Shown here: positions 1 to 64,000 of the stretch, one piece after another
How the letters are laid out: each line of letters opens with the position of its first letter
Position numbering within the stretch: position 1 is the stretch's first letter
DNA from: Acidobacteriota bacterium
GTDB lineage: Bacteria > Acidobacteriota > Blastocatellia > Pyrinomonadales > Pyrinomonadaceae
Direction: 5' to 3'
DNA length: 64,000 bases
Assembly: GCA_019639235.1 (NCBI GenBank)
Contig: JAHBSG010000007.1
Span: forward strand, 62,001-126,000
Position numbers and translations under genes: made by a program
The notes under the pieces: model-generated
The model's input: only the letters and a program-made list of their open reading frames with translations
Told to the model about the DNA's origin: nothing
The model's database searches: none

Positions 1-381
1 GAACACAAGGTTGAACACAAGATTAACAGAGAGAGAGAGAGCCGCTCGCGCTCTGCCGATTTCGGTCCGCCGATCGGACCGACGCTCAAGGCAAATCATC
101 CGGCACTCGTCGCTGTCCGCTCGCTCACCGGCCACCAGCCGGACCGGGCAACGTGGGACGGGATCATCGACGTGCTCGGCGAGGACCCGGACCTCGGGTT
201 TCTCTCGAAATGCTACACCGATTGGGTCATGCGGGGCTTTCGGAAACAGAACTACGGCTGGATAACGGACTGGTATGCGAATGGAAAACGGAAGAGAACG
301 AATGCGAATAGTAAAAGCGACGGATCGGGCGGCCGCAGCCGCGGCGGAAAGTCCCTTGCCGATATCGGCATCCGGGACTAA
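1..381 (+). CDS. Phage replication initiator-like protein, C-terminal fragment (5' cut by window edge)
   Basis: Reading frame 1 is open from the first base to the stop at 379-381, giving 126 residues with no convincing start, so the gene begins outside the window. The middle of the fragment is a compact aromatic block (TWDGIIDVLG, then CYTDWVMRGF and YGWITDWYANG). The last 25 residues are a low-complexity Lys/Arg/Ser/Gly tail. Its stop lies inside the next gene, which is a DnaC-like helicase loader, and phage initiators commonly sit just upstream of such loaders. Initiator is therefore an inference from context and length; no DNA-binding domain is inside the visible part. Confidence 0.5.
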   Translation, partial: EHKVEHKINRERESRSRSADFGPPIGPTLKANHPALVAVRSLTGHQPDRATWDGIIDVLGEDPDLGFLSKCYTDWVMRGFRKQNYGWITDWYANGKRKRTNANSKSDGSGGRSRGGKSLADIGIRD

Positions 382-1036
382 CTGCGAACGGTGCCACGGA
401 TCCGGAATGGAGGTCGTCCCCGGCCGCGGCGCTAGGGCTTGCGAGTGTCTTACGAGCTCGATCCGGCAATATCTGCTCGGCCGGATCCCGGAACGTTTTG
501 CCGGGTGCAGCCTCGCGGCTTTCGAGCCCGATGCCCGCCGGCACCCGATGCAGGCGGAGATCCTCACGGCACTTCGGGCCGATCCCGGGGCGAACTACTT
601 TCTCTCGGGTTCGTTCGGGACCGGCAAGACGCAGTTTCTCTGGATGCTCTATCGGCAAGCGGTCGAAGGCCGGGAACGGCATCCGGTGGCGTACACGCTG
701 ATCGGTCTGCTGAACGAGTACCGGTCGGCGTTTGACAATGCGGACCGTCGAATGGATCCCGCCAGGCCGAAGCTGACCGCCGATGTGCTACGGAACTCAA
801 GTACCAAATATGCGGTATTTCTCGACGATATCGACAAGGCCAGGCCGACCGAGTACGTCGCCGAGCAGGTGTTCGACCTCCTCGACGCGATCTATGCCCA
901 CGGCCACCAGCTCGTCGTGACGACGAATCTCCCGGCCGTGGAACTGATCGACCACTTCGAGCGTGCTGACGAGCGGTACGGCGGGGCGATCGTCCGACGA
1001 CTTCTTACCAACTCGACCAAGTTCGAGATGTTTTGA
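302..1036 (+). CDS. DnaC/IstB-like AAA+ ATPase, putative phage helicase loader
   Basis: A 244-residue AAA+ protein. Residues 28-49 hold a CxxCHGSG...CxC cluster, a probable zinc knuckle that precedes the ATPase in many phage DnaC-like loaders. Walker A is GSFGTGKT at about 103-110, Walker B is VFLDD at about 172-176, a sensor-like VVTTN follows, and Arg pairs near the C-terminus (IVRRLL) are candidate arginine fingers. The ATG at 302 is preferred because GGAAG lies 7 bases upstream; an in-frame ATG at 275 would add 9 residues. It overlaps the upstream gene by about 80 bp. By family it should load the replicative helicase (host DnaB or a phage helicase) at the prophage origin. Confidence 0.8.
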   Translation: MRIVKATDRAAAAAAESPLPISASGTNCERCHGSGMEVVPGRGARACECLTSSIRQYLLGRIPERFAGCSLAAFEPDARRHPMQAEILTALRADPGANYFLSGSFGTGKTQFLWMLYRQAVEGRERHPVAYTLIGLLNEYRSAFDNADRRMDPARPKLTADVLRNSSTKYAVFLDDIDKARPTEYVAEQVFDLLDAIYAHGHQLVVTTNLPAVELIDHFERADERYGGAIVRRLLTNSTKFEMF

Positions 1037-1039
1037 TCT

Positions 1040-1282
1040 ATGCCCGAGACCTGGAGAGAAAGAGCCTTGAAGCTGATCGATGAGGAATACCATGACCTCA
1101 GCCGGCGGCACCCGGACCTTTCGCCGGCCGAGATCTGCGCAAGGATGAACCGCGACTGCCCGTTCCGGACCAACGACGCATACGCCCGGGGCGAGTGGAG
1201 CAAGGCCTTCGGTGATTACCGGATCGCCCGGACACGGCCGGACCTCGTCGAACGCTTCAAACTTGACGGACCGCTGTTCTGA
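1040..1282 (+). CDS. Small phage protein of unknown function
   Basis: 80 residues, charged and helical, starting three bases after the DnaC-like stop (ATG at 1040). It contains an ALKLIDEEYHDLSRRHPDL helix and a short PFRTNDAY segment. I recognise no family. Its tight spacing with the loader suggests co-transcription with the replication module, and it may be an accessory replication or regulatory protein. Confidence 0.6.
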   Translation: MPETWRERALKLIDEEYHDLSRRHPDLSPAEICARMNRDCPFRTNDAYARGEWSKAFGDYRIARTRPDLVERFKLDGPLF

Positions 1283-1286
1283 ACAC

Positions 1287-1499
1287 GTGGAAAAAGAGAC
1301 GCGAACAATCAAGCCATTCCGCTGCCGGCGATGCGGATCGACCGAGGCCCATACGGACGGCGAGACCCTCTACTTTGCCGGCCGGCCGCTGCCGTTCGAG
1401 CCGCTCGAGGTTCGCTTCGCTTGCCGCCAGTGCGGCCGGAAGGTCCGGTGGATCTCAACGAGAAGCGAAAGAAAATTGACCGACCGCGGGCGTTTGTAG
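1287..1499 (+). CDS. Small zinc-ribbon protein
   Basis: 70 residues if read from the GTG at 1287, five bases after the preceding stop. Two cysteine pairs, CRRC near the N-terminus and CRQC about 30 residues later, make a four-cysteine zinc ribbon. A longer in-frame start at 1212 would run deep into the neighbouring gene and is less likely. This is the last gene before a terminator-like hairpin, so it probably ends the replication operon. No specific function can be given. Confidence 0.55.
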   Translation: MEKETRTIKPFRCRRCGSTEAHTDGETLYFAGRPLPFEPLEVRFACRQCGRKVRWISTRSERKLTDRGRL

Positions 1500-1502
1500 T
1501 AT
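1476..1502 (+). promoter_or_regulatory. Possible promoter before the lysis/late operon
   Basis: TTGACC at 1476-1481 and TAGTAT at 1497-1502 resemble sigma-70 boxes, but the 15-bp spacer is short. It lies at the end of the zinc-ribbon gene and upstream of the endolysin. A short palindrome (GGTCGCCGACC) follows and could be an operator. Weak evidence. Confidence 0.2.
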
Positions 1503-1555
1503 TTTTTGGCTAACAATTCTGGTCGCCGACCAATTAGCGTCGGTTCGGGGTAATT

Positions 1556-1605
1556 AACGGCTCCGAGTTATCGAGAGAACCTGCTCTCGAAGCTCGGGGC
1601 CGTTT
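1556..1605 (+). terminator. Terminator-like double hairpin before the endolysin gene
   Basis: AACGGCTCCGAG pairs with CTCGGGGCCGTT (one G-T pair), enclosing an inner perfect stem TCGAGAG/CTCTCGA with loop AACCTG; four T residues follow. It separates the replication-side genes from the lysis and structural genes and sits only about 20 bases before the endolysin start, so it may act as an attenuator or antitermination target rather than a simple end point. Confidence 0.6.
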
Positions 1606-1624
1606 TCATTTGGCGGAGAGAACG

Positions 1625-2599
1625 GTGACAAAAGCACAGGCAAGAAAACTAGCAAAGCAGATCTTCGACCGGTTCGATAAGCAAATCTTCGAGGCGACGA
1701 ACGGGACCATGATCGAGCCCGCGTTCGTCGCCGGCCTGATCGCAAATGAGGCCGGAAAGGACAGGGCCGGGAATATAAACCGTTCGGCGACCCGGTTCGA
1801 GCCGCACGTGTTCGCGGCACTCAAGGCCGTACGTGACGGCCGACGAACGAGCTACAGCGGGATCCGCCGAGCAGATGTTGCTGACGCCTCGGACAAAGCC
1901 CTTCGAGCCCTCGCGACGTCGTATGAGGCAACGCAGATCATGGGCTGGCACGTGGTCAAGAATCTCCGCTGCACGATCGCAGATCTCCGCAACCCGGACA
2001 AGCATCTTTTCTACACGGTTAAACTCCTGCAGCTCAACGGCTACACGAAGAGGCTCGACGAGAATCAGATGGATCGCGAAATGCGGCAATGGAACACGGG
2101 CCGCGAGGATGGGAAAACGTATCACGCGAACTACGTTCCAAACGCTCGGCTGATCCGTGCCGCCTACCGCGAGCTCGAAGCGGACCGTCTCTCGCGAACG
2201 GTTGAGGAACGGACGACGGCCCAGTCCGAACCTATTCCGCCATTTCCGCCGGCGATCGCAGAACCCGCCGAGGTGCCGGCACCCGAACCTTATCAGGGTG
2301 TCGGATTTTGGGCCGTGATCAAGCGGGACCTTGTCGCCGCGACGGGCGGAAACCTGACGTTCGCGAGCCTGGCCGAATATGCGCAGCAGGCGAGCGGCTG
2401 GCCCGAGTGGGTAGTCGGCATCGTCACAAAGATCGCCGTCGGGCTCCTGATCGCGACGATCGGATATTTCGTCTTCCGGGTGATCCACTTCGCGGTGGAT
2501 TCATGGAAGAAGAACAAGAAGGTGAGCTACGAGGTCGAAACCCGGTCGGCCGCCGACCGACGCGATATCGAGTGGGTTACCGGGGAGGACGCGGCATGA
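1625..2599 (+). CDS. Muramidase-like endolysin with C-terminal membrane anchor
   Basis: 324 residues. The N-terminal half resembles phage N-acetylmuramidase domains: IANEAGKDRAGNIN followed by RFEPHVFAAL and then SYEATQIMGWHV, the order of the Glu-containing catalytic loop and the Q-I-M-G segment in these lysozymes. A proline-rich linker (PPFPPAIAEPAEVPAPEP) leads to a hydrophobic segment at about 262-288 and a basic KKNKK tail, so the protein is predicted to be membrane anchored. GTG at 1625 is chosen because GGAGAG lies 6 bases upstream; a TTG at 1610 is also in frame. It stops in an ATGA overlap with the next gene. Endolysin is an inference from motifs and from its place in a lysis block. 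Confidence 0.65.
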   Translation: MTKAQARKLAKQIFDRFDKQIFEATNGTMIEPAFVAGLIANEAGKDRAGNINRSATRFEPHVFAALKAVRDGRRTSYSGIRRADVADASDKALRALATSYEATQIMGWHVVKNLRCTIADLRNPDKHLFYTVKLLQLNGYTKRLDENQMDREMRQWNTGREDGKTYHANYVPNARLIRAAYRELEADRLSRTVEERTTAQSEPIPPFPPAIAEPAEVPAPEPYQGVGFWAVIKRDLVAATGGNLTFASLAEYAQQASGWPEWVVGIVTKIAVGLLIATIGYFVFRVIHFAVDSWKKNKKVSYEVETRSAADRRDIEWVTGEDAA

Positions 2600-2988
2600 T
2601 GCTGATCGCTACGTTTCTCGCGAATCTTTTCGGCGTCGAGTATGCCTCGGCCGCTCGATGGCTTCGCCGAGGAGTTCGGATCGGCGCCGTCGTTCTCGCG
2701 GTTCTGGTCCTGCTCTTTGTCGTCTTGCAGATCCGCTCTTGTTTCTCAAGGCCGCCGAAGCTCGACGAGCGACAGATCCAGCGGGCCGAGGAAGCGATCA
2801 AGGCCGGGAACGACCGGGAGCTCCGCGAGATCCTCGTCGAATCGGACACGGCAGAGGCTCGAGCAGTCCAAGGAGCCGCGAATGCGAAAGCGGACAGGAT
2901 AAACGCGGTCTATGAATCGCGGAAAAAGTGGGAAAACGCCAGCCGCGAGGAGCTGCAGGCGGAGTTCGATCGGAGGAGAAATCAATGA
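2596..2988 (+). CDS. Small inner-membrane coiled-coil protein, spanin-like
   Basis: 130 residues starting at ATG 2596, overlapping the endolysin stop. One strong transmembrane helix (about 26-46: IGAVVLAVLVLLFVVLQIRS) is followed by an Arg-rich boundary and a long Glu/Lys/Arg helix with heptad character. That architecture matches inner-membrane spanin subunits (Rz type), and the next gene encodes a small exported protein as expected for a spanin partner. No sequence-level homology can be asserted. Confidence 0.5.
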   Translation: MMLIATFLANLFGVEYASAARWLRRGVRIGAVVLAVLVLLFVVLQIRSCFSRPPKLDERQIQRAEEAIKAGNDRELREILVESDTAEARAVQGAANAKADRINAVYESRKKWENASREELQAEFDRRRNQ

Positions 2989-3341
2989 GGATCTACGGAT
3001 ATACGCTACTCGTATGTTTGCTGTTTTCAGTGGCCGCGTTCGGGCAGCAATCGCCGGGGCCGGAGTGCCCGCCGGACCGCGTGTGCATCACGGTCGATGA
3101 GGCCCGGAAGGCCCTGATCGATGCCGACACCGTCACGGCCCAGGCAAAGGAACTCGAGGCCAAGGACGCGACGATCGAGGAACTCCGCGGCGAGATCGGC
3201 CGGCTTCGTATCGAACTCGCGAAGACCGTGGGCGACAAGACCGGCGCCGAGCAAATGATCGTCCGGCTTTCGGCAATGGTCGACCTTCTTCTCAAATCGA
3301 CTAAGAAGAAGTGCCTGCCTTTTAGCGTTTGCATCAACTGA
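2985..3341 (+). CDS. Small exported coiled-coil protein in the lysis block
   Basis: 118 residues; ATG at 2985 overlaps the preceding stop (ATGA). Residues 1-20 form a signal peptide (YTLLVCLLFSVAAFGQ). A CPPDRVC pair follows, then a helical coiled-coil region, a hydrophobic patch (MIVRLSAMVDLLLK) and a C-terminal basic KKKCLPFSVC. There is no clear lipobox at the cleavage site, so it is not a classical o-spanin. Partner of the upstream membrane protein is an inference from overlap and order. Confidence 0.5.
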   Translation: MRIYGYTLLVCLLFSVAAFGQQSPGPECPPDRVCITVDEARKALIDADTVTAQAKELEAKDATIEELRGEIGRLRIELAKTVGDKTGAEQMIVRLSAMVDLLLKSTKKKCLPFSVCIN

Positions 3342-3346
3342 TATCG

Positions 3347-3886
3347 ATGGACGGAATAACGGGAACCCAGGCGGCGATTGCCGCGATCGTGAGCATACTT
3401 TCGCTCGTCGGCGTCGGAAAGATCATCGAGCTGCTCTTGACGCGATTCTGGTCTGGCCGTGACCGGCGAACGGCGGCGCACGAAACGAACGAAGGAAAGA
3501 TGATCGATGCGGACCAGCTTGCGCTCAAGATCCTGCACGAGGACCTTCGAGAACTGAAGGGCCGGGTCGATAAATTAACTTCGGACCTCGCCGCTGTTCG
3601 GGACGAGCGGGCACAGCTCCAGGCAGAGAATACGATCCTGCGAAACACCGAAAAGCTTCTCAAGGAGCGGGTCGACAAGCAGGGTAAGCGGATCGAGAAA
3701 TTGGAATCGGATCTCGAGGACACGAAGACTCTGCTCAACGAGGCGAAGTTCGCGATCAGTTCTCGCGACAAGGAGCTAACGACGCTCCGCAGCGAACTGA
3801 ACCTGACGACACGGGATCTGCTCGATCTCAAACGGCAGTACACCGAGCTCGAGGCGGCGACTGCGGTGCACAACTCCGGAGGTTAG
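3347..3886 (+). CDS. Membrane-anchored coiled-coil protein, holin-like
   Basis: 179 residues from ATG 3347 (an in-frame ATG at 3329 would add six residues). One hydrophobic segment at about 8-30 (AAIAAIVSILSLVGVGKIIELLL) precedes a basic stretch and then more than 110 residues of heptad-rich coiled coil (KLESDLEDTK, ELTTLRSELN). A single N-terminal helix in a lysis block suggests a class III-like holin or lysis regulator, but the long coiled coil is unusual for a holin, so the role is uncertain. Confidence 0.45.
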   Translation: MDGITGTQAAIAAIVSILSLVGVGKIIELLLTRFWSGRDRRTAAHETNEGKMIDADQLALKILHEDLRELKGRVDKLTSDLAAVRDERAQLQAENTILRNTEKLLKERVDKQGKRIEKLESDLEDTKTLLNEAKFAISSRDKELTTLRSELNLTTRDLLDLKRQYTELEAATAVHNSGG

Positions 3887-3890
3887 AAAA

Positions 3891-4517
3891 ATGGCGAAGG
3901 CTCCAACCTATCGAAACCGCATCGTCGGCCACGGTGAAAAAACGGCCTCGGAGTTCCAGGTGAACCCGCTGAACTGGCGGAAGCACCCCGAACCGCAGCA
4001 GCAGGCGATCCGCGAACTTCTTCGGTCCGTTGGCTGGGTGACGGGTGTTATCGAGAACGTGCGGACCGGGAACCTGATCGACGGGCACCTCCGGATCGAA
4101 GAAGCCCTGGCATCAACGCCGAAGGCGAAGATCCCGTACACGCAGGTCGACCTCTCCGAAGAGGAGGAACGAAAGATCCTGCTTCTTCTCGACCCGGTCG
4201 GATCAATGGCCACGGCCGATGAAGAGCTGATCCAGGAGCTAATGGCCATCGTTGGCTTGCAGGAGGACACGCTTCTCGACGCCCTCACGGCCTTTACCGA
4301 TACCGGAATAAAGGCAGAGGACCTCGGGGAATCGTTCGAACTCCCGGCCGGGGATCGCGAACCGTTCCAGCAGCTGACGTTCACGGTGACGGACGAACAG
4401 GCCGAAACTCTGAAGGCGGCACTCGAAAAGGCGAAAAAGGCCGGGCCATTCGTGGACACGGGGAATGAAAACAGCAACGGGAACGCATTAGCGCGGATCG
4501 CGGAAGCCTATGTTTAG
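3891..4517 (+). CDS. ParB-like nuclease-domain protein (ParB/Srx fold)
   Basis: 208 residues. The N-terminal 100 residues follow the phage ParB-like pattern: VNPLNWRKHPEPQQQAI, LLRSVGWVTGVI, NLIDGHLRIEEAL. The GHLR is the nucleotide-binding GxxR-type motif of the ParB/Srx fold. The C-terminal part is a separate helical region with no recognised domain. Its end overlaps the mom-like gene by 8 bp, so the two are probably translationally coupled. ParB-like proteins often accompany DNA-modifying or terminase genes in phages; a CTP-binding or nicking activity is possible but not shown by the sequence. Confidence 0.75.
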   Translation: MAKAPTYRNRIVGHGEKTASEFQVNPLNWRKHPEPQQQAIRELLRSVGWVTGVIENVRTGNLIDGHLRIEEALASTPKAKIPYTQVDLSEEEERKILLLLDPVGSMATADEELIQELMAIVGLQEDTLLDALTAFTDTGIKAEDLGESFELPAGDREPFQQLTFTVTDEQAETLKAALEKAKKAGPFVDTGNENSNGNALARIAEAYV

Positions 4518-5301
4518 GGTCAAAGACATCGTTATCAAGCTCGTGCCGGCGGCGACGGCGAATGCGTTCGTCCGCCGATATCACTACTCCGGGAAGGTGG
4601 TGAACAATTCCCGACTGCACTTCGGAGCCTTTCTCGGAGACAGGCTCCACGGCGTCATGTCCTTCGGCTCGCCACTCGATAAGCGAAAGGTCCTCGGGCT
4701 CGTTAAGGGAACGCTCTGGAACGAAATGCTCGAACTGAACCGGATGGCATTCGACGATGCCCTGCCGAAGAACAGCGAATCACGCTCGCTATCCGTCGCC
4801 CTGCGGATGATCCGGAAAAACGCCCCGCACATAAAGTGGGTGATCTCGTTTGCGGACGGGATGCAATGCGGCGACGGCACGATCTACCGGGCGAGCGGTT
4901 TTCTGTTGACCGGATTTTCGTCGGCGTCGATGTACGAGCTCCCGGAGGATCTCGCAAAGATCAACGGCGGCCCTATCGCTCACCGGCTCTCGCTCCAGTG
5001 CAAAACATCGACGCTCTCACGCGAGATCATGCGTCGGACGAAGGGTAAGAACCTCACGAATTCGGAGTACTGCAATCTGCTCGGAATGAAGATCGTTCCC
5101 GGTCATATGCTCCGATATATGTACTTCCTGCAACCCGAGGAACGGGCCAACCTTACGGTCCCCGTGCTTCCGTTCTCGGAGATCGAAAAACGTGGTGCCG
5201 GGATGTACCGCGGTGAAAAACGCGTGGCAAGCATAGATGGCGATGCGGCCGGCTTCCAGCCGGAGGAGAGCGGTTCGAGCCCGACTGCCACGCTCCAATA
5301 A
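4510..5301 (+). CDS. mom: Mom-like DNA adenine modification protein (GNAT-related)
   Basis: 263 residues, close to Mu Mom in length. Recognisable family features: YHYSG at 24-28, HFGAFLGDRLHGVMSFG at about 37-53, LELNRMAF at 74-81, NSESR at 88-92, KWVISFADG at about 109-117 and YRASGF at 126-131. Mom converts adenine in DNA to N6-(carbamoylmethyl)adenine and protects phage DNA from restriction. The gene overlaps a ParB-like gene; no Com-like zinc regulator is present, so control differs from Mu. The last 26 residues do not look like part of the fold, because that DNA is also a complete tRNA-like element (5222-5297) that ends two bases before the stop codon's first base. The terminase small subunit follows after a 30-bp gap. 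Confidence 0.8.
   Translation: MFRVKDIVIKLVPAATANAFVRRYHYSGKVVNNSRLHFGAFLGDRLHGVMSFGSPLDKRKVLGLVKGTLWNEMLELNRMAFDDALPKNSESRSLSVALRMIRKNAPHIKWVISFADGMQCGDGTIYRASGFLLTGFSSASMYELPEDLAKINGGPIAHRLSLQCKTSTLSREIMRRTKGKNLTNSEYCNLLGMKIVPGHMLRYMYFLQPEERANLTVPVLPFSEIEKRGAGMYRGEKRVASIDGDAAGFQPEESGSSPTATLQ
5222..5297 (+). ncRNA. tRNA-Gly(UCC)-like element inside the 3' end of mom
   Basis: 76 nt with full tRNA architecture: acceptor GCGTGGC (5222-5228) pairs 7/7 with GCCACGC (5287-5293), then U73 and an encoded CCA. The D stem is GCAT/ATGC with A14 and a GG pair in the loop. The anticodon arm has four GC pairs, U33 and anticodon UCC. The T arm has a TTCGA loop and a five-pair stem AGCGG/CCG(A)CT with a bulged A. 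Bacterial glycine identity elements G1-C72, C2-G71, G3-C70, G10-C25, C35, C36 and U73 are all present. Departures from a normal tRNA are A instead of U8, G instead of A21, a 27-43 mismatch and the T-stem bulge. It overlaps the mom coding sequence in sense. Confidence 0.65.
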
Positions 5302-5331
5302 AACTTGTCAAACAATAGGAGGTTGTCAGCA

Positions 5332-5865
5332 ATGGTTGCCGGTGACGGCACAAAAAAGCGAGGAAAGCGACGATCGCCGCAAACGACAGCAAGGGTGATC
5401 GACCGCGGTTCGCGGATCCTTGAACTCAGAAAGAACGGTGCATCGCTGCGGGCCATTTCGGCCGCCTTGAAGAAGGAGGCCGAGGCGAAGGGCGAATCGG
5501 ACCGGGGTTATAGCTACGAGCAGGTCCGGAAGGACTACAACGCGATCATCGACCTTCGGATCGAGGAACAGCAGGAAACGCTCGAAGAGATCCGGGCGAT
5601 ATCGGCCGAGCGGCTCGAAGAGGTCCTTTTGCACTACATGCCTTACGTCCGGCTGAAAGTGGACGGCCTTACTCCGCGAAACGAGGTCGAACTGAAAAAG
5701 AAGGCCGGGGACACGGTGATCAAGGCAGTGAAGGAGCTGGCGGAGCTGTACGGGGCGAAGCGGCCGCAGAAGCTCGAGGTCACGGGCGAGGACGGCAAAC
5801 CGCTGAACGTCGTGACGCAGGTGATCGTCGAGTTTACGAACGAGACCGGGGAGGACCGCGAATGA
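5332..5865 (+). CDS. terS: Terminase small subunit
   Basis: 177 residues from ATG 5332, with AGGAGG nine bases upstream; a TTG at 5305 is in frame but has no ribosome-binding site. The N-terminal third is basic and helix-turn-helix-like (ILELRKNGASLRAISAAL), a coiled-coil middle (LEEIRAISAERLEEVLLHYM) probably drives oligomerisation, and the C-terminal KLEVTGEDGKPL segment is typical of phage small terminases. It recognises phage DNA and hands it to the large subunit. The gene follows the mom tRNA-like element and overlaps the next small gene by 4 bp. Confidence 0.7.
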   Translation: MVAGDGTKKRGKRRSPQTTARVIDRGSRILELRKNGASLRAISAALKKEAEAKGESDRGYSYEQVRKDYNAIIDLRIEEQQETLEEIRAISAERLEEVLLHYMPYVRLKVDGLTPRNEVELKKKAGDTVIKAVKELAELYGAKRPQKLEVTGEDGKPLNVVTQVIVEFTNETGEDRE

Positions 5866-6068
5866 GGGGCCGAACGGAGTTCACGATGTGCCGGCGAAAG
5901 AAGCGGTACACGATCCGGCAGGCCCATCGCGTAGCCGGCCATTTGAACGAACGGCAAAAGAAGCGGGTCCACAGTTACCGCTGCCCGGTATGCGGGCATT
6001 ATCACGTTGGCGGATACGGAAAGAATGACCGTGAGCGCACAGATCCCGAAGATCAAACTGCCGCGTAA
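5862..6068 (+). CDS. Small zinc-ribbon protein between the terminase genes
   Basis: 68 residues; ATG 5862 overlaps the terS stop (ATGA). It is strongly basic (CRRKKRY near the N-terminus) and ends its core with YRCPVCGHYHVGGYG, a Cys/His cluster. Small proteins with a K-rich N-terminus, A/H-rich helix and CPxCGxxHxG ending are common next to phage packaging genes. It overlaps the large terminase start by about 40 bp. Probable nucleic-acid-binding accessory protein; exact role unknown. Confidence 0.6.
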   Translation: MRGRTEFTMCRRKKRYTIRQAHRVAGHLNERQKKRVHSYRCPVCGHYHVGGYGKNDRERTDPEDQTAA

Positions 6069-7257
6069 GTTCGGCACGGTTTGGAACTCGCTTCGCCCGT
6101 ATCAGATCTGGTACGGCGGCCGCGGTTCGGCAAAATCGTGGACGAAGGCGACGCAGTTCCTGCTCAAGGCACAGTCGCAGAGGTATTTCCGGGGCGTTTT
6201 TGCTCGCGACACGCAGAAGAACGTCCGGGCCTCGCAGTTCCAGCTTTTTAAGGACCTCGTCCGGCGCTTTCCGTGCTTTCACAATCAGTTCACGTTCCAG
6301 GAATCCGGGATGCGGATCACGTGCCGGGCGACGGGCAACTACATGATGGGCGGTTCGTTCGAGCAGCCCGACACGCTTCGCTCGGTCCCGGACCCGACCG
6401 ACTTCTGGGCCGAGGAGCCGATCACGCGGGAATCGCAGATAAACCGGCAGGACTTTCTCGACATTGTCGGCTCGCTGCGGAACCCCGAGGGCGTCCAGAC
6501 GCAGTTTCATTTCACGTTCAACCCGATCTCGATGCAAACGTGGATCTACGAGGATTTCTTTCTCAAGAACCTCTACGACTGCGAGAAGCTCTTTATCAAC
6601 TATTGGGAGAACCCGTACTGCCCGCAATCGACGATCGACTTCCTCGAATCGCTGAAGATCATTGACCCGAAGCGGTACCGGGTCGATGCCCTCGGCGAAT
6701 GGGGAATTGCCCACGAGGGCCTGATCTACAAGGACTGGGAGGCTGTCGACGAGATGCCCGAGCCGGATTACTACGGCGTCGATTTCGGCCACACGAACCC
6801 GGCCGCACTAGTCCAGGCGGCGGTCCGCGACGAAATGGGGCGACCGAAGAAAACGCTCTTTTGGAACGAGCTGCTTTATGAGTCCGGCCACACCGAGGCC
6901 TCGCTGATCGCCCGTTTCCGCGAGATCGGTGTCAAGAAGCACATTCCGATGATCTGCGATAACGAATCTCCGGCGACGATCGAGGCACTTCGGCGGGCGG
7001 GTTACCGGGCGGTTCCGTGCAAGAAATACGCCGGAAGCGTTTGGGACGGAATCAACCACGTCCTCGACCACGAGCTAAAGATCGTCCGCGGATCGGAGAA
7101 CCTCTTTGCGGAGATCGGCAACTACTGCTGGGACGTGCTGCCGAACGGAAAGCTCCGCGAGGAGCCGGAAAAGAACTCGGTCTGCCACGCACTCGATGCC
7201 GGCCGATACGCGGCCGAGGGGACGAAGCGAAAGCCGGGGCAATTCTACAGCTGGTAA
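6025..7257 (+). CDS. terL: Terminase large subunit (ATPase-nuclease)
   Basis: 410 residues, complete. Packaging ATPase: Walker A GGRGSAKS at 31-38 and acidic Walker B/coupling region DFWAEEP at 126-132. C-terminal RNase H-like nuclease: GVDFGHTNP with D253, MICDNES with D312 and CHALDAGRYA with D391 supply the metal-binding aspartates. It belongs to the Terminase_3-like group. The start could be ATG 6025 or GTG 6031, the latter better spaced from GGAAAG at 6018-6023; a TTG at 6007 is also in frame. It sits between the small subunit and the portal as usual for tailed phages. Confidence 0.92.
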   Translation: MTVSAQIPKIKLPRKFGTVWNSLRPYQIWYGGRGSAKSWTKATQFLLKAQSQRYFRGVFARDTQKNVRASQFQLFKDLVRRFPCFHNQFTFQESGMRITCRATGNYMMGGSFEQPDTLRSVPDPTDFWAEEPITRESQINRQDFLDIVGSLRNPEGVQTQFHFTFNPISMQTWIYEDFFLKNLYDCEKLFINYWENPYCPQSTIDFLESLKIIDPKRYRVDALGEWGIAHEGLIYKDWEAVDEMPEPDYYGVDFGHTNPAALVQAAVRDEMGRPKKTLFWNELLYESGHTEASLIARFREIGVKKHIPMICDNESPATIEALRRAGYRAVPCKKYAGSVWDGINHVLDHELKIVRGSENLFAEIGNYCWDVLPNGKLREEPEKNSVCHALDAGRYAAEGTKRKPGQFYSW

Positions 7258-7263
7258 ACGACT

Positions 7264-8565
7264 ATGACCGACCTAAAAAAAGCACTTGAACTGTTCATCG
7301 CCGTGCGGCCCGGCCGCGAGCACCTGATCGATTACTACGATGGGCGGCATCAACTGATGTTCGCCACGGATCGTTTCAAATCGACGTTCGGCGACATGCT
7401 GAAAACGATGAAGGACAACCTTTGCCCGATCGTCGTCGAGGCGACGGCCGACCGGATGGAGGTGATCAATTTCTCGGGCAGCGAGGCCGAGAGCGAGGTT
7501 TCGAAGCGGGCCTGGGAGCTCTGGCAGCGGGAGCAAATGGAACTGAACTCCTACCGCCTGCACGTCGAGGCGATCCGATCCGGGGCCGGTTACCTGATCG
7601 TTTGGCCCGATGATGCCGGAAAGGCGAGGTTCTATGTGCAGGACTCGCGGAATTGCGTCGTCGTTCGGGATCCGGAGACGGACGCGATCCGCTTTGGGGC
7701 GAAGCTTTGGAAGAACGAGGAGAAGAAGCTTCGCCTCAATCTCTACTATCCGGAGAAGGTCCAAAAGCTGATCTCGAAGAACGCCTTTGAGGCCGGCGTC
7801 TCGCAGCTCCGCGAGGCCGAGTTCATTCCGCTCGAGGGCGAACCCGAGACACCTAACCCATTTGGGGTAGTTCCGATGTTCGAATTCGCAACGTCGCCGA
7901 TCCTCGATAACGCCGTTCCGATCCAGAACGCCCTGAACAAAACGGTCTGCGACAAGCTCGTGGCGATGGAGTTCGCGGCATTTCGGCAACGGTACGCGAC
8001 GGGCCTCGAGTTTCCGATCGACGAGATCACGGGCGAGCGGAAGATGCCGTTCAAGGCGGGGGTCGACCGGATATGGGCAACGGACCGGCCGGAGGCGAAG
8101 TTCGGGGACTTCAACGAGGCGGACCTGACGCAGTTTTTGAAGGTCGCCGATTCCTATCGCCTTGAAATGGCCCGCGTGACGGGAACGCCGCTGCACTTCT
8201 TCGCGATCGTCACGAGCGACGCGATCTCGGGCGAAGCACTCAAGACGCTCGAGTCGCGGTTCACGAAACGGATTACTCGGCTTTGTCTTTCGTTCGGCCC
8301 GGTCTGGGCCGAGGCGATGGAGTTCGCACTGCGGATCGAGGGCGTAACCGCGGGCGGTGACCTGACGGTCCAGTGGACGCCGGCCGAGCAGCGGAGCGAA
8401 CGGGAAGTCCTGGAAACGCTCGGGATGAAGCGTGACACGCTCGACGTGCCGGTCGATACGCTTCGCGAGGAATACGGCTACACGGAGGAGGACATCCGAA
8501 AGTTCAACCGTGAGAACGCGATCATCGTGGAACCGGAACGCGGCGACGGTGAGGACGACGAATGA
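7264..8565 (+). CDS. Portal protein (SPP1 gp6-like)
   Basis: 433 residues beginning six bases after terL. The sequence follows the SPP1-type portal layout: N-terminal YYDGRHQLMF, a central crown/wing region (VEAIRSGAGYLIVWPDD; NPFGVVPMFEF), the stem segment GTPLHFFAIVTSDAISGEALKTLE at about 300-325 and a C-terminal acidic tail. The dodecameric portal is the DNA gate of the capsid and docks the terminase. The stop overlaps the next start by 4 bp (ATGA), indicating coupled translation with the minor head protein. Confidence 0.88.
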   Translation: MTDLKKALELFIAVRPGREHLIDYYDGRHQLMFATDRFKSTFGDMLKTMKDNLCPIVVEATADRMEVINFSGSEAESEVSKRAWELWQREQMELNSYRLHVEAIRSGAGYLIVWPDDAGKARFYVQDSRNCVVVRDPETDAIRFGAKLWKNEEKKLRLNLYYPEKVQKLISKNAFEAGVSQLREAEFIPLEGEPETPNPFGVVPMFEFATSPILDNAVPIQNALNKTVCDKLVAMEFAAFRQRYATGLEFPIDEITGERKMPFKAGVDRIWATDRPEAKFGDFNEADLTQFLKVADSYRLEMARVTGTPLHFFAIVTSDAISGEALKTLESRFTKRITRLCLSFGPVWAEAMEFALRIEGVTAGGDLTVQWTPAEQRSEREVLETLGMKRDTLDVPVDTLREEYGYTEEDIRKFNRENAIIVEPERGDGEDDE

Positions 8566-9269
8566 CCGAGGCGGAGATCAAACGGGCCGAACGCGAGGCG
8601 GAGTCCGATGCCGAATGGCTCGGGCTGCTCTTGCTCCTGGCGTTTCGAAAAAAGCGGGCCGCGGACGTGACCGAGGTGCGGTTTGACGCGGCGACGGGCC
8701 GATTCTATTTGAACGGCCGGGCGGTCTCGGTTCGTTCGATCCGGGCTTACCTTACGCGGATCGAGGACCGAATGGCCCGGCGGTTGGTCCAAATCACAAC
8801 GCGGCTTGAAAAGGGCGAGATCACGCTCGCGGAATGGAAGCGGGAGTTTGACCGGACGGTGACCTCGACGCACATCCTTGCCGGAGCTCTGGCACTCGGC
8901 GGGATCTCCGTCGCGGCCCGGAACGGTTTCACGCTCGAGCGGATCGCCGAGCAGCTCGTCTATGCGGACCGGTTCGCCGAGGACATGCGGAAAGGGCGGG
9001 CGGGCTCGCTGGCAAAGATGCGATCGCGGGCGAAGCAATACGCCCGGGCGGCGCACATCACGTTCTCGAACGCCGAGCATCTCGCACGACAGGCTTTGGG
9101 GGTCCAACGCGAGGCGATGCGGATCCGCCGGGCGGCGGAGAGTTGCCGGCCGTGCATAAAGTTCAGCAACAAGTGGATGCCGATCGAAGCGATGCCGCCG
9201 ATCGGTTCATTTCCAAAAGAGATCGGCGGTTGTGCTCATTACTGCCGTTGTTATTTGGTCTATCGATGA
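8562..9269 (+). CDS. Minor head/head morphogenesis protein (Mu gpF-like)
   Basis: 235 residues. The C-terminal block has the cysteine pattern seen in phage minor head proteins: CRPC, then WMPIEAMPPIGSFP, then CAHYCRCYLVY. The long helical middle (RIEDRMARRLVQIT, MRKGRAGSLAKMRSRAKQYA) fits the family, whose members sit just after the portal. It probably associates with the portal and may be ejected with the DNA. ATGA overlap with the portal upstream and with a 56-residue ORF downstream. Confidence 0.7.
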   Translation: MTEAEIKRAEREAESDAEWLGLLLLLAFRKKRAADVTEVRFDAATGRFYLNGRAVSVRSIRAYLTRIEDRMARRLVQITTRLEKGEITLAEWKREFDRTVTSTHILAGALALGGISVAARNGFTLERIAEQLVYADRFAEDMRKGRAGSLAKMRSRAKQYARAAHITFSNAEHLARQALGVQREAMRIRRAAESCRPCIKFSNKWMPIEAMPPIGSFPKEIGGCAHYCRCYLVYR

Positions 9270-9436
9270 AAGAAGAGAAACCGAAACCGATAGCTCGAAA
9301 GCTGACCGAGGCCGAACGCCTCGCGGTCGAGGAGCGCCGAATTGAGATCAACTATCTCCGGCACTTGAAGCGGAAGTATCCAGCCGAGGACGAGCGGATC
9401 ACGCAGGAGATTCGGAACCGGCTTCAGGGGGGTTGA
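9266..9436 (+). CDS. Small charged phage protein
   Basis: 56 residues, ATG 9266 overlapping the preceding stop. Helical and charged throughout (EAERLAVEERRIEINYLRHLKRKY). Its last 38 bp overlap the 3' end of the convergent DUF4145-like gene. No recognised family. The coupled start supports expression with the head genes. Confidence 0.5.
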   Translation: MKEEKPKPIARKLTEAERLAVEERRIEINYLRHLKRKYPAEDERITQEIRNRLQGG

Positions 9437-10049
9437 CTCTGTTCGTTTTGCCTTCGCTGTCGCGTACCCCTTTTGTAACCATGGCCGGAAGGACAAACAA
9501 ATATTCTCCCAAAGCCATCGCAAACCTATAGCATCGTTCGGCATCAGCGGACGTCGGTATTCCCGCCACGGTATCCGCATGACGCTGATCATTGGCGTCG
9601 AGACGGATGTTGTGTGCCCAAATTTCCATTTCTCGTGTTATCAAATGTTCTTCGGCCGCCTGTCGCAATCGGGAATAAAGGCTTCCGTCTGTCCGACCCA
9701 CAGCCTTTAGCATTTCGTCAATTGCCTTCGCCGCGAGCATGATCGACGCCTCGGGAGCGTGAAATGTCTCCCTGCACTGTGTCAACGATCGCCGAGCCGG
9801 CATCGGAATTTCTTGAGGTTCGCCCTTGGGCTGAGGGAAAATCGCATCAACTGATCCATTAAGGCGGGCCGCACTTGCGGTGACTAAAGCTCCGCAGGTG
9901 TGGCACATATAGACTGACCACTCGTGTTCGTATCCCAGAGCGGCCGATGTTCGCCAGTTGTTCAGTCGCGATAAATTTGGGTGGGCGACCGCGCAGTGTG
10001 GACAACGGTCAAGCTCGAGCTGCTCCGAGAGATAAAGGGCTTTACGCAT
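9399..10049 (-). CDS. DUF4145-like moron gene, antisense within the head operon
   Basis: 216 residues from the ATG at 10049. The N-terminus has two cysteine pairs, CPHC and CHTC, about 40 residues apart (a zinc ribbon). The C-terminal half follows the DUF4145 pattern: ASIMLAAKAIDEMLKAVG, then LYSRLRQAAEEHLITREM, then AHNIRLDANDQRHAD and a final helix ending EYLFVLPAM. DUF4145 domains are found alone and fused to restriction or other defence proteins. It is the only gene transcribed against the structural operon, has its own promoter and interrupts the usual portal-scaffold-capsid order, so it is probably a lysogeny-expressed moron. An upstream in-frame ATG at 10151 lies beyond the promoter and is rejected. 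Confidence 0.65.
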   Translation of the reverse strand: MRKALYLSEQLELDRCPHCAVAHPNLSRLNNWRTSAALGYEHEWSVYMCHTCGALVTASAARLNGSVDAIFPQPKGEPQEIPMPARRSLTQCRETFHAPEASIMLAAKAIDEMLKAVGRTDGSLYSRLRQAAEEHLITREMEIWAHNIRLDANDQRHADTVAGIPTSADAERCYRFAMALGEYLFVLPAMVTKGVRDSEGKTNRVNPPEAGSESPA

Positions 10050-10064
10050 AACAACCGTTGACAA

Positions 10065-10092
10065 ATTATAGTTGTATCGAGTAATTTTCCAA
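10065..10092 (-). promoter_or_regulatory. Promoter of the DUF4145-like moron
   Basis: On the minus strand TTGGAA (10087-10092) and a consensus TATAAT (10065-10070) are separated by 16 bp, with the start codon only 15 bases downstream of the -10 box, so the leader is very short. Immediately upstream is a perfect 6-bp hairpin GCGGCA/TGCCGC (10095-10108), a possible operator. Confidence 0.55.
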
Positions 10093-10149
10093 AAGCGGCA
10101 AATGCCGCGGTGAAAACTAAATAGCCTAAGGGCCACAATCTTAAGATTC

Positions 10150-10205
10150 ATCGCCCGTCAGATACGAGATAACAGATCTCGCGTTTGGCGGGCGATTCGC
10201 TTTTT
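10150..10205 (+). terminator. Terminator-like hairpin abutting the scaffold start codon
   Basis: ATCGCCCG (10150-10157) pairs with CGGGCGAT (10189-10196), and an inner stem CGAGAT/ATCTCG extends it; a run of five T residues follows directly before the ATG at 10206. Read rightward it is a textbook intrinsic terminator placed where a ribosome-binding site should be. It may block readthrough from the moron region or attenuate capsid expression until antitermination. Confidence 0.55.
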
Positions 10206-10838
10206 ATGCCAAACGACAACACGAACACCGGAGCAGGATCGCAGGCCGCGGGAGCAGCCGACCAAGGGGCCGAAGGCCAAGGGCAGCAACCGCAGACGTC
10301 CGACGGGACGGGACAAAACACGGGTGCGGGACAGCAACAACCGGGAGCAGGGACCCAGACCTCACAACAAACGACTGGGGAGCAAACGAAGGAAAAGACA
10401 TTCACGCAGGCGGACGTTGACCGCATCGTTTCCGAGAGGATCAAGAAGGGCGTAAAGGCCGAACTCAAAAAGATCATCGGCGAGGGTGAACCCGCAAGGC
10501 TCGAGGATGTCCAGAGACAGTTGAGCGAAAGTCAGACGGAGCTGCGGACCTTTAGGGCACGCGACGAGATCCATGACTTCATCGCCGATCCGGCGAATAA
10601 GCTCACGGTCCGGCCGGAGAACTTCCGGGCGATCGAGAAGCTTGTTCTTGCGGACCTGGAGTTCGACGACGAGGGGAAACCGTCGAACCTGGCCGCGACG
10701 GTCGAGGCGGTCAAAAAGCTCGCTCCTGCTCTGTTCTCAAATAGTCCGGGTTCGATCAATGCCGGCGAAGGGAAAGGCTCCCCGGTTTCCGGCTTCGATA
10801 TGAACTCAATGATTCGGCGAGCAGCCGGGAGACAGTAG
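10206..10838 (+). CDS. Capsid scaffolding protein
   Basis: 210 residues from ATG 10206. The first 60 residues are low-complexity Gln/Gly/Thr/Ala. FTQADVDRIVSERI at about 70-85 is the signature found at the start of many phage scaffold proteins, followed by a coiled coil (LEDVQRQLSESQTELR) and a C-terminal segment ending in MIRRAAGRQ that could bind the capsid protein. Located immediately upstream of the major capsid gene. No Shine-Dalgarno sequence is visible; the start codon lies right behind a hairpin. Confidence 0.75.
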   Translation: MPNDNTNTGAGSQAAGAADQGAEGQGQQPQTSDGTGQNTGAGQQQPGAGTQTSQQTTGEQTKEKTFTQADVDRIVSERIKKGVKAELKKIIGEGEPARLEDVQRQLSESQTELRTFRARDEIHDFIADPANKLTVRPENFRAIEKLVLADLEFDDEGKPSNLAATVEAVKKLAPALFSNSPGSINAGEGKGSPVSGFDMNSMIRRAAGRQ

Positions 10839-10844
10839 AGCAAT

Positions 10845-11783
10845 ATGCCATACGACAACATTATTTCGCGTTCAGACGCGCAGGCCCTGATCCCGGAGGA
10901 TGCGGCCCGCGAGATCTGGAAAAACGTACCGCAGGCTTCGGCTGCGATGTCGCTTTTCCGGCCGCGTCGGCTTAGCCGGAATCAGCAGCGAGTGCCGGTC
11001 CTCGCGACGCTTCCGCAGGCTTACTTCGTCAATGGCGATACGGGCCTGAAGCAGACGACCGAGCAGCAGTGGGCGAACAAGTTCTTCAACGTCGAGGAGG
11101 TCGCCGTGATCGTTCCGATCCCGGAGGCCGTGCTCGATGACGCCGACTACGACATCTGGGAGGAGATCCGGCCGAACATCGTTGAGGCGATCGGCCGCAC
11201 GGTCGATGCCGCGATCTTTTTCGGTACCAATGCTCCTGCCTCGTGGCCGGATGCGATCGTCGCGGACGCCATCGCCGCGGGCAATGTTTACGCCCGGGGA
11301 ACGAACAACGCAGCGGCCGGCGGAATCGCGGCCGATATCTCGGACATCATGTCGCTTGTCGAGGCGGACGGCTATGACGTCAACGGGATCATCGCGAGCC
11401 GGACCTACAAGGGCCGCCTGCGGAACGCCCGGGGCACGGACGGCCAGCCGCTGATGGACATGCAGGGGAACGTCTACGGCATCACGCCGCAGTATCCGCT
11501 CCGCGGCATGTGGCCCTCGGGTGCGAACGCGGCCGAGCTGATCGTCGGCGACTACACGCAGGCCTATATGGCAATCCGGCAGGACATCACCTACAAGGTG
11601 CTGACCGAGGCCGTGATCCAGGGACAGGACGGGGCGATCATCTATAACCTCGCCCAGCAGGATATGGTCGCCCTTCGCGTCGTTTTCCGCTGTGCCTGGC
11701 AGGTCGCGAACCCGATCAACTACGATCAGCCGACCGAGGAGGATCGTTATCCCTTCGGCGTTCTCCGCTCACCGAACGCCTAA
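10845..11783 (+). CDS. Major capsid protein (HK97-like fold)
   Basis: 312 residues. Features of the family: N-terminal ALIPEDAAREIWKNVPQASAA, then SLFRPRRLSRNQQRVPVLATLP, the VAVIVPIPEAVLDDADYDIW spine-helix region and a conserved C-terminal VALRVVFRCAWQVANP. The order scaffold-capsid-connector agrees. No separate protease gene is seen. Its last base is the A of the next start codon (ATG 11783). Confidence 0.85.
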   Translation: MPYDNIISRSDAQALIPEDAAREIWKNVPQASAAMSLFRPRRLSRNQQRVPVLATLPQAYFVNGDTGLKQTTEQQWANKFFNVEEVAVIVPIPEAVLDDADYDIWEEIRPNIVEAIGRTVDAAIFFGTNAPASWPDAIVADAIAAGNVYARGTNNAAAGGIAADISDIMSLVEADGYDVNGIIASRTYKGRLRNARGTDGQPLMDMQGNVYGITPQYPLRGMWPSGANAAELIVGDYTQAYMAIRQDITYKVLTEAVIQGQDGAIIYNLAQQDMVALRVVFRCAWQVANPINYDQPTEEDRYPFGVLRSPNA

Positions 11784-12013
11784 TGTCGCTTACGGCAGAA
11801 GAGCAGCGGGCCTTGAACTATAACCAGAGCACGAAACGCCGTGCCCTGGCCGTCAAGGCCCGAAAGAAAAGGCTTCGCGGGAATGAGCAGGCGGCCGCCG
11901 ATCTTTTGGCGAACACCGAGGCACTGACCCGCGAAGGACTGAAAACCGGAAGGCAGAAAGACCTGATCCGCTATGACGAGCGGTTCGATTACACGCTATC
12001 GGACGACGACTAG
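11783..12013 (+). CDS. Small basic protein after the capsid gene
   Basis: 76 residues, start overlapping the capsid stop. Basic and helical (STKRRALAVKARKKRLRGNEQ) with an acidic C-terminus (YTLSDDD). Not recognised; the position suggests a head accessory protein. Confidence 0.55.
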   Translation: MSLTAEEQRALNYNQSTKRRALAVKARKKRLRGNEQAAADLLANTEALTREGLKTGRQKDLIRYDERFDYTLSDDD

Positions 12014-12041
12014 GCGGGTTGCATAGGAGAAGAAAAACATC

Positions 12042-12446
12042 ATGGGCGAAAAGGCACCATTAGTTCAGAAGATCTCGGTCACGACGCCGAACGTCGCCGC
12101 GGGGTCGAGCGATTCATTCGCGATCGGCGAAGCCGCTTTTGACGGCGAGGTCACGGCGATCTCTTTCATCCCGGACGCGGCGGCAACGGGCGACAACACG
12201 AACAAGCGGACCTATACGGTCGTCAACAAGGGCCAGAACGGCTCTGGAACGACGGTCCTCGGCACGCTTGATCTGGTCACGGGAAACAACCTCGTTGCGT
12301 TCGACGAGAAGGCCTTTGTGCTTTCGGCGGTCGAGGGGGCACTCGAGGTGAACGCCGGCGACGTTCTCGCACTCGTCTCGACCCACGCGGCCTCGGGCCT
12401 CGCGGATCCGGGAGGCACCATCCAGGTGACGATCGAGCGGGCATAA
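12042..12446 (+). CDS. Probable head decoration or fibre-like protein
   Basis: 134 residues with AGGAG about 14 bases before the ATG. The composition is beta-rich with Thr/Gly/Ala alternation (VTAISFIPDAAATGDNT; YTVVNKGQNGSG; VTIERA at the end), like capsid decoration proteins that sit after the major capsid gene. It is followed by a clear terminator hairpin, so this gene ends the head transcript block. No family identified with certainty. Confidence 0.5.
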   Translation: MGEKAPLVQKISVTTPNVAAGSSDSFAIGEAAFDGEVTAISFIPDAAATGDNTNKRTYTVVNKGQNGSGTTVLGTLDLVTGNNLVAFDEKAFVLSAVEGALEVNAGDVLALVSTHAASGLADPGGTIQVTIERA

Positions 12447-12463
12447 GGCCCGGCGGTTTTGGC

Positions 12464-12490
12464 GGTGCGGGTTTCGGCCCGCACCATTTT
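12464..12490 (+). terminator. Intrinsic terminator after the decoration-like gene
   Basis: Perfect 8-bp stem GGTGCGGG/CCCGCACC with loop TTTCGG, followed by ATTTT. It lies 18 bases after the stop at 12446 and may tune the ratio of capsid to connector and tail proteins. Confidence 0.65.
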
Positions 12491-12525
12491 GACGCCGGAC
12501 GAGCGGGTCCGGAACGGAGAAAGAA

Positions 12526-12735
12526 ATGGCAGCTAATCGAAAGATCCGAGAACCGGAATCGGTAAAGGTCCGGCGAGTGGCAGACGGCGAGATCCTCACC
12601 GTCAGCAAAAAGGCCTGGGAGTCGGTCCTGAGCGGCAAAGAAGGCTTTGAACTCGAGGTCGAGCGGCCGAAGAGGCTGGCCGGCGAGAAGGAAGCTCCGG
12701 CCGCGGGCGGCACCTCGAACGAGAAGGAAAAATAG
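12526..12735 (+). CDS. Small phage protein of unknown function
   Basis: 69 residues, GGAG seven bases before the ATG. It starts with a basic beta-like segment (VKVRRVADGEILTVSKKAW) and ends in a disordered Ala/Gly/Glu/Lys tail. Such short proteins before head-tail connectors are common; function unknown. Confidence 0.55.
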   Translation: MAANRKIREPESVKVRRVADGEILTVSKKAWESVLSGKEGFELEVERPKRLAGEKEAPAAGGTSNEKEK

Positions 12736-12740
12736 GCACG

Positions 12741-13061
12741 ATGGCCTTTACGGAAAGCGAGAAATTGAGCATCAGCAAGATCCTCGGCATGCCGCCGACG
12801 CTGCTCGATGCTCATTTGTCGTCTCTGGGCACGGACCTTACCGAGGCACGTGAAACGGAGGTTCGGGCGGAGCTGACGCGGTGGACGACCGGCAGGGTCG
12901 GTTCGCAGTTCTACTCGCTGACGCCGACCGATTCTAACCGCGGCCTTAACCTTCGGACGGATTCCGCAAAGGCGGACGTTCGCAGAAACATTCGCGTGAT
13001 CCTTGAGATCCTCGGCGACGAGGGCGTTGGTGGAATGGGAACGATCCAGGTCGGGCAATAA
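12741..13061 (+). CDS. Putative head-tail connector (adaptor)
   Basis: 106 residues. Helical N-terminus (TESEKLSISKILGMPPTLLDAHL), a long amphipathic helix, and a DVRRNIRVILEILGDEG segment. It sits between the capsid genes and the stopper/tail-completion genes, in the slot of the HK97 gp6/SPP1 gp15-type adaptor. Assignment is by position and size. Confidence 0.45.
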   Translation: MAFTESEKLSISKILGMPPTLLDAHLSSLGTDLTEARETEVRAELTRWTTGRVGSQFYSLTPTDSNRGLNLRTDSAKADVRRNIRVILEILGDEGVGGMGTIQVGQ

Positions 13062-13067
13062 CGGGCG

Positions 13068-13487
13068 ATGTCGACGGAGATCAACACAATTTTCAACGAG
13101 ATCGTTGTCGGCGAGGTGAACTCGATCCTGACCGATATCTTCGCCCCGGACGGCGTTCGATGTTTCCTTCTTCGCCGGGCCGGCGAGACGCAAAAATTTT
13201 CGGTGGTCCGCGAGCTCGTGGCGGGCTTTCTGGCCGAGTATGACAGCTTCCGTGGGCAGATGAGATTCAGCGTCGGTTCGGCCGAGGATCTCGACGATGA
13301 TTTTGCCGCTGCGACAGATATTGCCTACGGCGTCCCGACCGAAACCGGGCAAATGGAAGTTTACAGTCTCGGCACGGGCGATGAACGGGACGTTGTTTCG
13401 CCCATCGACGGCCGCGGCTGGCGGGCCTTTGCGACGAAGACCCGGCACGAACGGTTCACGGTTCCCGTGCCGGATCCCGAGCCATAA
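13068..13487 (+). CDS. Putative head-tail joining protein (stopper-like)
   Basis: 139 residues, six bases after the adaptor-like gene. It is rich in beta-strand character (GVRCFLLRRAGE; GQMEVYSLGTGDERDVVSP) with a proline-rich end. The position before an HK97 gp10-like gene fits a head-closure (stopper) protein. No sequence motif proves it. Confidence 0.45.
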   Translation: MSTEINTIFNEIVVGEVNSILTDIFAPDGVRCFLLRRAGETQKFSVVRELVAGFLAEYDSFRGQMRFSVGSAEDLDDDFAAATDIAYGVPTETGQMEVYSLGTGDERDVVSPIDGRGWRAFATKTRHERFTVPVPDPEP

Positions 13488-13490
13488 CGG

Positions 13491-13910
13491 ATGTTTGTAG
13501 TCACACGAAAACTCGACTCGAAGATCTTCCAGGGCACGGCCCGGCGGCAGGCATTTGCCAATTTCGTCGGCCGGCAGGCAAAGGAGTTCAAGAGCGTGAG
13601 CAAGGCCCGGATGATCCGATCGAAACCGGCCGGGCGTCTTTATCCTCGGCGTCGGGGAGCGAACTTCCGGCGTTTCCACCGGGCATCGGCCCGCGGGCAG
13701 CGTCCGGCGATCGATACCGGGAAACTGCTGAATTCTATCGAGGACCGAAGGCTCGGGGAGTTCAAGGCCGAGGTTTTTGCCGGTGCCGAATACGCGAAGT
13801 ATCTGCAAAGCGAAAGGCTCGACCGGCCGATCATGGACGAACGGGACGCCGGCGAGGCACAGGCGAAATTCGACCGCGAGGCGGTTCAGATGATTCGAAC
13901 GCTCACCTGA
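13491..13910 (+). CDS. HK97 gp10-like tail completion protein
   Basis: 139 residues, very basic in the middle. The diagnostic part is PAIDTGKLLNSIEDRRLG followed by VFAGAEYAKYLQ and LDRPIMDE, matching the R-x-D-TGxLxxSI...Y(A)xxxExG...RPF pattern of the HK97 gp10 family, which attaches tail to head. Starts three bases after the previous stop. Confidence 0.7.
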   Translation: MFVVTRKLDSKIFQGTARRQAFANFVGRQAKEFKSVSKARMIRSKPAGRLYPRRRGANFRRFHRASARGQRPAIDTGKLLNSIEDRRLGEFKAEVFAGAEYAKYLQSERLDRPIMDERDAGEAQAKFDREAVQMIRTLT

Positions 13911-13920
13911 AACGGAAACG

Positions 13921-14493
13921 ATGGCCCTTGATCGTGAAAACGAGTTGAAATGCCGGAAGGCCCTTGCGGACCTGATCGCGACGGTGCCCGAGGCCGGCTA
14001 CGTGGTTCCGGCCGCACGGTACTCGAGCGGGATCGAGGACTTCTGGGCCGTTGCGGATCCGACAAAGGACACGCGGAACGAGCTCGAAACTTCGATGATC
14101 GCCGCGACGTGGGTCTACCCGCTGACCTTTGCAGACGATTTCACCTCAGGCGGACACGATTCGCCGCTCGTCCGGTTCACTTATGAGATCTATCTTTTCC
14201 GGCAGTACGGGCTCGAGCGTGAGGATGAATCGGAGACGCCGATCGTTTTCGATTCGAAGGTCCTGAAAGAGCATAACGACTTTGTCGCGGCCTGGCTCGG
14301 GATCAAAGAGGCTTTTCAACGCGAGGCGGTGATCGCCGAACTCGACCCCGCAGTATTTGCCGAGCGAAAAACGGGCCCGGTCGTCCAGATCGAGAACATC
14401 GCGAACCAGGCGGTTTGCGAGTTCGTCCCCGGAGCCGTGGGTTATGCGGTCCGGCTGCAGGAGACGCTTCGGCTCAAGTTAAGGGAGTGCTGA
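13921..14493 (+). CDS. Putative tail terminator/connector protein
   Basis: 190 residues. No strong motif; mixed alpha/beta with SPLVRFTYEIYLFRQYGLE in the middle and a C-terminal VGYAVRLQETLRLKLREC. It lies between the gp10-like protein and the tail tube gene, the usual slot for the tail terminator. Its TGA overlaps the ATG of the next gene. Confidence 0.45.
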   Translation: MALDRENELKCRKALADLIATVPEAGYVVPAARYSSGIEDFWAVADPTKDTRNELETSMIAATWVYPLTFADDFTSGGHDSPLVRFTYEIYLFRQYGLEREDESETPIVFDSKVLKEHNDFVAAWLGIKEAFQREAVIAELDPAVFAERKTGPVVQIENIANQAVCEFVPGAVGYAVRLQETLRLKLREC

Positions 14494-14831
14494 TGATGAA
14501 GGAAAAAGACAATGCGAAGGCTTTTGATGGAGCAGACGATCTGGAAGCTGCGGCCGCGAATGTGGCTCCGGGCTCTCCTGGATCTATGGAGAGAGCAGAC
14601 GATCCGGCGCCGGCGAAGAATATCGTCTTCGTGCGGCGGGAGCGGGTTTATCGCGACGGACAGGAGGAACAGGTCCCGGCCGAGGCCCCGCGAACGATCC
14701 GAGACGGTGACCGGCTCTTCGAACTCCCGGACAGCAAGACGCAGCAGGACGGGTTCTATCATCCCGAGGCGGCCCGTCTGATCCGGGCGTTTCCCGGCAG
14801 TTACAAGGCCTTCACGGAAAAAGGGGCTTAG
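14493..14831 (+). CDS. Small acidic phage protein upstream of the tail tube
   Basis: 112 residues; ATG 14493 overlaps the previous stop and is preceded by AAGGGAG. The N-terminal 45 residues look disordered (Asp/Ala/Pro-rich); the C-terminal half (VRRERVYRDGQEEQVP; FYHPEAARLIRAFPGSYKAF) is more ordered. Unrecognised. Confidence 0.5.
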   Translation: MMKEKDNAKAFDGADDLEAAAANVAPGSPGSMERADDPAPAKNIVFVRRERVYRDGQEEQVPAEAPRTIRDGDRLFELPDSKTQQDGFYHPEAARLIRAFPGSYKAFTEKGA

Positions 14832-14863
14832 TAGTTCGTTAAAGCGAAGGAGAAAAGCAGGCG

Positions 14864-16204
14864 ATGCCGAACACAAGACAGGTACTAACAGATCGTTTTT
14901 TTGTTGTGAACAATGCCGGCAAGGTCCAATCGGCGATCGGCGTCCCGCTGGTCAACGGCGACCTGGACACCCGCGATAAATGCACCGTGACGCGGGAGGA
15001 GATCGTCACGCGTCGCGATTACCGCGACTGCCGGGACGAGGACCTGATCGAGGCAAAGATCGACTCGCGGCTCGCACGCTACACGCTCGACTATGCCGAA
15101 GTTACGCCGCAGATCATCGCACGATGGTCGGCCATGCTCCTCGGAGCGGCCGCCTCGCCGACCGGGAGTCCCTCAAATGAGGTACAGACGCTGACCCGCT
15201 CGGGAACGGTGGACGGCGGAACGTTCACGATCGCCCTGACGCTCGAGGGGCGGACTGTAACAACAAAGCCTATAGCGTGGGACGCGACGCCGGCGGCCAT
15301 CCAGGCGGCGCTCACGGCCCCGCGGATGCTCTTCGTTCAGCCCGGCGACGTGGTCGTAACGGGCGACTGGACCGGCGGCATCATCCTCACGTTCCCGAAC
15401 ACAGGCCGGCTCGGCCGGGCGAACCTTCCGCTCGTTGTCGTTGACGATGCCGCGATCACAGGCGGCGGCGGCATCGATGTGGCGGAGACGACGCCAGGAG
15501 CCCAGAGGTTCCATGACTTCTCGCGATCGACGAGCCGAGTTAAGCCGCGCGTGACCTTTGCCCTCGGGTGGGACACGGACACGGACCGCGTCGAGAAATA
15601 CGCCGATTACGTTGTCGAGGCGGTGAACCCGGCAACCTCGCTCGACGGCAACGTAACGCTCCAGGTGCAGCTTCTGGGGCCGTGGGAGTACGACTCGATC
15701 GAGACGGCCTTCGATATCCCGGAGTGCGTCAACATCGATCCGCTCCAAGCCCGCGATTGCCGGATCCAGATCGACGGCGAGTGGCAGACGGTCGATATCA
15801 ATTCGATCAACCTCTCGGCGAACGACAATGTGCCGACGGACCGGCTTTCGGCCTTCCCATTCGACGGGATCGACGTCCAGAACCTTGAACGCGGCCGCCA
15901 GCCGGCTTACGGGGTTTCTGCCTCGATCTTCGGCTCGGAGGTCGATTCGATCTATCAGCTCGCGCAGAACGAGCGGACCGAGGATCCGGTTGATGTGAAG
16001 GTGCATTTCGGCTTTCCCGGCAATCGCTGCACGTGGAACCTGCCGAAAACGGAGATCCGCTTTCAGTCGAACCGTTGGGGAACGGCCGGCGAGGCTCAGT
16101 ACGCGACGATCCAGCTTGAGGGAGTGCCGTTCAAGGACGGCTTGAACGCCCCGCTGAACGTTGAGGCATACCTCGACCAAGCAACGGCGTTTCTGGCCAC
16201 TTAG
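14864..16204 (+). CDS. Major tail (tube) protein with internal insertion domain
   Basis: 446 residues with AAGGAG ahead of the ATG. The N-terminus (FFVVNNAGKVQ, DKCTVTREEIVTRRDYRDC) and C-terminal half (TDRVEKYADYVVEAVN, CVNIDPLQARDCRIQIDGEW) frame a beta-rich insert at about 105-205 (TVDGGTFTIALTLEGRTV; GDVVVTGDWTGGIILTFPN), an Ig-like or tube-surface domain. The position before the frameshifting chaperone genes supports tail tube. It is much longer than typical 150-250 residue tube proteins, because of the insert. Confidence 0.6.
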   Translation: MPNTRQVLTDRFFVVNNAGKVQSAIGVPLVNGDLDTRDKCTVTREEIVTRRDYRDCRDEDLIEAKIDSRLARYTLDYAEVTPQIIARWSAMLLGAAASPTGSPSNEVQTLTRSGTVDGGTFTIALTLEGRTVTTKPIAWDATPAAIQAALTAPRMLFVQPGDVVVTGDWTGGIILTFPNTGRLGRANLPLVVVDDAAITGGGGIDVAETTPGAQRFHDFSRSTSRVKPRVTFALGWDTDTDRVEKYADYVVEAVNPATSLDGNVTLQVQLLGPWEYDSIETAFDIPECVNIDPLQARDCRIQIDGEWQTVDINSINLSANDNVPTDRLSAFPFDGIDVQNLERGRQPAYGVSASIFGSEVDSIYQLAQNERTEDPVDVKVHFGFPGNRCTWNLPKTEIRFQSNRWGTAGEAQYATIQLEGVPFKDGLNAPLNVEAYLDQATAFLAT

Positions 16205-16224
16205 CGGCCAAGGATCAAGCAACC

Positions 16225-16245
16225 GGGGGCCGTCAGGCGGCTCCC
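16225..16245 (+). other. Hairpin between tail tube and chaperone genes
   Basis: GGGGGCCG pairs with CGGCTCCC (one G-T pair) around a TCAGG loop, 20 bases after the tube stop. No T-run follows, so it is more likely an mRNA-stability or processing structure than a terminator. Confidence 0.4.
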
Positions 16246-16272
16246 GAGATAATTGAGAAAAGGAGAATTTCA

Positions 16273-16653
16273 GTGCCAAGAACGATCACTATCACGTCGG
16301 GTTACGAGGGGAGCCACATAGCGTTCTACCTTCGACCGATCTCGCTCTATGAAGAACAGCAGCACCTCGCACGGTTCGCCGAGGTAAAGGACCTCAAGGA
16401 ACCTGCCCGCGGGCCGGAGATCACGAAGATCTGCATCGATTCGATCGCCGAATGGTCGGCCGAGGTCCCGCGTGAGCTTCGGCGTCGGGGGGATTCGAAC
16501 GAATTCGACGAGATCCAGCCCGAGCAGACGCAGGGGATTGCCGAGAGCGTCCGCGACTATTTCGCCCGGCTCGATCCGGTCGACGCCGAGCGGATCGCCA
16601 ACGACGTTGTTTTGAAATTCCGGGTGAAGCTCCAGCCGGACACGGTTTTTTAG
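16273..16653 (+). CDS. Tail assembly chaperone, short form (lambda gpG-like)
   Basis: 126 residues from GTG 16273 with AAAAGGAG upstream. It starts with a beta segment (RTITITSGYEGSHIAFYLRP) and is otherwise acidic and helical. It lies between tail tube and tape measure and ends in a slippery run, where about 128 further codons are open in the -1 frame. This is the hallmark of G/GT-type tail assembly chaperones that coat the tape measure during tube polymerisation. Confidence 0.7.
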   Translation: MPRTITITSGYEGSHIAFYLRPISLYEEQQHLARFAEVKDLKEPARGPEITKICIDSIAEWSAEVPRELRRRGDSNEFDEIQPEQTQGIAESVRDYFARLDPVDAERIANDVVLKFRVKLQPDTVF

Positions 16654-17036
16654 TTGCCTTCCGGCTCCTTTGCCGCGGTTGGTTCCGCTTTCAAAAGGGC
16701 CTGGAAGGCTTAGGTCTTGAGTATTTCGACTGCCCGGTCGCGTGCCCGAGGGAAAAGCCGAAATACGATCCGCGGCGGACCAGGCTCTGCGAAACCTGCC
16801 CGCGACGAACGCGGAAACGCGATTTTCTCCGCGAGGTCGAACGGGACCTTGAAACGTGGCTCGGCGAGGCGGACGCGGCCGCGATGAATGCCGAGGAACT
16901 GCTCGGGCAGCTCTATGACACGCTGAGCGCGGCGGGTTTGGATCCGCGGGATCTTTCCGTCACGGCGAACTTTTACACGGCCGTTTACGAAAGCGAGCGG
17001 GACCGGTTCCGGCTGAAGGAACGAATGATGACTTGA
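16650..17036 (+). CDS. Frameshift extension of the tail chaperone (gpGT-like T domain)
   Basis: After the codons GTT TTT at 16645-16650, immediately before the TAG, the -1 frame reads 128 codons without interruption to the TGA at 17034-17036. The slip site is G followed by six T residues then AG. The extension has no good start codon or ribosome-binding site at its beginning, so it should be made only as a G-T fusion of about 254 residues. It contains CPVAC and CETC about 20 residues apart (a possible zinc site) and a helical C-terminus (ANFYTAVYESERDRFRL). Frameshift efficiency cannot be read from sequence. Confidence 0.65.
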   Translation, partial: LVAFRLLCRGWFRFQKGLEGLGLEYFDCPVACPREKPKYDPRRTRLCETCPRRTRKRDFLREVERDLETWLGEADAAAMNAEELLGQLYDTLSAAGLDPRDLSVTANFYTAVYESERDRFRLKERMMT

Positions 17037-17059
17037 AAGGAGGTAGAAAACAGACAGGG

Positions 17060-17575
17060 ATGCAAAACGGAGTTGTTGAAATGGGTGCCAATTGCGGATA
17101 TAATCCTCGCGGTTTTATCCCGCAGCCTATGATCTCCAACTCTCAGCCGATCGAAGTACTTCCGCCAACGCCGTCCGGTGACCGCTTCCGTTGCCCGTCC
17201 TGCAACTCCGAGAACACGCAAACGCTGCCGATGGTCTATGCGAACCAGACGACGGTCGGTGCCGGGGTTCAAAAGACGGTCGCGGCGGGCATAGCGACGC
17301 CTCCGCAGTTCGAGAACAGTACCGAAGAACTCATGTTCGCCGGAGCACTGCTCGCATTGGTATTCGGCTCGGTGTGGATCTTCTTGATAACGATCATTCC
17401 GGTGAATGTCGCGTTTTGGATCGCGGCTGTCGTCGGAGTCGCCGTGACGGTCCTGGCATGGGTAAAGTACCTCGGCCCGCGAAATTCAAAGCGGCACGCG
17501 GCCTTCAAGGCGGCTTACATGCGGTGGGAAAACTCGGTCCTTTGCCAACGCTGCGGCCACATCTTCCGGCAATAG
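17060..17575 (+). CDS. Zinc-ribbon protein with two transmembrane helices
   Basis: 171 residues from ATG 17060. One cysteine pair (FRCPSCNS) near residue 45 and another at the very C-terminus (CQRCGHIF) can form a single split zinc ribbon. Between them are two strong membrane helices (FAGALLALVFGSVWIFLITII and VAFWIAAVVGVAVTVLAWV). AAGGAGG at 17037-17043 is 17 bases upstream of this ATG, so initiation may be weak. A membrane protein between chaperone and tape measure is unexpected for a virion gene and suggests a moron acting at the host membrane, for example in superinfection exclusion (inference only). Confidence 0.6.
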   Translation: MQNGVVEMGANCGYNPRGFIPQPMISNSQPIEVLPPTPSGDRFRCPSCNSENTQTLPMVYANQTTVGAGVQKTVAAGIATPPQFENSTEELMFAGALLALVFGSVWIFLITIIPVNVAFWIAAVVGVAVTVLAWVKYLGPRNSKRHAAFKAAYMRWENSVLCQRCGHIFRQ

Positions 17576-17602
17576 AGCATCCCGTCTGTCCCTCTCGGGC
17601 AG

Positions 17603-19882
17603 ATGGTCAATATCGTAGCCACACAATTTATCGGTGACCCGACGAAGCTGTTTCAGGCGGCCGACGCGGTCGAGGCTCGTCTTGCCTTGCTCTCCCGTCG
17701 CGTTGCTCAGGCCTCGGCCCTCCCGATGACGGTCCGGGCGCAGGATCTCACGGCCCGCGAACTCACGGCCCTCAACAACCTTCAAACCCGCCGGAACCAG
17801 GCCGAGCGGGCTTACACGGCCCTCTACATCTCTCAGCTGCGGCTTCGCGAGGCTGCCGAGCTGGCAATGATCCGACGCGTTGGTACTGCCCGGGCGGCGA
17901 GCCTCTCCGGCTCGACGGTCGCCGGTGCGGCCGGTTCCCGTGTCGCCTCGACCGCGGCCGCGGCGGGCGTTGGCGGAGCGTTTGCGGCCGGCCTCGCTCC
18001 GGTGATCGGCGCTGGGATTGTTGCGGCTGCCGGCCTTACCGTGAAGGCCTCGGTGACCGAGTACGAAGCGGCCCGCAAAAAGCAGCTCGAGCTCAAATCC
18101 TCGACGGCCGAACTACAGAAGCAGCTCGCGGATCTATTCGCCGCACGAGGGATCGAGGCTGACCGGATCCCGGGCATTCTCGAAAATCTAAACTCAGGCC
18201 TTGCGGACGCGGCCGTCTTCGGAAAGAACGGGGCGGCGGTCCTTGAGGTCTATGCTGCGAGGCTCGGACGGACGGCCGAATCGCTGACCGAGACAGAACG
18301 GCAGCAGGCATTGCTCAACGAGGCGATGCTCGTCTCTGCCCGAAATGCTGGTGCGGCGTCGCTTCGTGTTTCGGAGCTCGAGGCGAGTTCGGCCGAGCTC
18401 GGAAAGACGTGGAAATCGATGCTGGTCACGCTCGGAGGATTTACGACGCCGGCAGTCGCGAGCATTCTCCAGTTCATAAATCAGGTCGCGGGCGGGCAGG
18501 CCCCGCTTTCGCCGGCGGCGCAGGCCGAAAAGGATCTGCAGGAATCGGTCCGGCGGCAGCAGGAGTATCTCAAGCAGTTTCAAACGAACCAGCGGGACTA
18601 TGCCGCGGCCCTCGCGAACCCGAACGCGAACCTTTTCAATTTCTCTCTCACCCGTTTTGGTGACCGGTCCAAACTGCTTGGCGGGAATCTCGACGCGGCC
18701 GCGGAGGAACGGACCGCGGCGATCGAGCGCGGAAAGGAGTACGTCGAATCGTTCATCAAGGGCGTCCGGGCAAATATCCAGATCAGTTCGGTCTCGGAAC
18801 TGCGGGAACTCGCAAAGCAGGTCTTCGATGCACGAAATCTGCTTTCGTTCGATCAATGGCGGGCCGTCTCGCAGGAGATCCAACGTGCGATCGCGGAATC
18901 GGTCGATGCCGGCCGAAAGAAAGTGGCGGAACTGACGGAAGGCTACCGTAATCTTTTCGACTCGATCCTTCAGCGATCGAACTCCGGCAATCCCTTCGTC
19001 GCAATGTATAGCGAGGGTGAAAGGGCCCTCGAGTCATTCCGGCAAAAGACGGTCGGCCTCGATGCCGATCTCCGTGCACAGGGTGAGGCCCTGATCCGCC
19101 AGCAACAGCAGCTTGCCCGCTACGGCCTGCGGATCGACACTGCGTTTGCCGCTTTGGATCTCCGCGAGGATGCCCGGCGGTTCCGCTCGACGCCGCAAGC
19201 GGACCAACTCGTCGCAAAGGCGGTCTTCGATCGAATCGTCGCCGGCAATATCGGCCGGGATCAGCTCGGCGGGACGTTCGGTTCTTTTCTGGCAGATTCG
19301 GTCGGCGGGGCGGAGAACCTCTCGGATGTTCAGCGGCGGTCGATCTTCGAGGTCGCTTTGCTCGGAAACGCCTCGTCCGGGCTCAATCGCGGCTCCCTGG
19401 CCTCAGTACTCGCCCGGGAGCGGCTTGCCAATCCTCTTGAGAATCTCTCGGCGCAGGAGCGGCTTGATCGGCAATTGCAGCTCCTCGATGGATTCCGTCC
19501 ACGTTCGGCCGAAGAGGCTGCGGTTGCGGACCAGAGACTGATCGGACTGAGCCGCGGCCTAAACCCTGAGGAACTACGCGCAGACCAAAGGGAGAAGATC
19601 GCGTCGGCCCTGGAACGCCAGGCCGAGCGGACCGAGCGGCGGGAACAGGAGGCTCTTGACGTACAAAAGCAGATGCTGCGGTTCAGCGAGTCGATAGACG
19701 CGAACCAGAAGCGGCTACTGGCGATCGCCGAGCGGGGCGGTATCCAGGGCGTCGAGGCGGCCATCACGATCCGTGACGAAACGGCGGCCGGGGTCGATGT
19801 TTCGCGACGCGGCTCACCGGGCGACGTGGCGGCGAGGTATGACCTAACGCAGAGAGGCCCGGGAGGACTTTCGAACTTCTAA
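17603..19882 (+). CDS. Tail tape measure protein
   Basis: 759 residues. It begins with VNIVATQFIGDPTKLFQAAD and continues with long alpha-helical coiled-coil stretches; an Ala/Gly-rich hydrophobic patch at about 105-150 (AGVGGAFAAGLAPVIGAGIVAAAGL) is typical of tape measures. It follows the frameshifting chaperones. At about 0.15 nm per residue the predicted tail is roughly 110 nm, a medium-length siphovirus tail (rule of thumb, not a measurement). Confidence 0.8.
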   Translation: MVNIVATQFIGDPTKLFQAADAVEARLALLSRRVAQASALPMTVRAQDLTARELTALNNLQTRRNQAERAYTALYISQLRLREAAELAMIRRVGTARAASLSGSTVAGAAGSRVASTAAAAGVGGAFAAGLAPVIGAGIVAAAGLTVKASVTEYEAARKKQLELKSSTAELQKQLADLFAARGIEADRIPGILENLNSGLADAAVFGKNGAAVLEVYAARLGRTAESLTETERQQALLNEAMLVSARNAGAASLRVSELEASSAELGKTWKSMLVTLGGFTTPAVASILQFINQVAGGQAPLSPAAQAEKDLQESVRRQQEYLKQFQTNQRDYAAALANPNANLFNFSLTRFGDRSKLLGGNLDAAAEERTAAIERGKEYVESFIKGVRANIQISSVSELRELAKQVFDARNLLSFDQWRAVSQEIQRAIAESVDAGRKKVAELTEGYRNLFDSILQRSNSGNPFVAMYSEGERALESFRQKTVGLDADLRAQGEALIRQQQQLARYGLRIDTAFAALDLREDARRFRSTPQADQLVAKAVFDRIVAGNIGRDQLGGTFGSFLADSVGGAENLSDVQRRSIFEVALLGNASSGLNRGSLASVLARERLANPLENLSAQERLDRQLQLLDGFRPRSAEEAAVADQRLIGLSRGLNPEELRADQREKIASALERQAERTERREQEALDVQKQMLRFSESIDANQKRLLAIAERGGIQGVEAAITIRDETAAGVDVSRRGSPGDVAARYDLTQRGPGGLSNF

Positions 19883-19887
19883 GAGCG

Positions 19888-20310
19888 ATGTATAACGCGG
19901 TTCAGATCGAAGATCTCTATCTCACGTCGGACGGGACGTCGGGCGGGTTGCCATGCCGGGTCGAAATAGACGGCATTGCTCGCCTCAGGCCGGCCTTTCG
20001 CCGGACGGTCGTTTTGCCGATCGAGGGGAAGCCCTTCGCTCAGCTCTTCGACAATCTCATTGGCGAGCAGCTAACGATGTCGATCTTCGTCCTCAAGGCC
20101 GATGAATACGAGGACCTGATCACGATCATAGATGCGGCCGACGCGGGCGACGGCGAGATACAGGTCCGTATTGAGGGCGAGACCGGCGATCTGGATCTCC
20201 AATGCGTGCTCGAGAGTTTTTCACAGCAGGGCGAGTTCGACGAGGACCGGATACCGGCCGTCACGCTCGTTTGGCGAATTGCGGCGGTTAATCCGCCACC
20301 GGAACCGTAA
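19888..20310 (+). CDS. Tail-tip-associated protein of unknown function
   Basis: 140 residues, six bases after the tape measure. Beta-rich and acidic (VEIDGIARLRPAFRRTVVLPIEGKPF; MSIFVLKADEYEDLITIID). The slot directly after the tape measure is usually occupied by distal tail or minor tail proteins, but no motif confirms this. Confidence 0.5.
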   Translation: MYNAVQIEDLYLTSDGTSGGLPCRVEIDGIARLRPAFRRTVVLPIEGKPFAQLFDNLIGEQLTMSIFVLKADEYEDLITIIDAADAGDGEIQVRIEGETGDLDLQCVLESFSQQGEFDEDRIPAVTLVWRIAAVNPPPEP

Positions 20311-20317
20311 AGAGAAT

Positions 20318-20698
20318 ATGCCTTTTACACACTTTCTTGCGAACGAACTGATCGATTACATCCGGTCGAACTACACCTCCGTGTGGATCGGCCTTTTCAC
20401 CGCGGACCCGAACAAGAACGGCGGCGGGACGGAAGTCGCGGGCGGGTCTTACGCTCGGGTCGAAATGGACACGGATGATGTTTTCCCGGCTGCGGCAAAC
20501 TCGGAGACGGCGAACGATTCGATCGTCTCGTTTCCAACGGCGACGGCGTCATGGGGAGCGATCACGTCGATCGGGCTTTGGGACGCCTCGTCGGCCGGGA
20601 ACCTTCTTACCTGGCACGAGCTTCCGACGCCGCGGCCCGTTGGGAACGGCGATAACATGGCTTTCCCGATCGGAAACATCATCATCAGGAACAGCTAA
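20318..20698 (+). CDS. Phage tail fibre-associated protein (IGLFTxDP family)
   Basis: 126 residues. It carries the pattern YTSVWIGLFTADP, then GGTEVAGGSYARV, then SWGAITSIGLWDASSAGNLL, which recurs in small phage proteins near tail fibre genes. Probably part of the fibre base or its assembly. The last base is the A of the next ATG (20698). Confidence 0.6.
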   Translation: MPFTHFLANELIDYIRSNYTSVWIGLFTADPNKNGGGTEVAGGSYARVEMDTDDVFPAAANSETANDSIVSFPTATASWGAITSIGLWDASSAGNLLTWHELPTPRPVGNGDNMAFPIGNIIIRNS

Positions 20699-22236
20699 TG
20701 ATCCAGGACCTTCAAAAGATCTTTAACGACGATCTGCGGGCGACGACGCAGCAGGGCGTCGTTCGTTTCGAGATGCCCCGGGCGGGAACGATCACAAAGG
20801 TCCGCCTGAGCGTCGGAGGGCATACGTTCGGGACCTCGTATTTCAACATCCGGCTTGCCGGCGTCGCCCTCTGGTCCGGCGAGGACCGGTTGAAGCTCGT
20901 CGGTTCTGCGACGGTTGCCGTCAAGGACGCGCTATCGATCGCGTGCTCGCAGTACGATGTTCTCCGGCTTGATCTTGAGCAGCGGAGCCAGGCTTTGGTA
21001 AGCGGGCCGGTGACGCTGATCGTGACCTTTGACGACGGCGTCGAGTTTCAGGAGCCGCTATTGCCCGAGGAGGTTGCGGACGAGGCGGCCCGGTATGCTC
21101 TGACCGACAAGGTCCTTGGCGATATCGTCAAAGAGACGGACACGGGCGTTACCTACATCGTTATCGACCCGAATCAGCTAGATGACCCGGCCGGGTGGAT
21201 GCAGATCGCCGGGTCGGGTGGCGGGAGCGGTGCCGATGTCCAGGTGTTTACATCCGATGGCACGTGGAACAACCCGAGCCCGTCAACAGCTCGAGCGGGT
21301 CGCGTGATCATGGTCGGCGGCGGCGGTGGCGGAGGCGGCGGCCAGTTCCATACTGCGGGTTCAGGCGTCGGCGGTTCTGGTGGCGGTGGTGGGGCGTACG
21401 GCGAGTTTGATTTCTTGACCACAAACGTCGGAACTACTGAAAGCGTCACGGTCGGAGCAGGCGGTGCCGGAGGAGCAGGCGCGGCGAGCGCGGGAAACGG
21501 AGCGCCCGGCTCGCCAGGGGGAAACTCTGTTTTTGGGTCAGATGTGTTTGTAGCCGGCGGGGGCGGAGGCGGAGCAGCTTCAAATTCCGGTTCTACCCTT
21601 CAAGGAGCCGGCGGCGGCGGGGCGCAGCTCGGCTCGTCGTCAGGTGCGGTCGGTCAGAACGGATCGACCTCTACGAACGTCTTTGGCGGAGGGCCGCAAG
21701 TATCTCCGCCGACTCACAATCTCGGAATGGGTGGTGGAGGATGCTCCACTAGCGGTTCTTGGAACGGTACGGAAGGCGGCGGAGCTGGCGGACGAGCCTC
21801 GGCCGGAGCTACGCCTGGGGCCGCAGGTCGGTCATTGTACGGTGGCGGTGGTGGGGGTGGCGGCGGGTGCACAAATATTGGTGGAATTGTAGCGACTGCC
21901 GGTGCCGCAGGCGGCGGAACAGGCTCGTGGAACGCTTACTCGGTTGTATCGCAGCAAGGCGGCGGTGGAGCGGGCGGTGCCGGATCGACCACGGTTTCCG
22001 CGAGTCCCGGAACAGCCGGAGCCAATTCAGGAACTCTTCGAGGCTCAGACGGAGGCGGTGGCGGAGGGGGAACGATCGCGGCCGGAGCTGATCGCAACGG
22101 TGGAGACGGCGGTGATGGAGGATTCCCTGGAGGCGGTGGAGGAGGCGGCGGCTCAAAAGGCCACGGCTCTGGAACCGGCAAAGGCGGAGACGGCGGAGAC
22201 GGCGGAGACGGGATTGTCGTTGTGGTGGTGTTTTAG
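20698..22236 (+). CDS. Glycine-rich tail fibre/adhesin
   Basis: 512 residues. The N-terminal 170 residues form a beta-rich domain that probably attaches to the tail. From about residue 180, VFTSDGTWNNPSP followed by a VGGG run matches the start of glycine-rich fibre domains; roughly 300 residues are then dominated by Gly with Ala/Ser, in runs of up to nine Gly, likely folding as stacked polyglycine helices as in T-even gp38 adhesins. It ends with a hydrophobic DGIVVVVVF strand. Receptor binding is inferred. The next gene starts at a GTG overlapping its stop. Confidence 0.7.
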   Translation: MIQDLQKIFNDDLRATTQQGVVRFEMPRAGTITKVRLSVGGHTFGTSYFNIRLAGVALWSGEDRLKLVGSATVAVKDALSIACSQYDVLRLDLEQRSQALVSGPVTLIVTFDDGVEFQEPLLPEEVADEAARYALTDKVLGDIVKETDTGVTYIVIDPNQLDDPAGWMQIAGSGGGSGADVQVFTSDGTWNNPSPSTARAGRVIMVGGGGGGGGGQFHTAGSGVGGSGGGGGAYGEFDFLTTNVGTTESVTVGAGGAGGAGAASAGNGAPGSPGGNSVFGSDVFVAGGGGGGAASNSGSTLQGAGGGGAQLGSSSGAVGQNGSTSTNVFGGGPQVSPPTHNLGMGGGGCSTSGSWNGTEGGGAGGRASAGATPGAAGRSLYGGGGGGGGGCTNIGGIVATAGAAGGGTGSWNAYSVVSQQGGGGAGGAGSTTVSASPGTAGANSGTLRGSDGGGGGGGTIAAGADRNGGDGGDGGFPGGGGGGGGSKGHGSGTGKGGDGGDGGDGIVVVVVF

Positions 22237-24386
22237 TGTCGATAATCGAATCATTTGACACCCCGTTCGTCGATCCGGTGATCTTCGAACTGGGAATGGC
22301 CCTCGAGGCTGATTTCGACGTGACGAAGGCCTTTGCTGCGTCCTTCTCTTCCGCGTTCGAGTTTTCGGCTATGCCGGAGATCGCCCAGGCCCTCGACGCC
22401 GACTTCCGCGGCGAGTTCGAGTTCGAGGCCAATCTCTTTCTGAACGACGAGCCGAATATCCTGCTCGAGGCCGATTTTGCGGCCGCGTTCGGTTTCGAGG
22501 CAGGTTCGCAACTCACTGGCGAGTGGTTGGCCCTTTTCTTTGGCGGCTTTGATCTCGACGCGGAGCCGGAGATCCGCGATGCGGACCGTGCGGATTGTTC
22601 GTTCATCGTCGACGTGTTTCCCTCGGCCGCGACTCAGGAACGACGCACCCGAGCGCGGCTCACGGTCGATGGCCATGTCTGCCCGATCGAGAGCTTCGTC
22701 TATTCCGAACCGGCAAACCGGCTTTCCGTGCAGCTCGACGTCGCTCTTGCGAACATCGCGGACCGTTCGCGGATCACGGAGACGGCCGCGGTGACGTTCG
22801 AGATCGGGATCTGGGACGGCTCGGATTGGGTCTGGGCAACGCTGCTCGAGACCGGCCGGGTCAACAGCACCGGCTACACGCTTGCTCGCGAACGCGATTC
22901 GTTTCGCTTCGTCGGGATCCCGGCCGCGAACTCCAGGCTGCTCGAAACGCCGGTCCGCGATCTTGTGGTCTACGACTCGGCCCGGCAAACACTCTCGGCC
23001 GAAGATTTCGAGGTGCTTCGGGATTCGGAAGGCGGCGAGTATCCAACGGAACTTGTCCCGATCGCAAACCTGAAGCTCTTTGATCTTCTCGATCTGATCT
23101 TCGTCGACCGCCTCGGGTTCCTCGAGGTCAAGACGAATATTCCGAACTTTCCGATCTCGCAGGCGGAGTTCGCCCTCGGGGTCAGCTATATGCAGACGAT
23201 CAACGGGATCCTCGGAATGTTCTCACCGGACATCAAGGAGGTCGGTGAGACGGTTTGGGTCCGCGATACGACAACGCAGTTTCCGACCGGGTTTCCGGAC
23301 CCGGTCGAGGTCGAGCTGACAGATCTCCGGGAACTCGAGGTCGATGCCACCTTCGAACGCCTCGACGCGATCCGCATCGCGTATTCGCTGACGACCCGGC
23401 AGTATGACTACACGACGACCCGCGAGGAGGTCAACGTGGTCGAGGTCGGCGAGTTCGGCGATCCGGACCATCAAACGACGACAACCACGACGACCTATCG
23501 CGAGTTCAGGCGGTTCGCCCAGCCCTTTGTGGTCCTTGACGAGGAGATCGTTTCGATCCACGTGGTGACCGAACTCGATGTCGCCCCGTTCACGATCTTC
23601 GAATCGACGGAGACCTTCAAGTATGATCCGCAGGGCAATCCGAAGGAGCGTATTCGGGAAACGGAACGGTACCTGCCCGAACTCTCGAATGACGGGATCC
23701 GAACGATGCTGACGGACAGCAGGACGGTCGAGGAGTGGAAGTACCGGCCGCATCCGTTCGAGCCCGGGCGGAAGTACCTCCGTGAACACTCGGTTCGCGA
23801 GCAAGCTCTGATCGCGATCGACTCGGAGAATCAGCAGCTGGGCGAGGACTATCAGCGGAGCCTTTCGGAGGTTTACCGGGCCGGAAACCTAACTGAGGAG
23901 CAGACCGTGGTCTTCGGGCCGGTCCGCAGTTTTCTTGAGGAACGCCGGCCATTACGGGACGGCCGCGTGCGGATCCAAACGACCGAGACGGATGAGCTGG
24001 CCCGCGTCGTCACCCGCAACGACACGCGAACAACGACCGGCGATATCTCCGAGAACGGCCTGGTGAAAGAACAGCGGGAAATGCTCGTCCTTGCCGACCC
24101 ACTTGCCGTCCGGACGACGCAGCGGGTCGAAGGGCTGAACTGCGGCGAACTTCCGGTCACATCGGCGATCGCACTCGCTCGCCGGATCCTGCAGAACCGA
24201 CGCACGCGGCCGCGCGTCGTCCGCGGAGCGACGCTCGGTATCGACCTCACGCTCGAGCCCGGATTGCAGGTCGCGGTCAAGGCCCGCGGCGGAGAGCTGC
24301 TCGGCGTCTTTGCGATCGAGGGGCGAACGATGACCGGGAGCCGCAATGCTTTCGGAATGGAGCTCGTCTGCAGACAAACAGGATGA
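22236..24386 (+). CDS. Tail hub/baseplate-like protein with N-terminal repeats
   Basis: 716 residues from GTG 22236. The first 110 residues contain imperfect repeats built on A-L-E/D-A-D-F and E-F-E-F (MALEADFD, ALDADFRGEFEFEA, LLEADFAAAFGFEAG, FFGGFDLDAEPEI). From about 120 on it is beta-rich (LTVDGHVCPIESFVYSEP; FRFVGIPAANSRLLETP) with a helical insertion, resembling tail hub or tip proteins that contact the tape measure end and fibres. Contains a Thr run (about six) near residue 415. Assignment by position and length. Confidence 0.5.
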   Translation: MSIIESFDTPFVDPVIFELGMALEADFDVTKAFAASFSSAFEFSAMPEIAQALDADFRGEFEFEANLFLNDEPNILLEADFAAAFGFEAGSQLTGEWLALFFGGFDLDAEPEIRDADRADCSFIVDVFPSAATQERRTRARLTVDGHVCPIESFVYSEPANRLSVQLDVALANIADRSRITETAAVTFEIGIWDGSDWVWATLLETGRVNSTGYTLARERDSFRFVGIPAANSRLLETPVRDLVVYDSARQTLSAEDFEVLRDSEGGEYPTELVPIANLKLFDLLDLIFVDRLGFLEVKTNIPNFPISQAEFALGVSYMQTINGILGMFSPDIKEVGETVWVRDTTTQFPTGFPDPVEVELTDLRELEVDATFERLDAIRIAYSLTTRQYDYTTTREEVNVVEVGEFGDPDHQTTTTTTTYREFRRFAQPFVVLDEEIVSIHVVTELDVAPFTIFESTETFKYDPQGNPKERIRETERYLPELSNDGIRTMLTDSRTVEEWKYRPHPFEPGRKYLREHSVREQALIAIDSENQQLGEDYQRSLSEVYRAGNLTEEQTVVFGPVRSFLEERRPLRDGRVRIQTTETDELARVVTRNDTRTTTGDISENGLVKEQREMLVLADPLAVRTTQRVEGLNCGELPVTSAIALARRILQNRRTRPRVVRGATLGIDLTLEPGLQVAVKARGGELLGVFAIEGRTMTGSRNAFGMELVCRQTG

Positions 24387-24688
24387 TCTACGACCTTGAC
24401 GGCAATCTACTTGAGAACGGCTATCTGAGCCTCGTTTCTGAGGAGCAGAAGACGCTATCGCTGCGGATCCAGTGCCGGAGCGGGTACGGCCTTCGCGCGT
24501 CGGTTCCGGCCGGCCTTACGGTCGAGGCGAAGAAGCCAGCCGATGTCTCCTGGGCGAACATCGGGACCTCCCCGATCGACCTGACGCCGGATGCGAACAC
24601 CGTCCAAACCTATCAAATCCGATTCACCGCGGCGGCTACCGCGGACCGGGTCCGCCGAAACCCAGTGCTTAGCGTTGAGCCACTATGA
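24383..24688 (+). CDS. Small tail-associated protein
   Basis: 101 residues, overlapping the previous stop (ATGA) and the next start by 4 bp. Beta-sandwich-like composition (LSLRIQCRSGYGLRASVPAGLTVEA; VQTYQIRFTAAATADRV). Unrecognised; coupled translation suggests a minor tail component. Confidence 0.5.
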   Translation: MIYDLDGNLLENGYLSLVSEEQKTLSLRIQCRSGYGLRASVPAGLTVEAKKPADVSWANIGTSPIDLTPDANTVQTYQIRFTAAATADRVRRNPVLSVEPL

Positions 24689-25770
24689 CGAAGATCGATA
24701 TCACGATCCGCCGGCAGCGACGCCGTGCCGCGGGAAAGCGACGCCGCGGGCCGATCGAGGACCAACCGCCGCGGGAACTACTTGCACGTCGCCGGCGACC
24801 GGCCGGGATTCGATTCTTTGATTGCGGGCAGATCCGGAGCGGCGAGAGCTTCATTGATCTCCCCTTCGCCGAGACCGGGACTATTACAATCCAGCCGGGC
24901 GGCCGCCGTATGCACACGTTCGGCCTGGCAGGGTATTCGGCACTCGAGGCGAAGATCTTCGAGGTCCCGCTTGAGAACTGGCGAGAGCAGTACCGAGAGA
25001 TCGACTTCGAGGACGGCCACCGGTTTCCGATCGATGTGATCTTTCAAACGCCCGGCCAGGTGATCCGCTCGGCCGCGAAGGACGGGGAACGCTATAACTT
25101 CGCCGATCAGCTCACCGATGGCGTCGGCTGGGGGCCGCGCGGCATGGAGCGCCCGGATCATACCGCCTGGGACTTCTGGGGCTTTCTCGCATTTCCGAAC
25201 ACGTCAGACGGAGCCGGGTTCAAGGTTACGGCCGTTCGCGATTTTGACGCTCCGGGAATCCCAAACTGGACGCTGCCGGCCCGGGCGGACGTTTTTCTTT
25301 TTCCCCGAATCGCGGTGATCGGAGCCCAGGTAGAGATCGCGGGCACGCCGCCGGCATCGGAGATCTATGGCGTCGTCGCAAAGTTCAAGGCACTTAGCCG
25401 ACCGGCCTTCGCAGACCGCGTCGCCTCGAATGCTTCCGAACCGGACCGAAATTTCCTGAACTTGAACCCGTTTTTTATCGGCGCAAATGAGTTCTCGTCG
25501 GCTGACAGAAGCTTTTTGCTCGACCTCGTCGTCTCGGACGATTCGAAATGTTACCGGTACGAATTCCCGGCCGGGACCTTCACAGAGATCGCCGGATCCT
25601 CATTCCCGCGAGCCGCTTTAGATACGAATCCCTCGGTAGGATTCCTACATATCTCCACTACTGCGAACACAACGCCCGTTGATTTTGACGCGGAAACAAA
25701 GCCAGGATCTCTCCTTGCCGCCGTCCGTTCGGGATCCGAATATCGGTATATTTACAGATTCGAAAACTAG
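24685..25770 (+). CDS. Minor tail protein of unknown function
   Basis: 361 residues. An N-terminal 40-residue segment is extremely basic (RRQRRRAAGKRRRGP), followed by beta-rich sequence with many aromatics (WDFWGFLAFPN; NWTLPARADVFLFP). Last large gene of the tail block. I recognise no domain. It starts four bases inside the previous gene. Confidence 0.5.
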   Translation: MTKIDITIRRQRRRAAGKRRRGPIEDQPPRELLARRRRPAGIRFFDCGQIRSGESFIDLPFAETGTITIQPGGRRMHTFGLAGYSALEAKIFEVPLENWREQYREIDFEDGHRFPIDVIFQTPGQVIRSAAKDGERYNFADQLTDGVGWGPRGMERPDHTAWDFWGFLAFPNTSDGAGFKVTAVRDFDAPGIPNWTLPARADVFLFPRIAVIGAQVEIAGTPPASEIYGVVAKFKALSRPAFADRVASNASEPDRNFLNLNPFFIGANEFSSADRSFLLDLVVSDDSKCYRYEFPAGTFTEIAGSSFPRAALDTNPSVGFLHISTTANTTPVDFDAETKPGSLLAAVRSGSEYRYIYRFEN

Positions 25771-25785
25771 GTTAAAATAAAAAGC

Positions 25786-26046
25786 ATGAGCGATTTCGAC
25801 CCGAAATACCTGCGCGCTCCTTTTTTGTACGGCAAGCCGAATGAAGTGGTCTCGGCGGTAGTGAATCGGTTCCATGCCCTCGGTTTCGAGCTAAAAGGAA
25901 TCGACAGGCCCGGTAAACCGCCGATGCCCTGGTACTATTTCAAGGGAGAACCCGCCTCCGAATCACAGATCCAAGCGGGCTGGGACGTTGCAAGAAACGA
26001 GGTTCTCCTTGACCGGCCCGAGTTTGCAGATCATCTCGAAGCTTAG
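25786..26046 (+). CDS. Small protein of unknown function
   Basis: 86 residues, 15 bases after the last tail gene. Contains AVVNRFHALGFELKGIDRP and MPWYYFKG; ends LLDRPEFADHLEA. No family recognised. Probably expressed at the end of the late operon. Confidence 0.5.
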   Translation: MSDFDPKYLRAPFLYGKPNEVVSAVVNRFHALGFELKGIDRPGKPPMPWYYFKGEPASESQIQAGWDVARNEVLLDRPEFADHLEA

Positions 26047-26070
26047 ATCCTCGGACGGTTTTTCTTGGAT

Positions 26071-26730
26071 ATGATGTTTTACAAGCGGGCTTTCGTTTTC
26101 ATCCTCGGCCCACTTCTTTTAGTTTGTTCAGCCGTTGACGCTCAGACGTATCGCGTTGTGGGCGTCTCGGACGGCGACACACTTACTGCTCTCGATGAAT
26201 CGAAGCGGCAGGTCAAGGTCCGGCTCGCGGGAATCGACGCCCCGGAACGCGGGCAGGACTTCAGCAACCGAGCAAAGCAGAACCTTTCGCGGATGGTCTT
26301 CGGCAAGCAGATCACGCTCGAGGGTGGCAAGATCGATCGCTACGGCCGGCGGGTTGCGAAAGTTATCGTTAACGGAGTTGATGCCAACCTTGAGCAGATC
26401 AAAGCCGGGCTCGCGTGGCATTTCAAACGGTATGCGGATGAACAGCCGGCAAAGGACCAGCGGGAATATGCCGCGGCCGAGATCGAGGCCCGAAAGGCGA
26501 AGCGAGGAATCTGGTCGATCGCTTCGCCCGTCGCTCCTTGGGACTTCCGGGACGGCAAAGGAACGCCCGAGGCGGTCGAAGGGCTGATCATCGGCAATCG
26601 GCGGTCACGCGTTTATCACGCTCCCGGATGCCCAAGCTACAACCGCGTTTCACCGCAGAATCGGGTGATGTTCAAAACGGCGGCCGAGGCTGAGAAGGCG
26701 GGGTATCGGAAAGCTGGAAATTGCCGTTGA
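26071..26730 (+). CDS. Secreted thermonuclease-family protein with C-terminal Cys/His motif
   Basis: About 219 residues. Signal peptide at the N-terminus (FVFILGPLLLVCSAVDAQ). The SNase domain is clear: VVGVSDGDTLTAL, VRLAGIDAPERGQDF, the catalytic-type KIDRYGRRVAKVIVNG and ANLEQIKAGLAWHFKRYA. The C-terminal 45 residues (GNRRSRVYHAPGCPSYNRV...AGYRKAGNC) form the Ada-like metal-binding tail found on many secreted nucleases. It probably degrades extracellular or periplasmic DNA. As the last rightward prophage gene it could be a moron. Starts at ATG 26071 or 26074; a TTG at 26065 is also possible. Confidence 0.8.
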   Translation: MMFYKRAFVFILGPLLLVCSAVDAQTYRVVGVSDGDTLTALDESKRQVKVRLAGIDAPERGQDFSNRAKQNLSRMVFGKQITLEGGKIDRYGRRVAKVIVNGVDANLEQIKAGLAWHFKRYADEQPAKDQREYAAAEIEARKAKRGIWSIASPVAPWDFRDGKGTPEAVEGLIIGNRRSRVYHAPGCPSYNRVSPQNRVMFKTAAEAEKAGYRKAGNCR

Positions 26731-26733
26731 GAA

Positions 26734-27243
26734 TTATTTGATCCGTTTCACCCGCATCGTCTTTTCATTGATCGTCCGGCACGACACACGAAAACCGATG
26801 ATCTCCGCCATCGTATAAAAGGAGGTCTGCGGCCGTTTCCAGTCGGGCCGTGGCAGATCGATATGCTCTCCGACCTTGAGTTTCCTTAGTTCGGGATACT
26901 TCACCGGGTGCGCTCTATCGCTCCGCCGCGGGATCCCGTGGCGTTCGAGATGGTCGTAGATCGTATTGGTCGTGATGCCGAGCTCGGCCGCGATTTGACG
27001 CAGCGGTCGTTTCTCGGTCAGGTAGAGGCGGCGGAGTTTGTTCACGTCGAGCTTCTTCGCTACCCCGCCGACCGATCGTAGCTCAATGCCGGCCTTCTTC
27101 AGTTGGTAATGCACGGCCTGCCCGGAAACGCCAAGATGGGCCGCGATTTCGCGGCAGCTTAGGCCTTTGTCAAGATATAGCCGGACCAATTCCTCGGTGC
27201 TTATCGATGTCCCGAGTTCTGGAGCACGTGAACGTAACCGCAA
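26734..27243 (-). CDS. Tandem helix-turn-helix DNA-binding protein
   Basis: 169 residues. Two helix-turn-helix repeats lie in tandem: LSCREIAAHLGVSGQAVHYQL then GIELRS at about 28-57, and LRQIAAELGITTNTIYDHL then GIPRRS at about 80-108. Each has the resolvase/homing-endonuclease style with a trailing G-I-x-x-R-S. The C-terminal 60 residues have no recognised domain. It is convergent with the nuclease gene (3 bp between stops). Likely a phage regulator; no operator can be assigned. Confidence 0.65.
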   Translation of the reverse strand: MRLRSRAPELGTSISTEELVRLYLDKGLSCREIAAHLGVSGQAVHYQLKKAGIELRSVGGVAKKLDVNKLRRLYLTEKRPLRQIAAELGITTNTIYDHLERHGIPRRSDRAHPVKYPELRKLKVGEHIDLPRPDWKRPQTSFYTMAEIIGFRVSCRTINEKTMRVKRIK

Positions 27244-27250
27244 TTAGGAA

Positions 27251-27838
27251 TCACTCCTTGCCTACAGAGCCGCGAATCTTGTCAATCTGCTCCTTCGCTG
27301 AAGCGAAAAGCCCGCGAACATTCGAAATATCCTCGAACTTAAAGTAGGCTGTCGCGGCCCCGATGCGACCGCTTTTGACCGCGAGCAGGTTTTCGTCTCG
27401 AGAACTGAAAACAGAAAGCCCAAGGTCGCCCTTCGTCCTGAAATCAGCCTGAAAATTCGAAAGCTGAGTTACGCTTCGGTCGACTTTCGCGATGTAGTCA
27501 AGCCCCTTCAATAATGACTCAATCTCGTCATAGTCGACCCAGGAAGTATTCTCGCGCTCGATCCGGCCGCTGTTGTCTTTGACCTCGACGGTAATGCCAA
27601 ACTCCTTTCTGCCGGACGCAGCGTCCAGGAATTCCTTGGCTTTCACCGTCACCGACGTAACGTACAAGCCGCGAACCGAGCCGACCTCTGAAAATCCTTG
27701 AATGATCACAACGCCGGTCCGAGCTTGGAAGGCCTCGATCTTCGTTTTCGGAGAGCCGGCCGACTGATCTGTGTTTTGCGAATAATTGACTCCAGAAAGT
27801 AATAGTGCAATCCCAAGAGCCGTTATGACATTCCTCAT
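27251..27838 (-). CDS. Secreted protein of unknown function
   Basis: 195 residues with a signal peptide (VITALGIALLLSGVNYS). The mature part is beta-rich with charged loops (GVVIIQGFSEVGSVRGLYV; FGITVEVKDNSGRIERENT; FLDAASGRKEF) and a C-terminal helix. GGAGAAAT precedes the ATG. No family recognised. Its GC content looks a little lower than that of the phage structural genes. Confidence 0.55.
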   Translation of the reverse strand: MRNVITALGIALLLSGVNYSQNTDQSAGSPKTKIEAFQARTGVVIIQGFSEVGSVRGLYVTSVTVKAKEFLDAASGRKEFGITVEVKDNSGRIERENTSWVDYDEIESLLKGLDYIAKVDRSVTQLSNFQADFRTKGDLGLSVFSSRDENLLAVKSGRIGAATAYFKFEDISNVRGLFASAKEQIDKIRGSVGKE

Positions 27839-27891
27839 TGATTTCTCCTATTATTGTGTGAACACCGTGTGGCAGTCAGACGTTCGAGCGA

Positions 27892-28362
27892 TTAATTGCA
27901 AAGACTTCGATCAACATATACCTTCCGTCCAGACGAACCGTAGTAATAGCAGCCGCCACGAGGACCTCGAATGTATGTTCGATCGGAAGATGGAGTTCGG
28001 GCCGGGGCTGTTCTCTGAGGAGCAACATAGACTGGCGGTGTTGGTGCCGGCTCCCGCGGGACCGCGATCGGCGATGAGTAAAGCGTGCTAGGATCCGCGG
28101 TCGAGATATCGAGCGGTGCATCAAGACGGATCGTGTTCCCATGGACCCAACCGACGTATTCGGCTGCTTGGACCAGAAACCACGAACCGGCTTGTTTGAT
28201 CACCTGGACGGATGTTGCCCGGGGCAAGGTATCAACCACCTTGCCGCTCGCAGCGGGGGTTCCGCGAAGGTTCGCGTTCTCTGAGATTACTTTTGCAGAC
28301 TGTGGCCAACCCGTCGCCGCAACCCACAAAAGAAAAGCAATCAAAAAAAGTACTCGCCGCAT
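27892..28362 (-). CDS. Secreted SH3-domain protein with C-terminal GPRGGCYY motif
   Basis: 156 residues: signal peptide (LFLIAFLLWVAATGWPQ), a bacterial SH3 domain at about 22-80 (ENANLRGTPAASGKVVDTLPRA; YVGWVHGNTIRL), a Pro/Ala/Thr linker and a C-terminal RGPRGGCYYYGSSGRKVYV...C motif of the short basic adaptor type seen in secreted bacterial proteins and large viruses. SH3b domains usually bind peptidoglycan. Lies 53 bp from the previous same-strand gene. Confidence 0.65.
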   Translation of the reverse strand: MRRVLFLIAFLLWVAATGWPQSAKVISENANLRGTPAASGKVVDTLPRATSVQVIKQAGSWFLVQAAEYVGWVHGNTIRLDAPLDISTADPSTLYSSPIAVPREPAPTPPVYVAPQRTAPARTPSSDRTYIRGPRGGCYYYGSSGRKVYVDRSLCN

Positions 28363-28436
28363 CGTCTATTGCCTCCAACTGTCGCAGATATCGAGGCTAC
28401 CCCGTCCACATAATATTTTCGGCCGATTGGTGCACC

Positions 28437-29366
28437 TCATGGCATCATCCAATCGGTATAAAACTCGGTGAAGATGCCACATTCTCCAATTAGGCGGGAT
28501 ACTTCGATCATCTCGTGAAGATGATGATCATGTACTAAATTTTTCTCCGGGGGGTGATCGTGCATAAGGAGAATAAAGTTTTTCGCTCCGATACCGGCAT
28601 GGCTTGGTAGCTTTCCTACCCAAGTGCCTTTCCAGTTTATCGTCGAAAGATTGTTCGCGGCCTGCCACTTGTCAATACAGAGATCCACCCATCCGTGAAG
28701 GTACCAGAATAGCGGGTGAACATGACTCGAATAAGTGTCGCCTAAAAAATCATAAGTTGGATCGTCCCAAGCCGTGGGAATCGAGTCAGGGTTGGCAGGG
28801 TCCGGGTTCGGGCGCACCGCGGCTGGCTCAGCGCACCATCGAATGTGCATATTATTGTGGATCGTAAACTCAATTAGTGCTCCCAGTTGACCAAGGGATA
28901 GTCGACGAAGATTGTCCGGGGTAAGATAATAGGTTTCCCAGATCTGCATTACGTCTGAAAGGAATTCCGGAGACTTTACTCGAATCAAACGGGCGTTAAA
29001 GTTTTCATTGCCCGAGTCCCAAGGTGGCGGAACCGGAAATTCGCTATCATTGTGATTGGGTAAAGTCTTCCAGCCGTCGATCCGCGGATAATTGGCGTCG
29101 CCAACGTCTGCTAGAACCTGATTGACCTGAAAAATCATCTGGCGATGCATATACAGAAAATCCTCTCCCGAAAAGTTATCGAGTGCCAATATGTCGCCTT
29201 CATAAAAGGCAGGTCGCGGTGGTGCCCATCCTAGGAGATCTATCGCTTCACGCACATCGTCCGGGTAAAGATGCCATGCATTCCGTACTTGGTGCCAGAT
29301 GTAGTGATGCATGCGGTGGCTACGCGACGCCATAAGATCAATAACTTCTCTCGGGGGAATTTTCAT
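28437..29366 (-). CDS. Tyrosinase-like copper protein
   Basis: 309 residues. The CuA-side helix is YMHRQMIFQVNQVL; the CuB side is TIHNNMH about 90 residues later and then SSHVHPLFWYLHGWVDLCI, the H-n-H...SPLFWxHHxxVDxxW arrangement of tyrosinases and hemocyanin-type domains. The N-terminus (HRMHHYIWHQVRNAWHL) adds histidines. No signal peptide, so probably cytoplasmic unless exported by a partner. AT-richer than its neighbours and located between the prophage and the tRNA-Ala remnant, consistent with cargo. Substrate unknown. Confidence 0.65.
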   Translation of the reverse strand: MKIPPREVIDLMASRSHRMHHYIWHQVRNAWHLYPDDVREAIDLLGWAPPRPAFYEGDILALDNFSGEDFLYMHRQMIFQVNQVLADVGDANYPRIDGWKTLPNHNDSEFPVPPPWDSGNENFNARLIRVKSPEFLSDVMQIWETYYLTPDNLRRLSLGQLGALIEFTIHNNMHIRWCAEPAAVRPNPDPANPDSIPTAWDDPTYDFLGDTYSSHVHPLFWYLHGWVDLCIDKWQAANNLSTINWKGTWVGKLPSHAGIGAKNFILLMHDHPPEKNLVHDHHLHEMIEVSRLIGECGIFTEFYTDWMMP

Positions 29367-29629
29367 TTTTTAGATCCTCGTTCGCTCACTTGTCAACTTG
29401 TCGGAAATCACGATAGAAAACGCTCTCGCTCCCGCAATCGTTAATGAGCTCATTCACATTTTGGGAAATACGGAAGCCGAGCTATTTGTCGAAACCGAAT
29501 AAATTAGCCCGTTCGCTCCGCAGGTTCACGTTCACCATGGAGCGGTCACTATGCGTTGCGGGATAATAATTAGATTTCGAATCCTTGTCAAGCGAACATC
29601 TGATCCTGGCGCCAGTTAGACAACTCTGA
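29367..29629. other. Spacer without recognised genes
   Basis: About 260 bp, AT-richer than the surrounding sequence. Only short ORFs without a ribosome-binding site or family resemblance are present. Confidence 0.4.
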
Positions 29630-29818
29630 CTAGCTGTCCTCCCACCCGCTTTCCGCTGAAAGTATTCGATCAACTAACTCAATTTGCTTCGCCAGGTTGG
29701 CTCGGACCCGTTCGAGGACGATTTCCACGTCCGCGGTCTCATTTTCCTCGAACAGTTTCTTAAGAGCCACGTCTTGCTCGTCGTGGATAGAAAGTAGAAG
29801 TTTCTTAACCTCATCCAT
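29630..29818 (-). CDS. Small helical acidic protein
   Basis: 62 residues, entirely helical and Glu/Leu-rich (DEVKKLLLSIHDEQDVALKKLFEEN; LAKQIELVDRILS). No family recognised. It lies alone in the cargo zone next to the tRNA-Ala remnant; it could be an antitoxin-like or regulator fragment, but nothing shows this. Confidence 0.4.
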   Translation of the reverse strand: MDEVKKLLLSIHDEQDVALKKLFEENETADVEIVLERVRANLAKQIELVDRILSAESGWEDS

Positions 29819-30019
29819 AGTTTCAGATGAGGCGGCGGCAATGGAGAATAGAACGAATCGCCGGGTCTTTCCAGCGACCCCGGCCGCCTGGCAGATTTTT
29901 GGCAGACACCACTTTCTGCCGGCTGCAAAATTTGTCCGTTTGTGTCAGTCAAACCGGACGGTCAACTCGGGCGAAATGCCCGAAAACAAGGGGTTTCTAG
30001 TGGATGATCACCCCGGAAT

Positions 30020-30070
30020 CCTGCGTTCGCAATGCCGAGGTCAGGGGTTCGATCCCCCTCATCTCCACCA
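30020..30070 (+). other. tRNA-Ala(CGC) 3' half, candidate prophage attachment site
   Basis: The sequence contains an anticodon arm with loop TTCGCAA (anticodon CGC), a perfect T arm (AGGGG, TTCGATC, CCCCT), the acceptor 3' strand CATCTCC, A73 and CCA. The matching 5' acceptor strand GGAGATG and the D arm are missing: the sequence upstream of 30019 is unrelated. Such 3' tRNA halves are what tRNA-targeting integrases leave at one end of an integrated element. It marks the probable right end of the prophage plus cargo. Confidence 0.65.
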
Positions 30071-30080
30071 GAATTAAGAA

Positions 30081-30108
30081 GCGTGGCTTAGCGTTGGCCA
30101 CGCTTTTT
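30081..30108 (+). terminator. Terminator downstream of the tRNA-Ala remnant
   Basis: GCGTGGC pairs with GCCACGC around TTAGCGTTG, followed by five T residues; 10 bases after the CCA of the tRNA remnant. It is probably the original tRNA terminator. It also contains the stop codon of the convergent gene at 30088. Confidence 0.7.
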
Positions 30109-30750
30109 GTATGCCCGGACGTGTTCCGGGATCTCGATGCCTTTTGCGAGTTTTGTATCCGGCACCGGTTCGCCGGCAAACGTTTCAAGCGGTACGACCC
30201 CGGCCCAGACATTCATCTCGTAATCCTCTTCATCATCTTTGGGGTCGCCGGTGCGGATTTTTGCCGAGGCTTCTTCGATCGGGAGCCGGAGAACCGAAGT
30301 TGCCTTCATCTCAAGCTCGCTCGGCCAGCGGATCTCGGGCCAGCGGCCGGGGATGATGTGCTCGGTGAAAGCCTCAAGAGCCGCGTATTTTTCGTCGGCG
30401 TCGGTAACGAGTTCGGCCCTGCCGAGCACGACGACGGAACGGTAGTTGATCGAATGATGAAACGCCGACCGGGCAAGCACGATCCCATCAACGTGCGTTA
30501 CCGTAACGCACACCTCAACGCCCGCCGCGAGGTTTCGCAGCATCCGGCTGGCCGATGAACCATGAATATAAAGTTCATCGCCGACGCGGGCGTACCCGGT
30601 CGGGATCACATACGGCTGTCCCTCCACGACAAAACCCACGTGACAGATAAAACCTGCGTCGAGGATCGAATAGATAGTCTCACGGTCGTAAGCCCCACGA
30701 GCTGGAAGCCTCTTGACCTTTGTCCTTTCGGTTTTCGTAACAATCGTCAT
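30088..30750 (-). CDS. Pyridoxamine 5'-phosphate oxidase-like FMN-binding protein
   Basis: 220 residues. Split-barrel features: YSILDAGFICHVGFVVEGQPYVIPTGYARVGDELYIHGSSASRM at the N-terminal half, then VCVTVTHVDGIVLARSAFHHSINYRSVVVLG. This is the nitroimidazole-resistance/PNPOx-like family that binds FMN or heme. C-terminal half has NVWAGVVPLETFAGEPVPD, typical of the larger members. Substrate unknown; probably a general reductase. First clear host gene to the right of the tRNA-Ala remnant. Confidence 0.75.
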   Translation of the reverse strand: MTIVTKTERTKVKRLPARGAYDRETIYSILDAGFICHVGFVVEGQPYVIPTGYARVGDELYIHGSSASRMLRNLAAGVEVCVTVTHVDGIVLARSAFHHSINYRSVVVLGRAELVTDADEKYAALEAFTEHIIPGRWPEIRWPSELEMKATSVLRLPIEEASAKIRTGDPKDDEEDYEMNVWAGVVPLETFAGEPVPDTKLAKGIEIPEHVRAYKKRGQR

Positions 30751-30760
30751 CGCTTACATA

Positions 30761-30801
30761 GACGCGACCACGTGCGATCTACGCACCTACGGTCGCGCGT
30801 C
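30761..30801 (-). other. Long hairpin between polA and the FMN-binding gene
   Basis: GACGCGACC pairs with GGTCGCGCGTC (small bulge) and encloses a second stem GTGCG/CGCAC. It lies directly after the polA stop in the direction of transcription. No T-run follows on the minus strand, so termination is uncertain. Confidence 0.4.
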
Positions 30802-30805
30802 TTCG

Positions 30806-33511
30806 TCATTTACAGCTCATCCAATCATCCCCGGAGCCGATCTCGGCAATGAGCGGGGCATCTAGAATCGTGGCGGCTTCCATTTCGCGTTTGATGATGG
30901 CGGAGGCCTGCTCGACCTCGTCCTTCGGAGCTTCGAAGAGAAGTTCGTCATGGACCTGCATTATCATCTTTGTTTTTAGGCCGGCGTCGCGAAGTGCCTT
31001 GGCGACGTTGATCATCGCGATCTTGACGATGTCGCTCGCGGTGCCCTGGATCGGCATATTGATCGCCTCGCGTTCGGCCCGCGAACGGACGGCGAAGTTG
31101 CGGTCCTTGATGCCGGGAAAATATCGCCGGCGGCCGAAGAGCGACGTGACGTAACCCTTCTCGCGGGCCTCCTCGGGGATGCGGTCCATATATTCGCGAA
31201 TGCCCTTATAGGTCGCGAAGTAATCGTCGATCACCTTCCGCGCTTCCTGTTTCGAGATGCCGACACGCTGCGAGAGCCCGAACGCCTCGACCGCGTAGGC
31301 GATGCCGAAGTTGACTATCTTCGCCAGCCGACGCTTTTCCTTCAGGTCCTTTTCATCGGTCGCTCCAAAGACGAGCCGGGCCGTCTTGGCATGAATGTCC
31401 TCGTTGTTCTGATACGCCTCGAGCATCACCGGGTCTTTGGTGATGTGGGCCAGAATGCGGAGTTCGAGCTGTGAGTAATCGGCGGAGATCAGCTTGTTGC
31501 CGGCTTCGGGGATGAACGCCTTGCGGATCTGCTGGCCCATCTCGGTGCGGACCGGGATGTTCTGCAGGTTCGGCTCGGTCGAGCTGAGCCGGCCGGTCGC
31601 CGCAACGGTCTGGTTGAGCACGCCATGGATGCGGCCATCGGCGCCGACCATCTTCGGGAGCGAATCGGCATAGGTCGCCTTGAGTTTGTCCATCTCGCGA
31701 TAGTCGATGATGAGTTGGGCTATCTCATGGTCAACGGCAAGCTCGGCGAGCACGTCCTTGCTGGTCGAGATCTGGCCGGTCGCCGTCTTCTTGCCGGTGG
31801 CGATGTTAAGGTCCTGAAAGACCTCGCCGACCTGCTTTGGTGAGCCGATGTTGAACTCGCGGCCGGCGATCTTGAAGACCCGCTCGGAGAGCGTTTCGAG
31901 TTCCTTTGATATCTTTTCGGAGAAGTCGTGCAGAGCTTCGGAGTCGATCTTCATCCCGGCGGTTTCGATATCGGCAAGGATCGGCTCGAGCGGGACCTCG
32001 ATCTCATCATAAATGCGGGTCAGTTCGTCCTCGGCGATCTTTTTCCGAAACTGTGGGACAAGCTGATAGACCATGTCGGCACGCTCGGCCGCCGCGAAAC
32101 CGCTCGCCGTAAAGCCCTCGGGGGTATCGATCGGCGGATAGGCATCAAGGTGATTCTGAGCGAGGAAATCAAGCGAGAAGTTCGACCGGCCCGAGTCGAG
32201 AAGATATGCCGCGATCATCGGGTCTTCTTTTACCTCGCGAGGCTCGATGCCGATGGCCCGAAGCACGCCAAGATTGCGTTTGTAATCATGGCAGGCCTTT
32301 GTCATATACGGATTAGCGAATGTGTCGTCAAGCATCCGCACGGCATACTCGCTCCCGCCCTCAAACCCTTGCAGGTCAACGAAATGCGAGACGCCGGGAG
32401 CATACGAAATGGCGATGCCGAGCGGCGCGGCCTTATCAAACGCACTGTGGCGGTCGCCGGTGTTCGAATCATCAACTTCAAATGCCCACTTCTCCTTCTC
32501 CCAAAGCGTACGGATCAGCTTGTCGAGCGCTTCGCGGGTTTTTACGGCCTCGTATTTTCGCTCGATGCGGTCGGAAGCGGCCTCGCTGCCGTGCATGTCA
32601 AAGAGCGTGGCGGCGTCGGAAAATTCCTTGGTCAGCGAGTTGAACTCAAGCTCGCGGAAGAGTTCATACGCCTTCTGGCGGTCGGGCTCGCGGAAGCGGA
32701 GCTGGTCAAGGTCGAGATCGATCGGCACTTCGCAATGTACGGTCGCGAGCTCAAGCGACTGGCGAATGATCTCCTGATTGTTCTGTAGGCTTTCGCGATA
32801 GGTCTTGTGCGTTACCTTGTCGGCATTTTCCATCGCACCGATCGCCGAGCCGAACTCCTGCACAAGCTTGAGAGCCCCTTTTTCGCCGATACCGGGTGCT
32901 CCGGGGATGTTATCGATCGAATCGCCCATCAGCCCGAGCAGGTCGATGATCTTCGATGGCGGCACGCCGAACTTCGCTTCGACCCAGGCCTCGTCGCACC
33001 ACTCGATCGGCGGGACGGGCACCTTGCGCTTAACGTTCGCCGAGTTCTGCCTCATTGCAATCACGTAAGGGTCACGGACCAACTGACAAAGATCCTTATC
33101 GTTCGAGACGATCACCGCCTGCAGCTTTTTGTCCGCGGCCTTTTTCGCCAGCGTGCCGATTATGTCGTCGGCCTCGTAGCCGTCGTATTTCAGGATCGGC
33201 ACGTTAAACGCCTCGCAAACGCGAACGATGAAGGGAAGCTGAGCCGCCAGGTCCTCGGGCATTTCTTCGCGGTTGGCTTTATATGCCTCGTAGGAATCAT
33301 GCCGGAAGGTCGGTGCCGCCGTGTCAAAAACTGCCGCGATGTAGTCAGGCTTTTCGTCGTTGATCAGCTTGCGGAGCATGTTCGTAAAGACGAAAACTGC
33401 CTGCGTCACCTGGCCCCTGCTGTTGCGGAGCGGCTCCTGGCGGGCACCCATCGGGGCAAAGTAGGCCCGAAAGATGTGTGACATCGAATCGATCAGAAAT
33501 ACGCGCTTCAT
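30806..33511 (-). CDS. polA: DNA polymerase I
   Basis: 901 residues, full length. 5' nuclease domain at about 1-290 (FRAYFAP, VFDTAAPTFRH, YEADDIIGTLA, SNDKDLCQLV, LMGDSIDNIPGAPGIGEKGA). Polymerase domain: ADYSQLELRILAH with D678, RRLAKIVNFGIAYA from about 727, and MQVHDELLFEAP with H854/D855. The middle 3'-5' exonuclease region has lost its canonical carboxylates: the D-T-E motif is E-V-D at about 345, the second motif reads CHDYKRN and the third FAAAERAD, so proofreading is doubtful. The gene overlaps DUF1990 by 4 bp. Role: replication gap filling, Okazaki fragment processing and repair. Confidence 0.95.
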   Translation of the reverse strand: MKRVFLIDSMSHIFRAYFAPMGARQEPLRNSRGQVTQAVFVFTNMLRKLINDEKPDYIAAVFDTAAPTFRHDSYEAYKANREEMPEDLAAQLPFIVRVCEAFNVPILKYDGYEADDIIGTLAKKAADKKLQAVIVSNDKDLCQLVRDPYVIAMRQNSANVKRKVPVPPIEWCDEAWVEAKFGVPPSKIIDLLGLMGDSIDNIPGAPGIGEKGALKLVQEFGSAIGAMENADKVTHKTYRESLQNNQEIIRQSLELATVHCEVPIDLDLDQLRFREPDRQKAYELFRELEFNSLTKEFSDAATLFDMHGSEAASDRIERKYEAVKTREALDKLIRTLWEKEKWAFEVDDSNTGDRHSAFDKAAPLGIAISYAPGVSHFVDLQGFEGGSEYAVRMLDDTFANPYMTKACHDYKRNLGVLRAIGIEPREVKEDPMIAAYLLDSGRSNFSLDFLAQNHLDAYPPIDTPEGFTASGFAAAERADMVYQLVPQFRKKIAEDELTRIYDEIEVPLEPILADIETAGMKIDSEALHDFSEKISKELETLSERVFKIAGREFNIGSPKQVGEVFQDLNIATGKKTATGQISTSKDVLAELAVDHEIAQLIIDYREMDKLKATYADSLPKMVGADGRIHGVLNQTVAATGRLSSTEPNLQNIPVRTEMGQQIRKAFIPEAGNKLISADYSQLELRILAHITKDPVMLEAYQNNEDIHAKTARLVFGATDEKDLKEKRRLAKIVNFGIAYAVEAFGLSQRVGISKQEARKVIDDYFATYKGIREYMDRIPEEAREKGYVTSLFGRRRYFPGIKDRNFAVRSRAEREAINMPIQGTASDIVKIAMINVAKALRDAGLKTKMIMQVHDELLFEAPKDEVEQASAIIKREMEAATILDAPLIAEIGSGDDWMSCK

Positions 33512-34095
33512 TTCGGTGTAGTGTAGCCGATTGTCGCCGCCGAGCGAAGCATCGCGGCCAACGAGGCTTTGGCAAACTCCTTCTGCAGGTAGCGAGCGGC
33601 CGGATAGCCGAGACGGGTAAAAAAATGGCCGGGCCGCGAGAATGCGAGGAGGCTGTAATGGACCTCGCCGTTCGTTGGGTTCCGATCGACCAGAAAGAGT
33701 TCCTCGCCAGATTCGCCGTGATCTTCGAGAGCACCGTAGGCAAAGCCGAACCGCTCGTCATCGTCAAGAACATAGACGATACGTGCGGCGTTCAGGCTGT
33801 AGATGCCGAAGTGCGAAACAACGACCGCGACGTCGCGGCCGACCTCGATCGGGGTATCGGCCGGGACGGCTCGTGCCCAACCGATGTCAAACATCTTCCA
33901 CGCGCCAATTGCGGCCTTCGCTCGTGCCCAAACATCATCGCCCGCTCCAAGAAGAACGCGATTTCGGTCAACGGTGTAGCCGGCCGGTATTTCGCCCCGC
34001 GTCGCACCGATCTCTTTGTACGAAAAGCCGGTCCGACTCGCCGAGTCGAGGAAGTCAGCGATGGTTCCGCTGTCGGGCTTTAGAATTGTGAACAT
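33508..34095 (-). CDS. DUF1990 family protein
   Basis: 195 residues from ATG 34095. Matches the DUF1990 pattern: FTILKPDSGTIADFLDSAS, FSYKEIGATRGEIPAGYTVDRNRVLLG, then WKMFDIGWARAVP and the C-terminal FSRPGHFFTRLGYPAARYLQKEF. The family is widespread and of unknown function. It overlaps the polA start (ATGA), so the two form an operon. A longer in-frame start at 34365 would run through the tandem-repeat spacer and is rejected. Confidence 0.75.
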   Translation of the reverse strand: MFTILKPDSGTIADFLDSASRTGFSYKEIGATRGEIPAGYTVDRNRVLLGAGDDVWARAKAAIGAWKMFDIGWARAVPADTPIEVGRDVAVVVSHFGIYSLNAARIVYVLDDDERFGFAYGALEDHGESGEELFLVDRNPTNGEVHYSLLAFSRPGHFFTRLGYPAARYLQKEFAKASLAAMLRSAATIGYTTPK

Positions 34096-34191
34096 ATATA
34101 ACTTAGTCGGTCTGATAGTCACCGCTTTTTTTATCACATTGCGGCATCGGCCGTCGGTCGCTATTTCATTTTTTGCGAGGAGTATATGCAT

Positions 34192-34254
34192 CTGAAACGG
34201 TTGAAACGCATGAAAGAAATGAAACACCTGAAACACTTGAAACGCGTGAAACGT
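34192..34254. repeat. 9-bp tandem array (seven units)
   Basis: Seven consecutive 9-bp units of the type NTGAAACRN (for example ctgaaacac, ttgaaacgc, gtgaaacgt), with differences mainly at the first and last positions. Non-coding spacer upstream of DUF1990-polA. Confidence 0.75.
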
Positions 34255-34374
34255 CGTTGGGTCTTGCGTCCCGGATTTTGAGAATTCCGAAGATCGCATT
34301 GGGTGATAAGCCCTTGCTGACGCGCGGGCTTCTGCAATTGGGCGTGTTCTGTTTTTTTCGGACATCGCGCGTTC

Positions 34375-34488
34375 GCGGAAACGCCGCGAACATCGCGAAC
34401 AACGGAAACATCGCGAACAACGCGAACACTGGAAACATCGGAAACATCGCGAACAGATAGGACGAATGGGACGAATGGGACAAATGGA
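34375..34488. repeat. 9-bp tandem arrays (nine units plus three units)
   Basis: Nine units of the type NCGCGAACA/NCGGAAACA occupy 34375-34455 exactly in register, followed after six bases by three units ACGAATGGG/ACAAATGGA at 34462-34488. No spacers between units, so this is not a CRISPR array. Confidence 0.75.
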
Positions 34489-34654
34489 ACGCGCGGCCGG
34501 GCCGGGAGATTTGTGATGTGGGATTTGGGACTTTCGATCTGCATCTTCTCATTGTCAATTGTTAATTGGACCATTGTTAATTGGTTAAGAATGGACATTG
34601 GGCGCAGAGCTTCGATCTTTGGACTTGGGTCTTTCGCATCCTTTCGTATTCTGA

Positions 34655-34731
34655 CTACTGGCTACTGGCTACTGTTTTCCGGCTAACAGCTAACGGCTCA
34701 TTGCTTACTGCTTACTGCTTACTGCTCACTT
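34655..34731. repeat. 7-bp tandem array
   Basis: CTACTGG-type units start at 34655; after an 8-base interruption, CTAACAG, CTAACGG, CTCATTG, three CTTACTG and CTCACTT follow at 34683-34731 in a strict 7-bp period. Confidence 0.7.
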
Positions 34732-35265
34732 CCTCCCGCTGTCCATTCTGCAAGGACTCGAAACCAACTTGAACGGCGATCCTTGAGATGCGAGAGATAT
34801 GGATGATATGGAAGTTTTGGAAAGTTGCGAGAATTGCGAAGTTCCGACGTTTTGAGTCCCGGCTTTAGCCGGCGGTAAGAGTTAAGCCTTTAGGCGTGAA
34901 GAGATGCAGAAGCCCGCGCGTAAGCAAGGGCTTAACATCCGATACGGCCCGCCGGAGTCGGCGAAGACGGTGGTATTGATGTAGCCCACGTCGGAAGACG
35001 TGGGTCGCGGCCGCCAATTGAACCCGGAACCGTCGAAGACGGTGGCACCGGTCGTTGAGATGTTTTTAACCACGGAAGAAGAAAAGAAGAAAACAAGGCC
35101 GCGGTCTGTGGCTTTCGTCTGTGATTTCTGTGGTTCTAAAGGAAACCATAACCACAGAATGCACAGACCGAAGCCGCACAGACCGGCCTGCTGCTCTGCC
35201 GCGAAGAATTTATGAACGAAGAACAACAGGAAAGCAGAATTCTGATCCATTTTCTCTATTCCCCT

Positions 35266-35736
35266 TTATCGGTTCTCGTCTCGGGCGGAAGGGGGGTTAG
35301 GCCTGCGATATTGCGGTTTATTGTCACTACTCTCGTGCAGGTCGTTTATCGCCTCTGGAATAACATTTTCATATATTTTGTAAACCAGTGGCGATCGCTC
35401 AACCCTTTTCTTTAGGAAGCTTTTCTCTTCATCTGTGGCATTCGGCTTGAAGTTGATCGCCTCGCCCTCAAAGCCATAGATCTGGATCTTGATTGCACTC
35501 ATCATTCCAGGGAGCGACTGGAATCCGCTACCGTTTTCATTTGGAATTCCGATCACGGAACGATTAAATTCGAGAATCTCCTTCCAGTCGGTGCCCTTCT
35601 TGAAGAACAACACAAGATCAGCTCTTTCATTGGGTCCCATCCGGATAATGTCGTCGTCATTATTCGGCGGATGCTGAGCTGAACAAGCGATCGAAATGAC
35701 CGTGACCAGAAAGAGAAGCAGAAATCGTTTATTCAT
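35266..35736 (-). CDS. Putative lipoprotein of unknown function
   Basis: About 156 residues. Signal peptide with lipobox (LLLFLVTVISIACSA, Cys about residue 19). AAGGA lies nine bases upstream of the ATG at 35736; an ATG at 35742 would add two residues. The mature part includes ERADLVLFFKKGTDWKEILEF and YKIYENVIPEAINDLHES. No family recognised. It is an island of coding sequence inside the repeat-rich spacer. Confidence 0.6.
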   Translation of the reverse strand: MNKRFLLLFLVTVISIACSAQHPPNNDDDIIRMGPNERADLVLFFKKGTDWKEILEFNRSVIGIPNENGSGFQSLPGMMSAIKIQIYGFEGEAINFKPNATDEEKSFLKKRVERSPLVYKIYENVIPEAINDLHESSDNKPQYRRPNPPSARDENR

Positions 35737-35950
35737 TTCCATTTATCCTTGTTGACCGTGAGCCAATTGGGGCCAGGGCAGCACTCGTGCAATTCCTTAT
35801 CATTATTTACGCAATTTTAGGCCTTCGAGGTTTGAGATGGCAAGAAATTTCGGTTGGAGGCGGAGGGCGGGCTTGCTCGTTTCAAATTCCAAATTCCAGA
35901 TTCTGCACTCGAAACTGGTCCCTCGTCACTTGTTCTTCATCACTGAGGAA

Positions 35951-36050
35951 AGCCCTCCCTGACGGTCGGGCCTCTGACACGGCGTTCCGCATTTGATGTT
36001 AAGGCCTTTCTTGCACGCGGGCCTTCGACACGCGGATTACGCATTCACCG
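35951..36050. repeat. About 100-bp direct repeat, copy 1
   Basis: Begins with GCCCTCCCTGACGGTCGGGC and ends GGATTACGCATTCACCG. The second copy at 36309-36406 matches it nearly base for base over its second half (ccgcatttgatgttaaggcc onward). GGGC/GCCC arms give each copy hairpin potential. Confidence 0.65.
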
Positions 36051-36092
36051 TCCATGATTCATCATTCATCATTCATCATTAATTCTCTAAGA

Positions 36093-36209
36093 GGCACCCT
36101 CCCTACAGGTCGGGTTTCCGCCTGTGAGTTCCGCATTCATCGTTCACCATTCCAAACGGCACCCTCCCAACAGGTCGGGTTTCCGCCTGTGAGTTCCGCA
36201 TTCATCGTT
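36093..36209. repeat. Tandem pair of 52-bp direct repeats
   Basis: Copies at 36093-36144 and 36158-36209 differ at one base (CCCTACAGG versus CCCAACAGG). Each contains a CAGG...CCTG inverted repeat. The preceding segment (36054-36080) is a CATTCAT 7-bp array. Confidence 0.7.
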
Positions 36210-36308
36210 AATCATTCATACTTCATAATTCGACGTACGCCCTTACTCACGTGCGGGCTTCCGCATCTGGATTCCAAACTCCTCATTCATCGTTCATTAT
36301 TCGATCAT

Positions 36309-36406
36309 GCCCTCCCTTAGGTTCGGGCCTCTGACATGCATTCCGCATTTGATGTTAAGGCCCTTCTTGCATGCGGGCCTTCGACACGCGGATTCTGCAT
36401 TCACCG
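36309..36406. repeat. About 100-bp direct repeat, copy 2
   Basis: Second copy of the repeat at 35951-36050, same orientation, with the 52-bp pair between them. Confidence 0.65.
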
Positions 36407-36463
36407 AATACGGCCCACTATTCACGATTTACGATTCACGATTTACTATCTACGAGGACACGT

Positions 36464-36493
36464 TTGACAAGGAAAATCGCGGATTGGTATCCT
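36464..36493 (+). promoter_or_regulatory. Promoter of tRNA-Glu
   Basis: TTGACA (36464-36469), 18-bp spacer, TATCCT (36488-36493), about 30 bases before the mature tRNA 5' end. Confidence 0.5.
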
Positions 36494-36523
36494 TTCTGTT
36501 CGCGCTTTTGGCGTGAATGTTGT

Positions 36524-36599
36524 GTCCGGTTCGTCTAGGGGTCTAGGACACCGCCCTTTCACGGCGGCAACACGGGTTCGAATCCCGTACCGGATACCA
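36524..36599 (+). tRNA. tRNA-Glu (UUC)
   Basis: 76 nt: acceptor GTCCGGT/ACCGGAT with A73 and encoded CCA, D arm TCGTCTAGGGGTCTAGGA, anticodon stem CCGCC/GGCGG with loop CTTTCAC giving anticodon TTC, T arm ACGGG-TTCGAAT-CCCGT. All arms pair as in standard bacterial tRNA-Glu. Confidence 0.95.
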
Positions 36600-36686
36600 T
36601 CTTTTTACAGGGTTTCGACATCATAGTGGTTTGATCTCAAGTTCGCTTGCACAACAGGCGAACTTTTTATTTTATACTTGAGTGTT

Positions 36687-38480
36687 ATGCGAAAGCGGTT
36701 TGTATTGAGTTTTGCGGTGGTCTGCCTTGCGGCGGCCGCAGCCTTTGGCCAGCAGCGGGCCACGGATTCTGTGTTGGTGATGCCGTTCGAAAATGTTTCG
36801 AACAAGCCGGAGTTCAACTGGATCGGCGAGAGCTTCGCTCTTTCGCTTTCCGAACTGCTCCAGGTGCCGGGGCTGAATGTCGTTTCGAACAGCGAGCGAA
36901 AGCTGATCCAACAGCGGCTTCGCGTGCCGCTGGCGAGCATCCCGAGCCTTGCAACATCGCTCCGGCTCGCACGCGAGAGCAATGCGACGCTGCTCGTTTC
37001 GGGCAAGTACACGATAATCCCGGCACAGGACGACCTTGCCGCGACGATCAACGTAACCGCCCGCGTGATTCGCGTAAATGAAGGCCGCTTCTTAAGCGAG
37101 GACCTGCCCGACGGGCGGCGCATCACCCGCGACATCGCGCTCAACGACGCGCTCGGCAATCTGCAAACGATGCAGGGACAGATCGCCTATCAGGTCTTGT
37201 ATCAACGCGACAAGGCTCTGCCCTTCTCGCAAAATCAATTGATCGAAACGGCGACGAAGATCCCGGCCCGGGCATTCGAGGCCTACATCAAAGGCTTGCT
37301 TACGCAAGACCCGATGTTTCGCGAGAACTTTTTCAAGAACGCTCTGCGGCTTTATTCGGATTCGGGTGCGGCCGGCGATTTCGGCGAAGCGGCGCTCGAA
37401 CTCGGGCATCTTTTCTACGGGCAGCGGAAGTTCAACGAAGCGATCGACGCGTTTCAGCGCGTGGTCAATGCCGAGCGGGCCTGCAGCGAAAAGGCACGCG
37501 GCGAGAACCGCCCGGCCAACTGCAACGACGAGGCATATGCTGAGGCGTCCTTTTACATGGGCGTTATCCGTTGGCAGCAGTCGGATTTCGAACAGGCACT
37601 CGCCGTGCTGCGGCCGCTCTCTGAGGAACTTAAGATCACGAGCCTTTATAACATGCTCGGGGCGATCGCGGTTCAGGCCTCGCAGGCCGAAAAGCGTGAC
37701 GAGGCCCGGCAGGCGGCTCTGCTCGCCGAGGGCATCGGCTTTCTCGAAAAGGCTTACGCCAATGCCGAGGACGACCTCGCGATCAAGTTCAATCTCTCGT
37801 TCGCACATTTTCTCAACGGCACCTACACTTCGGCGGCAGAATATCTGAAAGAACTCGTGGCGGCGGCTCCGAAGGACGGCGAGGCGTTTTACGTCCTTGC
37901 AAAGACGTTAGCGGAGCTTAAGGACGAGAGTGCAGCGGACGTGGACAACCAGGCACGGATGCAGCTTGCGGCAGGGAATCGCTACGCAACGCTCGAGCGG
38001 GACTGGACGCGGGCAAAGACGATTACCGATATGAAGCTGCGGGTCGTCCAGCCGCAGAGGAGAGATTTCGTTTCGGTGGTGCTGAGCCAGCGGGAAGCGG
38101 CTCCGGTCGCCCGGCCGGTCAGCAGCACCGAGACGCTGCTTGCCCAAGCGAAGAAGGAATATCAGGCCGGCGAGGACGACAAGGCGATGGAGACGATCCG
38201 CCGCGTTCTGGTCAGCGAACCGATGAGCGCCGAGAGTTATTTGATACTCGGCAAGATACACCTCCGCCGGGGCGACCGCGACCAGGCGACAAGCGCGATG
38301 AAGACGGCACTTTTCTGGGACAACCGATTGCTTGATGCTCACGTCGCGCTCGGCCGGATCTATCTCGAACGCGGCGATTGCCAGCAGGCGAGGACGTTTG
38401 CCGCATCGGCGGCGGAACTCGACGGCGAGAACTCAGAGGTCAGTTCTCTGCAGAGGCTTGCGGAGCGGTGTTCCAAATAG
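36687..38480 (+). CDS. Secreted TPR protein with FlgO/CsgG-like N-terminal domain
   Basis: 597 residues from ATG 36687. Signal peptide (FVLSFAVVCLAAAAAFGQ). Residues 25-150 resemble the beta-alpha domain of outer-membrane-associated FlgO/CsgG/TolB-N-like proteins (VLVMPFENVSNKPEFNWIGESFALSL; ATLLVSGKYTI). Then TPR repeats: AALELGHLFYGQRKFNEAIDAFQ, ASFYMGVIRWQQSDFEQAL, and near the C-terminus AESYLILGKIHLRRGDRDQA and AHVALGRIYLERGDCQQA. Likely a periplasmic scaffold; partner unknown. First gene after tRNA-Glu. Confidence 0.7.
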   Translation: MRKRFVLSFAVVCLAAAAAFGQQRATDSVLVMPFENVSNKPEFNWIGESFALSLSELLQVPGLNVVSNSERKLIQQRLRVPLASIPSLATSLRLARESNATLLVSGKYTIIPAQDDLAATINVTARVIRVNEGRFLSEDLPDGRRITRDIALNDALGNLQTMQGQIAYQVLYQRDKALPFSQNQLIETATKIPARAFEAYIKGLLTQDPMFRENFFKNALRLYSDSGAAGDFGEAALELGHLFYGQRKFNEAIDAFQRVVNAERACSEKARGENRPANCNDEAYAEASFYMGVIRWQQSDFEQALAVLRPLSEELKITSLYNMLGAIAVQASQAEKRDEARQAALLAEGIGFLEKAYANAEDDLAIKFNLSFAHFLNGTYTSAAEYLKELVAAAPKDGEAFYVLAKTLAELKDESAADVDNQARMQLAAGNRYATLERDWTRAKTITDMKLRVVQPQRRDFVSVVLSQREAAPVARPVSSTETLLAQAKKEYQAGEDDKAMETIRRVLVSEPMSAESYLILGKIHLRRGDRDQATSAMKTALFWDNRLLDAHVALGRIYLERGDCQQARTFAASAAELDGENSEVSSLQRLAERCSK

Positions 38481-39094
38481 TGCAAAGGCTGAACGGGGCC
38501 GCATTCGGCCGGATCGCCGGATCTGGAGCTTATTGAATGATTTAATGCCTCGCTAAATAGCTGCAAATGCACAGGTTATATGGATCGCGGAAATTGAAGA
38601 GAACGAAAATGGGTCAGATTGAAGGTTGTGGCACGCAGAGTGCATAGAAGAACAGCGGCTAGCTTGATTGAATTGATCAAGACCCCGCCGCCATCTCTTC
38701 TCCGAGCGCGGTTTGCCACTGTGCTTGAAAACCTTCCGAGCGTTCCTTCAGTTGTCCTTCCTATATGAGCCCGGCCGAAACGCCGGGCTCACCCTCTTTT
38801 AAATCACGATAACCTTCGAAAAATAAAGGGCTTTTCCGGAAAGTGCTGGAAATACTTGGGGATTCATTGTGTTCGCGGCCCGGGTTGCGCCGTTTGACGG
38901 AAAGTTTTTCAATTTGAATGACGCCGATCGCCGTTTTCGGGCGGGTTGACGAAAATTGTCACGCGGTCTCTGACAAAATTTGGATTTGTGACGGAGGTCG
39001 TCGCGTCACTTTGAACGAAATTGTTCAGGTTGAATCTCGATAGATTCCAGAAGAAAAGTTCTGCCGGAGAGTGAAGTTTGCTAAACTCGGCTGA
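38481..39094 (+). other. 614-bp intergenic region with one terminator
   Basis: No convincing ORF. Contains the terminator listed at 38767-38800, so some transcript (the TPR gene or a small RNA) ends there. Nothing else recognisable; several TGACA/TTGTCA half-sites occur at 38945-38995 close to the lnt promoter area. Confidence 0.5.
38767..38800 (+). terminator. Strong intrinsic terminator
   Basis: Perfect 9-bp stem GAGCCCGGC/GCCGGGCTC with loop CGAAAC, followed by ACCCTCTTTT. Lies 287 bases after the TPR stop, which leaves room for a small RNA or a long 3' UTR. Confidence 0.7.
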
Positions 39095-40675
39095 GTGCTT
39101 AAGAGGATCAAGAGCTGGGTTCCGGATGTGCGAAGCTTGCTGCTCGCAGCGGCGGGCGGCGTCTTGCTCGTGCTCGCGTTTCCTGATTTCGAACTTTGGT
39201 ATTTGGCTTGGGTCGCTCTGGTCCCGCTGCTGGCGGCGGTCGATCGAGAAAAGGCGTCCTCGCGGCGGGCTTTTACGGCGGGTTGGATCTTCGGGCTCGT
39301 CTTCTTTTTCGGGACGTGCTGGTGGCTGACGTTTGCCCCGATCACCTACGCCGGTTTCCCGCCGCTGCTCGCTTACTTTCTGCTGCTGATCGTTTGCATG
39401 ATCGTCGGAATATTTCCGGGGATTTTTGCGGCGATCGTGGCACGACTGCTCCGGCAGTTTGGGCCGACCGCAATGCTCGCGGCTCCGTTCGTCTGGGTGT
39501 TTACAGAATTCCTGCGCTACTGGCTGACGGGAAACAACTGGAACGCGATCGGATATTCGCAGGCGTTCACCGAACGAACCCCGGGATTCGCAGAATACGG
39601 GGGAGTTCTTTTTGTCGGCAGTTTGATCGTAACGTTTTCATCATTGGTTGCTTTGTGGCTTTCGAACCCGGCACGGCACTTTGTTCTTGTCGTTGCGTTT
39701 TTTGTCTTCCTTTCGTTCTCAGATTTGCACACGCTCGCTGGCGTTTCCAGGTTCAACGGGTTCGTGATTGATCTCTTTCCGAGCCACACGCTAAATTTCA
39801 AATCCCCCGTTTCAAGGGTCGTTGCGATACAGCCGAATGTGCCGATGTCCGGGCTGACGTATGAGAAGTGGCGGGAATTGCGGGAGCGGCACGTTCGGAT
39901 GGCGGAAGCTGAACTTGCCAAACTGACAACTGACAACCGAGAACTGACAACTGTTATCTTCCCCGAATCGCCGATGAACTTTATGTACGAATCGGACCGC
40001 GAGACGCGGGAGTTCATCGATGGCTTTGCCCGGCGGAACAACGTCTCGGTGCTGTTCAATTCGGCCGAGCCGAACCACGCGGACGGGAAGTTCTTTAACT
40101 CCGCGGTGCTGGTCGGGCCGCAGGGCGGCGAAGTCGCTCAATACGACAAGATATATCTGGTGCCGTTCGGCGAGTTCGTGCCGGAGCCGCTCGCGTCGGT
40201 CGTTCCGGCATTTGTCGGGAGCTTTTCGCAGGGGCAGGATTATGATCTTTTGCCGATCGGCACGGGAAAGGCGGGTGTGATGATCTGCTTCGAGTCGCAT
40301 TTCGGGCAACTCGGGCGTGAGTACGTCCGCGGAGGTGCCGATGTGCTGATAGAGATGACCAATGACGGATATCTCGGGCCGACCCCGGTGCTCCGGCAGC
40401 ATCTGGCAAACGCGGTCTTCCGTGCGGTCGAAACGAACCGGCCGGTGCTGCGGGCTACCAATGTCGGCATTACGGCCTACATCGACGAACGCGGCGAGGT
40501 CCGCGACCCGGCGCCCGTTTATCAGGAAGACACGCGGGTCTGGACCTTTGCAACTTCCGACGGCTCTCAGACGTTCTATGTTAAATACGGCGACTGGTTC
40601 GCGTGGTTGTGTACAATTGTCACCGTTGGGTTGATGGGATATGCGTTTCGGGGACGGAAAAGATCGACGGTTTAG
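39095..40675 (+). CDS. lnt: Apolipoprotein N-acyltransferase
   Basis: 526 residues from GTG 39095. N-terminal half: about six to eight membrane helices beginning LLLAAAGGVLLVLAFPDFELW, with the Lnt signature WxxxxPLLxA-like region and LTGNNWNAIGYSQ. C-terminal half: nitrilase domain with Glu in VIFPESPMNF (about 290), Lys in YDKIYLVPFGEFVP (about 351) and catalytic Cys in GVMICFESHFG (about 397), then EMTNDGYLGPTPVLRQHLANAVFRAVE. Transfers the third acyl chain onto lipoproteins in the inner membrane. Many lipoproteins in this window are potential substrates. Confidence 0.92.
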   Translation: MLKRIKSWVPDVRSLLLAAAGGVLLVLAFPDFELWYLAWVALVPLLAAVDREKASSRRAFTAGWIFGLVFFFGTCWWLTFAPITYAGFPPLLAYFLLLIVCMIVGIFPGIFAAIVARLLRQFGPTAMLAAPFVWVFTEFLRYWLTGNNWNAIGYSQAFTERTPGFAEYGGVLFVGSLIVTFSSLVALWLSNPARHFVLVVAFFVFLSFSDLHTLAGVSRFNGFVIDLFPSHTLNFKSPVSRVVAIQPNVPMSGLTYEKWRELRERHVRMAEAELAKLTTDNRELTTVIFPESPMNFMYESDRETREFIDGFARRNNVSVLFNSAEPNHADGKFFNSAVLVGPQGGEVAQYDKIYLVPFGEFVPEPLASVVPAFVGSFSQGQDYDLLPIGTGKAGVMICFESHFGQLGREYVRGGADVLIEMTNDGYLGPTPVLRQHLANAVFRAVETNRPVLRATNVGITAYIDERGEVRDPAPVYQEDTRVWTFATSDGSQTFYVKYGDWFAWLCTIVTVGLMGYAFRGRKRSTV

Positions 40676-40910
40676 TCGGGCGTTGGCGTTAGTCGTCGTG
40701 GCACTTGCAGCTTACCTGGCGGCATTTGTGGCAGTTCGAGCGAGCGCTTCGAGGGAGGAGTGCGGCATCGAAAGAGTAGATCTCTCCGAGATGACCCGAA
40801 CGGCCTTCCGACCGTTCGTTAACTTAGACAAACAGCTTAACCAACGAGTTGTTTACACCTCTGAAGAAGATCCGTACCGCATTGCTAAACATTATTTTTG
40901 CGGGGAATAG
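40641..40910 (+). CDS. Small membrane protein overlapping the end of lnt
   Basis: 89 residues; the ATG at 40641 lies 35 bp inside the lnt end in another frame. One transmembrane helix at about 12-35 (ALALVVVALAAYLAAFVAVRA), then a soluble tail with two Cys (EECGIERVDL and HYFCGE at the end). Unrecognised. Overlap suggests coupled expression with lnt. Confidence 0.5.
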   Translation: MRFGDGKDRRFSRALALVVVALAAYLAAFVAVRASASREECGIERVDLSEMTRTAFRPFVNLDKQLNQRVVYTSEEDPYRIAKHYFCGE

Positions 40911-40948
40911 TCATTCCGCTCTGCGTCCTCTGCGTTAAACTATCGTGA

Positions 40949-40996
40949 ATGGAACTTACAGACCTCCAACAAAAACTCGACGTGATCAAAGACTAG
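40949..40996 (+). pseudogene. Vestigial prfB 5' end
   Basis: A 15-codon ORF whose product MELTDLQQKLDVIKD closely resembles release factor 2 N-termini (here MELQELRSKYDEIKE at 41595) and then meets a TAG. No frameshift signal or further RF2 sequence follows. It is best explained as a remnant from a partial duplication or from an insertion that displaced the 5' end of prfB. Confidence 0.45.
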
Positions 40997-41032
40997 GTCT
41001 AAGGCGATAGTTGATCTTAAAACGGGCGTCGT

Positions 41033-41068
41033 TCCCACGAGAGAGGACATAGGTGGGAGTTCGTTTTT
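41033..41068 (+). terminator. Possible terminator
   Basis: TCCCAC/GTGGGA stem with a 14-base loop and TTTTT five bases later. Ends the segment holding the small membrane gene and the prfB remnant. Confidence 0.4.
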
Positions 41069-41208
41069 GGTGGATAAGGACTGGGTCGACGATGTTACCT
41101 GCCTATGCCTAGCTGGTTCGAAGTTGAAACTCTGATCTTCACATTAACGATCGAGCGGATATTCGGTTTTATGCTCGGACACTCTTCCGCTGGTAGCTGG
41201 TAGAAAGT

Positions 41209-41583
41209 ATGAAAATGGAAAGACTTATTCCGATGCTGCCGGTGGCGAATATCGCACGGAGCGTCGAATTTTATGGAAAGCTCGGGTTCGAGGTTGAGAA
41301 CCGCAATGACGAATGGCGGTGGGCGATGCTGCGGTTCGGCGAGTGCCGGCTGATGATCGACCAATCGATCAACCCGCATCCGGGAATGCCGCGGACCGGG
41401 GTGCTTTATCTTTATCCGAGCGACATCGTAAGCTATCATGCTCAGGTACGTTCGAATGGGATCGACATCCCGGACCTCGAAACGACCTTTTACGGCCTGA
41501 CCGAGTTTCGGCTCGATGACCCGGACGGAAACCGGCTTTGGATCGGGCAGAATACAGCCTCGACCGCCGGGCAAGACGCTTGA
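41209..41583 (+). CDS. VOC superfamily (glyoxalase/bleomycin resistance-like) protein
   Basis: 124 residues, one VOC domain of two beta-alpha-beta-beta-beta units: MLPVANIARSVEFYGKLGFEVE at the N-terminus, WRWAMLRFGECRLMID, YLYPSDIVSYHAQVRSNGI and TEFRLDDPDGNRLWIGQ. Members bind a divalent metal through His/Glu; substrate cannot be inferred. Stops 11 bp before prfB, so probably co-transcribed with it. Confidence 0.75.
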   Translation: MKMERLIPMLPVANIARSVEFYGKLGFEVENRNDEWRWAMLRFGECRLMIDQSINPHPGMPRTGVLYLYPSDIVSYHAQVRSNGIDIPDLETTFYGLTEFRLDDPDGNRLWIGQNTASTAGQDA

Positions 41584-41594
41584 AAGCGAACATA

Positions 41595-42714
41595 ATGGAA
41601 CTACAGGAACTAAGATCAAAATACGACGAGATTAAAGAGAAGGTCCTCCAACTCGGGAGGTATCTTTGACGCACCCGCCAAGCAGAAAGAACTAGCAGAA
41701 TTAGAAGAGAGGATCTCGGCGCCGGGCTTTTGGGATGACCAGGCCGCGGCACAGCGGACCGTACAGCAGCGGAGCCGTGTGGAGAAGGCTCTCGGCCAGC
41801 AGGAAGCCTTCGAGACCGGCATTTCGGATGCGGAAGTGCTTTTCGAATTTGCCGAAACGGACGAAGCCTCGGCGGGCGAGCTTGCCGAGCTGATCGAGCG
41901 GCTCGAGCGCGAAGTGAACGCAGCCGAGACCGAAAGCCTTCTCTCAGGCGAGACAGACGCGAACAATGCGATCTGTTCGATCCAGGCCGGAGCCGGCGGA
42001 ACGGACGCTCAGGACTTTGCACAGATGCTGCTTCGGATGTATATCCGATGGGCGGAGCGGCGCGGGTTCAAGGTCGAGTTGCTCGACGAACAGGCGGGAA
42101 GCGAGGCCGGGATCAAGTCGGCGACCTTCCGTGTTGAGGGTGATTATGCGTATGGGTTGCTGGCGGCCGAAGCGGGCGTCCATCGGCTGGTTCGCATCTC
42201 GCCGTTCAATTCGGGCGGCAGCCGCGAGACCTCGTTCGCTTCGATGTTCGTCTCGCCGGAGATCGATGAGAACATCGAGGTGAACATTGAGGACAAAGAC
42301 CTCCGCGTCGATACTTACCGCTCATCCGGAGCCGGCGGCCAGCACGTCAACGTGACCGACAGCGCGGTGAGAATCACTCACCTGCCAACAGGAATTGTGG
42401 TAACCTGCCAGAATCAGCGGTCGCAGCTCCAGAACCGGATGGTGGCGATGCAGGTGCTGCGGTCAAAGCTCTACGAACTCGAGCTCGAAAAGCGGCGGTC
42501 GGACGCGGCCGAACTCGAATCGACCAAGATGGACATTTCATTCGGGTCGCAGATCCGCAACTACGTTCTGCATCCGTATCGGCTCGTTAAAGACACGCGG
42601 ACGAAGTTCGAGGTGACCGATGTCGATTCGGTGCTCGATGGGGCGATAGACGAGTTCATCAAGGAATTTCTGCTTTTCAAGAAGGGCATCAAGAGCCCGG
42701 CAACTACGGATTAG
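41595..42714 (+). CDS. prfB: Peptide chain release factor 2, with programmed +1 frameshift
   Basis: About 373 residues after frameshifting. Frame 0 runs from ATG 41595 to an in-frame TGA at 41667-41669 (24 codons); GGGAGG at 41655-41660 and the slippery CTT before TGA-C form the classical RF2 autoregulatory site, after which reading resumes at GAC (41668). Downstream motifs: RISPFNSGGSRETSF (SPF-type stop recognition region) and SSGAGGQHVN (GGQ catalytic loop, about residue 245). RF2 releases peptides at UGA and UAA; low RF2 favours frameshifting and so more RF2. Confidence 0.95.
41655..41670 (+). promoter_or_regulatory. prfB programmed +1 frameshift signal
   Basis: GGGAGG, then TAT CTT TGA C: an internal Shine-Dalgarno sequence three bases upstream of CTT, a poorly pairing TGA in the A site and a following C. 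Identical in layout to the E. coli RF2 site. Confidence 0.93.
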
Positions 42715-42726
42715 CGCTATCGGCAA

Positions 42727-45141
42727 ATGAAGGTCTGCCCGACGTGCAAAAAGGAATATGGCGACGACGAGATGAATTACTGTCTCGCCGATGGCTCGAC
42801 GCTTATCAAAAAACGTGGGGCGAAGCCGCAGGAGCGTTCACGGCTTAATGAGGTCGTTGCTGTCGGGTTGGTCGCTCTGGCCGTGCTCGTTTTTCTTAGC
42901 CTTGTGACCGGAAGCCCGGATGACCGCTCGATCATCTCGACCGGCCATGGCCAGGGCCGCCCGACGCAGAACTGGATCGGTGTGGTGGGTGCGAATCTCT
43001 CCGCGATCTTGATCAGTGCTGTCGGGCTGACGGCATATTTCCTTCCGCCGCTGCTGGTCTTTATCGCGTGGCGGTTGTTCCGCTCGGTTGGACTCCGGCC
43101 GACGGTCGCTCGCGGCGTCGGCTATGCGATGATCGTGCTGGCCGTCTCGGGGCTCGGCTATATGATCGAGCCGAGCTACGGCGGCGTGCTCGGCGGTGCA
43201 TTTCCGTTCCTCGCGGCAAAGCTGATCGGGACGACCGGCACGCTGATCGTCCTCGTCGCGATGCTCGTCGCTTCGCTTCTGCTGATCTCAAATTTCTCGA
43301 TCGAATGGCTGGTCTCGACGTTCGAACTGCCGATACAGAACCTCAAGACCCGAATTCGCGAGTGGTTCGAGCGGCGGCGGCTCAAGCGCGTTCAGCGGCA
43401 CGATGCCGCACTCGAGCGGGCACAGCGGCGACGCGAGCTTCGCGAACATCCGATCGCCGCGGAACCGCCGACAGTGCCGATACCGGATACGATCATCGCC
43501 GAGCCGGTCCCGGCAACGATCGTTGAGAAGCCGGCGAAGAAGACGCGGGCGATGAAGACCGAGGAACGCATCGAGGCTGCCGAGGCCGTTGATGAGGCGG
43601 AGCAGAAGCCTGCCGAAGAGAAAAAGGCGGAAGAGAAGCCTGAGGAGAAAAAGGTCGTCGGAAAAGAGGGCTATTCGCTGCCGAGTTCCGAATTGCTCAA
43701 TCCGCCGCCGCCACGCATAGCACACAACGACGCACGGCTTCGCGACCTTGCCGTTTTGATCGGCGAGAAATCACGCGAGTTCAACGTCGCGGGAACGGTC
43801 AGCCGCTATTCGCCGGGGCCGGTCGTAACAACGTTTCAGTTCAAGCCGGATGCCGGCGTCAAATACGCACGCGTGACGAACCTTGCGGACGATCTTTGCC
43901 TTGCTCTCGAGGCCGAATCGATCCGGATCGACCGCATCCCGGGCACGGCACATGTCGGTATCGAGGTGCCGAATCAGGACCGCGAAACGATATTTCTCCG
44001 CGACGTTATCGAATCGCCGCAGTTCAAGAAGTCAACGTCGCCGCTGACCATCGCTCTCGGCAAGACCATTTCGGGCGAGAATTACGTTACAGATCTTGCA
44101 AAGATGCCGCACCTGCTGATCGCCGGTGCGACCGGTGCGGGAAAATCGGTCGGGGTAAATTCGCTCGTCGTTTCGATGCTTTACAAAGCGACGCCCGAGG
44201 ACGTGCTCTTCATAATGGTCGACCCGAAGCGGCTCGAGCTCGGGCTTTATGCCGACATCCCGCATCTGCGGAATCCGATCATCACCGAGCCCAAAGAGGC
44301 CGCGAACGCTCTGCAGTGGGCCGTTCGCGAAATGGAGAACCGCTACAAGCGGCTGGCCGGCTACGCTGTCCGAAATATCGAGGGCTACAACGCCGAGGCC
44401 AAGCGGCGAAACGCGGCCAAGCAGTTTGATGAGGACGGCAACCCGCACGAAAAACTGCCTTACATCGTTATTATCATCGACGAACTTGCCGACCTGATGA
44501 TGGTCGCCGGCAAGCAGGTCGAGACGTACATTACGCGGCTTGCCCAGATGGCGCGTGCGGTCGGCATTCACCTTGTGCTCGCTACCCAGCGGCCTTCGGT
44601 GGACGTTATCACCGGGCTGATCAAGGCGAACTTCCCGGCACGCATCTCGTTCCGCGTTTCGTCAAAGGTCGATAGCCGGACGATCATCGACGGCAATGGT
44701 GCCGAGTCGCTCCTCGGCCGCGGCGATATGCTTTTCTTGCCGCCGGCGACGTCGCAGGTTATCCGCGTTCACGGGGCCTATGTTGACGAGAAAGAGATCG
44801 CCCGGATCGTCGAACATGTGAAGACCTATGGCCCGCCTGTTTACGACCCGACCGTGACGAAGAGCGAAGAAGAGATGGCGGCCGAGGCCGGCGAACACCC
44901 CGCAACTGCCGACCCGCTTTTCTGGGATGCGTTGAAGGTGGTCGTCAACGCAAAACGCGGTTCGACGTCGCTGCTGCAACGGCATCTGAAGATCGGCTAT
45001 GGCCGTGCAGCGGGCATTCTTGATGCGATGGTCGCGAGGGGCTACGTCGGAGAAATGGACGGGGCCGCACGTGCCCGGCCCGTTCTACCAAAGGCATTCG
45101 AAGAGCTTTCCGAAATGATGGAAATGAAAGAGGGAATGTGA
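42727..45141 (+). CDS. ftsK: DNA translocase FtsK with N-terminal zinc ribbon
   Basis: 804 residues, 12 bp after prfB. It begins with a zinc ribbon (CPTCKKEYGDDEMNYCLADGS), then four membrane helices (about 40-190), a charged Arg/Glu/Ala linker (about 210-310) and the FtsK core: YSPGPVVTTFQFKP, GIEVPNQDRETIFLRDV, Walker A GATGAGKSVGVN at about 466-475, Walker B IVIIIDELADLMM, and LATQRPSVDVITG. The C-terminal gamma winged helix (about 730-780: TSLLQRHLKIGYGRAAGILDAM) should read KOPS-like polar DNA sequences. It moves chromosome ends through the division septum. Confidence 0.93.
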   Translation: MKVCPTCKKEYGDDEMNYCLADGSTLIKKRGAKPQERSRLNEVVAVGLVALAVLVFLSLVTGSPDDRSIISTGHGQGRPTQNWIGVVGANLSAILISAVGLTAYFLPPLLVFIAWRLFRSVGLRPTVARGVGYAMIVLAVSGLGYMIEPSYGGVLGGAFPFLAAKLIGTTGTLIVLVAMLVASLLLISNFSIEWLVSTFELPIQNLKTRIREWFERRRLKRVQRHDAALERAQRRRELREHPIAAEPPTVPIPDTIIAEPVPATIVEKPAKKTRAMKTEERIEAAEAVDEAEQKPAEEKKAEEKPEEKKVVGKEGYSLPSSELLNPPPPRIAHNDARLRDLAVLIGEKSREFNVAGTVSRYSPGPVVTTFQFKPDAGVKYARVTNLADDLCLALEAESIRIDRIPGTAHVGIEVPNQDRETIFLRDVIESPQFKKSTSPLTIALGKTISGENYVTDLAKMPHLLIAGATGAGKSVGVNSLVVSMLYKATPEDVLFIMVDPKRLELGLYADIPHLRNPIITEPKEAANALQWAVREMENRYKRLAGYAVRNIEGYNAEAKRRNAAKQFDEDGNPHEKLPYIVIIIDELADLMMVAGKQVETYITRLAQMARAVGIHLVLATQRPSVDVITGLIKANFPARISFRVSSKVDSRTIIDGNGAESLLGRGDMLFLPPATSQVIRVHGAYVDEKEIARIVEHVKTYGPPVYDPTVTKSEEEMAAEAGEHPATADPLFWDALKVVVNAKRGSTSLLQRHLKIGYGRAAGILDAMVARGYVGEMDGAARARPVLPKAFEELSEMMEMKEGM

Positions 45142-45396
45142 CGCATCTCTGCTCTCTCTGCGAAATTCTCAGGGGGCTCTGCGTTGAAACGGTTTTGAAC
45201 GCGGAGACCGCAGGGAACGCTGAGGATGGCATGGATAGGTCCGACATTTCTCTGTGGTGAGAGCATTGAAGAGGCCGTGAGAAGCTTTTCCACACAATCT
45301 GTGGAAAAGCGGCGGATTTCGGCGATGTTAAATCGTTCAAGTCTTTGTAACATCGCGACTTTTAGCATTTTGCACATCGTTTCAGCACGCCGGAGA

Positions 45397-45744
45397 ATGT
45401 CGTTTTCAGGATCGAGAAGCGGACGTTATAGAACCACGTGCAAAGCCGCATTGCTGCTTATCGCGGTGCTTGCCGCGGGTTGTGCGCAGAGCCGCGAAAA
45501 TGCAGAAACGGCATATAAACTCGAGCCCGCACCGGCCGCTCCTTCGCACGAAACTATTAACATCAACACGGCAGGAATCGACGAACTCCGCCGCATCCCG
45601 AACATCGGCGAGGGGCTTGCGATGGAGATCATCCGCCACCGGAACGAGCACGGCCCATTTCGCCGGCCTGAAAGCCTGATGCTCGTTCGCGGCATCGGCG
45701 ACAAGCGTTTCCGCGAGATACGGCACCTGATCAGAATTGACTAA
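45397..45744 (+). CDS. comEA: ComEA-like helix-hairpin-helix lipoprotein
   Basis: 115 residues from ATG 45397. Lipoprotein signal (ALLLIAVLAAGCAQ). Mature part: a spacer and a ComEA-type HhH domain, INTAGIDELRRIPNIGEGLAMEIIRHRNEHGPF and LMLVRGIGDKRFREI, the DNA-binding hairpins. ComEA binds double-stranded DNA in the periplasm and passes it to ComEC, whose gene overlaps by 8 bp. An in-frame ATG at 45226 would add sequence lying in a repeat-like spacer and is rejected. Confidence 0.85.
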   Translation: MSFSGSRSGRYRTTCKAALLLIAVLAAGCAQSRENAETAYKLEPAPAAPSHETININTAGIDELRRIPNIGEGLAMEIIRHRNEHGPFRRPESLMLVRGIGDKRFREIRHLIRID

Positions 45745-48433
45745 CCGAGAGCCCACACCCACGCGAAGCTTTACACGGCATCCGCTCCTCTGGCTTGCGG
45801 CCGCATTCGCATTTGGGGCGGCGGTGGGTGGAAGTTTTACCGCGATCGGGCCGATGGCCTTCGCGGTGGCGAGCGTCCTGCTGGCCGCTCTCGCTTTCGC
45901 GTTTCGCGAGCGCTCGATCGCGACCGCTCTTCTTCTCGCGGCATCTTTTTCGGCAGGAGCATTTGGATACATCTACGAGGCGGCGTCGCTTTCGCCGGTG
46001 CGGGTAAAGGCGATCTATGACCTCGGCATCATCCCGCAAGCCGATCCGGTCGCCGTCCGCGGGCGGCTTGTCCGGGCGGTCGAGGTCGGGCCCTCAACGG
46101 CGGTGCTTCGAATTGCAGCGACCGAGATCACTCACCGCGGCGAGGCAATGGCGACTGAAGGCGACGTGCGGGCATTTGTGCCGGTCGATTCGGACGATGC
46201 TCGCGGCGACCTCGAACGGCTCGGGCTCCGGCAGGGCGACGAGGTGATCATCGAATGCGGGCTCGACCGTGACGAGCGATTTTTGAATCCGGGCGTCGCG
46301 CGTCGGCCGGAACTGCTTGACCGGCAGGGGATCGACGCGGCGTGTACGCTCAAGAGCCCGCTGCTGATCGAACGCGTTGCGAAAGGCGGCGGCATCGCGG
46401 CCACGGTCCTTGCGGGACGCGGCGTGGCGATCGAACGTACGGCGGAGCTTTTCAGCCCGCAGACCGCCGGCATTCTCGCCGCGGCGATGTTCGGCGACCG
46501 CTACTATCTGGACCGCGAAACTGCGGAGATATTCCGCGAGGGTGGGACGTTTCACGTGCTGGTCATCTCAGGCCTGCATATCACTTTCATCGCCGGGCTT
46601 CTGCTTTATTTCACGAGCCGGTTGGTCCGGTCGCGAGTGCGGCAGGCGGCGATCGTCCTGCCGGCGATCTGGATCTTTTCATTCGCCGTCGGGATGGAAA
46701 AACCGGTGACGCGGGCGGCACTGATGTTCAGCTTTATCCTCATCGGGCGGGCGATGGGGCAGGCGGGCTCGATGCTCAATGCTGCCGGTGCATGCTCGCT
46801 TATGTTGCTCGCCTGGCGGCCTAGCGATGTCTTCGACCCCTCACTTCTGCTGACCTTTGCCAGCGTTTTCGGGATAATCGCGACGGCCGTTCCGCTCATC
46901 GAAAAGCTGAGGGCCGTCGGCGGTTGGCGGCCGACTCGCGAGACACCGTTTCCACCCTCGGTGCCCGGCGTTGTGCGGCGGTTTTGTGAAGCACTTTACT
47001 GGAGCGAGGCGGGCTGGCGGATCGAAAGCGGCCGGAACGTCTGGCGAACGGGGCTGTTCAAGCGGCCGCTCGTGGCGGGCAGCGTATGGGAGCGAATACG
47101 CCCAACGGTGCGTTTTGTTTTTGAGGCGGTTGTAGTTTCGGCCTCGGTGCAGCTTTGGCTGCTGCCGCTGATGGCCGTCTATTTTCACCGGATACCGATC
47201 GCGGGGATCGTGCTGAACATCTGGACCGGCGGACTGGTCGCGGCGATGGGGATACTTGCCGTGCCGGCGTTATTTCTTGGAAGCATCGCCGATTTCCTTG
47301 CGATGCCGTTCGTCACGGCTGCCGAGGCGGCATCGGCGGCGGCGGTCTTGGGCTCGCGGGCGGTGCTCGGACTTGGGCTCGGCGGCAAGCGGATGCCGGT
47401 GTATTCGGGAGCGGGCGTTGCGATCTATTTCCTCTATCTTGTGCCGGTCGTCGCACTGGCCGTGATGCTATTCCGCTGGGATCCATTCCGAATCGGATCC
47501 GAGCCGAAGCTGCGGGTTGCTTCAAAAAGAGGCTTTGCCGCGGCGGCCGTTTTGATGATGCTGGGGCTCGGAACTTTGATCATCTTCACGCCTTTCGCGG
47601 CTCCGGATCCGGACGGCAAGCTGCGGGTCGATCTGCTCGACGTAGGGCAAGGCGATGCGGCCCTCATTACATTTCCGAACGGCGAAACGATGCTGATAGA
47701 CGCGGGCGGGCAGGTCGATTACCGGACGGAGGGCGACGATGACTTTGAGCCGGACAGGGCACGGATCGGCGAGATGGTCGTCTCGGAGTTTCTCTGGCAA
47801 CGCGGGCTTTCGCACGTGGACCACATCGTCGCTTCGCACGCGGACAGCGACCACCTGCAGGGCCTGATCGATGTGGCAAGAAATTTCTCCGTTGGCCGGG
47901 CTTATTTTGCGGCGGCTCAGGGCGAAACCGAAGAGTCGAGGATGTTATATGAAATTCTTGCCGAACGCGGAGTCGCGGCCGAGCGGCTCGTGGCCGGCGA
48001 AGCAATGACGGTCGGCGATGTTCGGGTTGACGTTCTTTATCCGGCAGCGAACGCCTCGCCAAACTTGGCGGAAAACGACCGGTCGTTGGTGCTGATGCTG
48101 ACCTTTGGCGAACGGCGGTTTCTTTTCACCGGCGACATCGAAGCCGAAGCCGAGCGGCTTTTGATCGATAGCGGAGCCGATCTTGTGGCAGATGTTGTGA
48201 AGGTGCCGCACCATGGAAGCCGGACGTCCTCGACCGAGTCGTTCGTTAGTGCGGTACGGCCGAGATTCGCCGTTATTCCGGTCGGGCGGCGGTCGCGGTT
48301 CCGGCACCCCGATCCGCAGGTCGTCGAACGCTGGCGAGCGGTCGGAGCCGAAACGCTGACCACCGGAAGCCGCGGAACTATCACCTTCGAAACAGACGGA
48401 CAGGGAATCGAAGTCTCCGCTTTCGTGAGATAA
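45737..48433 (+). CDS. comEC: DNA uptake channel protein ComEC
   Basis: 898 residues from TTG 45737. N-terminal helices and OB-fold region, the Competence domain (about 240-580: GTFHVLVISGLHITFIAGLLLY, GMEKPVTRAALMF, WRPSDVFDPSLLLTFASVFG), then a C-terminal metallo-beta-lactamase-like domain starting LLDVGQGDAALITFPNGETMLIDAGG, with ASHADSDHLQGL at about 700 and VVKVPHHGSRTSS later. All the zinc-ligand histidines/aspartates of the family are present, so the nuclease-like domain is probably active. It carries single-stranded DNA through the inner membrane. Confidence 0.92.
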   Translation: MTNREPTPTRSFTRHPLLWLAAAFAFGAAVGGSFTAIGPMAFAVASVLLAALAFAFRERSIATALLLAASFSAGAFGYIYEAASLSPVRVKAIYDLGIIPQADPVAVRGRLVRAVEVGPSTAVLRIAATEITHRGEAMATEGDVRAFVPVDSDDARGDLERLGLRQGDEVIIECGLDRDERFLNPGVARRPELLDRQGIDAACTLKSPLLIERVAKGGGIAATVLAGRGVAIERTAELFSPQTAGILAAAMFGDRYYLDRETAEIFREGGTFHVLVISGLHITFIAGLLLYFTSRLVRSRVRQAAIVLPAIWIFSFAVGMEKPVTRAALMFSFILIGRAMGQAGSMLNAAGACSLMLLAWRPSDVFDPSLLLTFASVFGIIATAVPLIEKLRAVGGWRPTRETPFPPSVPGVVRRFCEALYWSEAGWRIESGRNVWRTGLFKRPLVAGSVWERIRPTVRFVFEAVVVSASVQLWLLPLMAVYFHRIPIAGIVLNIWTGGLVAAMGILAVPALFLGSIADFLAMPFVTAAEAASAAAVLGSRAVLGLGLGGKRMPVYSGAGVAIYFLYLVPVVALAVMLFRWDPFRIGSEPKLRVASKRGFAAAAVLMMLGLGTLIIFTPFAAPDPDGKLRVDLLDVGQGDAALITFPNGETMLIDAGGQVDYRTEGDDDFEPDRARIGEMVVSEFLWQRGLSHVDHIVASHADSDHLQGLIDVARNFSVGRAYFAAAQGETEESRMLYEILAERGVAAERLVAGEAMTVGDVRVDVLYPAANASPNLAENDRSLVLMLTFGERRFLFTGDIEAEAERLLIDSGADLVADVVKVPHHGSRTSSTESFVSAVRPRFAVIPVGRRSRFRHPDPQVVERWRAVGAETLTTGSRGTITFETDGQGIEVSAFVR

Positions 48434-48437
48434 AAAA

Positions 48438-48475
48438 TACCCGCGGCCGTGTTTTGCACCGCAGGCATTTTTGTT
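48438..48475. terminator. Terminator between convergent comEC and a lipoprotein gene
   Basis: TACCCGCGG pairs imperfectly with CCGCAGGCA around a 12-base loop; T5 follows on the plus strand, and A6 precedes it so the minus strand also gets a T-run. Probably bidirectional. Confidence 0.5.
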
Positions 48476-48491
48476 TTGTACTGCGTTCGGC

Positions 48492-49463
48492 TTACATCGC
48501 CGGCGATTCGAACATGAAGGCAAGCTTCCATGCGTCGCCTTCTTTAACATAGACCGCCGATTGATAAAGCGGGCCGTTCTTTTGGCCGTCGCAGGAGCCA
48601 TCGGCGGCGCCTTTTAGCGTCAGTATCTCAACCGTAGGCGAGATCGCGGTCGCAACGGCATCGGTGATCTCGGCCTTCGTCACGCCTTCGCACTTCATCG
48701 TTTCGGTCCAGACCTTGATCGCATCGGCCTTGGTGGCGACGTAGGTGCCCATCGGATCGACGAACGAAGCGGCCGCGGCCATGTTGTCGTTGAACCATTT
48801 CGCGTCTTTTGCTTTCCAGGCGTCCCAGCCGCCCTGATGCATCTTCTTCAGTGCCTCGGTGTTCGGGCCGGCGGCCGGTTTTGCGGCATCAGCCGAAGCA
48901 TCCTCTTTCTTTTCACCCGAGGCTGTGGGCGGAGCGGCGGGCGGATTCTTCGGGTCGATTATCGGGGTTTCAGCGTGGAATGCTGCCTTCCAGTCCGAGC
49001 CGTCGCGGACCCAAATGGTCGCCGCACGGGTCGGGCTCGGGACCTTCTCGGTCTTGCCATCCATCGTGCAAGTTCCGTCAAAGTTGCTCTTATAGACCAT
49101 GACGTAAGTATCGTCATTGAGCTTGGCCATCTGTGCATCTTCATGCGACCAAGACTTTGCCTCGCACTTCACCGAGCCGATCATCTTCATCTCATCGGCC
49201 TTGCCGTAGCGCTTGCCGCCGTTGTAGCCAACAAACTTGTCGGAAAGCATCTTGTCGAAATGGGCGGTATCGCCCTTGGTCCAGGCCTCGTAGGCCTTTT
49301 TCTCCATTTCAAGGAAGGCCTCCTTGGTCGGTGCCGTCGGTTTGGCAGCCGTTGCGTTTCCGGCATTTGCGTTGTTCGTAGTGTTGCCGGTGTTTGCGGC
49401 CGGGCCGCCGCATGCCGAGAGGAAAGCCAGCGAAGCGGCGATGATGAATGTGAATATTTTCAT
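48492..49463 (-). CDS. Lipoprotein with two SnoaL/DUF4440-like domains
   Basis: 323 residues from ATG 49463 (an in-frame ATG at 49496 is less likely). Lipobox signal (FIIAASLAFLSACGG), an Asn/Thr/Ala linker, then two related cone-like domains: first FLEMEKKAYEAWTKGDTAHFDKMLSDKFVGYNGG...WVRDGSDWKAAFHAET, second LKKMHQGGWDAWKAKDAKWFNDNMAAAASFVDPMG...YVKEGDAWKLAFMFES. Domain duplication is visible by eye. Possible ligand binding or hydrolase-like fold in the cell envelope; function unknown. Confidence 0.75.
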   Translation of the reverse strand: MKIFTFIIAASLAFLSACGGPAANTGNTTNNANAGNATAAKPTAPTKEAFLEMEKKAYEAWTKGDTAHFDKMLSDKFVGYNGGKRYGKADEMKMIGSVKCEAKSWSHEDAQMAKLNDDTYVMVYKSNFDGTCTMDGKTEKVPSPTRAATIWVRDGSDWKAAFHAETPIIDPKNPPAAPPTASGEKKEDASADAAKPAAGPNTEALKKMHQGGWDAWKAKDAKWFNDNMAAAASFVDPMGTYVATKADAIKVWTETMKCEGVTKAEITDAVATAISPTVEILTLKGAADGSCDGQKNGPLYQSAVYVKEGDAWKLAFMFESPAM

Positions 49464-49634
49464 TTTAGTTGCCTCCAAGTGTTTCGGTTCGAACAAAAAC
49501 AGGGACGTTCGAGATTGCCGACGGTTTGATCATCCGAGCGGCCAAGCTTTGCGGGAGCGAACTTTCGGTGAGAGCCAATCTGTGAGGCGGATTCAGCGGG
49601 AAATATGACACAAGTGACGGGCCGATGCAACGGC

Positions 49635-49681
49635 GGAAAAAATAAAGGCCCGGAGATTTGCTTTACACAAACCCTCCGGGC
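49635..49681 (-). terminator. Terminator downstream of purH
   Basis: GCCCGGAG/CTCCGGGC 8-bp stem with an 18-base loop; reading leftward it is followed by a T-rich run (CTTTATTTTTTCC). About 95 bases after the purH stop. Confidence 0.6.
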
Positions 49682-49776
49682 GTCGCTTCAGTTGTCCTGT
49701 ATGTGAAGAGACTAACCTACAATTAGGCGGAAGTCAAGAAAAAGTTAAAGTAAAACATTAACAAACATGTTTAACA

Positions 49777-51426
49777 CTAGTGCTTAAAGTGACGGACGCC
49801 TGTAAATGCCATCACGATGCCGTGTTCGTTGGCGGCGTCGATGGATTCTTCGTCCTTGACCGAGCCGCCCGGCTGGATTATCGCCGCGACGCCCATTCTT
49901 GCGGCCTCGTCAACGTTATCGCGAAATGGGAAAAAAGCGTCCGATGCGAGAACGGAGCCATTGACCGGAAGCTCGAACCGCTCGGCACGCATTGCGGCGA
50001 TGCGGACGGAATCGACGCGGTTCATCTGCCCGGCTCCGACGCCGATGGTGCGGCCACCCGCGGAAAGAACGATCGCATTGGACTTCACATGCTTACAGAC
50101 CGTCCAGGCAAAGAGCATTTCGCGGACCTCGTCGTCGGTCGGCCGGCGGTTGCTCACGATGCGGAGCATGTCTTCGGTGAGCCGGTGCGAATCCGTTTGC
50201 TGGACTAGCATTCCGCCGGTGATCTGCCGGACCTCAAGCCCGGTCGCTCCCATTTCCGGGTGAACGCGAAGAACGCGGAGGTTCTTCTTGGTCTCAAAAA
50301 CAGCTAGCGCCTGCGGTGAGAAATCCGGGGCGACGACGACCTCGGTAAAGACCTTGATGACGGCCTCGGCCGCTTCGGCATCGACCGTCCGGTTAAACGC
50401 GACGATGCCGCCGAATGCCGAGACCGGATCGGTCGCGAGGGCTCGTTCGTAAGCCTCGAGGTTGGTCGAACCGAGCCCGACGCCGGAAGGATTGGTGTGC
50501 TTGATTATCGCGACCGCGAGGTCGTCGAAGTCCTGGACGAGGTTCCAGGCGGCTTCGGCGTCAACGTAGTTGTTGTACGACATCTCCTTACCGAGAAGCT
50601 GTTCGGCATTGGCGATGCCGCCTTCATTCCCGGTGGTGTAGAGAGCCGCTTTCTGGTGCGGGTTTTCGCCGTAGCGAAGGTCGGTCACTTTGTCGAGAAT
50701 GCTGTCGAGCGTCGGCGGCAGCGGGTTGCTCAGGTCGTATTCTTCGCCTTCGTCGTCATCAGTATCGATGAACATCATATCGCCGAGCGGGTTGAACTGC
50801 TCGAGCTGCTCGAGCTCATCGTCCGAAAGCTGCTCGGCCAGGTAGGACGAAATGGCGAGGTCGTAGCTTGCCGTCCGGGTATAGGCGAGCGTTGCCAGAC
50901 GCTTTCGTGTTTCCATTGAGAGCGATCCGTCGTTCTCCTTCATCTCGGCGACGAGGTCGGGATAGAGACGCGGGTCGGTTACGACCGCAACACTCCGCCA
51001 GTTCTTCGAGGCAGAGCGAATCATCGCCGGGCCGCCGATGTCGATATTCTCGATCGCCTCCTCAAGCGAAACGCCTTCCTTCGCAATTGTCTCTTCGAAC
51101 GGGTAAAGGTTAACGACGACGAGGTCGATAGGCTCGATGCCGTGCTGCTCCATCGCGGCGACGTGCTCGGCGTTATCGCGGAGGGCGAGGAATGCGCCGT
51201 GGACCTTCGGGTGGAGCGTTTTGACGCGGCCGTCCATCATTTCAGGGAAGCCGGTCACTTCGCTGACGTCGGTCACCGCGACGCCGCTTTCGCGAAGCGA
51301 GCGCGCCGTGCCGCCGGTCGAGAGGATCTCGACGCCGTTCAACTGAAGGTATTGGGCAAGCTCAACGATGCCCGCTTTATCCGAAACGCTTATTAGTGCT
51401 CGTTTGATCTTAACGTTACCTGACAT
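49777..51426 (-). CDS. purH: Bifunctional AICAR transformylase/IMP cyclohydrolase
   Basis: 549 residues, last two steps of IMP synthesis. N-terminal IMP cyclohydrolase (MGS-like) domain: ALISVSDKAGIVELA, ILSTGGTARSLRESG, MDGRVKTLHPKVHGA. C-terminal AICARFT: LRYGENPHQKAALY, IIKHTNPSGVGLG, SDAFFPFRDNVDEAA, IIQPGGSVKDEESI. Longer than the usual 510-530 residues because of an acidic insertion (about 212-240, containing MFIDTDDDEGEEY) between the domains. Isolated from other purine genes here. Confidence 0.95.
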   Translation of the reverse strand: MSGNVKIKRALISVSDKAGIVELAQYLQLNGVEILSTGGTARSLRESGVAVTDVSEVTGFPEMMDGRVKTLHPKVHGAFLALRDNAEHVAAMEQHGIEPIDLVVVNLYPFEETIAKEGVSLEEAIENIDIGGPAMIRSASKNWRSVAVVTDPRLYPDLVAEMKENDGSLSMETRKRLATLAYTRTASYDLAISSYLAEQLSDDELEQLEQFNPLGDMMFIDTDDDEGEEYDLSNPLPPTLDSILDKVTDLRYGENPHQKAALYTTGNEGGIANAEQLLGKEMSYNNYVDAEAAWNLVQDFDDLAVAIIKHTNPSGVGLGSTNLEAYERALATDPVSAFGGIVAFNRTVDAEAAEAVIKVFTEVVVAPDFSPQALAVFETKKNLRVLRVHPEMGATGLEVRQITGGMLVQQTDSHRLTEDMLRIVSNRRPTDDEVREMLFAWTVCKHVKSNAIVLSAGGRTIGVGAGQMNRVDSVRIAAMRAERFELPVNGSVLASDAFFPFRDNVDEAARMGVAAIIQPGGSVKDEESIDAANEHGIVMAFTGVRHFKH

Positions 51427-51737
51427 TTTTTTTCCCTCCGGGATGAATAAAAGCTACACTCTAACATTTGGGTTATACGGAGCGGAAATTCAGGAGGAAA
51501 TGCGTGGTACTTTGAACCAGATAGCGGTGGTCATGGTTGCGAGTTTAGTCGCTCGATCGGTCGTTTTCGCGGCGGTCAACTGTGGGATCTTCAAACACAA
51601 AGGACTCGGAGGGACGAGCACAAAGTACACAAAGAAAACCAGCGAATACAAAAGCGGCCGTGAAAGGCCGCATGCTGAAACATGAAAGTGAGTTGATGAC
51701 GTGAGTCTCGTCGTTGCCCGAAACGCCCGTCCTTCAA
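51427..51737. other. Intergenic region
   Basis: About 310 bp. An ORF at 51443-51685 exists but lacks a ribosome-binding site and has a repeat-like end; nothing else recognised. Confidence 0.4.
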
Positions 51738-51815
51738 TTAAAAGAAGAACCGGCCGAAGAAAAGTAGGCTAAGCACGACTGCGAGGACGTACACTACAAT
51801 TTTGATGACACTCAT
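51738..51815 (-). CDS. 25-residue single-helix membrane microprotein
   Basis: Reading leftward from ATG 51815: a 25-residue peptide that is almost entirely one hydrophobic helix (KIVVYVLAVVLSLLFF) ending GRFFF. AAGGA lies five bases upstream of the start. It starts 15 bp from the divergent peptidase gene. Too short for routine gene calling. Plausible small membrane protein or regulator, not proven to be expressed. Confidence 0.45.
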   Translation of the reverse strand: MSVIKIVVYVLAVVLSLLFFGRFFF

Positions 51816-51830
51816 ACTATCCTTGGAAAC

Positions 51831-53369
51831 GTGATAAAGAGCCCGTCAAAGTACCCTGCAAAACACAAGTCTATTCCTGCACGCGGCGGGGTGTCAACGG
51901 CTTTCGGGCTCAAATGGCCGATAATTTGGGCATTTCCGCTGATTTTACAAATTTTTACATTTGCCGCTGCGCAAAGCTCTGACGTCGAGATCAGGCTCGA
52001 TATAGACGGGAAACGGCCGAAGATAACCGGCAGTTTTGCCCCGAGCGACGAGCAAAGGGCGAAGAACAACATTTCGTTCGTGCTCTCTACAGCGGGAGTT
52101 GAAAGCTTGGGCGAGCGGATCGGCAACGTCCGGGCTTTCGATGCGGATGGGGCCGAGCTTTCGCTTCGGACTCTGGTTCCCGGAGAATATCTCGCACCGC
52201 GACCGCCGGTTCGATGGAGCTACGATATCGATCTACGACCGCCGGCGAATCGCCTCGGCTCGCCGCATGTCTCGTGGCTCGGAATGTCGGGCGGATTCTT
52301 GATGCTCGGCGATCTGCTGCCTTTTGAGGGCAGGCGAGAGCGGTCGGCCCGTGTGAAGGTAGTTCTTCCCCGCGGATGGCGAACGGTTTCGGTCCATCCG
52401 GCGGTGGCTGACGGCTCGCTACTCATCGATGACGTTTCGCGGGCCGTGATCGCCGTCGTAAGAGAGAATACTCAGCCGATCACATTTCGTTCGAAACGCG
52501 GGGCCGGATATGAAATGCTTATCACCGGCGAGTGGCAGTTCTCGCGAGCCGATGCCGAGGCAATGCTCGGCCAGATCGCGGAGGAATACGAAAAGCTTTT
52601 CGACGCGAGGCCGGCGGAACGCGTTCTGATCAACCTCGTACCCTTTCCGCAGGGCGGTGGGGTTGGCGATTGGGCGGCCGAGACGCGCAGGGCAACGGTG
52701 ACGATAGTCTCCGGTGACACGCCGTTCGCCACGCAATCGCCGCAGAGGCTCCACGAACAGCTCCGCCACGAATTGTTCCATCTTTGGCTGCCGAATGGCG
52801 TACGGCTTAAGGGAAGTTACGATTGGTTCTACGAGGGAGCAGCCCTTTATATTTCGCTGAAGACCGGAGCGAGGGTCGGGCGGATCACGTTCGCGAACTT
52901 CCTGGAGACGCTCTCGCAGGCGGCCGCGATCGAGGCCCGAATGCCCGCCGGCTCGCTTCTCGATGCCTCTGCCGGACGCTGGCGCGGAAACACGACCGGC
53001 GTTTACGCCCGCGGCATCCTGACGGCCTTTGCGCTCGATGTCGCGATGCAGGACGCAGGCCGCGGCAAGCGCTCGATGGACGGATTCGTCCGCCGCCTTT
53101 ACGCGGAGAACCGCGAACGCGAAGCGGACGGCAATGGGACGATCCTTCGAATGCTCGGAGAGATGCCGGAAACAACGCCGATCGCCGAACGGCACATCAA
53201 AGGAAGCGAGCGGCTCGATATGGCAAAGATCGGCCTCGCGGCAGGTGTTGCATGGGACGGCCGGCGATTCACGCTCACCGAAAAACCAAGCGGCCGGCAA
53301 AGGGCGATACTTCGCGATTTGGGTTATAATAGCGAACGCAGAAGATCGAGATATCAGAATGAGAAGTAA
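51831..53369 (+). CDS. Exported HEXXH metallopeptidase (gluzincin, M61/M1-like)
   Basis: 512 residues from GTG 51831; a GTG at 51891 would start closer to the signal segment (WPIIWAFPLILQIFTFAAAQ). The zinc motif is HELFH at about 314-318 followed 24 residues later by WFYEGAALY, whose Glu would be the third ligand. The upstream beta-rich part (VSWLGMSGGFLMLGDLLPFEG; KVVLPRGWRTVSV) resembles the N-terminal domain of glycyl-aminopeptidase-like proteins. Probably periplasmic. Its end overlaps the next gene by 11 bp. Confidence 0.75.
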   Translation: MIKSPSKYPAKHKSIPARGGVSTAFGLKWPIIWAFPLILQIFTFAAAQSSDVEIRLDIDGKRPKITGSFAPSDEQRAKNNISFVLSTAGVESLGERIGNVRAFDADGAELSLRTLVPGEYLAPRPPVRWSYDIDLRPPANRLGSPHVSWLGMSGGFLMLGDLLPFEGRRERSARVKVVLPRGWRTVSVHPAVADGSLLIDDVSRAVIAVVRENTQPITFRSKRGAGYEMLITGEWQFSRADAEAMLGQIAEEYEKLFDARPAERVLINLVPFPQGGGVGDWAAETRRATVTIVSGDTPFATQSPQRLHEQLRHELFHLWLPNGVRLKGSYDWFYEGAALYISLKTGARVGRITFANFLETLSQAAAIEARMPAGSLLDASAGRWRGNTTGVYARGILTAFALDVAMQDAGRGKRSMDGFVRRLYAENREREADGNGTILRMLGEMPETTPIAERHIKGSERLDMAKIGLAAGVAWDGRRFTLTEKPSGRQRAILRDLGYNSERRRSRYQNEK

Positions 53370-54492
53370 AGCAGCATTCATCGTTCTTGCCATCGTGATC
53401 GCGGCAACTCAGCCGGCGTGCAGCCTTTTGGATTCGACCGTCAATACGTTCTCAAAAGCGGTTGGGCTTTCGGATACGGCGATCGTAATTGCGAAGACGG
53501 CGCAGATACGGACCTCGTATGCTGTGGTCGCGGCTGACCTGCTTGAGGTCAAACGCGGCGACCGGCTCGAAGTCCTTGACCAGATGGAGTTCGAAAAGGT
53601 CGTCTGGTACCGCGTCCGCGCCCGCGACGAGGAAAACACCGAGGGCTGGATCGAGGCACAGAACGTCATCACCAATGAGGTGATGGAAAAGTCGCAAAAG
53701 CTTGCCGAGCAGTTCAAGGAACTCCCGCCGCAGGCGGCAGGCAAACTGCGGGCGGCTTCGAACTTAAGACTCGGGCCGGAGATGAATGCGGAGAACGTGC
53801 TCTTCCGGCTTTCGAACGGTTCGAACTTCGAGATCATGGATTGGAACTTTGTTCCTAAGCAGCAGATCGCAGAAGGCGACGATGCGTCAGGAGTTCGGCC
53901 GTCGGGCGAAGTAGATGAGGACATAGCCGCCGCGAAAGAAGCAAATGAGCCGGAAAAGCTCGATGAGAAATACGACATCTGGTATTTGGTGAAGCTTGAC
54001 CCCTCGGTCTCACCGGCACCGGCGGGCTGGCTTTTCGGCAGGCAGGTCGAGCTCGACATCCCGAGCGAGATCTCGTTCTTTCAGCAGAACAACCGCAAGT
54101 TCGTGACCTGGCAGAGGCTCGATAGCGATGGCCAGGGCAGCACGGTGACGGCCGACCGCAATGCGACGCCGGGCAACTGGGTGATACTGACGCGGACCAA
54201 CGTCTCGAAGCCGGTCGATGGAGAGGAGCCGGACTTCGACGGCATTCTTGTTCTTGCTTTCGATAAATACAATCAAAGCTTCTATACGGTCTGGCGTTCG
54301 ACCGGCGAGGTCTGGGGAACTCTTCCGCTCAGGGTCGAGGGCTCGGGCGATAACAAGACGTTTTCGATCCGCATCCGGCACCCCGAGGGAAGGATGGACG
54401 AGAAGCGATTCGTCGTTTTCCGCGACCGCAACCGTGTCCGCGTAACGCAGCCGGAGGACATCGCACAGTACTACACGACGCAGGGCCGCTGA
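53359..54492 (+). CDS. SH3-like-domain lipoprotein
   Basis: 377 residues from ATG 53359, overlapping the peptidase stop. Lipobox signal (FIVLAIVIAATQPACSLL). First SH3-like domain about 45-110 (LLEVKRGDRLEVLDQMEFE, WYRVRARDEENTEGWIEAQNVI), second about 130-240 (RAASNLRLGPEMNAENVLFRLSNG...WYLVKLD...GWLFGRQVELD). C-terminal beta-rich region without recognised fold. Probably a cell-wall-associated lipoprotein functioning with the upstream peptidase. Confidence 0.65.
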   Translation: MRSKAAFIVLAIVIAATQPACSLLDSTVNTFSKAVGLSDTAIVIAKTAQIRTSYAVVAADLLEVKRGDRLEVLDQMEFEKVVWYRVRARDEENTEGWIEAQNVITNEVMEKSQKLAEQFKELPPQAAGKLRAASNLRLGPEMNAENVLFRLSNGSNFEIMDWNFVPKQQIAEGDDASGVRPSGEVDEDIAAAKEANEPEKLDEKYDIWYLVKLDPSVSPAPAGWLFGRQVELDIPSEISFFQQNNRKFVTWQRLDSDGQGSTVTADRNATPGNWVILTRTNVSKPVDGEEPDFDGILVLAFDKYNQSFYTVWRSTGEVWGTLPLRVEGSGDNKTFSIRIRHPEGRMDEKRFVVFRDRNRVRVTQPEDIAQYYTTQGR

Positions 54493-54493
54493 G

Positions 54494-54790
54494 ATGGACG
54501 AGGATCTTGAGAACCCTTTCCCGGAGACGGTCGAACTCGAGATCACCGATTCGCTCGACCTTCATGCATTTCACCCAAAGGATGTGAAGGCCGTGACCGA
54601 GGCCTATCTTGAAGAGGCGCGGAAGAAGGGGTTTCGCCTCGTGCGGTTGATCCACGGCAAGGGCTTAGGCGTTCAACGTGAGATCGTTCGAGGCGTGCTC
54701 GCCGAAACGGATTTTGTGAAGAGCTTCAAAAGCGGCGACGAGATGTCCGGCGGATGGGGAGCGACCATCGCCGAGCTTGAGACCGACTGA
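54494..54790 (+). CDS. Stand-alone Smr domain protein
   Basis: 98 residues, one base after the lipoprotein stop. Contains the whole Smr core: LDLHAFHPKDVKAV, YLEEARKKGFRLVRLIHGKGLG (HGKG active-site loop) and a C-terminal GGWGATIAEL. Smr domains are DNA or RNA nicking enzymes; they occur at the end of MutS2 and as free small proteins such as this. Confidence 0.8.
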   Translation: MDEDLENPFPETVELEITDSLDLHAFHPKDVKAVTEAYLEEARKKGFRLVRLIHGKGLGVQREIVRGVLAETDFVKSFKSGDEMSGGWGATIAELETD

Positions 54791-54796
54791 AACGGG

Positions 54797-55051
54797 CTAT
54801 TCGATGACGTCCGCCCAGCTATCTTCTTCCTCAGGAACAACCCCGAAAGCATCGAGCATTGCGTCCTGTTCGGCGATGCGTTCTTCTGCCCGCTCAAGCC
54901 GTGCGGTCAGCGCCCGGCAGCGGCGTTCGAGCTGGCGAAGCCGTCGTTTGCGTTCTTTATCGAGCCGGTCGAGGTAGAACATGTATGCCATCTGCAGGCC
55001 GGCGATGCCGGTCAGGACAAGGCAAACACAGATAAGAGCGTAGTAAAGCAT
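54797..55051 (-). CDS. Small membrane-anchored coiled-coil protein
   Basis: 84 residues: a transmembrane helix at about 3-26 (YYALICVCLVLTGIAGLQMAY), a basic stretch (KERKRRLRQLERRC), a coiled coil, and a Glu-rich end (VVPEEEDSW). Unrecognised. Convergent with the Smr gene. Confidence 0.55.
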   Translation of the reverse strand: MLYYALICVCLVLTGIAGLQMAYMFYLDRLDKERKRRLRQLERRCRALTARLERAEERIAEQDAMLDAFGVVPEEEDSWADVIE

Positions 55052-55222
55052 TTCAGACCCCTTGTGCTGGTTTGTCGGAAAAGCTCTTCCGGGCGGAGGT
55101 TTTTTGCACTTTTCCGATAAAGCCGGATTATACTCTTGACCTCTGCGAGATGAAAGGCAAGAATCATAAGCACTCCTGATCTTGCCGTAAAAGAACGGAG
55201 TGCCGAGGGGCGGCCGATAACG

Positions 55223-55651
55223 ATGAACGACCTAAAATTGGTTTACACGCTTTTATGTGACGATGTCCGGATCGAGATGGGCAACAAGATCTCGCTGATG
55301 GGCATTTTTCAGAACATCATGGTCGAGAAGCTGCCCATCTCGCTGATCAAGTTTGCGGTGATAAACCACTGGACCGGCAGCGGTCGCTACGACACCGAGG
55401 TCCGGATACTATCTCCGGACCGGCAGCGGGTCGTCGTTAGCTCGCAGCCGACCAAGATCGAACTTGCCGCCGGCGGATTTACCGACAACGTCAGCTTCTT
55501 CGTCAATATAATGCTCGAGAACGCCGGGACGTACTGGGTGCAGACCCTTGCTGACGGGCGGGTGATCGAGGAATTTCCATTGATGGTGGTCGACCAGAAC
55601 GGGCTTCACGCTTCGGTGGCCCCGGACGAGATCTCAGAAACGATCAACTAG
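55223..55651 (+). CDS. DUF6941-like protein
   Basis: 142 residues beginning NDLKLVYTLLCDDVRIEMGNKISLMGIF, then SFFVNIMLENAGTYWVQTLADG and FPLMVVD. This beta-sandwich pattern is that of the DUF6941 family of small cytoplasmic proteins common in environmental bacteria. Function unknown. Its stop overlaps the convergent gene at 55648. Confidence 0.6.
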   Translation: MNDLKLVYTLLCDDVRIEMGNKISLMGIFQNIMVEKLPISLIKFAVINHWTGSGRYDTEVRILSPDRQRVVVSSQPTKIELAAGGFTDNVSFFVNIMLENAGTYWVQTLADGRVIEEFPLMVVDQNGLHASVAPDEISETIN

Positions 55652-56286
55652 CGGTCGTTGCGGGAGATGTCGAGTGTGATGGCGGTACGATAGATGGCTG
55701 CCGATTCGACCTCGATATCTTTTGAAGCACTTGCACCTTTGAAGCTTGCAGTAACGCGAAGTTTTGCCGGGCCCTCCGGTCGGCGGAAAACGAATTCGCC
55801 GCTAAGGCTCGAGAACGCCTGGCCGAGCTTCTTCAGCGAGCCGCCACTGCCGACCTCGAAAAGCTCGATCTTTGCTCCCTGCAGGCTGTTGCCTTCCTTA
55901 AAGAAAACGCTTCCGCGAATGATGACGAGCGTGCCCTGATCTACGTTGAGGATCAGGCGGTCGCCGATATTGCGGACGCCGTCCTTGACCTCGACGCCGT
56001 AGCGGATGCCCGAGGCATAACCGGCCGCATCTACAACGACATTGTAGCTGCCGGGGCCAAGCCCGCGGATCTCAAAGCTGCCGCTGCTGTCGGTCTTTGC
56101 CGAGCGGACGTCGTTGCCGTCGAGCCGGGCGGTTACGGTCGCGTTCGCGATGCCCTTACCCGATGCCGTGCGGACGCGGCCCTTGATCCCGCCGGATTGA
56201 GCCGTTGCATCAGCAGGGAAAAGCAACAAGAGAAACGCCGCAAGCGATGCGGCGGCAAGCATTGAAACTGCGGTACGTCTAAGCAT
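55648..56286 (-). CDS. Secreted carboxypeptidase-regulatory-like domain protein
   Basis: 212 residues from ATG 56286. Signal peptide (LAAASLAAFLLLLFPADATAQ). Residues 29-110 form a CarboxypepD_reg-like beta-sandwich (GRVRTASGKGIANATVTA; TDSSGSFEIRGLGPGSYNVVVDAAGY), followed by a second beta domain (VIIRGSVFFKEGN; SLSGEFVFRRPEGPAKLRVTA). The start overlaps the end of the epimerase gene by 8 bp, suggesting an operon. Confidence 0.65.
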   Translation of the reverse strand: MLRRTAVSMLAAASLAAFLLLLFPADATAQSGGIKGRVRTASGKGIANATVTARLDGNDVRSAKTDSSGSFEIRGLGPGSYNVVVDAAGYASGIRYGVEVKDGVRNIGDRLILNVDQGTLVIIRGSVFFKEGNSLQGAKIELFEVGSGGSLKKLGQAFSSLSGEFVFRRPEGPAKLRVTASFKGASASKDIEVESAAIYRTAITLDISRNDR

Positions 56287-57265
56287 TGGTCGAACCCGCG
56301 GCGGAAGTTCCTTTCGCCTCGCGGATAACATCATTGATGATGTCAGCCAGGCTTCGGGTTGGCTGGTAGCCGACAAGCCGCTTTGCTTTATCGAGGCTTG
56401 GGACGCGTCGCTGCATGTCCTCAAAGCCCTCGCCATAGGCCTCATCATATGAAACGAAGTGGAGTTCGCTCGAGCTGCCGGCAAGTTCGATGGCCTTTTC
56501 GGCGAGCTGTTTGATCGAGGTCTCCTCGTCATTGCCGAGGTTGATCACCTGGCCAAAGCAGGCTGGTGTCTCAAGCACTTTTGTCAGGCCCTCGACCACA
56601 TCGAGCACGTGGCCGAAGCAGCGTGACTGCGTCCCATCGCCGTGAATGGTGATCGGCTCGTTCTTCATCGCGGCGTGGACGAAACGCGGAACGACCATTC
56701 CGTATTGCCCGGTTTGCCGCGGGCCGACGGTATTGAAAAGCCGGACGACGACGACCGGGAGCCGCGTTTCTTTCCAGTGGGCAAGAGCGAGGAATTCGTC
56801 GAGCGTCTTGGCACAGGCATATGCCCAGCGGTGCTTGTCGGTCGCGCCGGTGAGCAGGTCGTCCTCCTCGCGGAAGGGAACCGAGGCTCCCTTGCCGTAA
56901 ACTTCGGACGTGCTCGGAATAAGCACACGCTTGCGGTAACGCGAGCAGAACTTCAGGACGACGTCCGTCCCGTGGAAGATCGTTTCGATGGTCTTGACCG
57001 GCTGTTCCATTATGAGCCGGACGCCGACGGCGCTTGCCATGTGGAAGACGCGGTCGGTCTCGCGGACGAGTTCCTCCATCAGTTCGGCATTGAGCACCGT
57101 GTCGATGATAAGGCGGAAGTTCGGGTTACCCTCAAGGTGCTCGACGTTCGAATAACGCCCGGTCGAAAGGTCATCGATGACCGTGATCTCATGCCCTTCG
57201 GCAATGAGCTTGTCTGCAAGATGGCTGCCGACGAATCCGGCCCCGCCAGTAATTAGAATTTTCAT
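56279..57265 (-). CDS. NAD-dependent nucleotide-sugar epimerase (extended SDR)
   Basis: 328 residues from ATG 57265. Rossmann motif ILITGGAGFVGSHLADKL, STSEVYGKG with the catalytic Ser/Thr region, and Tyr-Lys in WAYACAKTLDEF. Then VVVRLFNTVGPRQTG and a SRCFGHVLDVVEG segment. Typical of UDP-glucose 4-epimerase/UDP-glucuronate epimerase-like enzymes; the substrate cannot be fixed. Next to a UDP-glucuronate decarboxylase, so probably part of a cell-surface sugar pathway. Confidence 0.82.
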   Translation of the reverse strand: MKILITGGAGFVGSHLADKLIAEGHEITVIDDLSTGRYSNVEHLEGNPNFRLIIDTVLNAELMEELVRETDRVFHMASAVGVRLIMEQPVKTIETIFHGTDVVLKFCSRYRKRVLIPSTSEVYGKGASVPFREEDDLLTGATDKHRWAYACAKTLDEFLALAHWKETRLPVVVVRLFNTVGPRQTGQYGMVVPRFVHAAMKNEPITIHGDGTQSRCFGHVLDVVEGLTKVLETPACFGQVINLGNDEETSIKQLAEKAIELAGSSSELHFVSYDEAYGEGFEDMQRRVPSLDKAKRLVGYQPTRSLADIINDVIREAKGTSAAGSTNA

Positions 57266-57304
57266 AAGGTCAGTTGGTTCTTCTTTCGCTGTACAAAATC
57301 CGAA

Positions 57305-57408
57305 CAAGATGCACAGGATGGTCAGGATAAATTTCGTTTCGTTCGGCAGAGGTCGATAGACACTGCGATCCTTCGGCCGGCCGATCCTGTTTATCCTGTC
57401 GATCCTGT
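57305..57408. repeat. 9-bp-period repeats between two sugar-nucleotide genes
   Basis: CAAGATGCA, CAGGATGGT, CAGGATAAA at 57305-57331 and the inverted type CGATCCTGT, TTATCCTGT, CGATCCTGT at 57382-57408, each in strict 9-bp register. The two clusters are inverted relatives (CAGGAT/ATCCTG) and could pair in RNA. Confidence 0.7.
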
Positions 57409-57418
57409 TTGAATTTCT

Positions 57419-58369
57419 CTACGCACTCGCCGAGTTGCCGATCGAGGCTCGGAAATACTCGACCGTTTTCTTCAGTCCCTCAGCCAGCGGCACTTTCGGC
57501 TCCCAGCCGAGGAGCTTTTGTGCCCGCTCGATGTTCGGCTTCCGTTGTTTCGGGTCGTCCTGCGGCAGCGGCAGGTGCTTGATCTCGATCTGCTTTCCGG
57601 TCGCCTTGCCGACCTCATCGGCGAGTTCATTCATCGTAAATTCGCCCGGGTTGCCGATATTGACCGGCAAATGAATCCCTTCGGCCTCTGTGTTCATTAG
57701 TCTGATAATGCCATCGACCAAGTCGCTGGCGTAACAGAACGAGCGGGTTTGGCTGCCATCGCCATAGATGGTCAGTGGCTCGCCGCGGAGTGCCTGCACG
57801 ACGAAATTTGAGACCACGCGGCCGTCGTCCTCCATCATCCGTTCGCCGTAAGTATTGAAAATACGCACGATGCGGGTATCGACATCATTCTGACGGTGGT
57901 AATCCATCATCAGCGTTTCGGCCACCCGCTTGCCTTCGTCGTAGCAGCTTCGCGGGCCGATCGGGTTAACATTGCCCCAGTATTCTTCGGTCTGCGGATG
58001 AATGAGCGGATCGCCGTAAACCTCGCTGGTCGAGGCCTGAAGAATTCGAGCCTTCACCCGCTTTGCCATCCCGAGCATATTTATCATGCCCATCACGCTC
58101 GTCTTGACGGTCTTGACCGGGTTGAACTGGTAATGGATCGGCGAGGCCGGGCAGGCGAGGTTATAGATCTGATCCACCTCGAGCAGGATCGGTTCGGTTA
58201 CGTCGTGGCGGACAAGCTCAAAGCGGCGATTGTCGAAAAGATGCGCGACATTCGCCTTCCGCCCTGTAAAGAAGTTATCGAGGCAAATCACCTCGTTGCC
58301 CTCGTTGAGCAGCCTTTCGCAAAGGTGCGAACCGATGAATCCGGCACCGCCGGTGACCAATATCCTCAT
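57419..58369 (-). CDS. UDP-glucuronate decarboxylase (UDP-xylose synthase)
   Basis: 316 residues from ATG 58369. Diagnostic stretch: [65 protein letters not shown], the Tyr-Lys in [35 protein letters not shown] and [15 protein letters not shown]. These are hallmarks of UXS. It converts UDP-glucuronate to UDP-xylose for polysaccharide synthesis. Confidence 0.9.
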
Positions 58370-58463
58370 TGTTCGTGATCGATAAAAGGGACGTGCCCGC
58401 ACAAAACGGCGGCAAAAGGAGATTATCACCGAACTATGAGCATTTATCAATCCATTTATCAAC

Positions 58464-59360
58464 CTAACGGTAGGTTCGCGAGGGATCGCAGCGGCCCGCT
58501 TCGTCACAAAACCAGTCTCTCAGAAGTTCGACCGGTCCGGCCTTTCCCTCGCCAATGAACCGGGCACGGCGAGTCTTGTATTCGGCCAGGAGTTCTTGTG
58601 CTCGAGCATTCAGCTTGGCATCTTCCTCCCGTTCCTTGTGGCCTTTCGGGACGGCGTAAACGAATCGGTTCGTTTCTCCGGCAAAAGTTCCTATCGAATA
58701 AAAATCGCGTTCGACAAACTTGCCGGTGAATTCTTCCTCATTCGCGGCCTCGACGAAAAAGCGAACGGCATATTCGGGATAGCCGAAAAGATAGCCGTAG
58801 CCCGCAAACCGCGGGGTCGCATCGGCATTTTCAACGGCGTAAAGCACGGTCAGCGGGTGGCTTTCCGGTGTGATTCCCCAGCGGGAAAAGAACGCCGACC
58901 GCTCGCCGAGCATCCGCCGCATTGCGGTCGAATTGAAGACAACACCCTCGGCAAAACGTTTGCCCTCGAAAACTCGCGAGAAATGCTGGACCTCAGAGAA
59001 GACCTCGCCGCCGCACCTCCAGAGCGAGAGCATCTCGCGGGTTTCGCGGATCGAGGCGAGCGTTGCAGCGTGTTGCTTGCGGGCCTCGTCCTGCCGCGGT
59101 TCTCGGACGGGAAAATTGAAGTTCACGAAGCCGGAGGACATCGGCTTGATCCCGCCGACGATGGTGTAGAGAGCTTCGGAATCGAGGGCTTTCAAAAGAA
59201 GAGCCTCGGCCTTAAGCCGCTTTTCTGTCGGAAGCGATTCGAACGGAAAACACTCGGCACGTTCGGTTGCGGCAGCATTTCCGGCGAAGGTTGCGGAAAC
59301 GAAAACGAGGCAAACGGCCATAAGCCGGAGGTTCAGAGATCTGTTTGTTACTTGCTTCAT
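58464..59360 (-). CDS. Secreted protein of unknown function
   Basis: 298 residues from ATG 59360. Signal peptide ([21 protein letters not shown]). Contains several aromatic and Arg-rich motifs ([64 protein letters not shown]) and four Cys near ends (CFPF, WRCGG, CDEAGRC). No domain recognised. Confidence 0.6.
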
Positions 59361-59584
59361 ATATGAGAGCGTACCGAAGTTTGCGGCGAGCTTCGAGGTT
59401 TTCAACCGAACGTTATTTTTGGGCAATGAAACGTCGAGTAATGAGACCTGGCGGCGGCCGAATTTCCTCCACAGGAAACAGGTCACCGTGAATTTAGGGC
59501 AGTTTATTGAAAATTCCAAACGAACCCGACCGGGCAGTTCATACTTGGCGTTTGACCTAACACAAGGGAGATCAATAGGCATTT

Positions 59585-62500
59585 ATGAATATCAGAAACT
59601 TTGGCCTCGCGATGGTCTTTTCATTCATCTTCATCGCCACGGCAAACGGACAGGCGACGGGAGTACTCAGCGGGCGGGTAGCGGATTCGGGCCGGCAGGC
59701 GGTTGCCGGTGCGACCGTGACCGCGACCAACCCGGCAACAAACGCGTCGACCTCAACAACCACGAATCGGGACGGCAACTTTATCTTCCCGCAGCTTTCA
59801 CCGGCAAGCTACACTCTTGAAGTGACCGCAAGCGGATTCAAGCGGTCCGAGGCCGCCGGGGTTGTGGTGACGGTTGCCGGATCGACAACTAGGAACTTTC
59901 AGCTTGAGGTTGCCGGCCCCGAAGAGACCGTTACCGTTGAAGGGCAAGCCGATCTGGTAGAGAAGGACTCCGGAGCGGTCGGGACGCTTATCGACCGCAA
60001 CTTTGTCTCGAACCTGCCGCTCAACGGACGCAGTTTTCAGACGCTGATTGAGCTAACACCGGGCGTAGTGCTCGCACCAAGCTCTATCCAGAACTCGGGT
60101 CAGTTCTCCGTAAACGGCCAACGGACAAATTCGAACTATTTCACGGTCGATGGCGTCGGGGCGAACGTCGGTACCGCGACGAACGCACAATATTATCAGC
60201 AGGCGGGCGGAACGCTCCCGGCTTTCACCATCTCGGGCGGCACGAACAGCCTTGCCTCGGTCGAGGCGGTGCAGGAATTTCGAGTGCAGACCTCGAGCTA
60301 CGCGGCAGAGTACGGCCGACAGCCGGGCGGACAGATCTCGATCGTCACCCGCAGCGGCAGCAACGACTTCAACGGTTCGGTCTACAACTATTTCCGCAAC
60401 GAGGCTCTCGATGCCAATGACTGGTTCGATAACCGCGATGGCCGGTCGCGACGAACGCTACGGCAAAACAATTTTGGCGGTGCGATCGGCGGACGGGTGT
60501 TCCTGCCGTGGTTTGGCGAGAGCCCGCGGCCGCTTTTTGACGGCAAAGATCGTACGTTCTTTTTCTTCTCATACGAAGGACTTCGGTTGAAGCAGCCGCA
60601 GGTGAATATCTTTCAGGCCCGCGTTCCAACGGCGGCGGCAAGGGCTGCGGCTCCGGAGCCATTCCGTCAGGTGCTGAATGCGTTTCCGCTGCCGAATTCA
60701 CCGGCCCTTCCCGGCGACCCGTCCGATACGGGCCGGTACATCGCCGCACTCTCATACCCGACGCGGTTGAATGCGTACAGTATTCGCATTGACCACAATG
60801 TTTCGAGCAATCACACGATCTTTGGCCGCTGGAACGACGCTCCATCGAGCTCACGTTTCCGGTCTTTCCCAAGCCAGGAGAATGCATTCGAGTCGAACCT
60901 GCGTACATTCACGGTCGGCTCGATATGGACGATCTCCTCTACGGTCGCTAACGATCTTCGTGTAAATTTCAGCCGCACTCGCGGGCTATTCGAGTTCCGC
61001 GGCATTGAGACCGATGGAGCAGTTCTCCCTCCTGAAGGGCTTTTGTTTCTCGATGGATTTCCGCGAGCGTCCAGTTCTGTAAGCCTTCAGCTTTCAACCG
61101 GTGCCGGTTCTGTCAGTTCGGCTAACCTAACGCAGGGAAATGCGGTGGGGACCGTTCAGAGGCAGTTCAATATAGTCGAGAATCTCTCTATAGTTGCGGG
61201 TAACCACACCTTGCGCTTTGGCGGCGACTTTCGGCGATTGCAGCCAAAGATCGATACGCGGCAGGTCTCGATCAACTACGTCTGGAACACGGTCGCGAGC
61301 CGGGCAAGCGGCATCCCGACGAGCATTTCGCTTCAAGGGTTTCAGCCGGTGACGGATTTTTACGTCGATAATCTTTCGCTCTACGCTCAGGATACATGGC
61401 GGGTCTCGCCGCGGCTTACGCTTACGATGGGGCTTCGTTGGGAGCTCAATCCTCCGCTCGCGGGCGACCGGCTGCCGTATCAGATCGACGGTCTGGATAA
61501 TCCGCTTACCGCTACGCTTGCCCCGCCGAACACTAAGCAATGGAAAACGGAGTACGAGAACTTTGCTCCTAGAATTGGCGTCGCCTATACGCTTTCGGAG
61601 CGGCAGAATTTGGTCGTCCGCGGCGGCTGGGGAATCTTCTATGACCTCAACACCGGGACGGCCCTCCGCGGCTATTCGAGCTTCCCGTACAACGTTTCGC
61701 GGAGCATAACTAACCCGGCCCAGCTTCGGTTTCCGGCGAACCCGGCGGATCTTTTTCTACCCGCAAACCTCGATCAAAGCCCGCCGCCGTATAACTCGAA
61801 CTTCTACGTCTTTGACCGGAACCTGAAACTGCCCTACACGCATCAGTGGAACGTTTCACTTGAGAAGGGCCTCGGTTCGGAGCAGTCGATAACGCTCTCT
61901 TATGTCGGCTCGGCCAGCCGGCAATTGCTAAGAGCAGAACAGCGGCGGAACTTCAACGCACCTTATGTTGCTGACCGATATTGCCCGGCGGGGCAGCCGA
62001 ACCTTCCGCCATTTTGTACGCCGCCGCAGCCGATCATCGAGATCAACCCTGCGATCTTTGGCCCGACGAACCTGACCAGCGGGCCGATCGCTGCCGGCTC
62101 CTTCGTCTCAGTTACGAGGAACGGCACAAAGGCGGACTACCACGCACTTCAGGCACAGTTTCAGCGTCGGCTCACACGCGGGCTGCAGGCCATGGTGTCG
62201 TACACCTTTTCAAAGGCACTCGACGATGTTTCGGACGAGACCTTTACGGGCATTCCGATCGCCGATCAGATCTTGAGCCTTGAACGCGGCCGGTCTAACT
62301 TCGACGTGCCTCACAATTTCATTGCTGCCGCAACATGGGATATTCCGACCTTCGGTGCCCGCGGGTTTGCAAAAGCACTCGTCGGCGGATGGTCGCTCGA
62401 TACGATCGTGCGGTACCGGAGCGGTGCGACATTTTCGGTGAACACACAGAGCTTTGACGTTTTCAACGTAGGTACGTCTCGCCGCGTCGATCTGGTTGCC

Positions 62501-62908
62501 GGACAGGACATCTGGCTTGACGATTCAGCGGTTCCGGGCGGAAGGCGTTTGAACCCGGCCGCATTTGCACAGCCCGCGGCGGGAAGGCAGGGAACGCTCG
62601 GCCGCAATGCCCTGCGGTCATTCTCGGTCAATCAGGTCGATCTGGCTCTCCGGCGGCAATTCAGCTTTTCAGAAAAATATCGCTTGCAGGTGCGGGTCGA
62701 GGCCTTCAACGCCTTCAACAATCCAAATTTTGGAACACCCGCGTCGGCCTTCGGATTTCCTGGATTTGGTATAAGCACGTTTATGCTCGGCCGAGGGCTG
62801 AGCGGGAATACCGCAACGAACCAGATCAATCCAAGTCCGGGTTTCAACTCTCTTTATCAAATTGGAGGATCTCGGAGTGTTCAGCTGTCGGTTGCTTTTA
62901 GATTCTGA
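59585..62908 (+). CDS. Oar-like TonB-dependent outer-membrane receptor
   Basis: 1107 residues. Signal peptide (LAMVFSFIFIATANGQ), a CarboxypepD_reg-like domain at about 22-105 (LSGRVADSGRQAVAGATVTATNPATN, SYTLEVTASGFK), then the plug (about 120-250: DLVEKDSGAVGTLIDRNFVSNLPLNGRSFQTL, SIVTRSGSNDFNGSVYNYFRNEALDANDWFDN) and a long barrel ending in the outer-membrane signature VQLSVAFRF. Typical of the large Oar family in Acidobacteria, which transport or display unknown substrates, perhaps oligosaccharides or peptides. Confidence 0.85.
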   Translation: MNIRNFGLAMVFSFIFIATANGQATGVLSGRVADSGRQAVAGATVTATNPATNASTSTTTNRDGNFIFPQLSPASYTLEVTASGFKRSEAAGVVVTVAGSTTRNFQLEVAGPEETVTVEGQADLVEKDSGAVGTLIDRNFVSNLPLNGRSFQTLIELTPGVVLAPSSIQNSGQFSVNGQRTNSNYFTVDGVGANVGTATNAQYYQQAGGTLPAFTISGGTNSLASVEAVQEFRVQTSSYAAEYGRQPGGQISIVTRSGSNDFNGSVYNYFRNEALDANDWFDNRDGRSRRTLRQNNFGGAIGGRVFLPWFGESPRPLFDGKDRTFFFFSYEGLRLKQPQVNIFQARVPTAAARAAAPEPFRQVLNAFPLPNSPALPGDPSDTGRYIAALSYPTRLNAYSIRIDHNVSSNHTIFGRWNDAPSSSRFRSFPSQENAFESNLRTFTVGSIWTISSTVANDLRVNFSRTRGLFEFRGIETDGAVLPPEGLLFLDGFPRASSSVSLQLSTGAGSVSSANLTQGNAVGTVQRQFNIVENLSIVAGNHTLRFGGDFRRLQPKIDTRQVSINYVWNTVASRASGIPTSISLQGFQPVTDFYVDNLSLYAQDTWRVSPRLTLTMGLRWELNPPLAGDRLPYQIDGLDNPLTATLAPPNTKQWKTEYENFAPRIGVAYTLSERQNLVVRGGWGIFYDLNTGTALRGYSSFPYNVSRSITNPAQLRFPANPADLFLPANLDQSPPPYNSNFYVFDRNLKLPYTHQWNVSLEKGLGSEQSITLSYVGSASRQLLRAEQRRNFNAPYVADRYCPAGQPNLPPFCTPPQPIIEINPAIFGPTNLTSGPIAAGSFVSVTRNGTKADYHALQAQFQRRLTRGLQAMVSYTFSKALDDVSDETFTGIPIADQILSLERGRSNFDVPHNFIAAATWDIPTFGARGFAKALVGGWSLDTIVRYRSGATFSVNTQSFDVFNVGTSRRVDLVAGQDIWLDDSAVPGGRRLNPAAFAQPAAGRQGTLGRNALRSFSVNQVDLALRRQFSFSEKYRLQVRVEAFNAFNNPNFGTPASAFGFPGFGISTFMLGRGLSGNTATNQINPSPGFNSLYQIGGSRSVQLSVAFRF

Positions 62909-63006
62909 TTGCTTAAGCGATGTCTCTGACATTGCTAGCTACTGCCAAGACTCAAGGCAGCGGGTTTGAGTCTAAATGAGGGGACCTAAACATTTAGGAG
63001 GTAAAA

Positions 63007-63945
63007 ATGAGAACAAAGGAGATTCAAATCACGAACAGATCGATCGCAAGTAAGTCGCTGCGTGTGTTTTTTCAAGTTTGGGTTTGTGTGACTTTTCTTT
63101 GCGGCACATCTTTGGCGCAAGAGAAATTCACAAATAGTATCGTCCCGTCGAGCTTCTTTGCCGACAGTGCCCCGATAAGGATTCTCCAGTTGAAGCATGG
63201 TGAAAGAGCTCTCAAGTTTGGAGATGAACTGATCAACAACGACCCGCTGGACCTTGTCTCCAGTTTATCAATCTCAGTTGTCAATACTAGTAATCTTGCC
63301 ATCAGCGACGTTGACATTGACGTGCAAATGCCAGTCAGTGGCGGGGAAATTAAGCACCTCGTGATACCAATATCGTTGATGAGGGCAAGAGACTGCTTCA
63401 ACGCTCCTAACACAGAGCCTTTAGGCCCTGAGGGAGTGATTACCACCCAGACACGAGATCGAGTTTCCGTCAAAATCCCTGAATCACTTGGAAAGTTGGG
63501 ATACCGTTTCGGAAGTGGCTCGATCGAAATACGTATTGGCACAGTTAAATTTGTTGACGGTACGGCATGGAGAAACGGGTTTTACTTGAAGCGTTCCGAT
63601 GAGAGTCCTAATGTCTGGCGGGTTTCCAATCTTTCAGAACGTAGCCGCCTAACGGGTATTGATTCTAAATCAAAAGAAGGCAGAGAAAAGGAACCTGACA
63701 GTCGGTCACTATTGCCACAGTGTTGGCAATACACTGGGTTCATCGACAGAATCCCGTGCGAATGGTCCACGAATGAGTGCCCAGAAGGGCCATATTCATG
63801 CGAGACAATTCGAGACAGTGCCAATTGTTGTAGTGAAAAAGGCGGAGTATCTCCTCGAACTGTTTTGAAAAGCTGCCGATGCATTTACTCAAACGAAAGC
63901 TGCGACGTTTATCCGATCACAGAGTACTCTGGCCCGTGTCCTTAG
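63007..63945 (+). CDS. Secreted cysteine-rich protein of unknown function
   Basis: 312 residues; TTAGGAGGT precedes the ATG. Signal peptide after a basic N-terminus (VFFQVWVCVTFLCGTSLAQ). The central part is beta-rich (VSSLSISVVNTSNLAISDVDIDV); the last 75 residues contain ten cysteines (for example CWQY, PCEWSTNECPEG, CCSEKGG, CRCIYSNESC), a probable disulphide-rich module. AT-richer than the upstream receptor gene. No family recognised. Confidence 0.6.
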   Translation: MRTKEIQITNRSIASKSLRVFFQVWVCVTFLCGTSLAQEKFTNSIVPSSFFADSAPIRILQLKHGERALKFGDELINNDPLDLVSSLSISVVNTSNLAISDVDIDVQMPVSGGEIKHLVIPISLMRARDCFNAPNTEPLGPEGVITTQTRDRVSVKIPESLGKLGYRFGSGSIEIRIGTVKFVDGTAWRNGFYLKRSDESPNVWRVSNLSERSRLTGIDSKSKEGREKEPDSRSLLPQCWQYTGFIDRIPCEWSTNECPEGPYSCETIRDSANCCSEKGGVSPRTVLKSCRCIYSNESCDVYPITEYSGPCP

Positions 63946-64000
63946 ACACCTGCAAGATGTGGCTTCGAATGCAGGTTTCCTGTTACAGAGAGGGGGGAAC

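What the first reader, a model, noticed from the sequence alone, without database searches (positions are those of the whole stretch)
5222..5297. A glycine-type tRNA-like element is embedded in the 3' end of a mom-like DNA modification gene
Seen directly: 76 nt fold as a tRNA (7/7 acceptor pairs, encoded CCA, D arm, anticodon arm with UCC, TTCGA T loop) and lie wholly inside the mom-like coding sequence, whose last 26 codons are dictated by it. All main bacterial glycine identity positions match (G1-C72, C2-G71, G3-C70, G10-C25, C35, C36, U73), while U8 is A, A21 is G and the T stem has a bulge, features likely to harm normal decoding or EF-Tu binding. Known: the Mom base is N6-(carbamoylmethyl)adenine, that is, adenine bearing a glycinamide unit; Mom is GNAT-related, as are aminoacyl-tRNA-dependent transferases; Staphylococcus uses EF-Tu-evading tRNA-Gly(UCC) variants as glycine donors for Fem enzymes. 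Inference: this element, charged with glycine, may be the dedicated donor for Mom, or may mark RNA processing between mom and terS.
Basis: partly seen in the sequence, partly recalled or inferred. Interest (0 to 1): 0.93.

Follow-up and report, generated by a model that had tools for sequence, protein, structure and literature searches.

The report
Phage tRNA-like donor for DNA modification
Many phages carry, inside or beside the gene for the DNA-modifying enzyme Mom, a gene for a small tRNA-like RNA with the marks of a glycine tRNA but with features that would keep it out of protein synthesis, so it likely serves as the private glycine supply for the modification that is thought to shield phage DNA from host restriction enzymes.

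Summary
The element at 5222-5297 is real. It belongs to a tRNA-like RNA family at the 3' ends of mom genes: 76 of 81 loci fetched by the Mom protein have it. A DNA pattern that ignores mom found 119 matches; 110 lie within 50 nt of a mom stop, seven look like ordinary tRNAs and two sit near contig ends. A model trained only on elements beside a distant Mom subfamily finds the window element at E 5.8e-13. The stems covary. Bacterial glycine identity is almost invariant, while decoding and EF-Tu features are eroded: a bulged A in the T stem, missing U33, 6- or 8-nt anticodon loops. The RNA flips strand relative to mom, and convergent copies have a Bacteroidota-type promoter box, which fits a trans-acting RNA. 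The Mom base is adenine plus one glycyl unit (recalled), so I infer that the charged RNA is Mom's glycine donor. Charging and donation are untested. Mu-type Mom loci lack the element and may use host Gly-tRNA. My literature searches found no report of this link.

The parts
4510..5301 (+). mom-like gene, 263 aa; GNAT-fold DNA adenine modification enzyme
5222..5297 (+). glycine-type tRNA-like element with encoded CCA, wholly inside the mom frame
   Evidence: R2 57.5 bits E 5.8e-13; R1 60.3 bits (not independent); Rfam tRNA 21.7 bits, below gathering
5222..5228 (+). acceptor stem, 5' strand GCGTGGC (G1, C2, G3 = glycine identity)
   Evidence: sequence; G1-C72 and C2-G71 in 145 of 145, G3-C70 in 132 of 145 distinct model hits after leaving out five doubtful ones
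5255..5257 (+). anticodon UCC (C35, C36 = glycine identity)
   Evidence: sequence; CC kept in the loop of 140 of 145 elements
5269..5286 (+). T arm AGCGG-TTCGAGC-CCG(a)CT
   Evidence: sequence; the T-stem pairs modelled form in 100% of cells in A1 and A6
5284..5284 (+). bulged A in the 3' strand of the T stem, two pairs from the acceptor stem; hallmark of the family
   Evidence: invariant column in A1, 34 of 34 elements found by ARAGORN before any model of mine; bulged T stem in 134 of 145 elements, nucleotide A in 130; 2 of 107 ordinary tRNAs by the same parser
5287..5294 (+). acceptor stem 3' strand GCCACGC and discriminator U73
   Evidence: sequence; U73 in 141 of 145 elements, A73 in 4
5295..5297 (+). 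encoded CCA
   Evidence: sequence; CCA follows N73 in 49 of 126 same-strand and 1 of 57 convergent distinct elements
5221..5298 (+). codons 238-263 of mom, which read through the element; predicted unstructured tail
   Evidence: AF2 pLDDT under 50 for residues 241-263
5305..5865 (+). next gene; putative terminase small subunit by position before TerL (6007-7257)
   Evidence: its PHROG hit phrog_645 is labelled 'Rnase E'; the same place in Psychrobacter phage Y8A is annotated terminase small subunit

Best explanation
The element at 5222-5297 is a phage-encoded, glycine-identity tRNA-like RNA that is likely charged with glycine by the host glycyl-tRNA synthetase and would hand that glycine to the neighbouring Mom enzyme for building its modified adenine. 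Shown here: the RNA family, its linkage to mom, its glycine identity letters, and its loss of canonical decoding and T-stem features. Inferred: it is transcribed, trimmed (and given CCA where none is encoded), and charged. The bulged T stem and odd anticodon loop would keep Gly-RNA away from EF-Tu and the ribosome, so it stays free for Mom. Mom, a GNAT-fold protein, would use the glycyl ester in place of an acyl-CoA. The known product, N6-(carbamoylmethyl)adenine, equals adenine plus glycine minus water (recalled structure). One route that I propose is transfer of the glycyl group to N6, followed by attack of its amine on C6, which leaves glycinamide attached through its amine. Moms without the RNA, such as Mu Mom, would use host Gly-tRNA.
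For: (1) Linkage. 76 of 81 loci of window-type Mom (window plus the best 80 of 528 relatives) and 55 of 80 loci of a second Mom subfamily (best 80 of 596) have the element with its centre within 150 nt of a mom stop. Of 80 R1 hits in 564 kb, one lay away from a mom stop. Pattern search blind to mom: 110 of 119. (2) Structure. Covariation score 0.793 against 0.210 shuffled and 0.860 against 0.202; independent model E 5.8e-13. (3) Identity. In 145 model hits: G1-C72 145, C2-G71 145, U73 141, CC in the anticodon loop 140. These are the published glycine determinants (PMC9976931, passages), and U73 protects Gly-tRNA from DTD (PMC6097841, passages). (4) Non-decoding. 38 of 145 have a 7-nt loop with U33 and C35C36; bulged T stem 134 of 145 against 2 of 107 ordinary tRNAs. 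EF-Tu binding depends on the T arm. (5) Trans-acting. 44 of 152 element-bearing Mom rows have it on the opposite strand; on a tree of 150 of them parsimony needs 24 orientation changes, 14 forced by starred branches. Convergent copies have a TAnnTTTG box starting -20 to -12 in 26 of 37, shuffled mean 1.4. (6) The family stands beside two deeply separated Mom groups and in genomes labelled as many phyla.
Against: No experiment shows expression, charging or donation. Mu-type Moms have no element: 0 of 32 loci from the Mu query, 14 of which had under 150 nt downstream; 14 of 16 named phages searched lack it with room to spare and Mu itself is cut; ten of 15 whole phage records, Mu among them, have no R1 hit. 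So Mom chemistry cannot need this RNA everywhere. Of the 80 genome loci, 14 with window-type Mom lack an adjacent element even after copies missed by R1 are added, mostly Bacillota by title; 24 of 80 loci of the second subfamily lack it within 150 nt. The closest GNAT neighbours by fold use acyl-CoA, and no aminoacyl-tRNA transferase stood among the rows shown. The published proposal is an acyl-CoA donor such as glycyl-CoA (PMC7824862, passage). Simple acyl transfer would give the isomer N6-glycyladenine, so a rearrangement must be assumed. Counts of identity letters come from hits of models trained on such elements, which favours agreement.
Confidence: 0.7

Rival explanations
1. The RNA binds Mom or the mom messenger as an uncharged cofactor, guide or brake (Mom is reported to be toxic when expressed artificially), and glycine identity is a relic of its tRNA origin.
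For: Tight linkage to mom. Mom is described as toxic when artificially expressed (PMC12707154, passage).
Against: G1-C72, C2-G71, U73 and the anticodon CC stay nearly fixed while most other stem pairs and the D arm change. A relic would be expected to lose charging letters as readily as it lost U33.
Confidence: 0.12
2. It is an ordinary tRNA-Gly(UCC) that supplements translation of the phage.
For: UCC anticodon, and the window copy itself has a 7-nt loop with U33. Many phages carry tRNAs.
Against: 107 of 145 elements lack a decoding-type loop and 134 of 145 have the T-stem bulge, some lack most of the D arm, and no other isotype takes this place: in the default ARAGORN calls on 80 loci every tRNA with a readable triplet anticodon was Gly.
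Confidence: 0.04
3. It protects against a host defence that attacks glycyl-tRNA or its anticodon (a decoy), and shares a counter-defence locus with mom.
For: Phage-borne tRNA variants that resist anticodon nucleases are known (recalled). The GNAT toxin TacT reads U73 and G71 of Gly-tRNA (PMC9976931, passage).
Against: A decoy need not sit beside mom, yet 110 of 119 pattern matches do, and the exceptions were not members of the family except two near contig ends. That pattern covers one class of elements only.
Confidence: 0.05
4. It is a cis-acting signal: a processing mark, terminator or attachment site at the mom 3' end.
For: It lies at the gene end, and phages often integrate at tRNA genes (recalled).
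Against: Both strands are used and have switched many times. Convergent copies have their own promoter box. The window genome holds no second copy of 5200-5310.
Confidence: 0.03

Closest known systems
Staphylococcal non-proteinogenic tRNA-Gly isoacceptors for FemX, FemA and FemB
   Same: Glycine-identity tRNAs with T-stem changes thought to weaken EF-Tu binding, kept as amino-acid donors for non-ribosomal transferases (PMC4052509 and PMC6097841, passages).
   Different: Those are host genes for cell-wall peptides and use pair substitutions (A49-U65, A51-U63) and loss of GG18-19. The phage family has a T-stem bulge, variable anticodon loops, sometimes no clear D arm, and sits with a DNA-modifying enzyme. 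The window copy keeps GG in its D loop.
Mom DNA modification of phage Mu (PF25680; PDB 8bv8)
   Same: Same protein family and fold; the serine mutated in the inactive Mu mutant is kept as S91.
   Different: Mu has the Com regulator beside mom and no R1 hit anywhere in its record.
Aminoacyl-tRNA-dependent transferases (Fem, MprF, L/F transferase; PMC4052509 passages, and recalled)
   Same: Would use an aminoacyl-tRNA ester as donor; Fem and L/F transferases are GNAT-related (recalled).
   Different: Acceptors there are peptides, proteins or lipids, not a DNA base. No such chain was in the fold rows shown.
TacT-type GNAT toxins
   Same: TacT acts on Gly-tRNA-Gly and is directed by U73 and G71 (PMC9976931, passage); its GNAT fold is recalled.
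   Different: It acetylates the glycine on the tRNA; here the glycine itself would be transferred.
Phage tRNA gene clusters
   Same: Phage-encoded tRNAs of similar size.
   Different: Ordinary tRNAs of host and phage clusters examined here had unbulged T stems in 93 of 107, bulged in 2 and unclear in 12, and many isotypes.

Membership tests
Canonical bacterial tRNA-Gly | Seven-bp acceptor stem with G1-C72, C2-G71, U73 | tested here: met
   Window letters; 145, 145 and 141 of 145 in the family
Canonical bacterial tRNA-Gly | C35 and C36 in the anticodon | tested here: met
   UCC at 5255-5257; CC in the loop of 140 of 145
Canonical bacterial tRNA-Gly | Uninterrupted five-bp T stem | tested here: not met
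   Bulged A at 5284; bulge in 134 of 145 elements, 2 of 107 ordinary tRNAs
Canonical bacterial tRNA-Gly | Seven-nt anticodon loop with U33 | tested here: inconclusive
   Met in the window copy, but only 38 of 145 family members have 7 nt, U33 and C35C36
Canonical bacterial tRNA-Gly | U8 | tested here: not met
   A8 in the window
Rfam RF00005 tRNA | Score at or above gathering (29 bits) | tested here: not met
   21.7 bits; not listed at gathering
Staphylococcal non-proteinogenic tRNA-Gly | A49-U65 and A51-U63 T-stem pairs; GG18-19 replaced | tested here: not met
   Window has A-U as the outermost T pair but C-G at the third pair and keeps GG in the D loop; outermost pair G-C in 30 of 34 of A1
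Dedicated aminoacyl-tRNA donors | Charged in cells and used by a transferase | not testable with these tools
   Needs charging and transfer assays
Mom (PF25680) | Profile score over the curated cut-off | tested here: met
   177.9 bits against 27.1
Mom (PF25680) | GNAT fold like Mu Mom | tested here: met
Mom (PF25680) | Makes N6-(carbamoylmethyl)adenine in DNA | not testable with these tools
   Needs mass spectrometry of this prophage's DNA
Phage attachment site at a tRNA gene | Second copy of the core in the host genome | tested here: not met
   Own-genome search with 5200-5310 found only itself

The most novel reading that the evidence does not exclude
Mom enzymes are aminoacyl-tRNA-dependent DNA-modifying enzymes: they insert a glycyl unit taken from Gly-tRNA between C6 and N6 of adenine. 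A large group of phages evolved a private, translation-blind tRNA-Gly to feed them, while Mu-type Moms draw on host Gly-tRNA. This would be the first tRNA-dependent DNA modification and would settle the donor of the Mom base.
Probability: 0.6. Interest if true: 0.98.

Novelty: categorically new. Interest (0 to 1): 0.95.

Why it matters
The donor of the Mom modification appears unsettled: a 2021 review names an acyl-CoA such as glycyl-CoA (PMC7824862, passage). A glycine-tRNA-like RNA tied this closely to mom in two Mom subfamilies makes the question directly testable. If right, aminoacyl-tRNA would enter DNA modification chemistry for what I believe is the first time. It would also add a widespread RNA family that standard tools often miss: ARAGORN at default of 81, and the paper on Psychrobacter phage Y8A states that no tRNA genes were found (PMC10434257, passage), yet two tandem copies lie between its mom and terS. 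Even if the donor idea fails, a tRNA-shaped RNA that co-travels with a DNA-modifying enzyme across many phyla would need a new explanation.

Tried and rejected
Plain folding energy does not mark the element (z -1.0), and ARAGORN at default and Rfam at gathering miss it, so single-sequence tests would have dismissed it.

ARAGORN at a threshold of 80 or 70 percent is swamped by chance calls (160 and 1227 away from mom), so it was not used for counts.

Attachment site: no second copy in the genome. Sigma-70-type promoters gave a modest excess over simple shuffles in both orientations (21 of 57 against a mean of 10.5, and 41 of 126 against 18.3) and were not used; the Bacteroidota box was clear.

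Far R1 hits in genome loci: L366 scores weakly (25.3 bits) and looks like an ordinary tRNA, and L320 lies 2 kb upstream and looks ordinary. L315, L330, L306 and L316 are element-like at 201-1308 nt; L306 also has an adjacent one, and the other three were counted as without. L088 is an ordinary phage tRNA that ARAGORN calls tRNA-Trp(CCA).

My first tally of identity letters used 194 distinct elements. It held 44 from a script pattern that itself required parts of the acceptor and the bulged A, and five doubtful hits (L366, L088, L320, one at L296 3339, L053 1010). I recounted without them, and the report uses the 145 left. The five left out lower the purity slightly: with them G1-C72 is 149 and U73 144 of 150. 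The L053 element left out here as degraded is still counted as adjacent.

Group counts from the tree (99 of 117 and 53 of 69) and the orientation and promoter counts include loci fetched because they hold the element, so the unbiased fractions are those. The tree label also misses L325, whose element R2 finds. The tree was the quick method, with long branches flagged.

Aminoacyl-tRNA transferases among fold neighbours: none in the rows shown, which does not exclude the relation. Literature searches with no hit for a Mom and aminoacyl-tRNA link; one search listed seven papers, of which I read passages in PMC10434257, PMC7824862 and PMC12707154 only. A passage of PMC8072286 mentions methylcarbamoyl transfer by a GNAT and cites Karambelkar 2020, which was not held. 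I did not see a paper behind PDB 8bv8; either may discuss the donor. A match listed for PMC8670742 was not in its main text, and passages of PMC6483171 say nothing on the donor.

Full report
Observation. The window lies in a 3.84 Mb bacterial genome at C44:62001-126000, in a phage-like region with mom, a putative terminase small subunit and the terminase large subunit. Single-sequence tests are lukewarm: no ARAGORN call at default, Rfam tRNA 21.7 bits against a gathering score of 29, folding energy not better than shuffles.

Linkage, forwards. A search with the window Mom in viral contigs gave 80 loci, the best of 528 relatives. At default settings ARAGORN calls a tRNA at the mom 3' end in 27 of 81 sources and none elsewhere; window hits beyond 20,000, which include an ordinary tRNA-Glu, were left out of that count. 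In L001-L080 every call with a readable triplet was Gly. I aligned 34 elements (A1), built model R1 and searched 97 sources, 564,190 bases, both strands. Of the 81 sources of this set, 76 have an element whose centre lies within 150 nt of a mom stop. Five do not: L004, L005, L011, L052, L078. L053 counts through another Mom ORF in that locus. Of the 80 R1 hits one lay away from mom (L088, an ordinary phage tRNA).

Other Mom sets. Named phages: 1 of 16, the Psychrobacter phage Y8A with two tandem copies; Mu is one of the others and is cut short after mom. Loci from a Mu Mom query: 0 of 32, of which 14 had under 150 nt downstream. Loci from a Listeria A511 Mom query: 1 of 14. Loci of a second, distant Mom subfamily (query A4, best 80 of 596): 55 of 80, and one more at 166 nt. 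Genome contigs (best 80 of 94): 36 of 80 by R1. A script adds seven Bradyrhizobium loci with a D-arm-reduced form, and R2 adds L325, which makes 44. Of the other 36, 21 (L352-L372) are weaker relatives, largely Mu- and JD024-like in the tree; L347 is cut; 14 are window-type Moms without an adjacent element, mostly Bacillota by title, three of them with an element-like hit 226-1308 nt away. Whole-record R1 searches found no hit in ten of 15 records, among them Mu, JD024, PAN70 and pAEv1818. The hits in PX29, Melnitz, PMBT69 and A511 coincide with, or lie among, ordinary phage tRNAs.

Linkage, backwards. In 110 of 119 the element centre lies -41 to +49 nt from the stop of an ORF that matches a Mom profile made here. 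All 110 have a GC./.GC acceptor, 106 have TCCA in the anticodon region and 3 have xCCA. Of the nine others, seven are tRNA-like sequences without the T-stem bulge. Four of these coincide with ARAGORN calls, tRNA-Met three times and tRNA-Gln once; L274 has the same letters as that tRNA-Gln; L173 is uncalled within a tRNA cluster, and L260 was judged by its letters alone. Two (L199, L224) are true elements near a contig end, where a convergent mom would be cut off.

Independent confirmation. Model R2 was built only from elements beside the distant Mom subfamily. In the window it finds 5222-5294 at 57.5 bits, E 5.8e-13; the next hit is 13.4 bits. Covariation is strong in both sets. A1: 97.3% of 655 cells paired, 17 of 20 pairs with changes on both sides, score 0.793 against 0.210 in shuffles and at most 0.174 when slid. 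A6: 99.2% of 969 cells, 16 of 19 pairs, 0.860 against 0.202. A6 was fitted to R1's structure, so its pair counts lean that way; A1 was aligned by MAFFT without structure. In both, the count of further pair types did not exceed shuffles clearly (69 and 410 of 500 as high).

What is conserved and what is lost. I tallied 145 distinct model hits after leaving out five doubtful ones. G1-C72 and C2-G71 hold in 145, G3-C70 in 132, U73 in 141 (A73 in 4). These letters, with C35 and C36, are the published bacterial glycine set (PMC9976931, passages). By contrast 134 of 145 have a T stem interrupted by one bulged nucleotide, A in 130 and T in 4; 3 are regular and 8 unclear. All 34 elements of A1, which ARAGORN had found before any model of mine, have the bulged A. 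The same parser finds a bulge in 2 of 107 ordinary tRNAs from the host and from phage clusters, with 93 regular and 12 unclear. Anticodon loops have 7 nt in 85, 8 in 43 and 6 in 17; among 7-nt loops U33 is present in 39 of 85, against 103 of 105 in ordinary tRNAs. Only 38 of 145 combine 7 nt, U33 and C35C36, yet CC is kept in 140. T loops begin TTC in 68, TGC in 37 and GGC in 16 of the 137 with full stems. A class in Bradyrhizobium, Rodentibacter, Desulfarculus, Gallibacterium, Psychrobacter phage and others is about 65-69 nt long and lacks a clear D arm. This is the pattern expected of an RNA that must be charged with glycine but must not decode or bind EF-Tu well. EF-Tu binding depends on the T arm, and staphylococcal donor tRNAs are altered there (PMC6097841 and PMC4052509, passages). 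The consequence for EF-Tu here is inferred.

A trans-acting RNA. The element may overlap the mom 3' end, follow it, or lie on the opposite strand. Of 152 element-bearing Mom rows 44 are opposite; on a tree of 150 of them parsimony needs 24 orientation changes, of which starred branches force 14, against 38.5 in shuffles. Convergent copies carry TAnnTTTG, named as the Bacteroidetes promoter consensus in a figure legend of PMC5682007 (passage), starting 20 to 12 nt upstream in 26 of 37 dereplicated upstream regions, shuffled mean 1.4 and maximum 5; same-strand copies have it in 3 of 95. So many copies look like transcription units of their own, which argues against a cis signal in the mom messenger. 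Same-strand copies such as the window's are presumably cut from the mom transcript (inferred).

Mom side. The window Mom matches PF25680 and the Mu Mom crystal structure 8bv8. The residue changed in the inactive Mu mutant S124A aligns with S91, and that column is nearly invariant. The AF2 model is confident to about residue 235 and falls below 50 for 241-263, almost the whole stretch that the element encodes, so the overlap seems to cost the protein little. A tree of 232 Moms places element-bearing rows in two groups (99 of 117, support 87; 53 of 69, support 99; counts that include loci fetched by the element) and none in the Mu and JD024 group of 21; the label needs 20 changes against 67.3 shuffled.

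Mechanism. The Mom base is N6-(carbamoylmethyl)adenine, that is adenine with glycinamide attached through its amine (recalled; PMC12923530 mentions carbamoylmethyl-modified adenines, passage). Its mass equals adenine plus glycine minus water, which is what transfer from Gly-tRNA would add. Direct acyl transfer to N6 gives the isomer N6-glycyladenine; attack of the free amine on C6 would convert it to the known base. This route is my proposal. Published text proposes an acyl-CoA such as glycyl-CoA (PMC7824862, passage). Linkage to a glycine-type RNA, and to no other isotype seen, is hard to explain unless glycine matters. Mu-type Moms would then use host Gly-tRNA; that the RNA is dispensable for some Moms is the main weakness of the case.

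Relation to known systems. It works like the staphylococcal donor tRNAs for Fem enzymes but is not a member of that set: defining letters were tested and not met. It is tRNA-like but fails defining tests of a canonical tRNA. I found no report of a tRNA linked to mom, but preprints and most subscription journals are not in the library.

Verdict. The donor model is the best explanation at about 0.7.

Noticed in passing
L345:743-2157, L333:763-2157, L335:761-2226, L287:1489-3531, L053 from 399: Several Mom ORFs in one locus. First copies of L345, L333, L335 and two of L287 are PF25680-positive; those of L345, L333 and L335 form a clade of their own without an element directly after them, as if two Moms shared one RNA.
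   Followed up: partly
window 3891-4517: ParB-like gene overlapping the mom start by 8 nt; a ParB/sulfiredoxin gene stands before mom in Psychrobacter phage Y8A too. It may act with Mom.
   Followed up: no
L081:3162-3299 (OQ059336.1), L003:3759-3909, L343:1499-1639, L306:2310-2479: Tandem pairs of elements near one mom gene.
   Followed up: partly
L336-L342, L349, L325, L296, L293, L321, L081: D-arm-reduced elements of about 65-69 nt, often with a motif like AAGNAGGCGAT in place of the D arm.
   Followed up: partly
L040:2262-2332, L050:3719-3791, L330:2347-2418, L436:1425-1498: Elements with A73 instead of U73, 4 of 145. U73 is said to protect bacterial Gly-tRNA from DTD, so these may come from hosts with other GlyRS or DTD habits.
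   Followed up: no
window 36524-36599: Ordinary tRNA-Glu(TTC) in the same window.
   Followed up: no
OQ059336.1 (Psychrobacter phage Y8A): Besides the mom with two elements, the paper lists another gene, ORF69, as methylcarbamoylase MOM and reports no tRNA genes (PMC10434257, passages).
   Followed up: no
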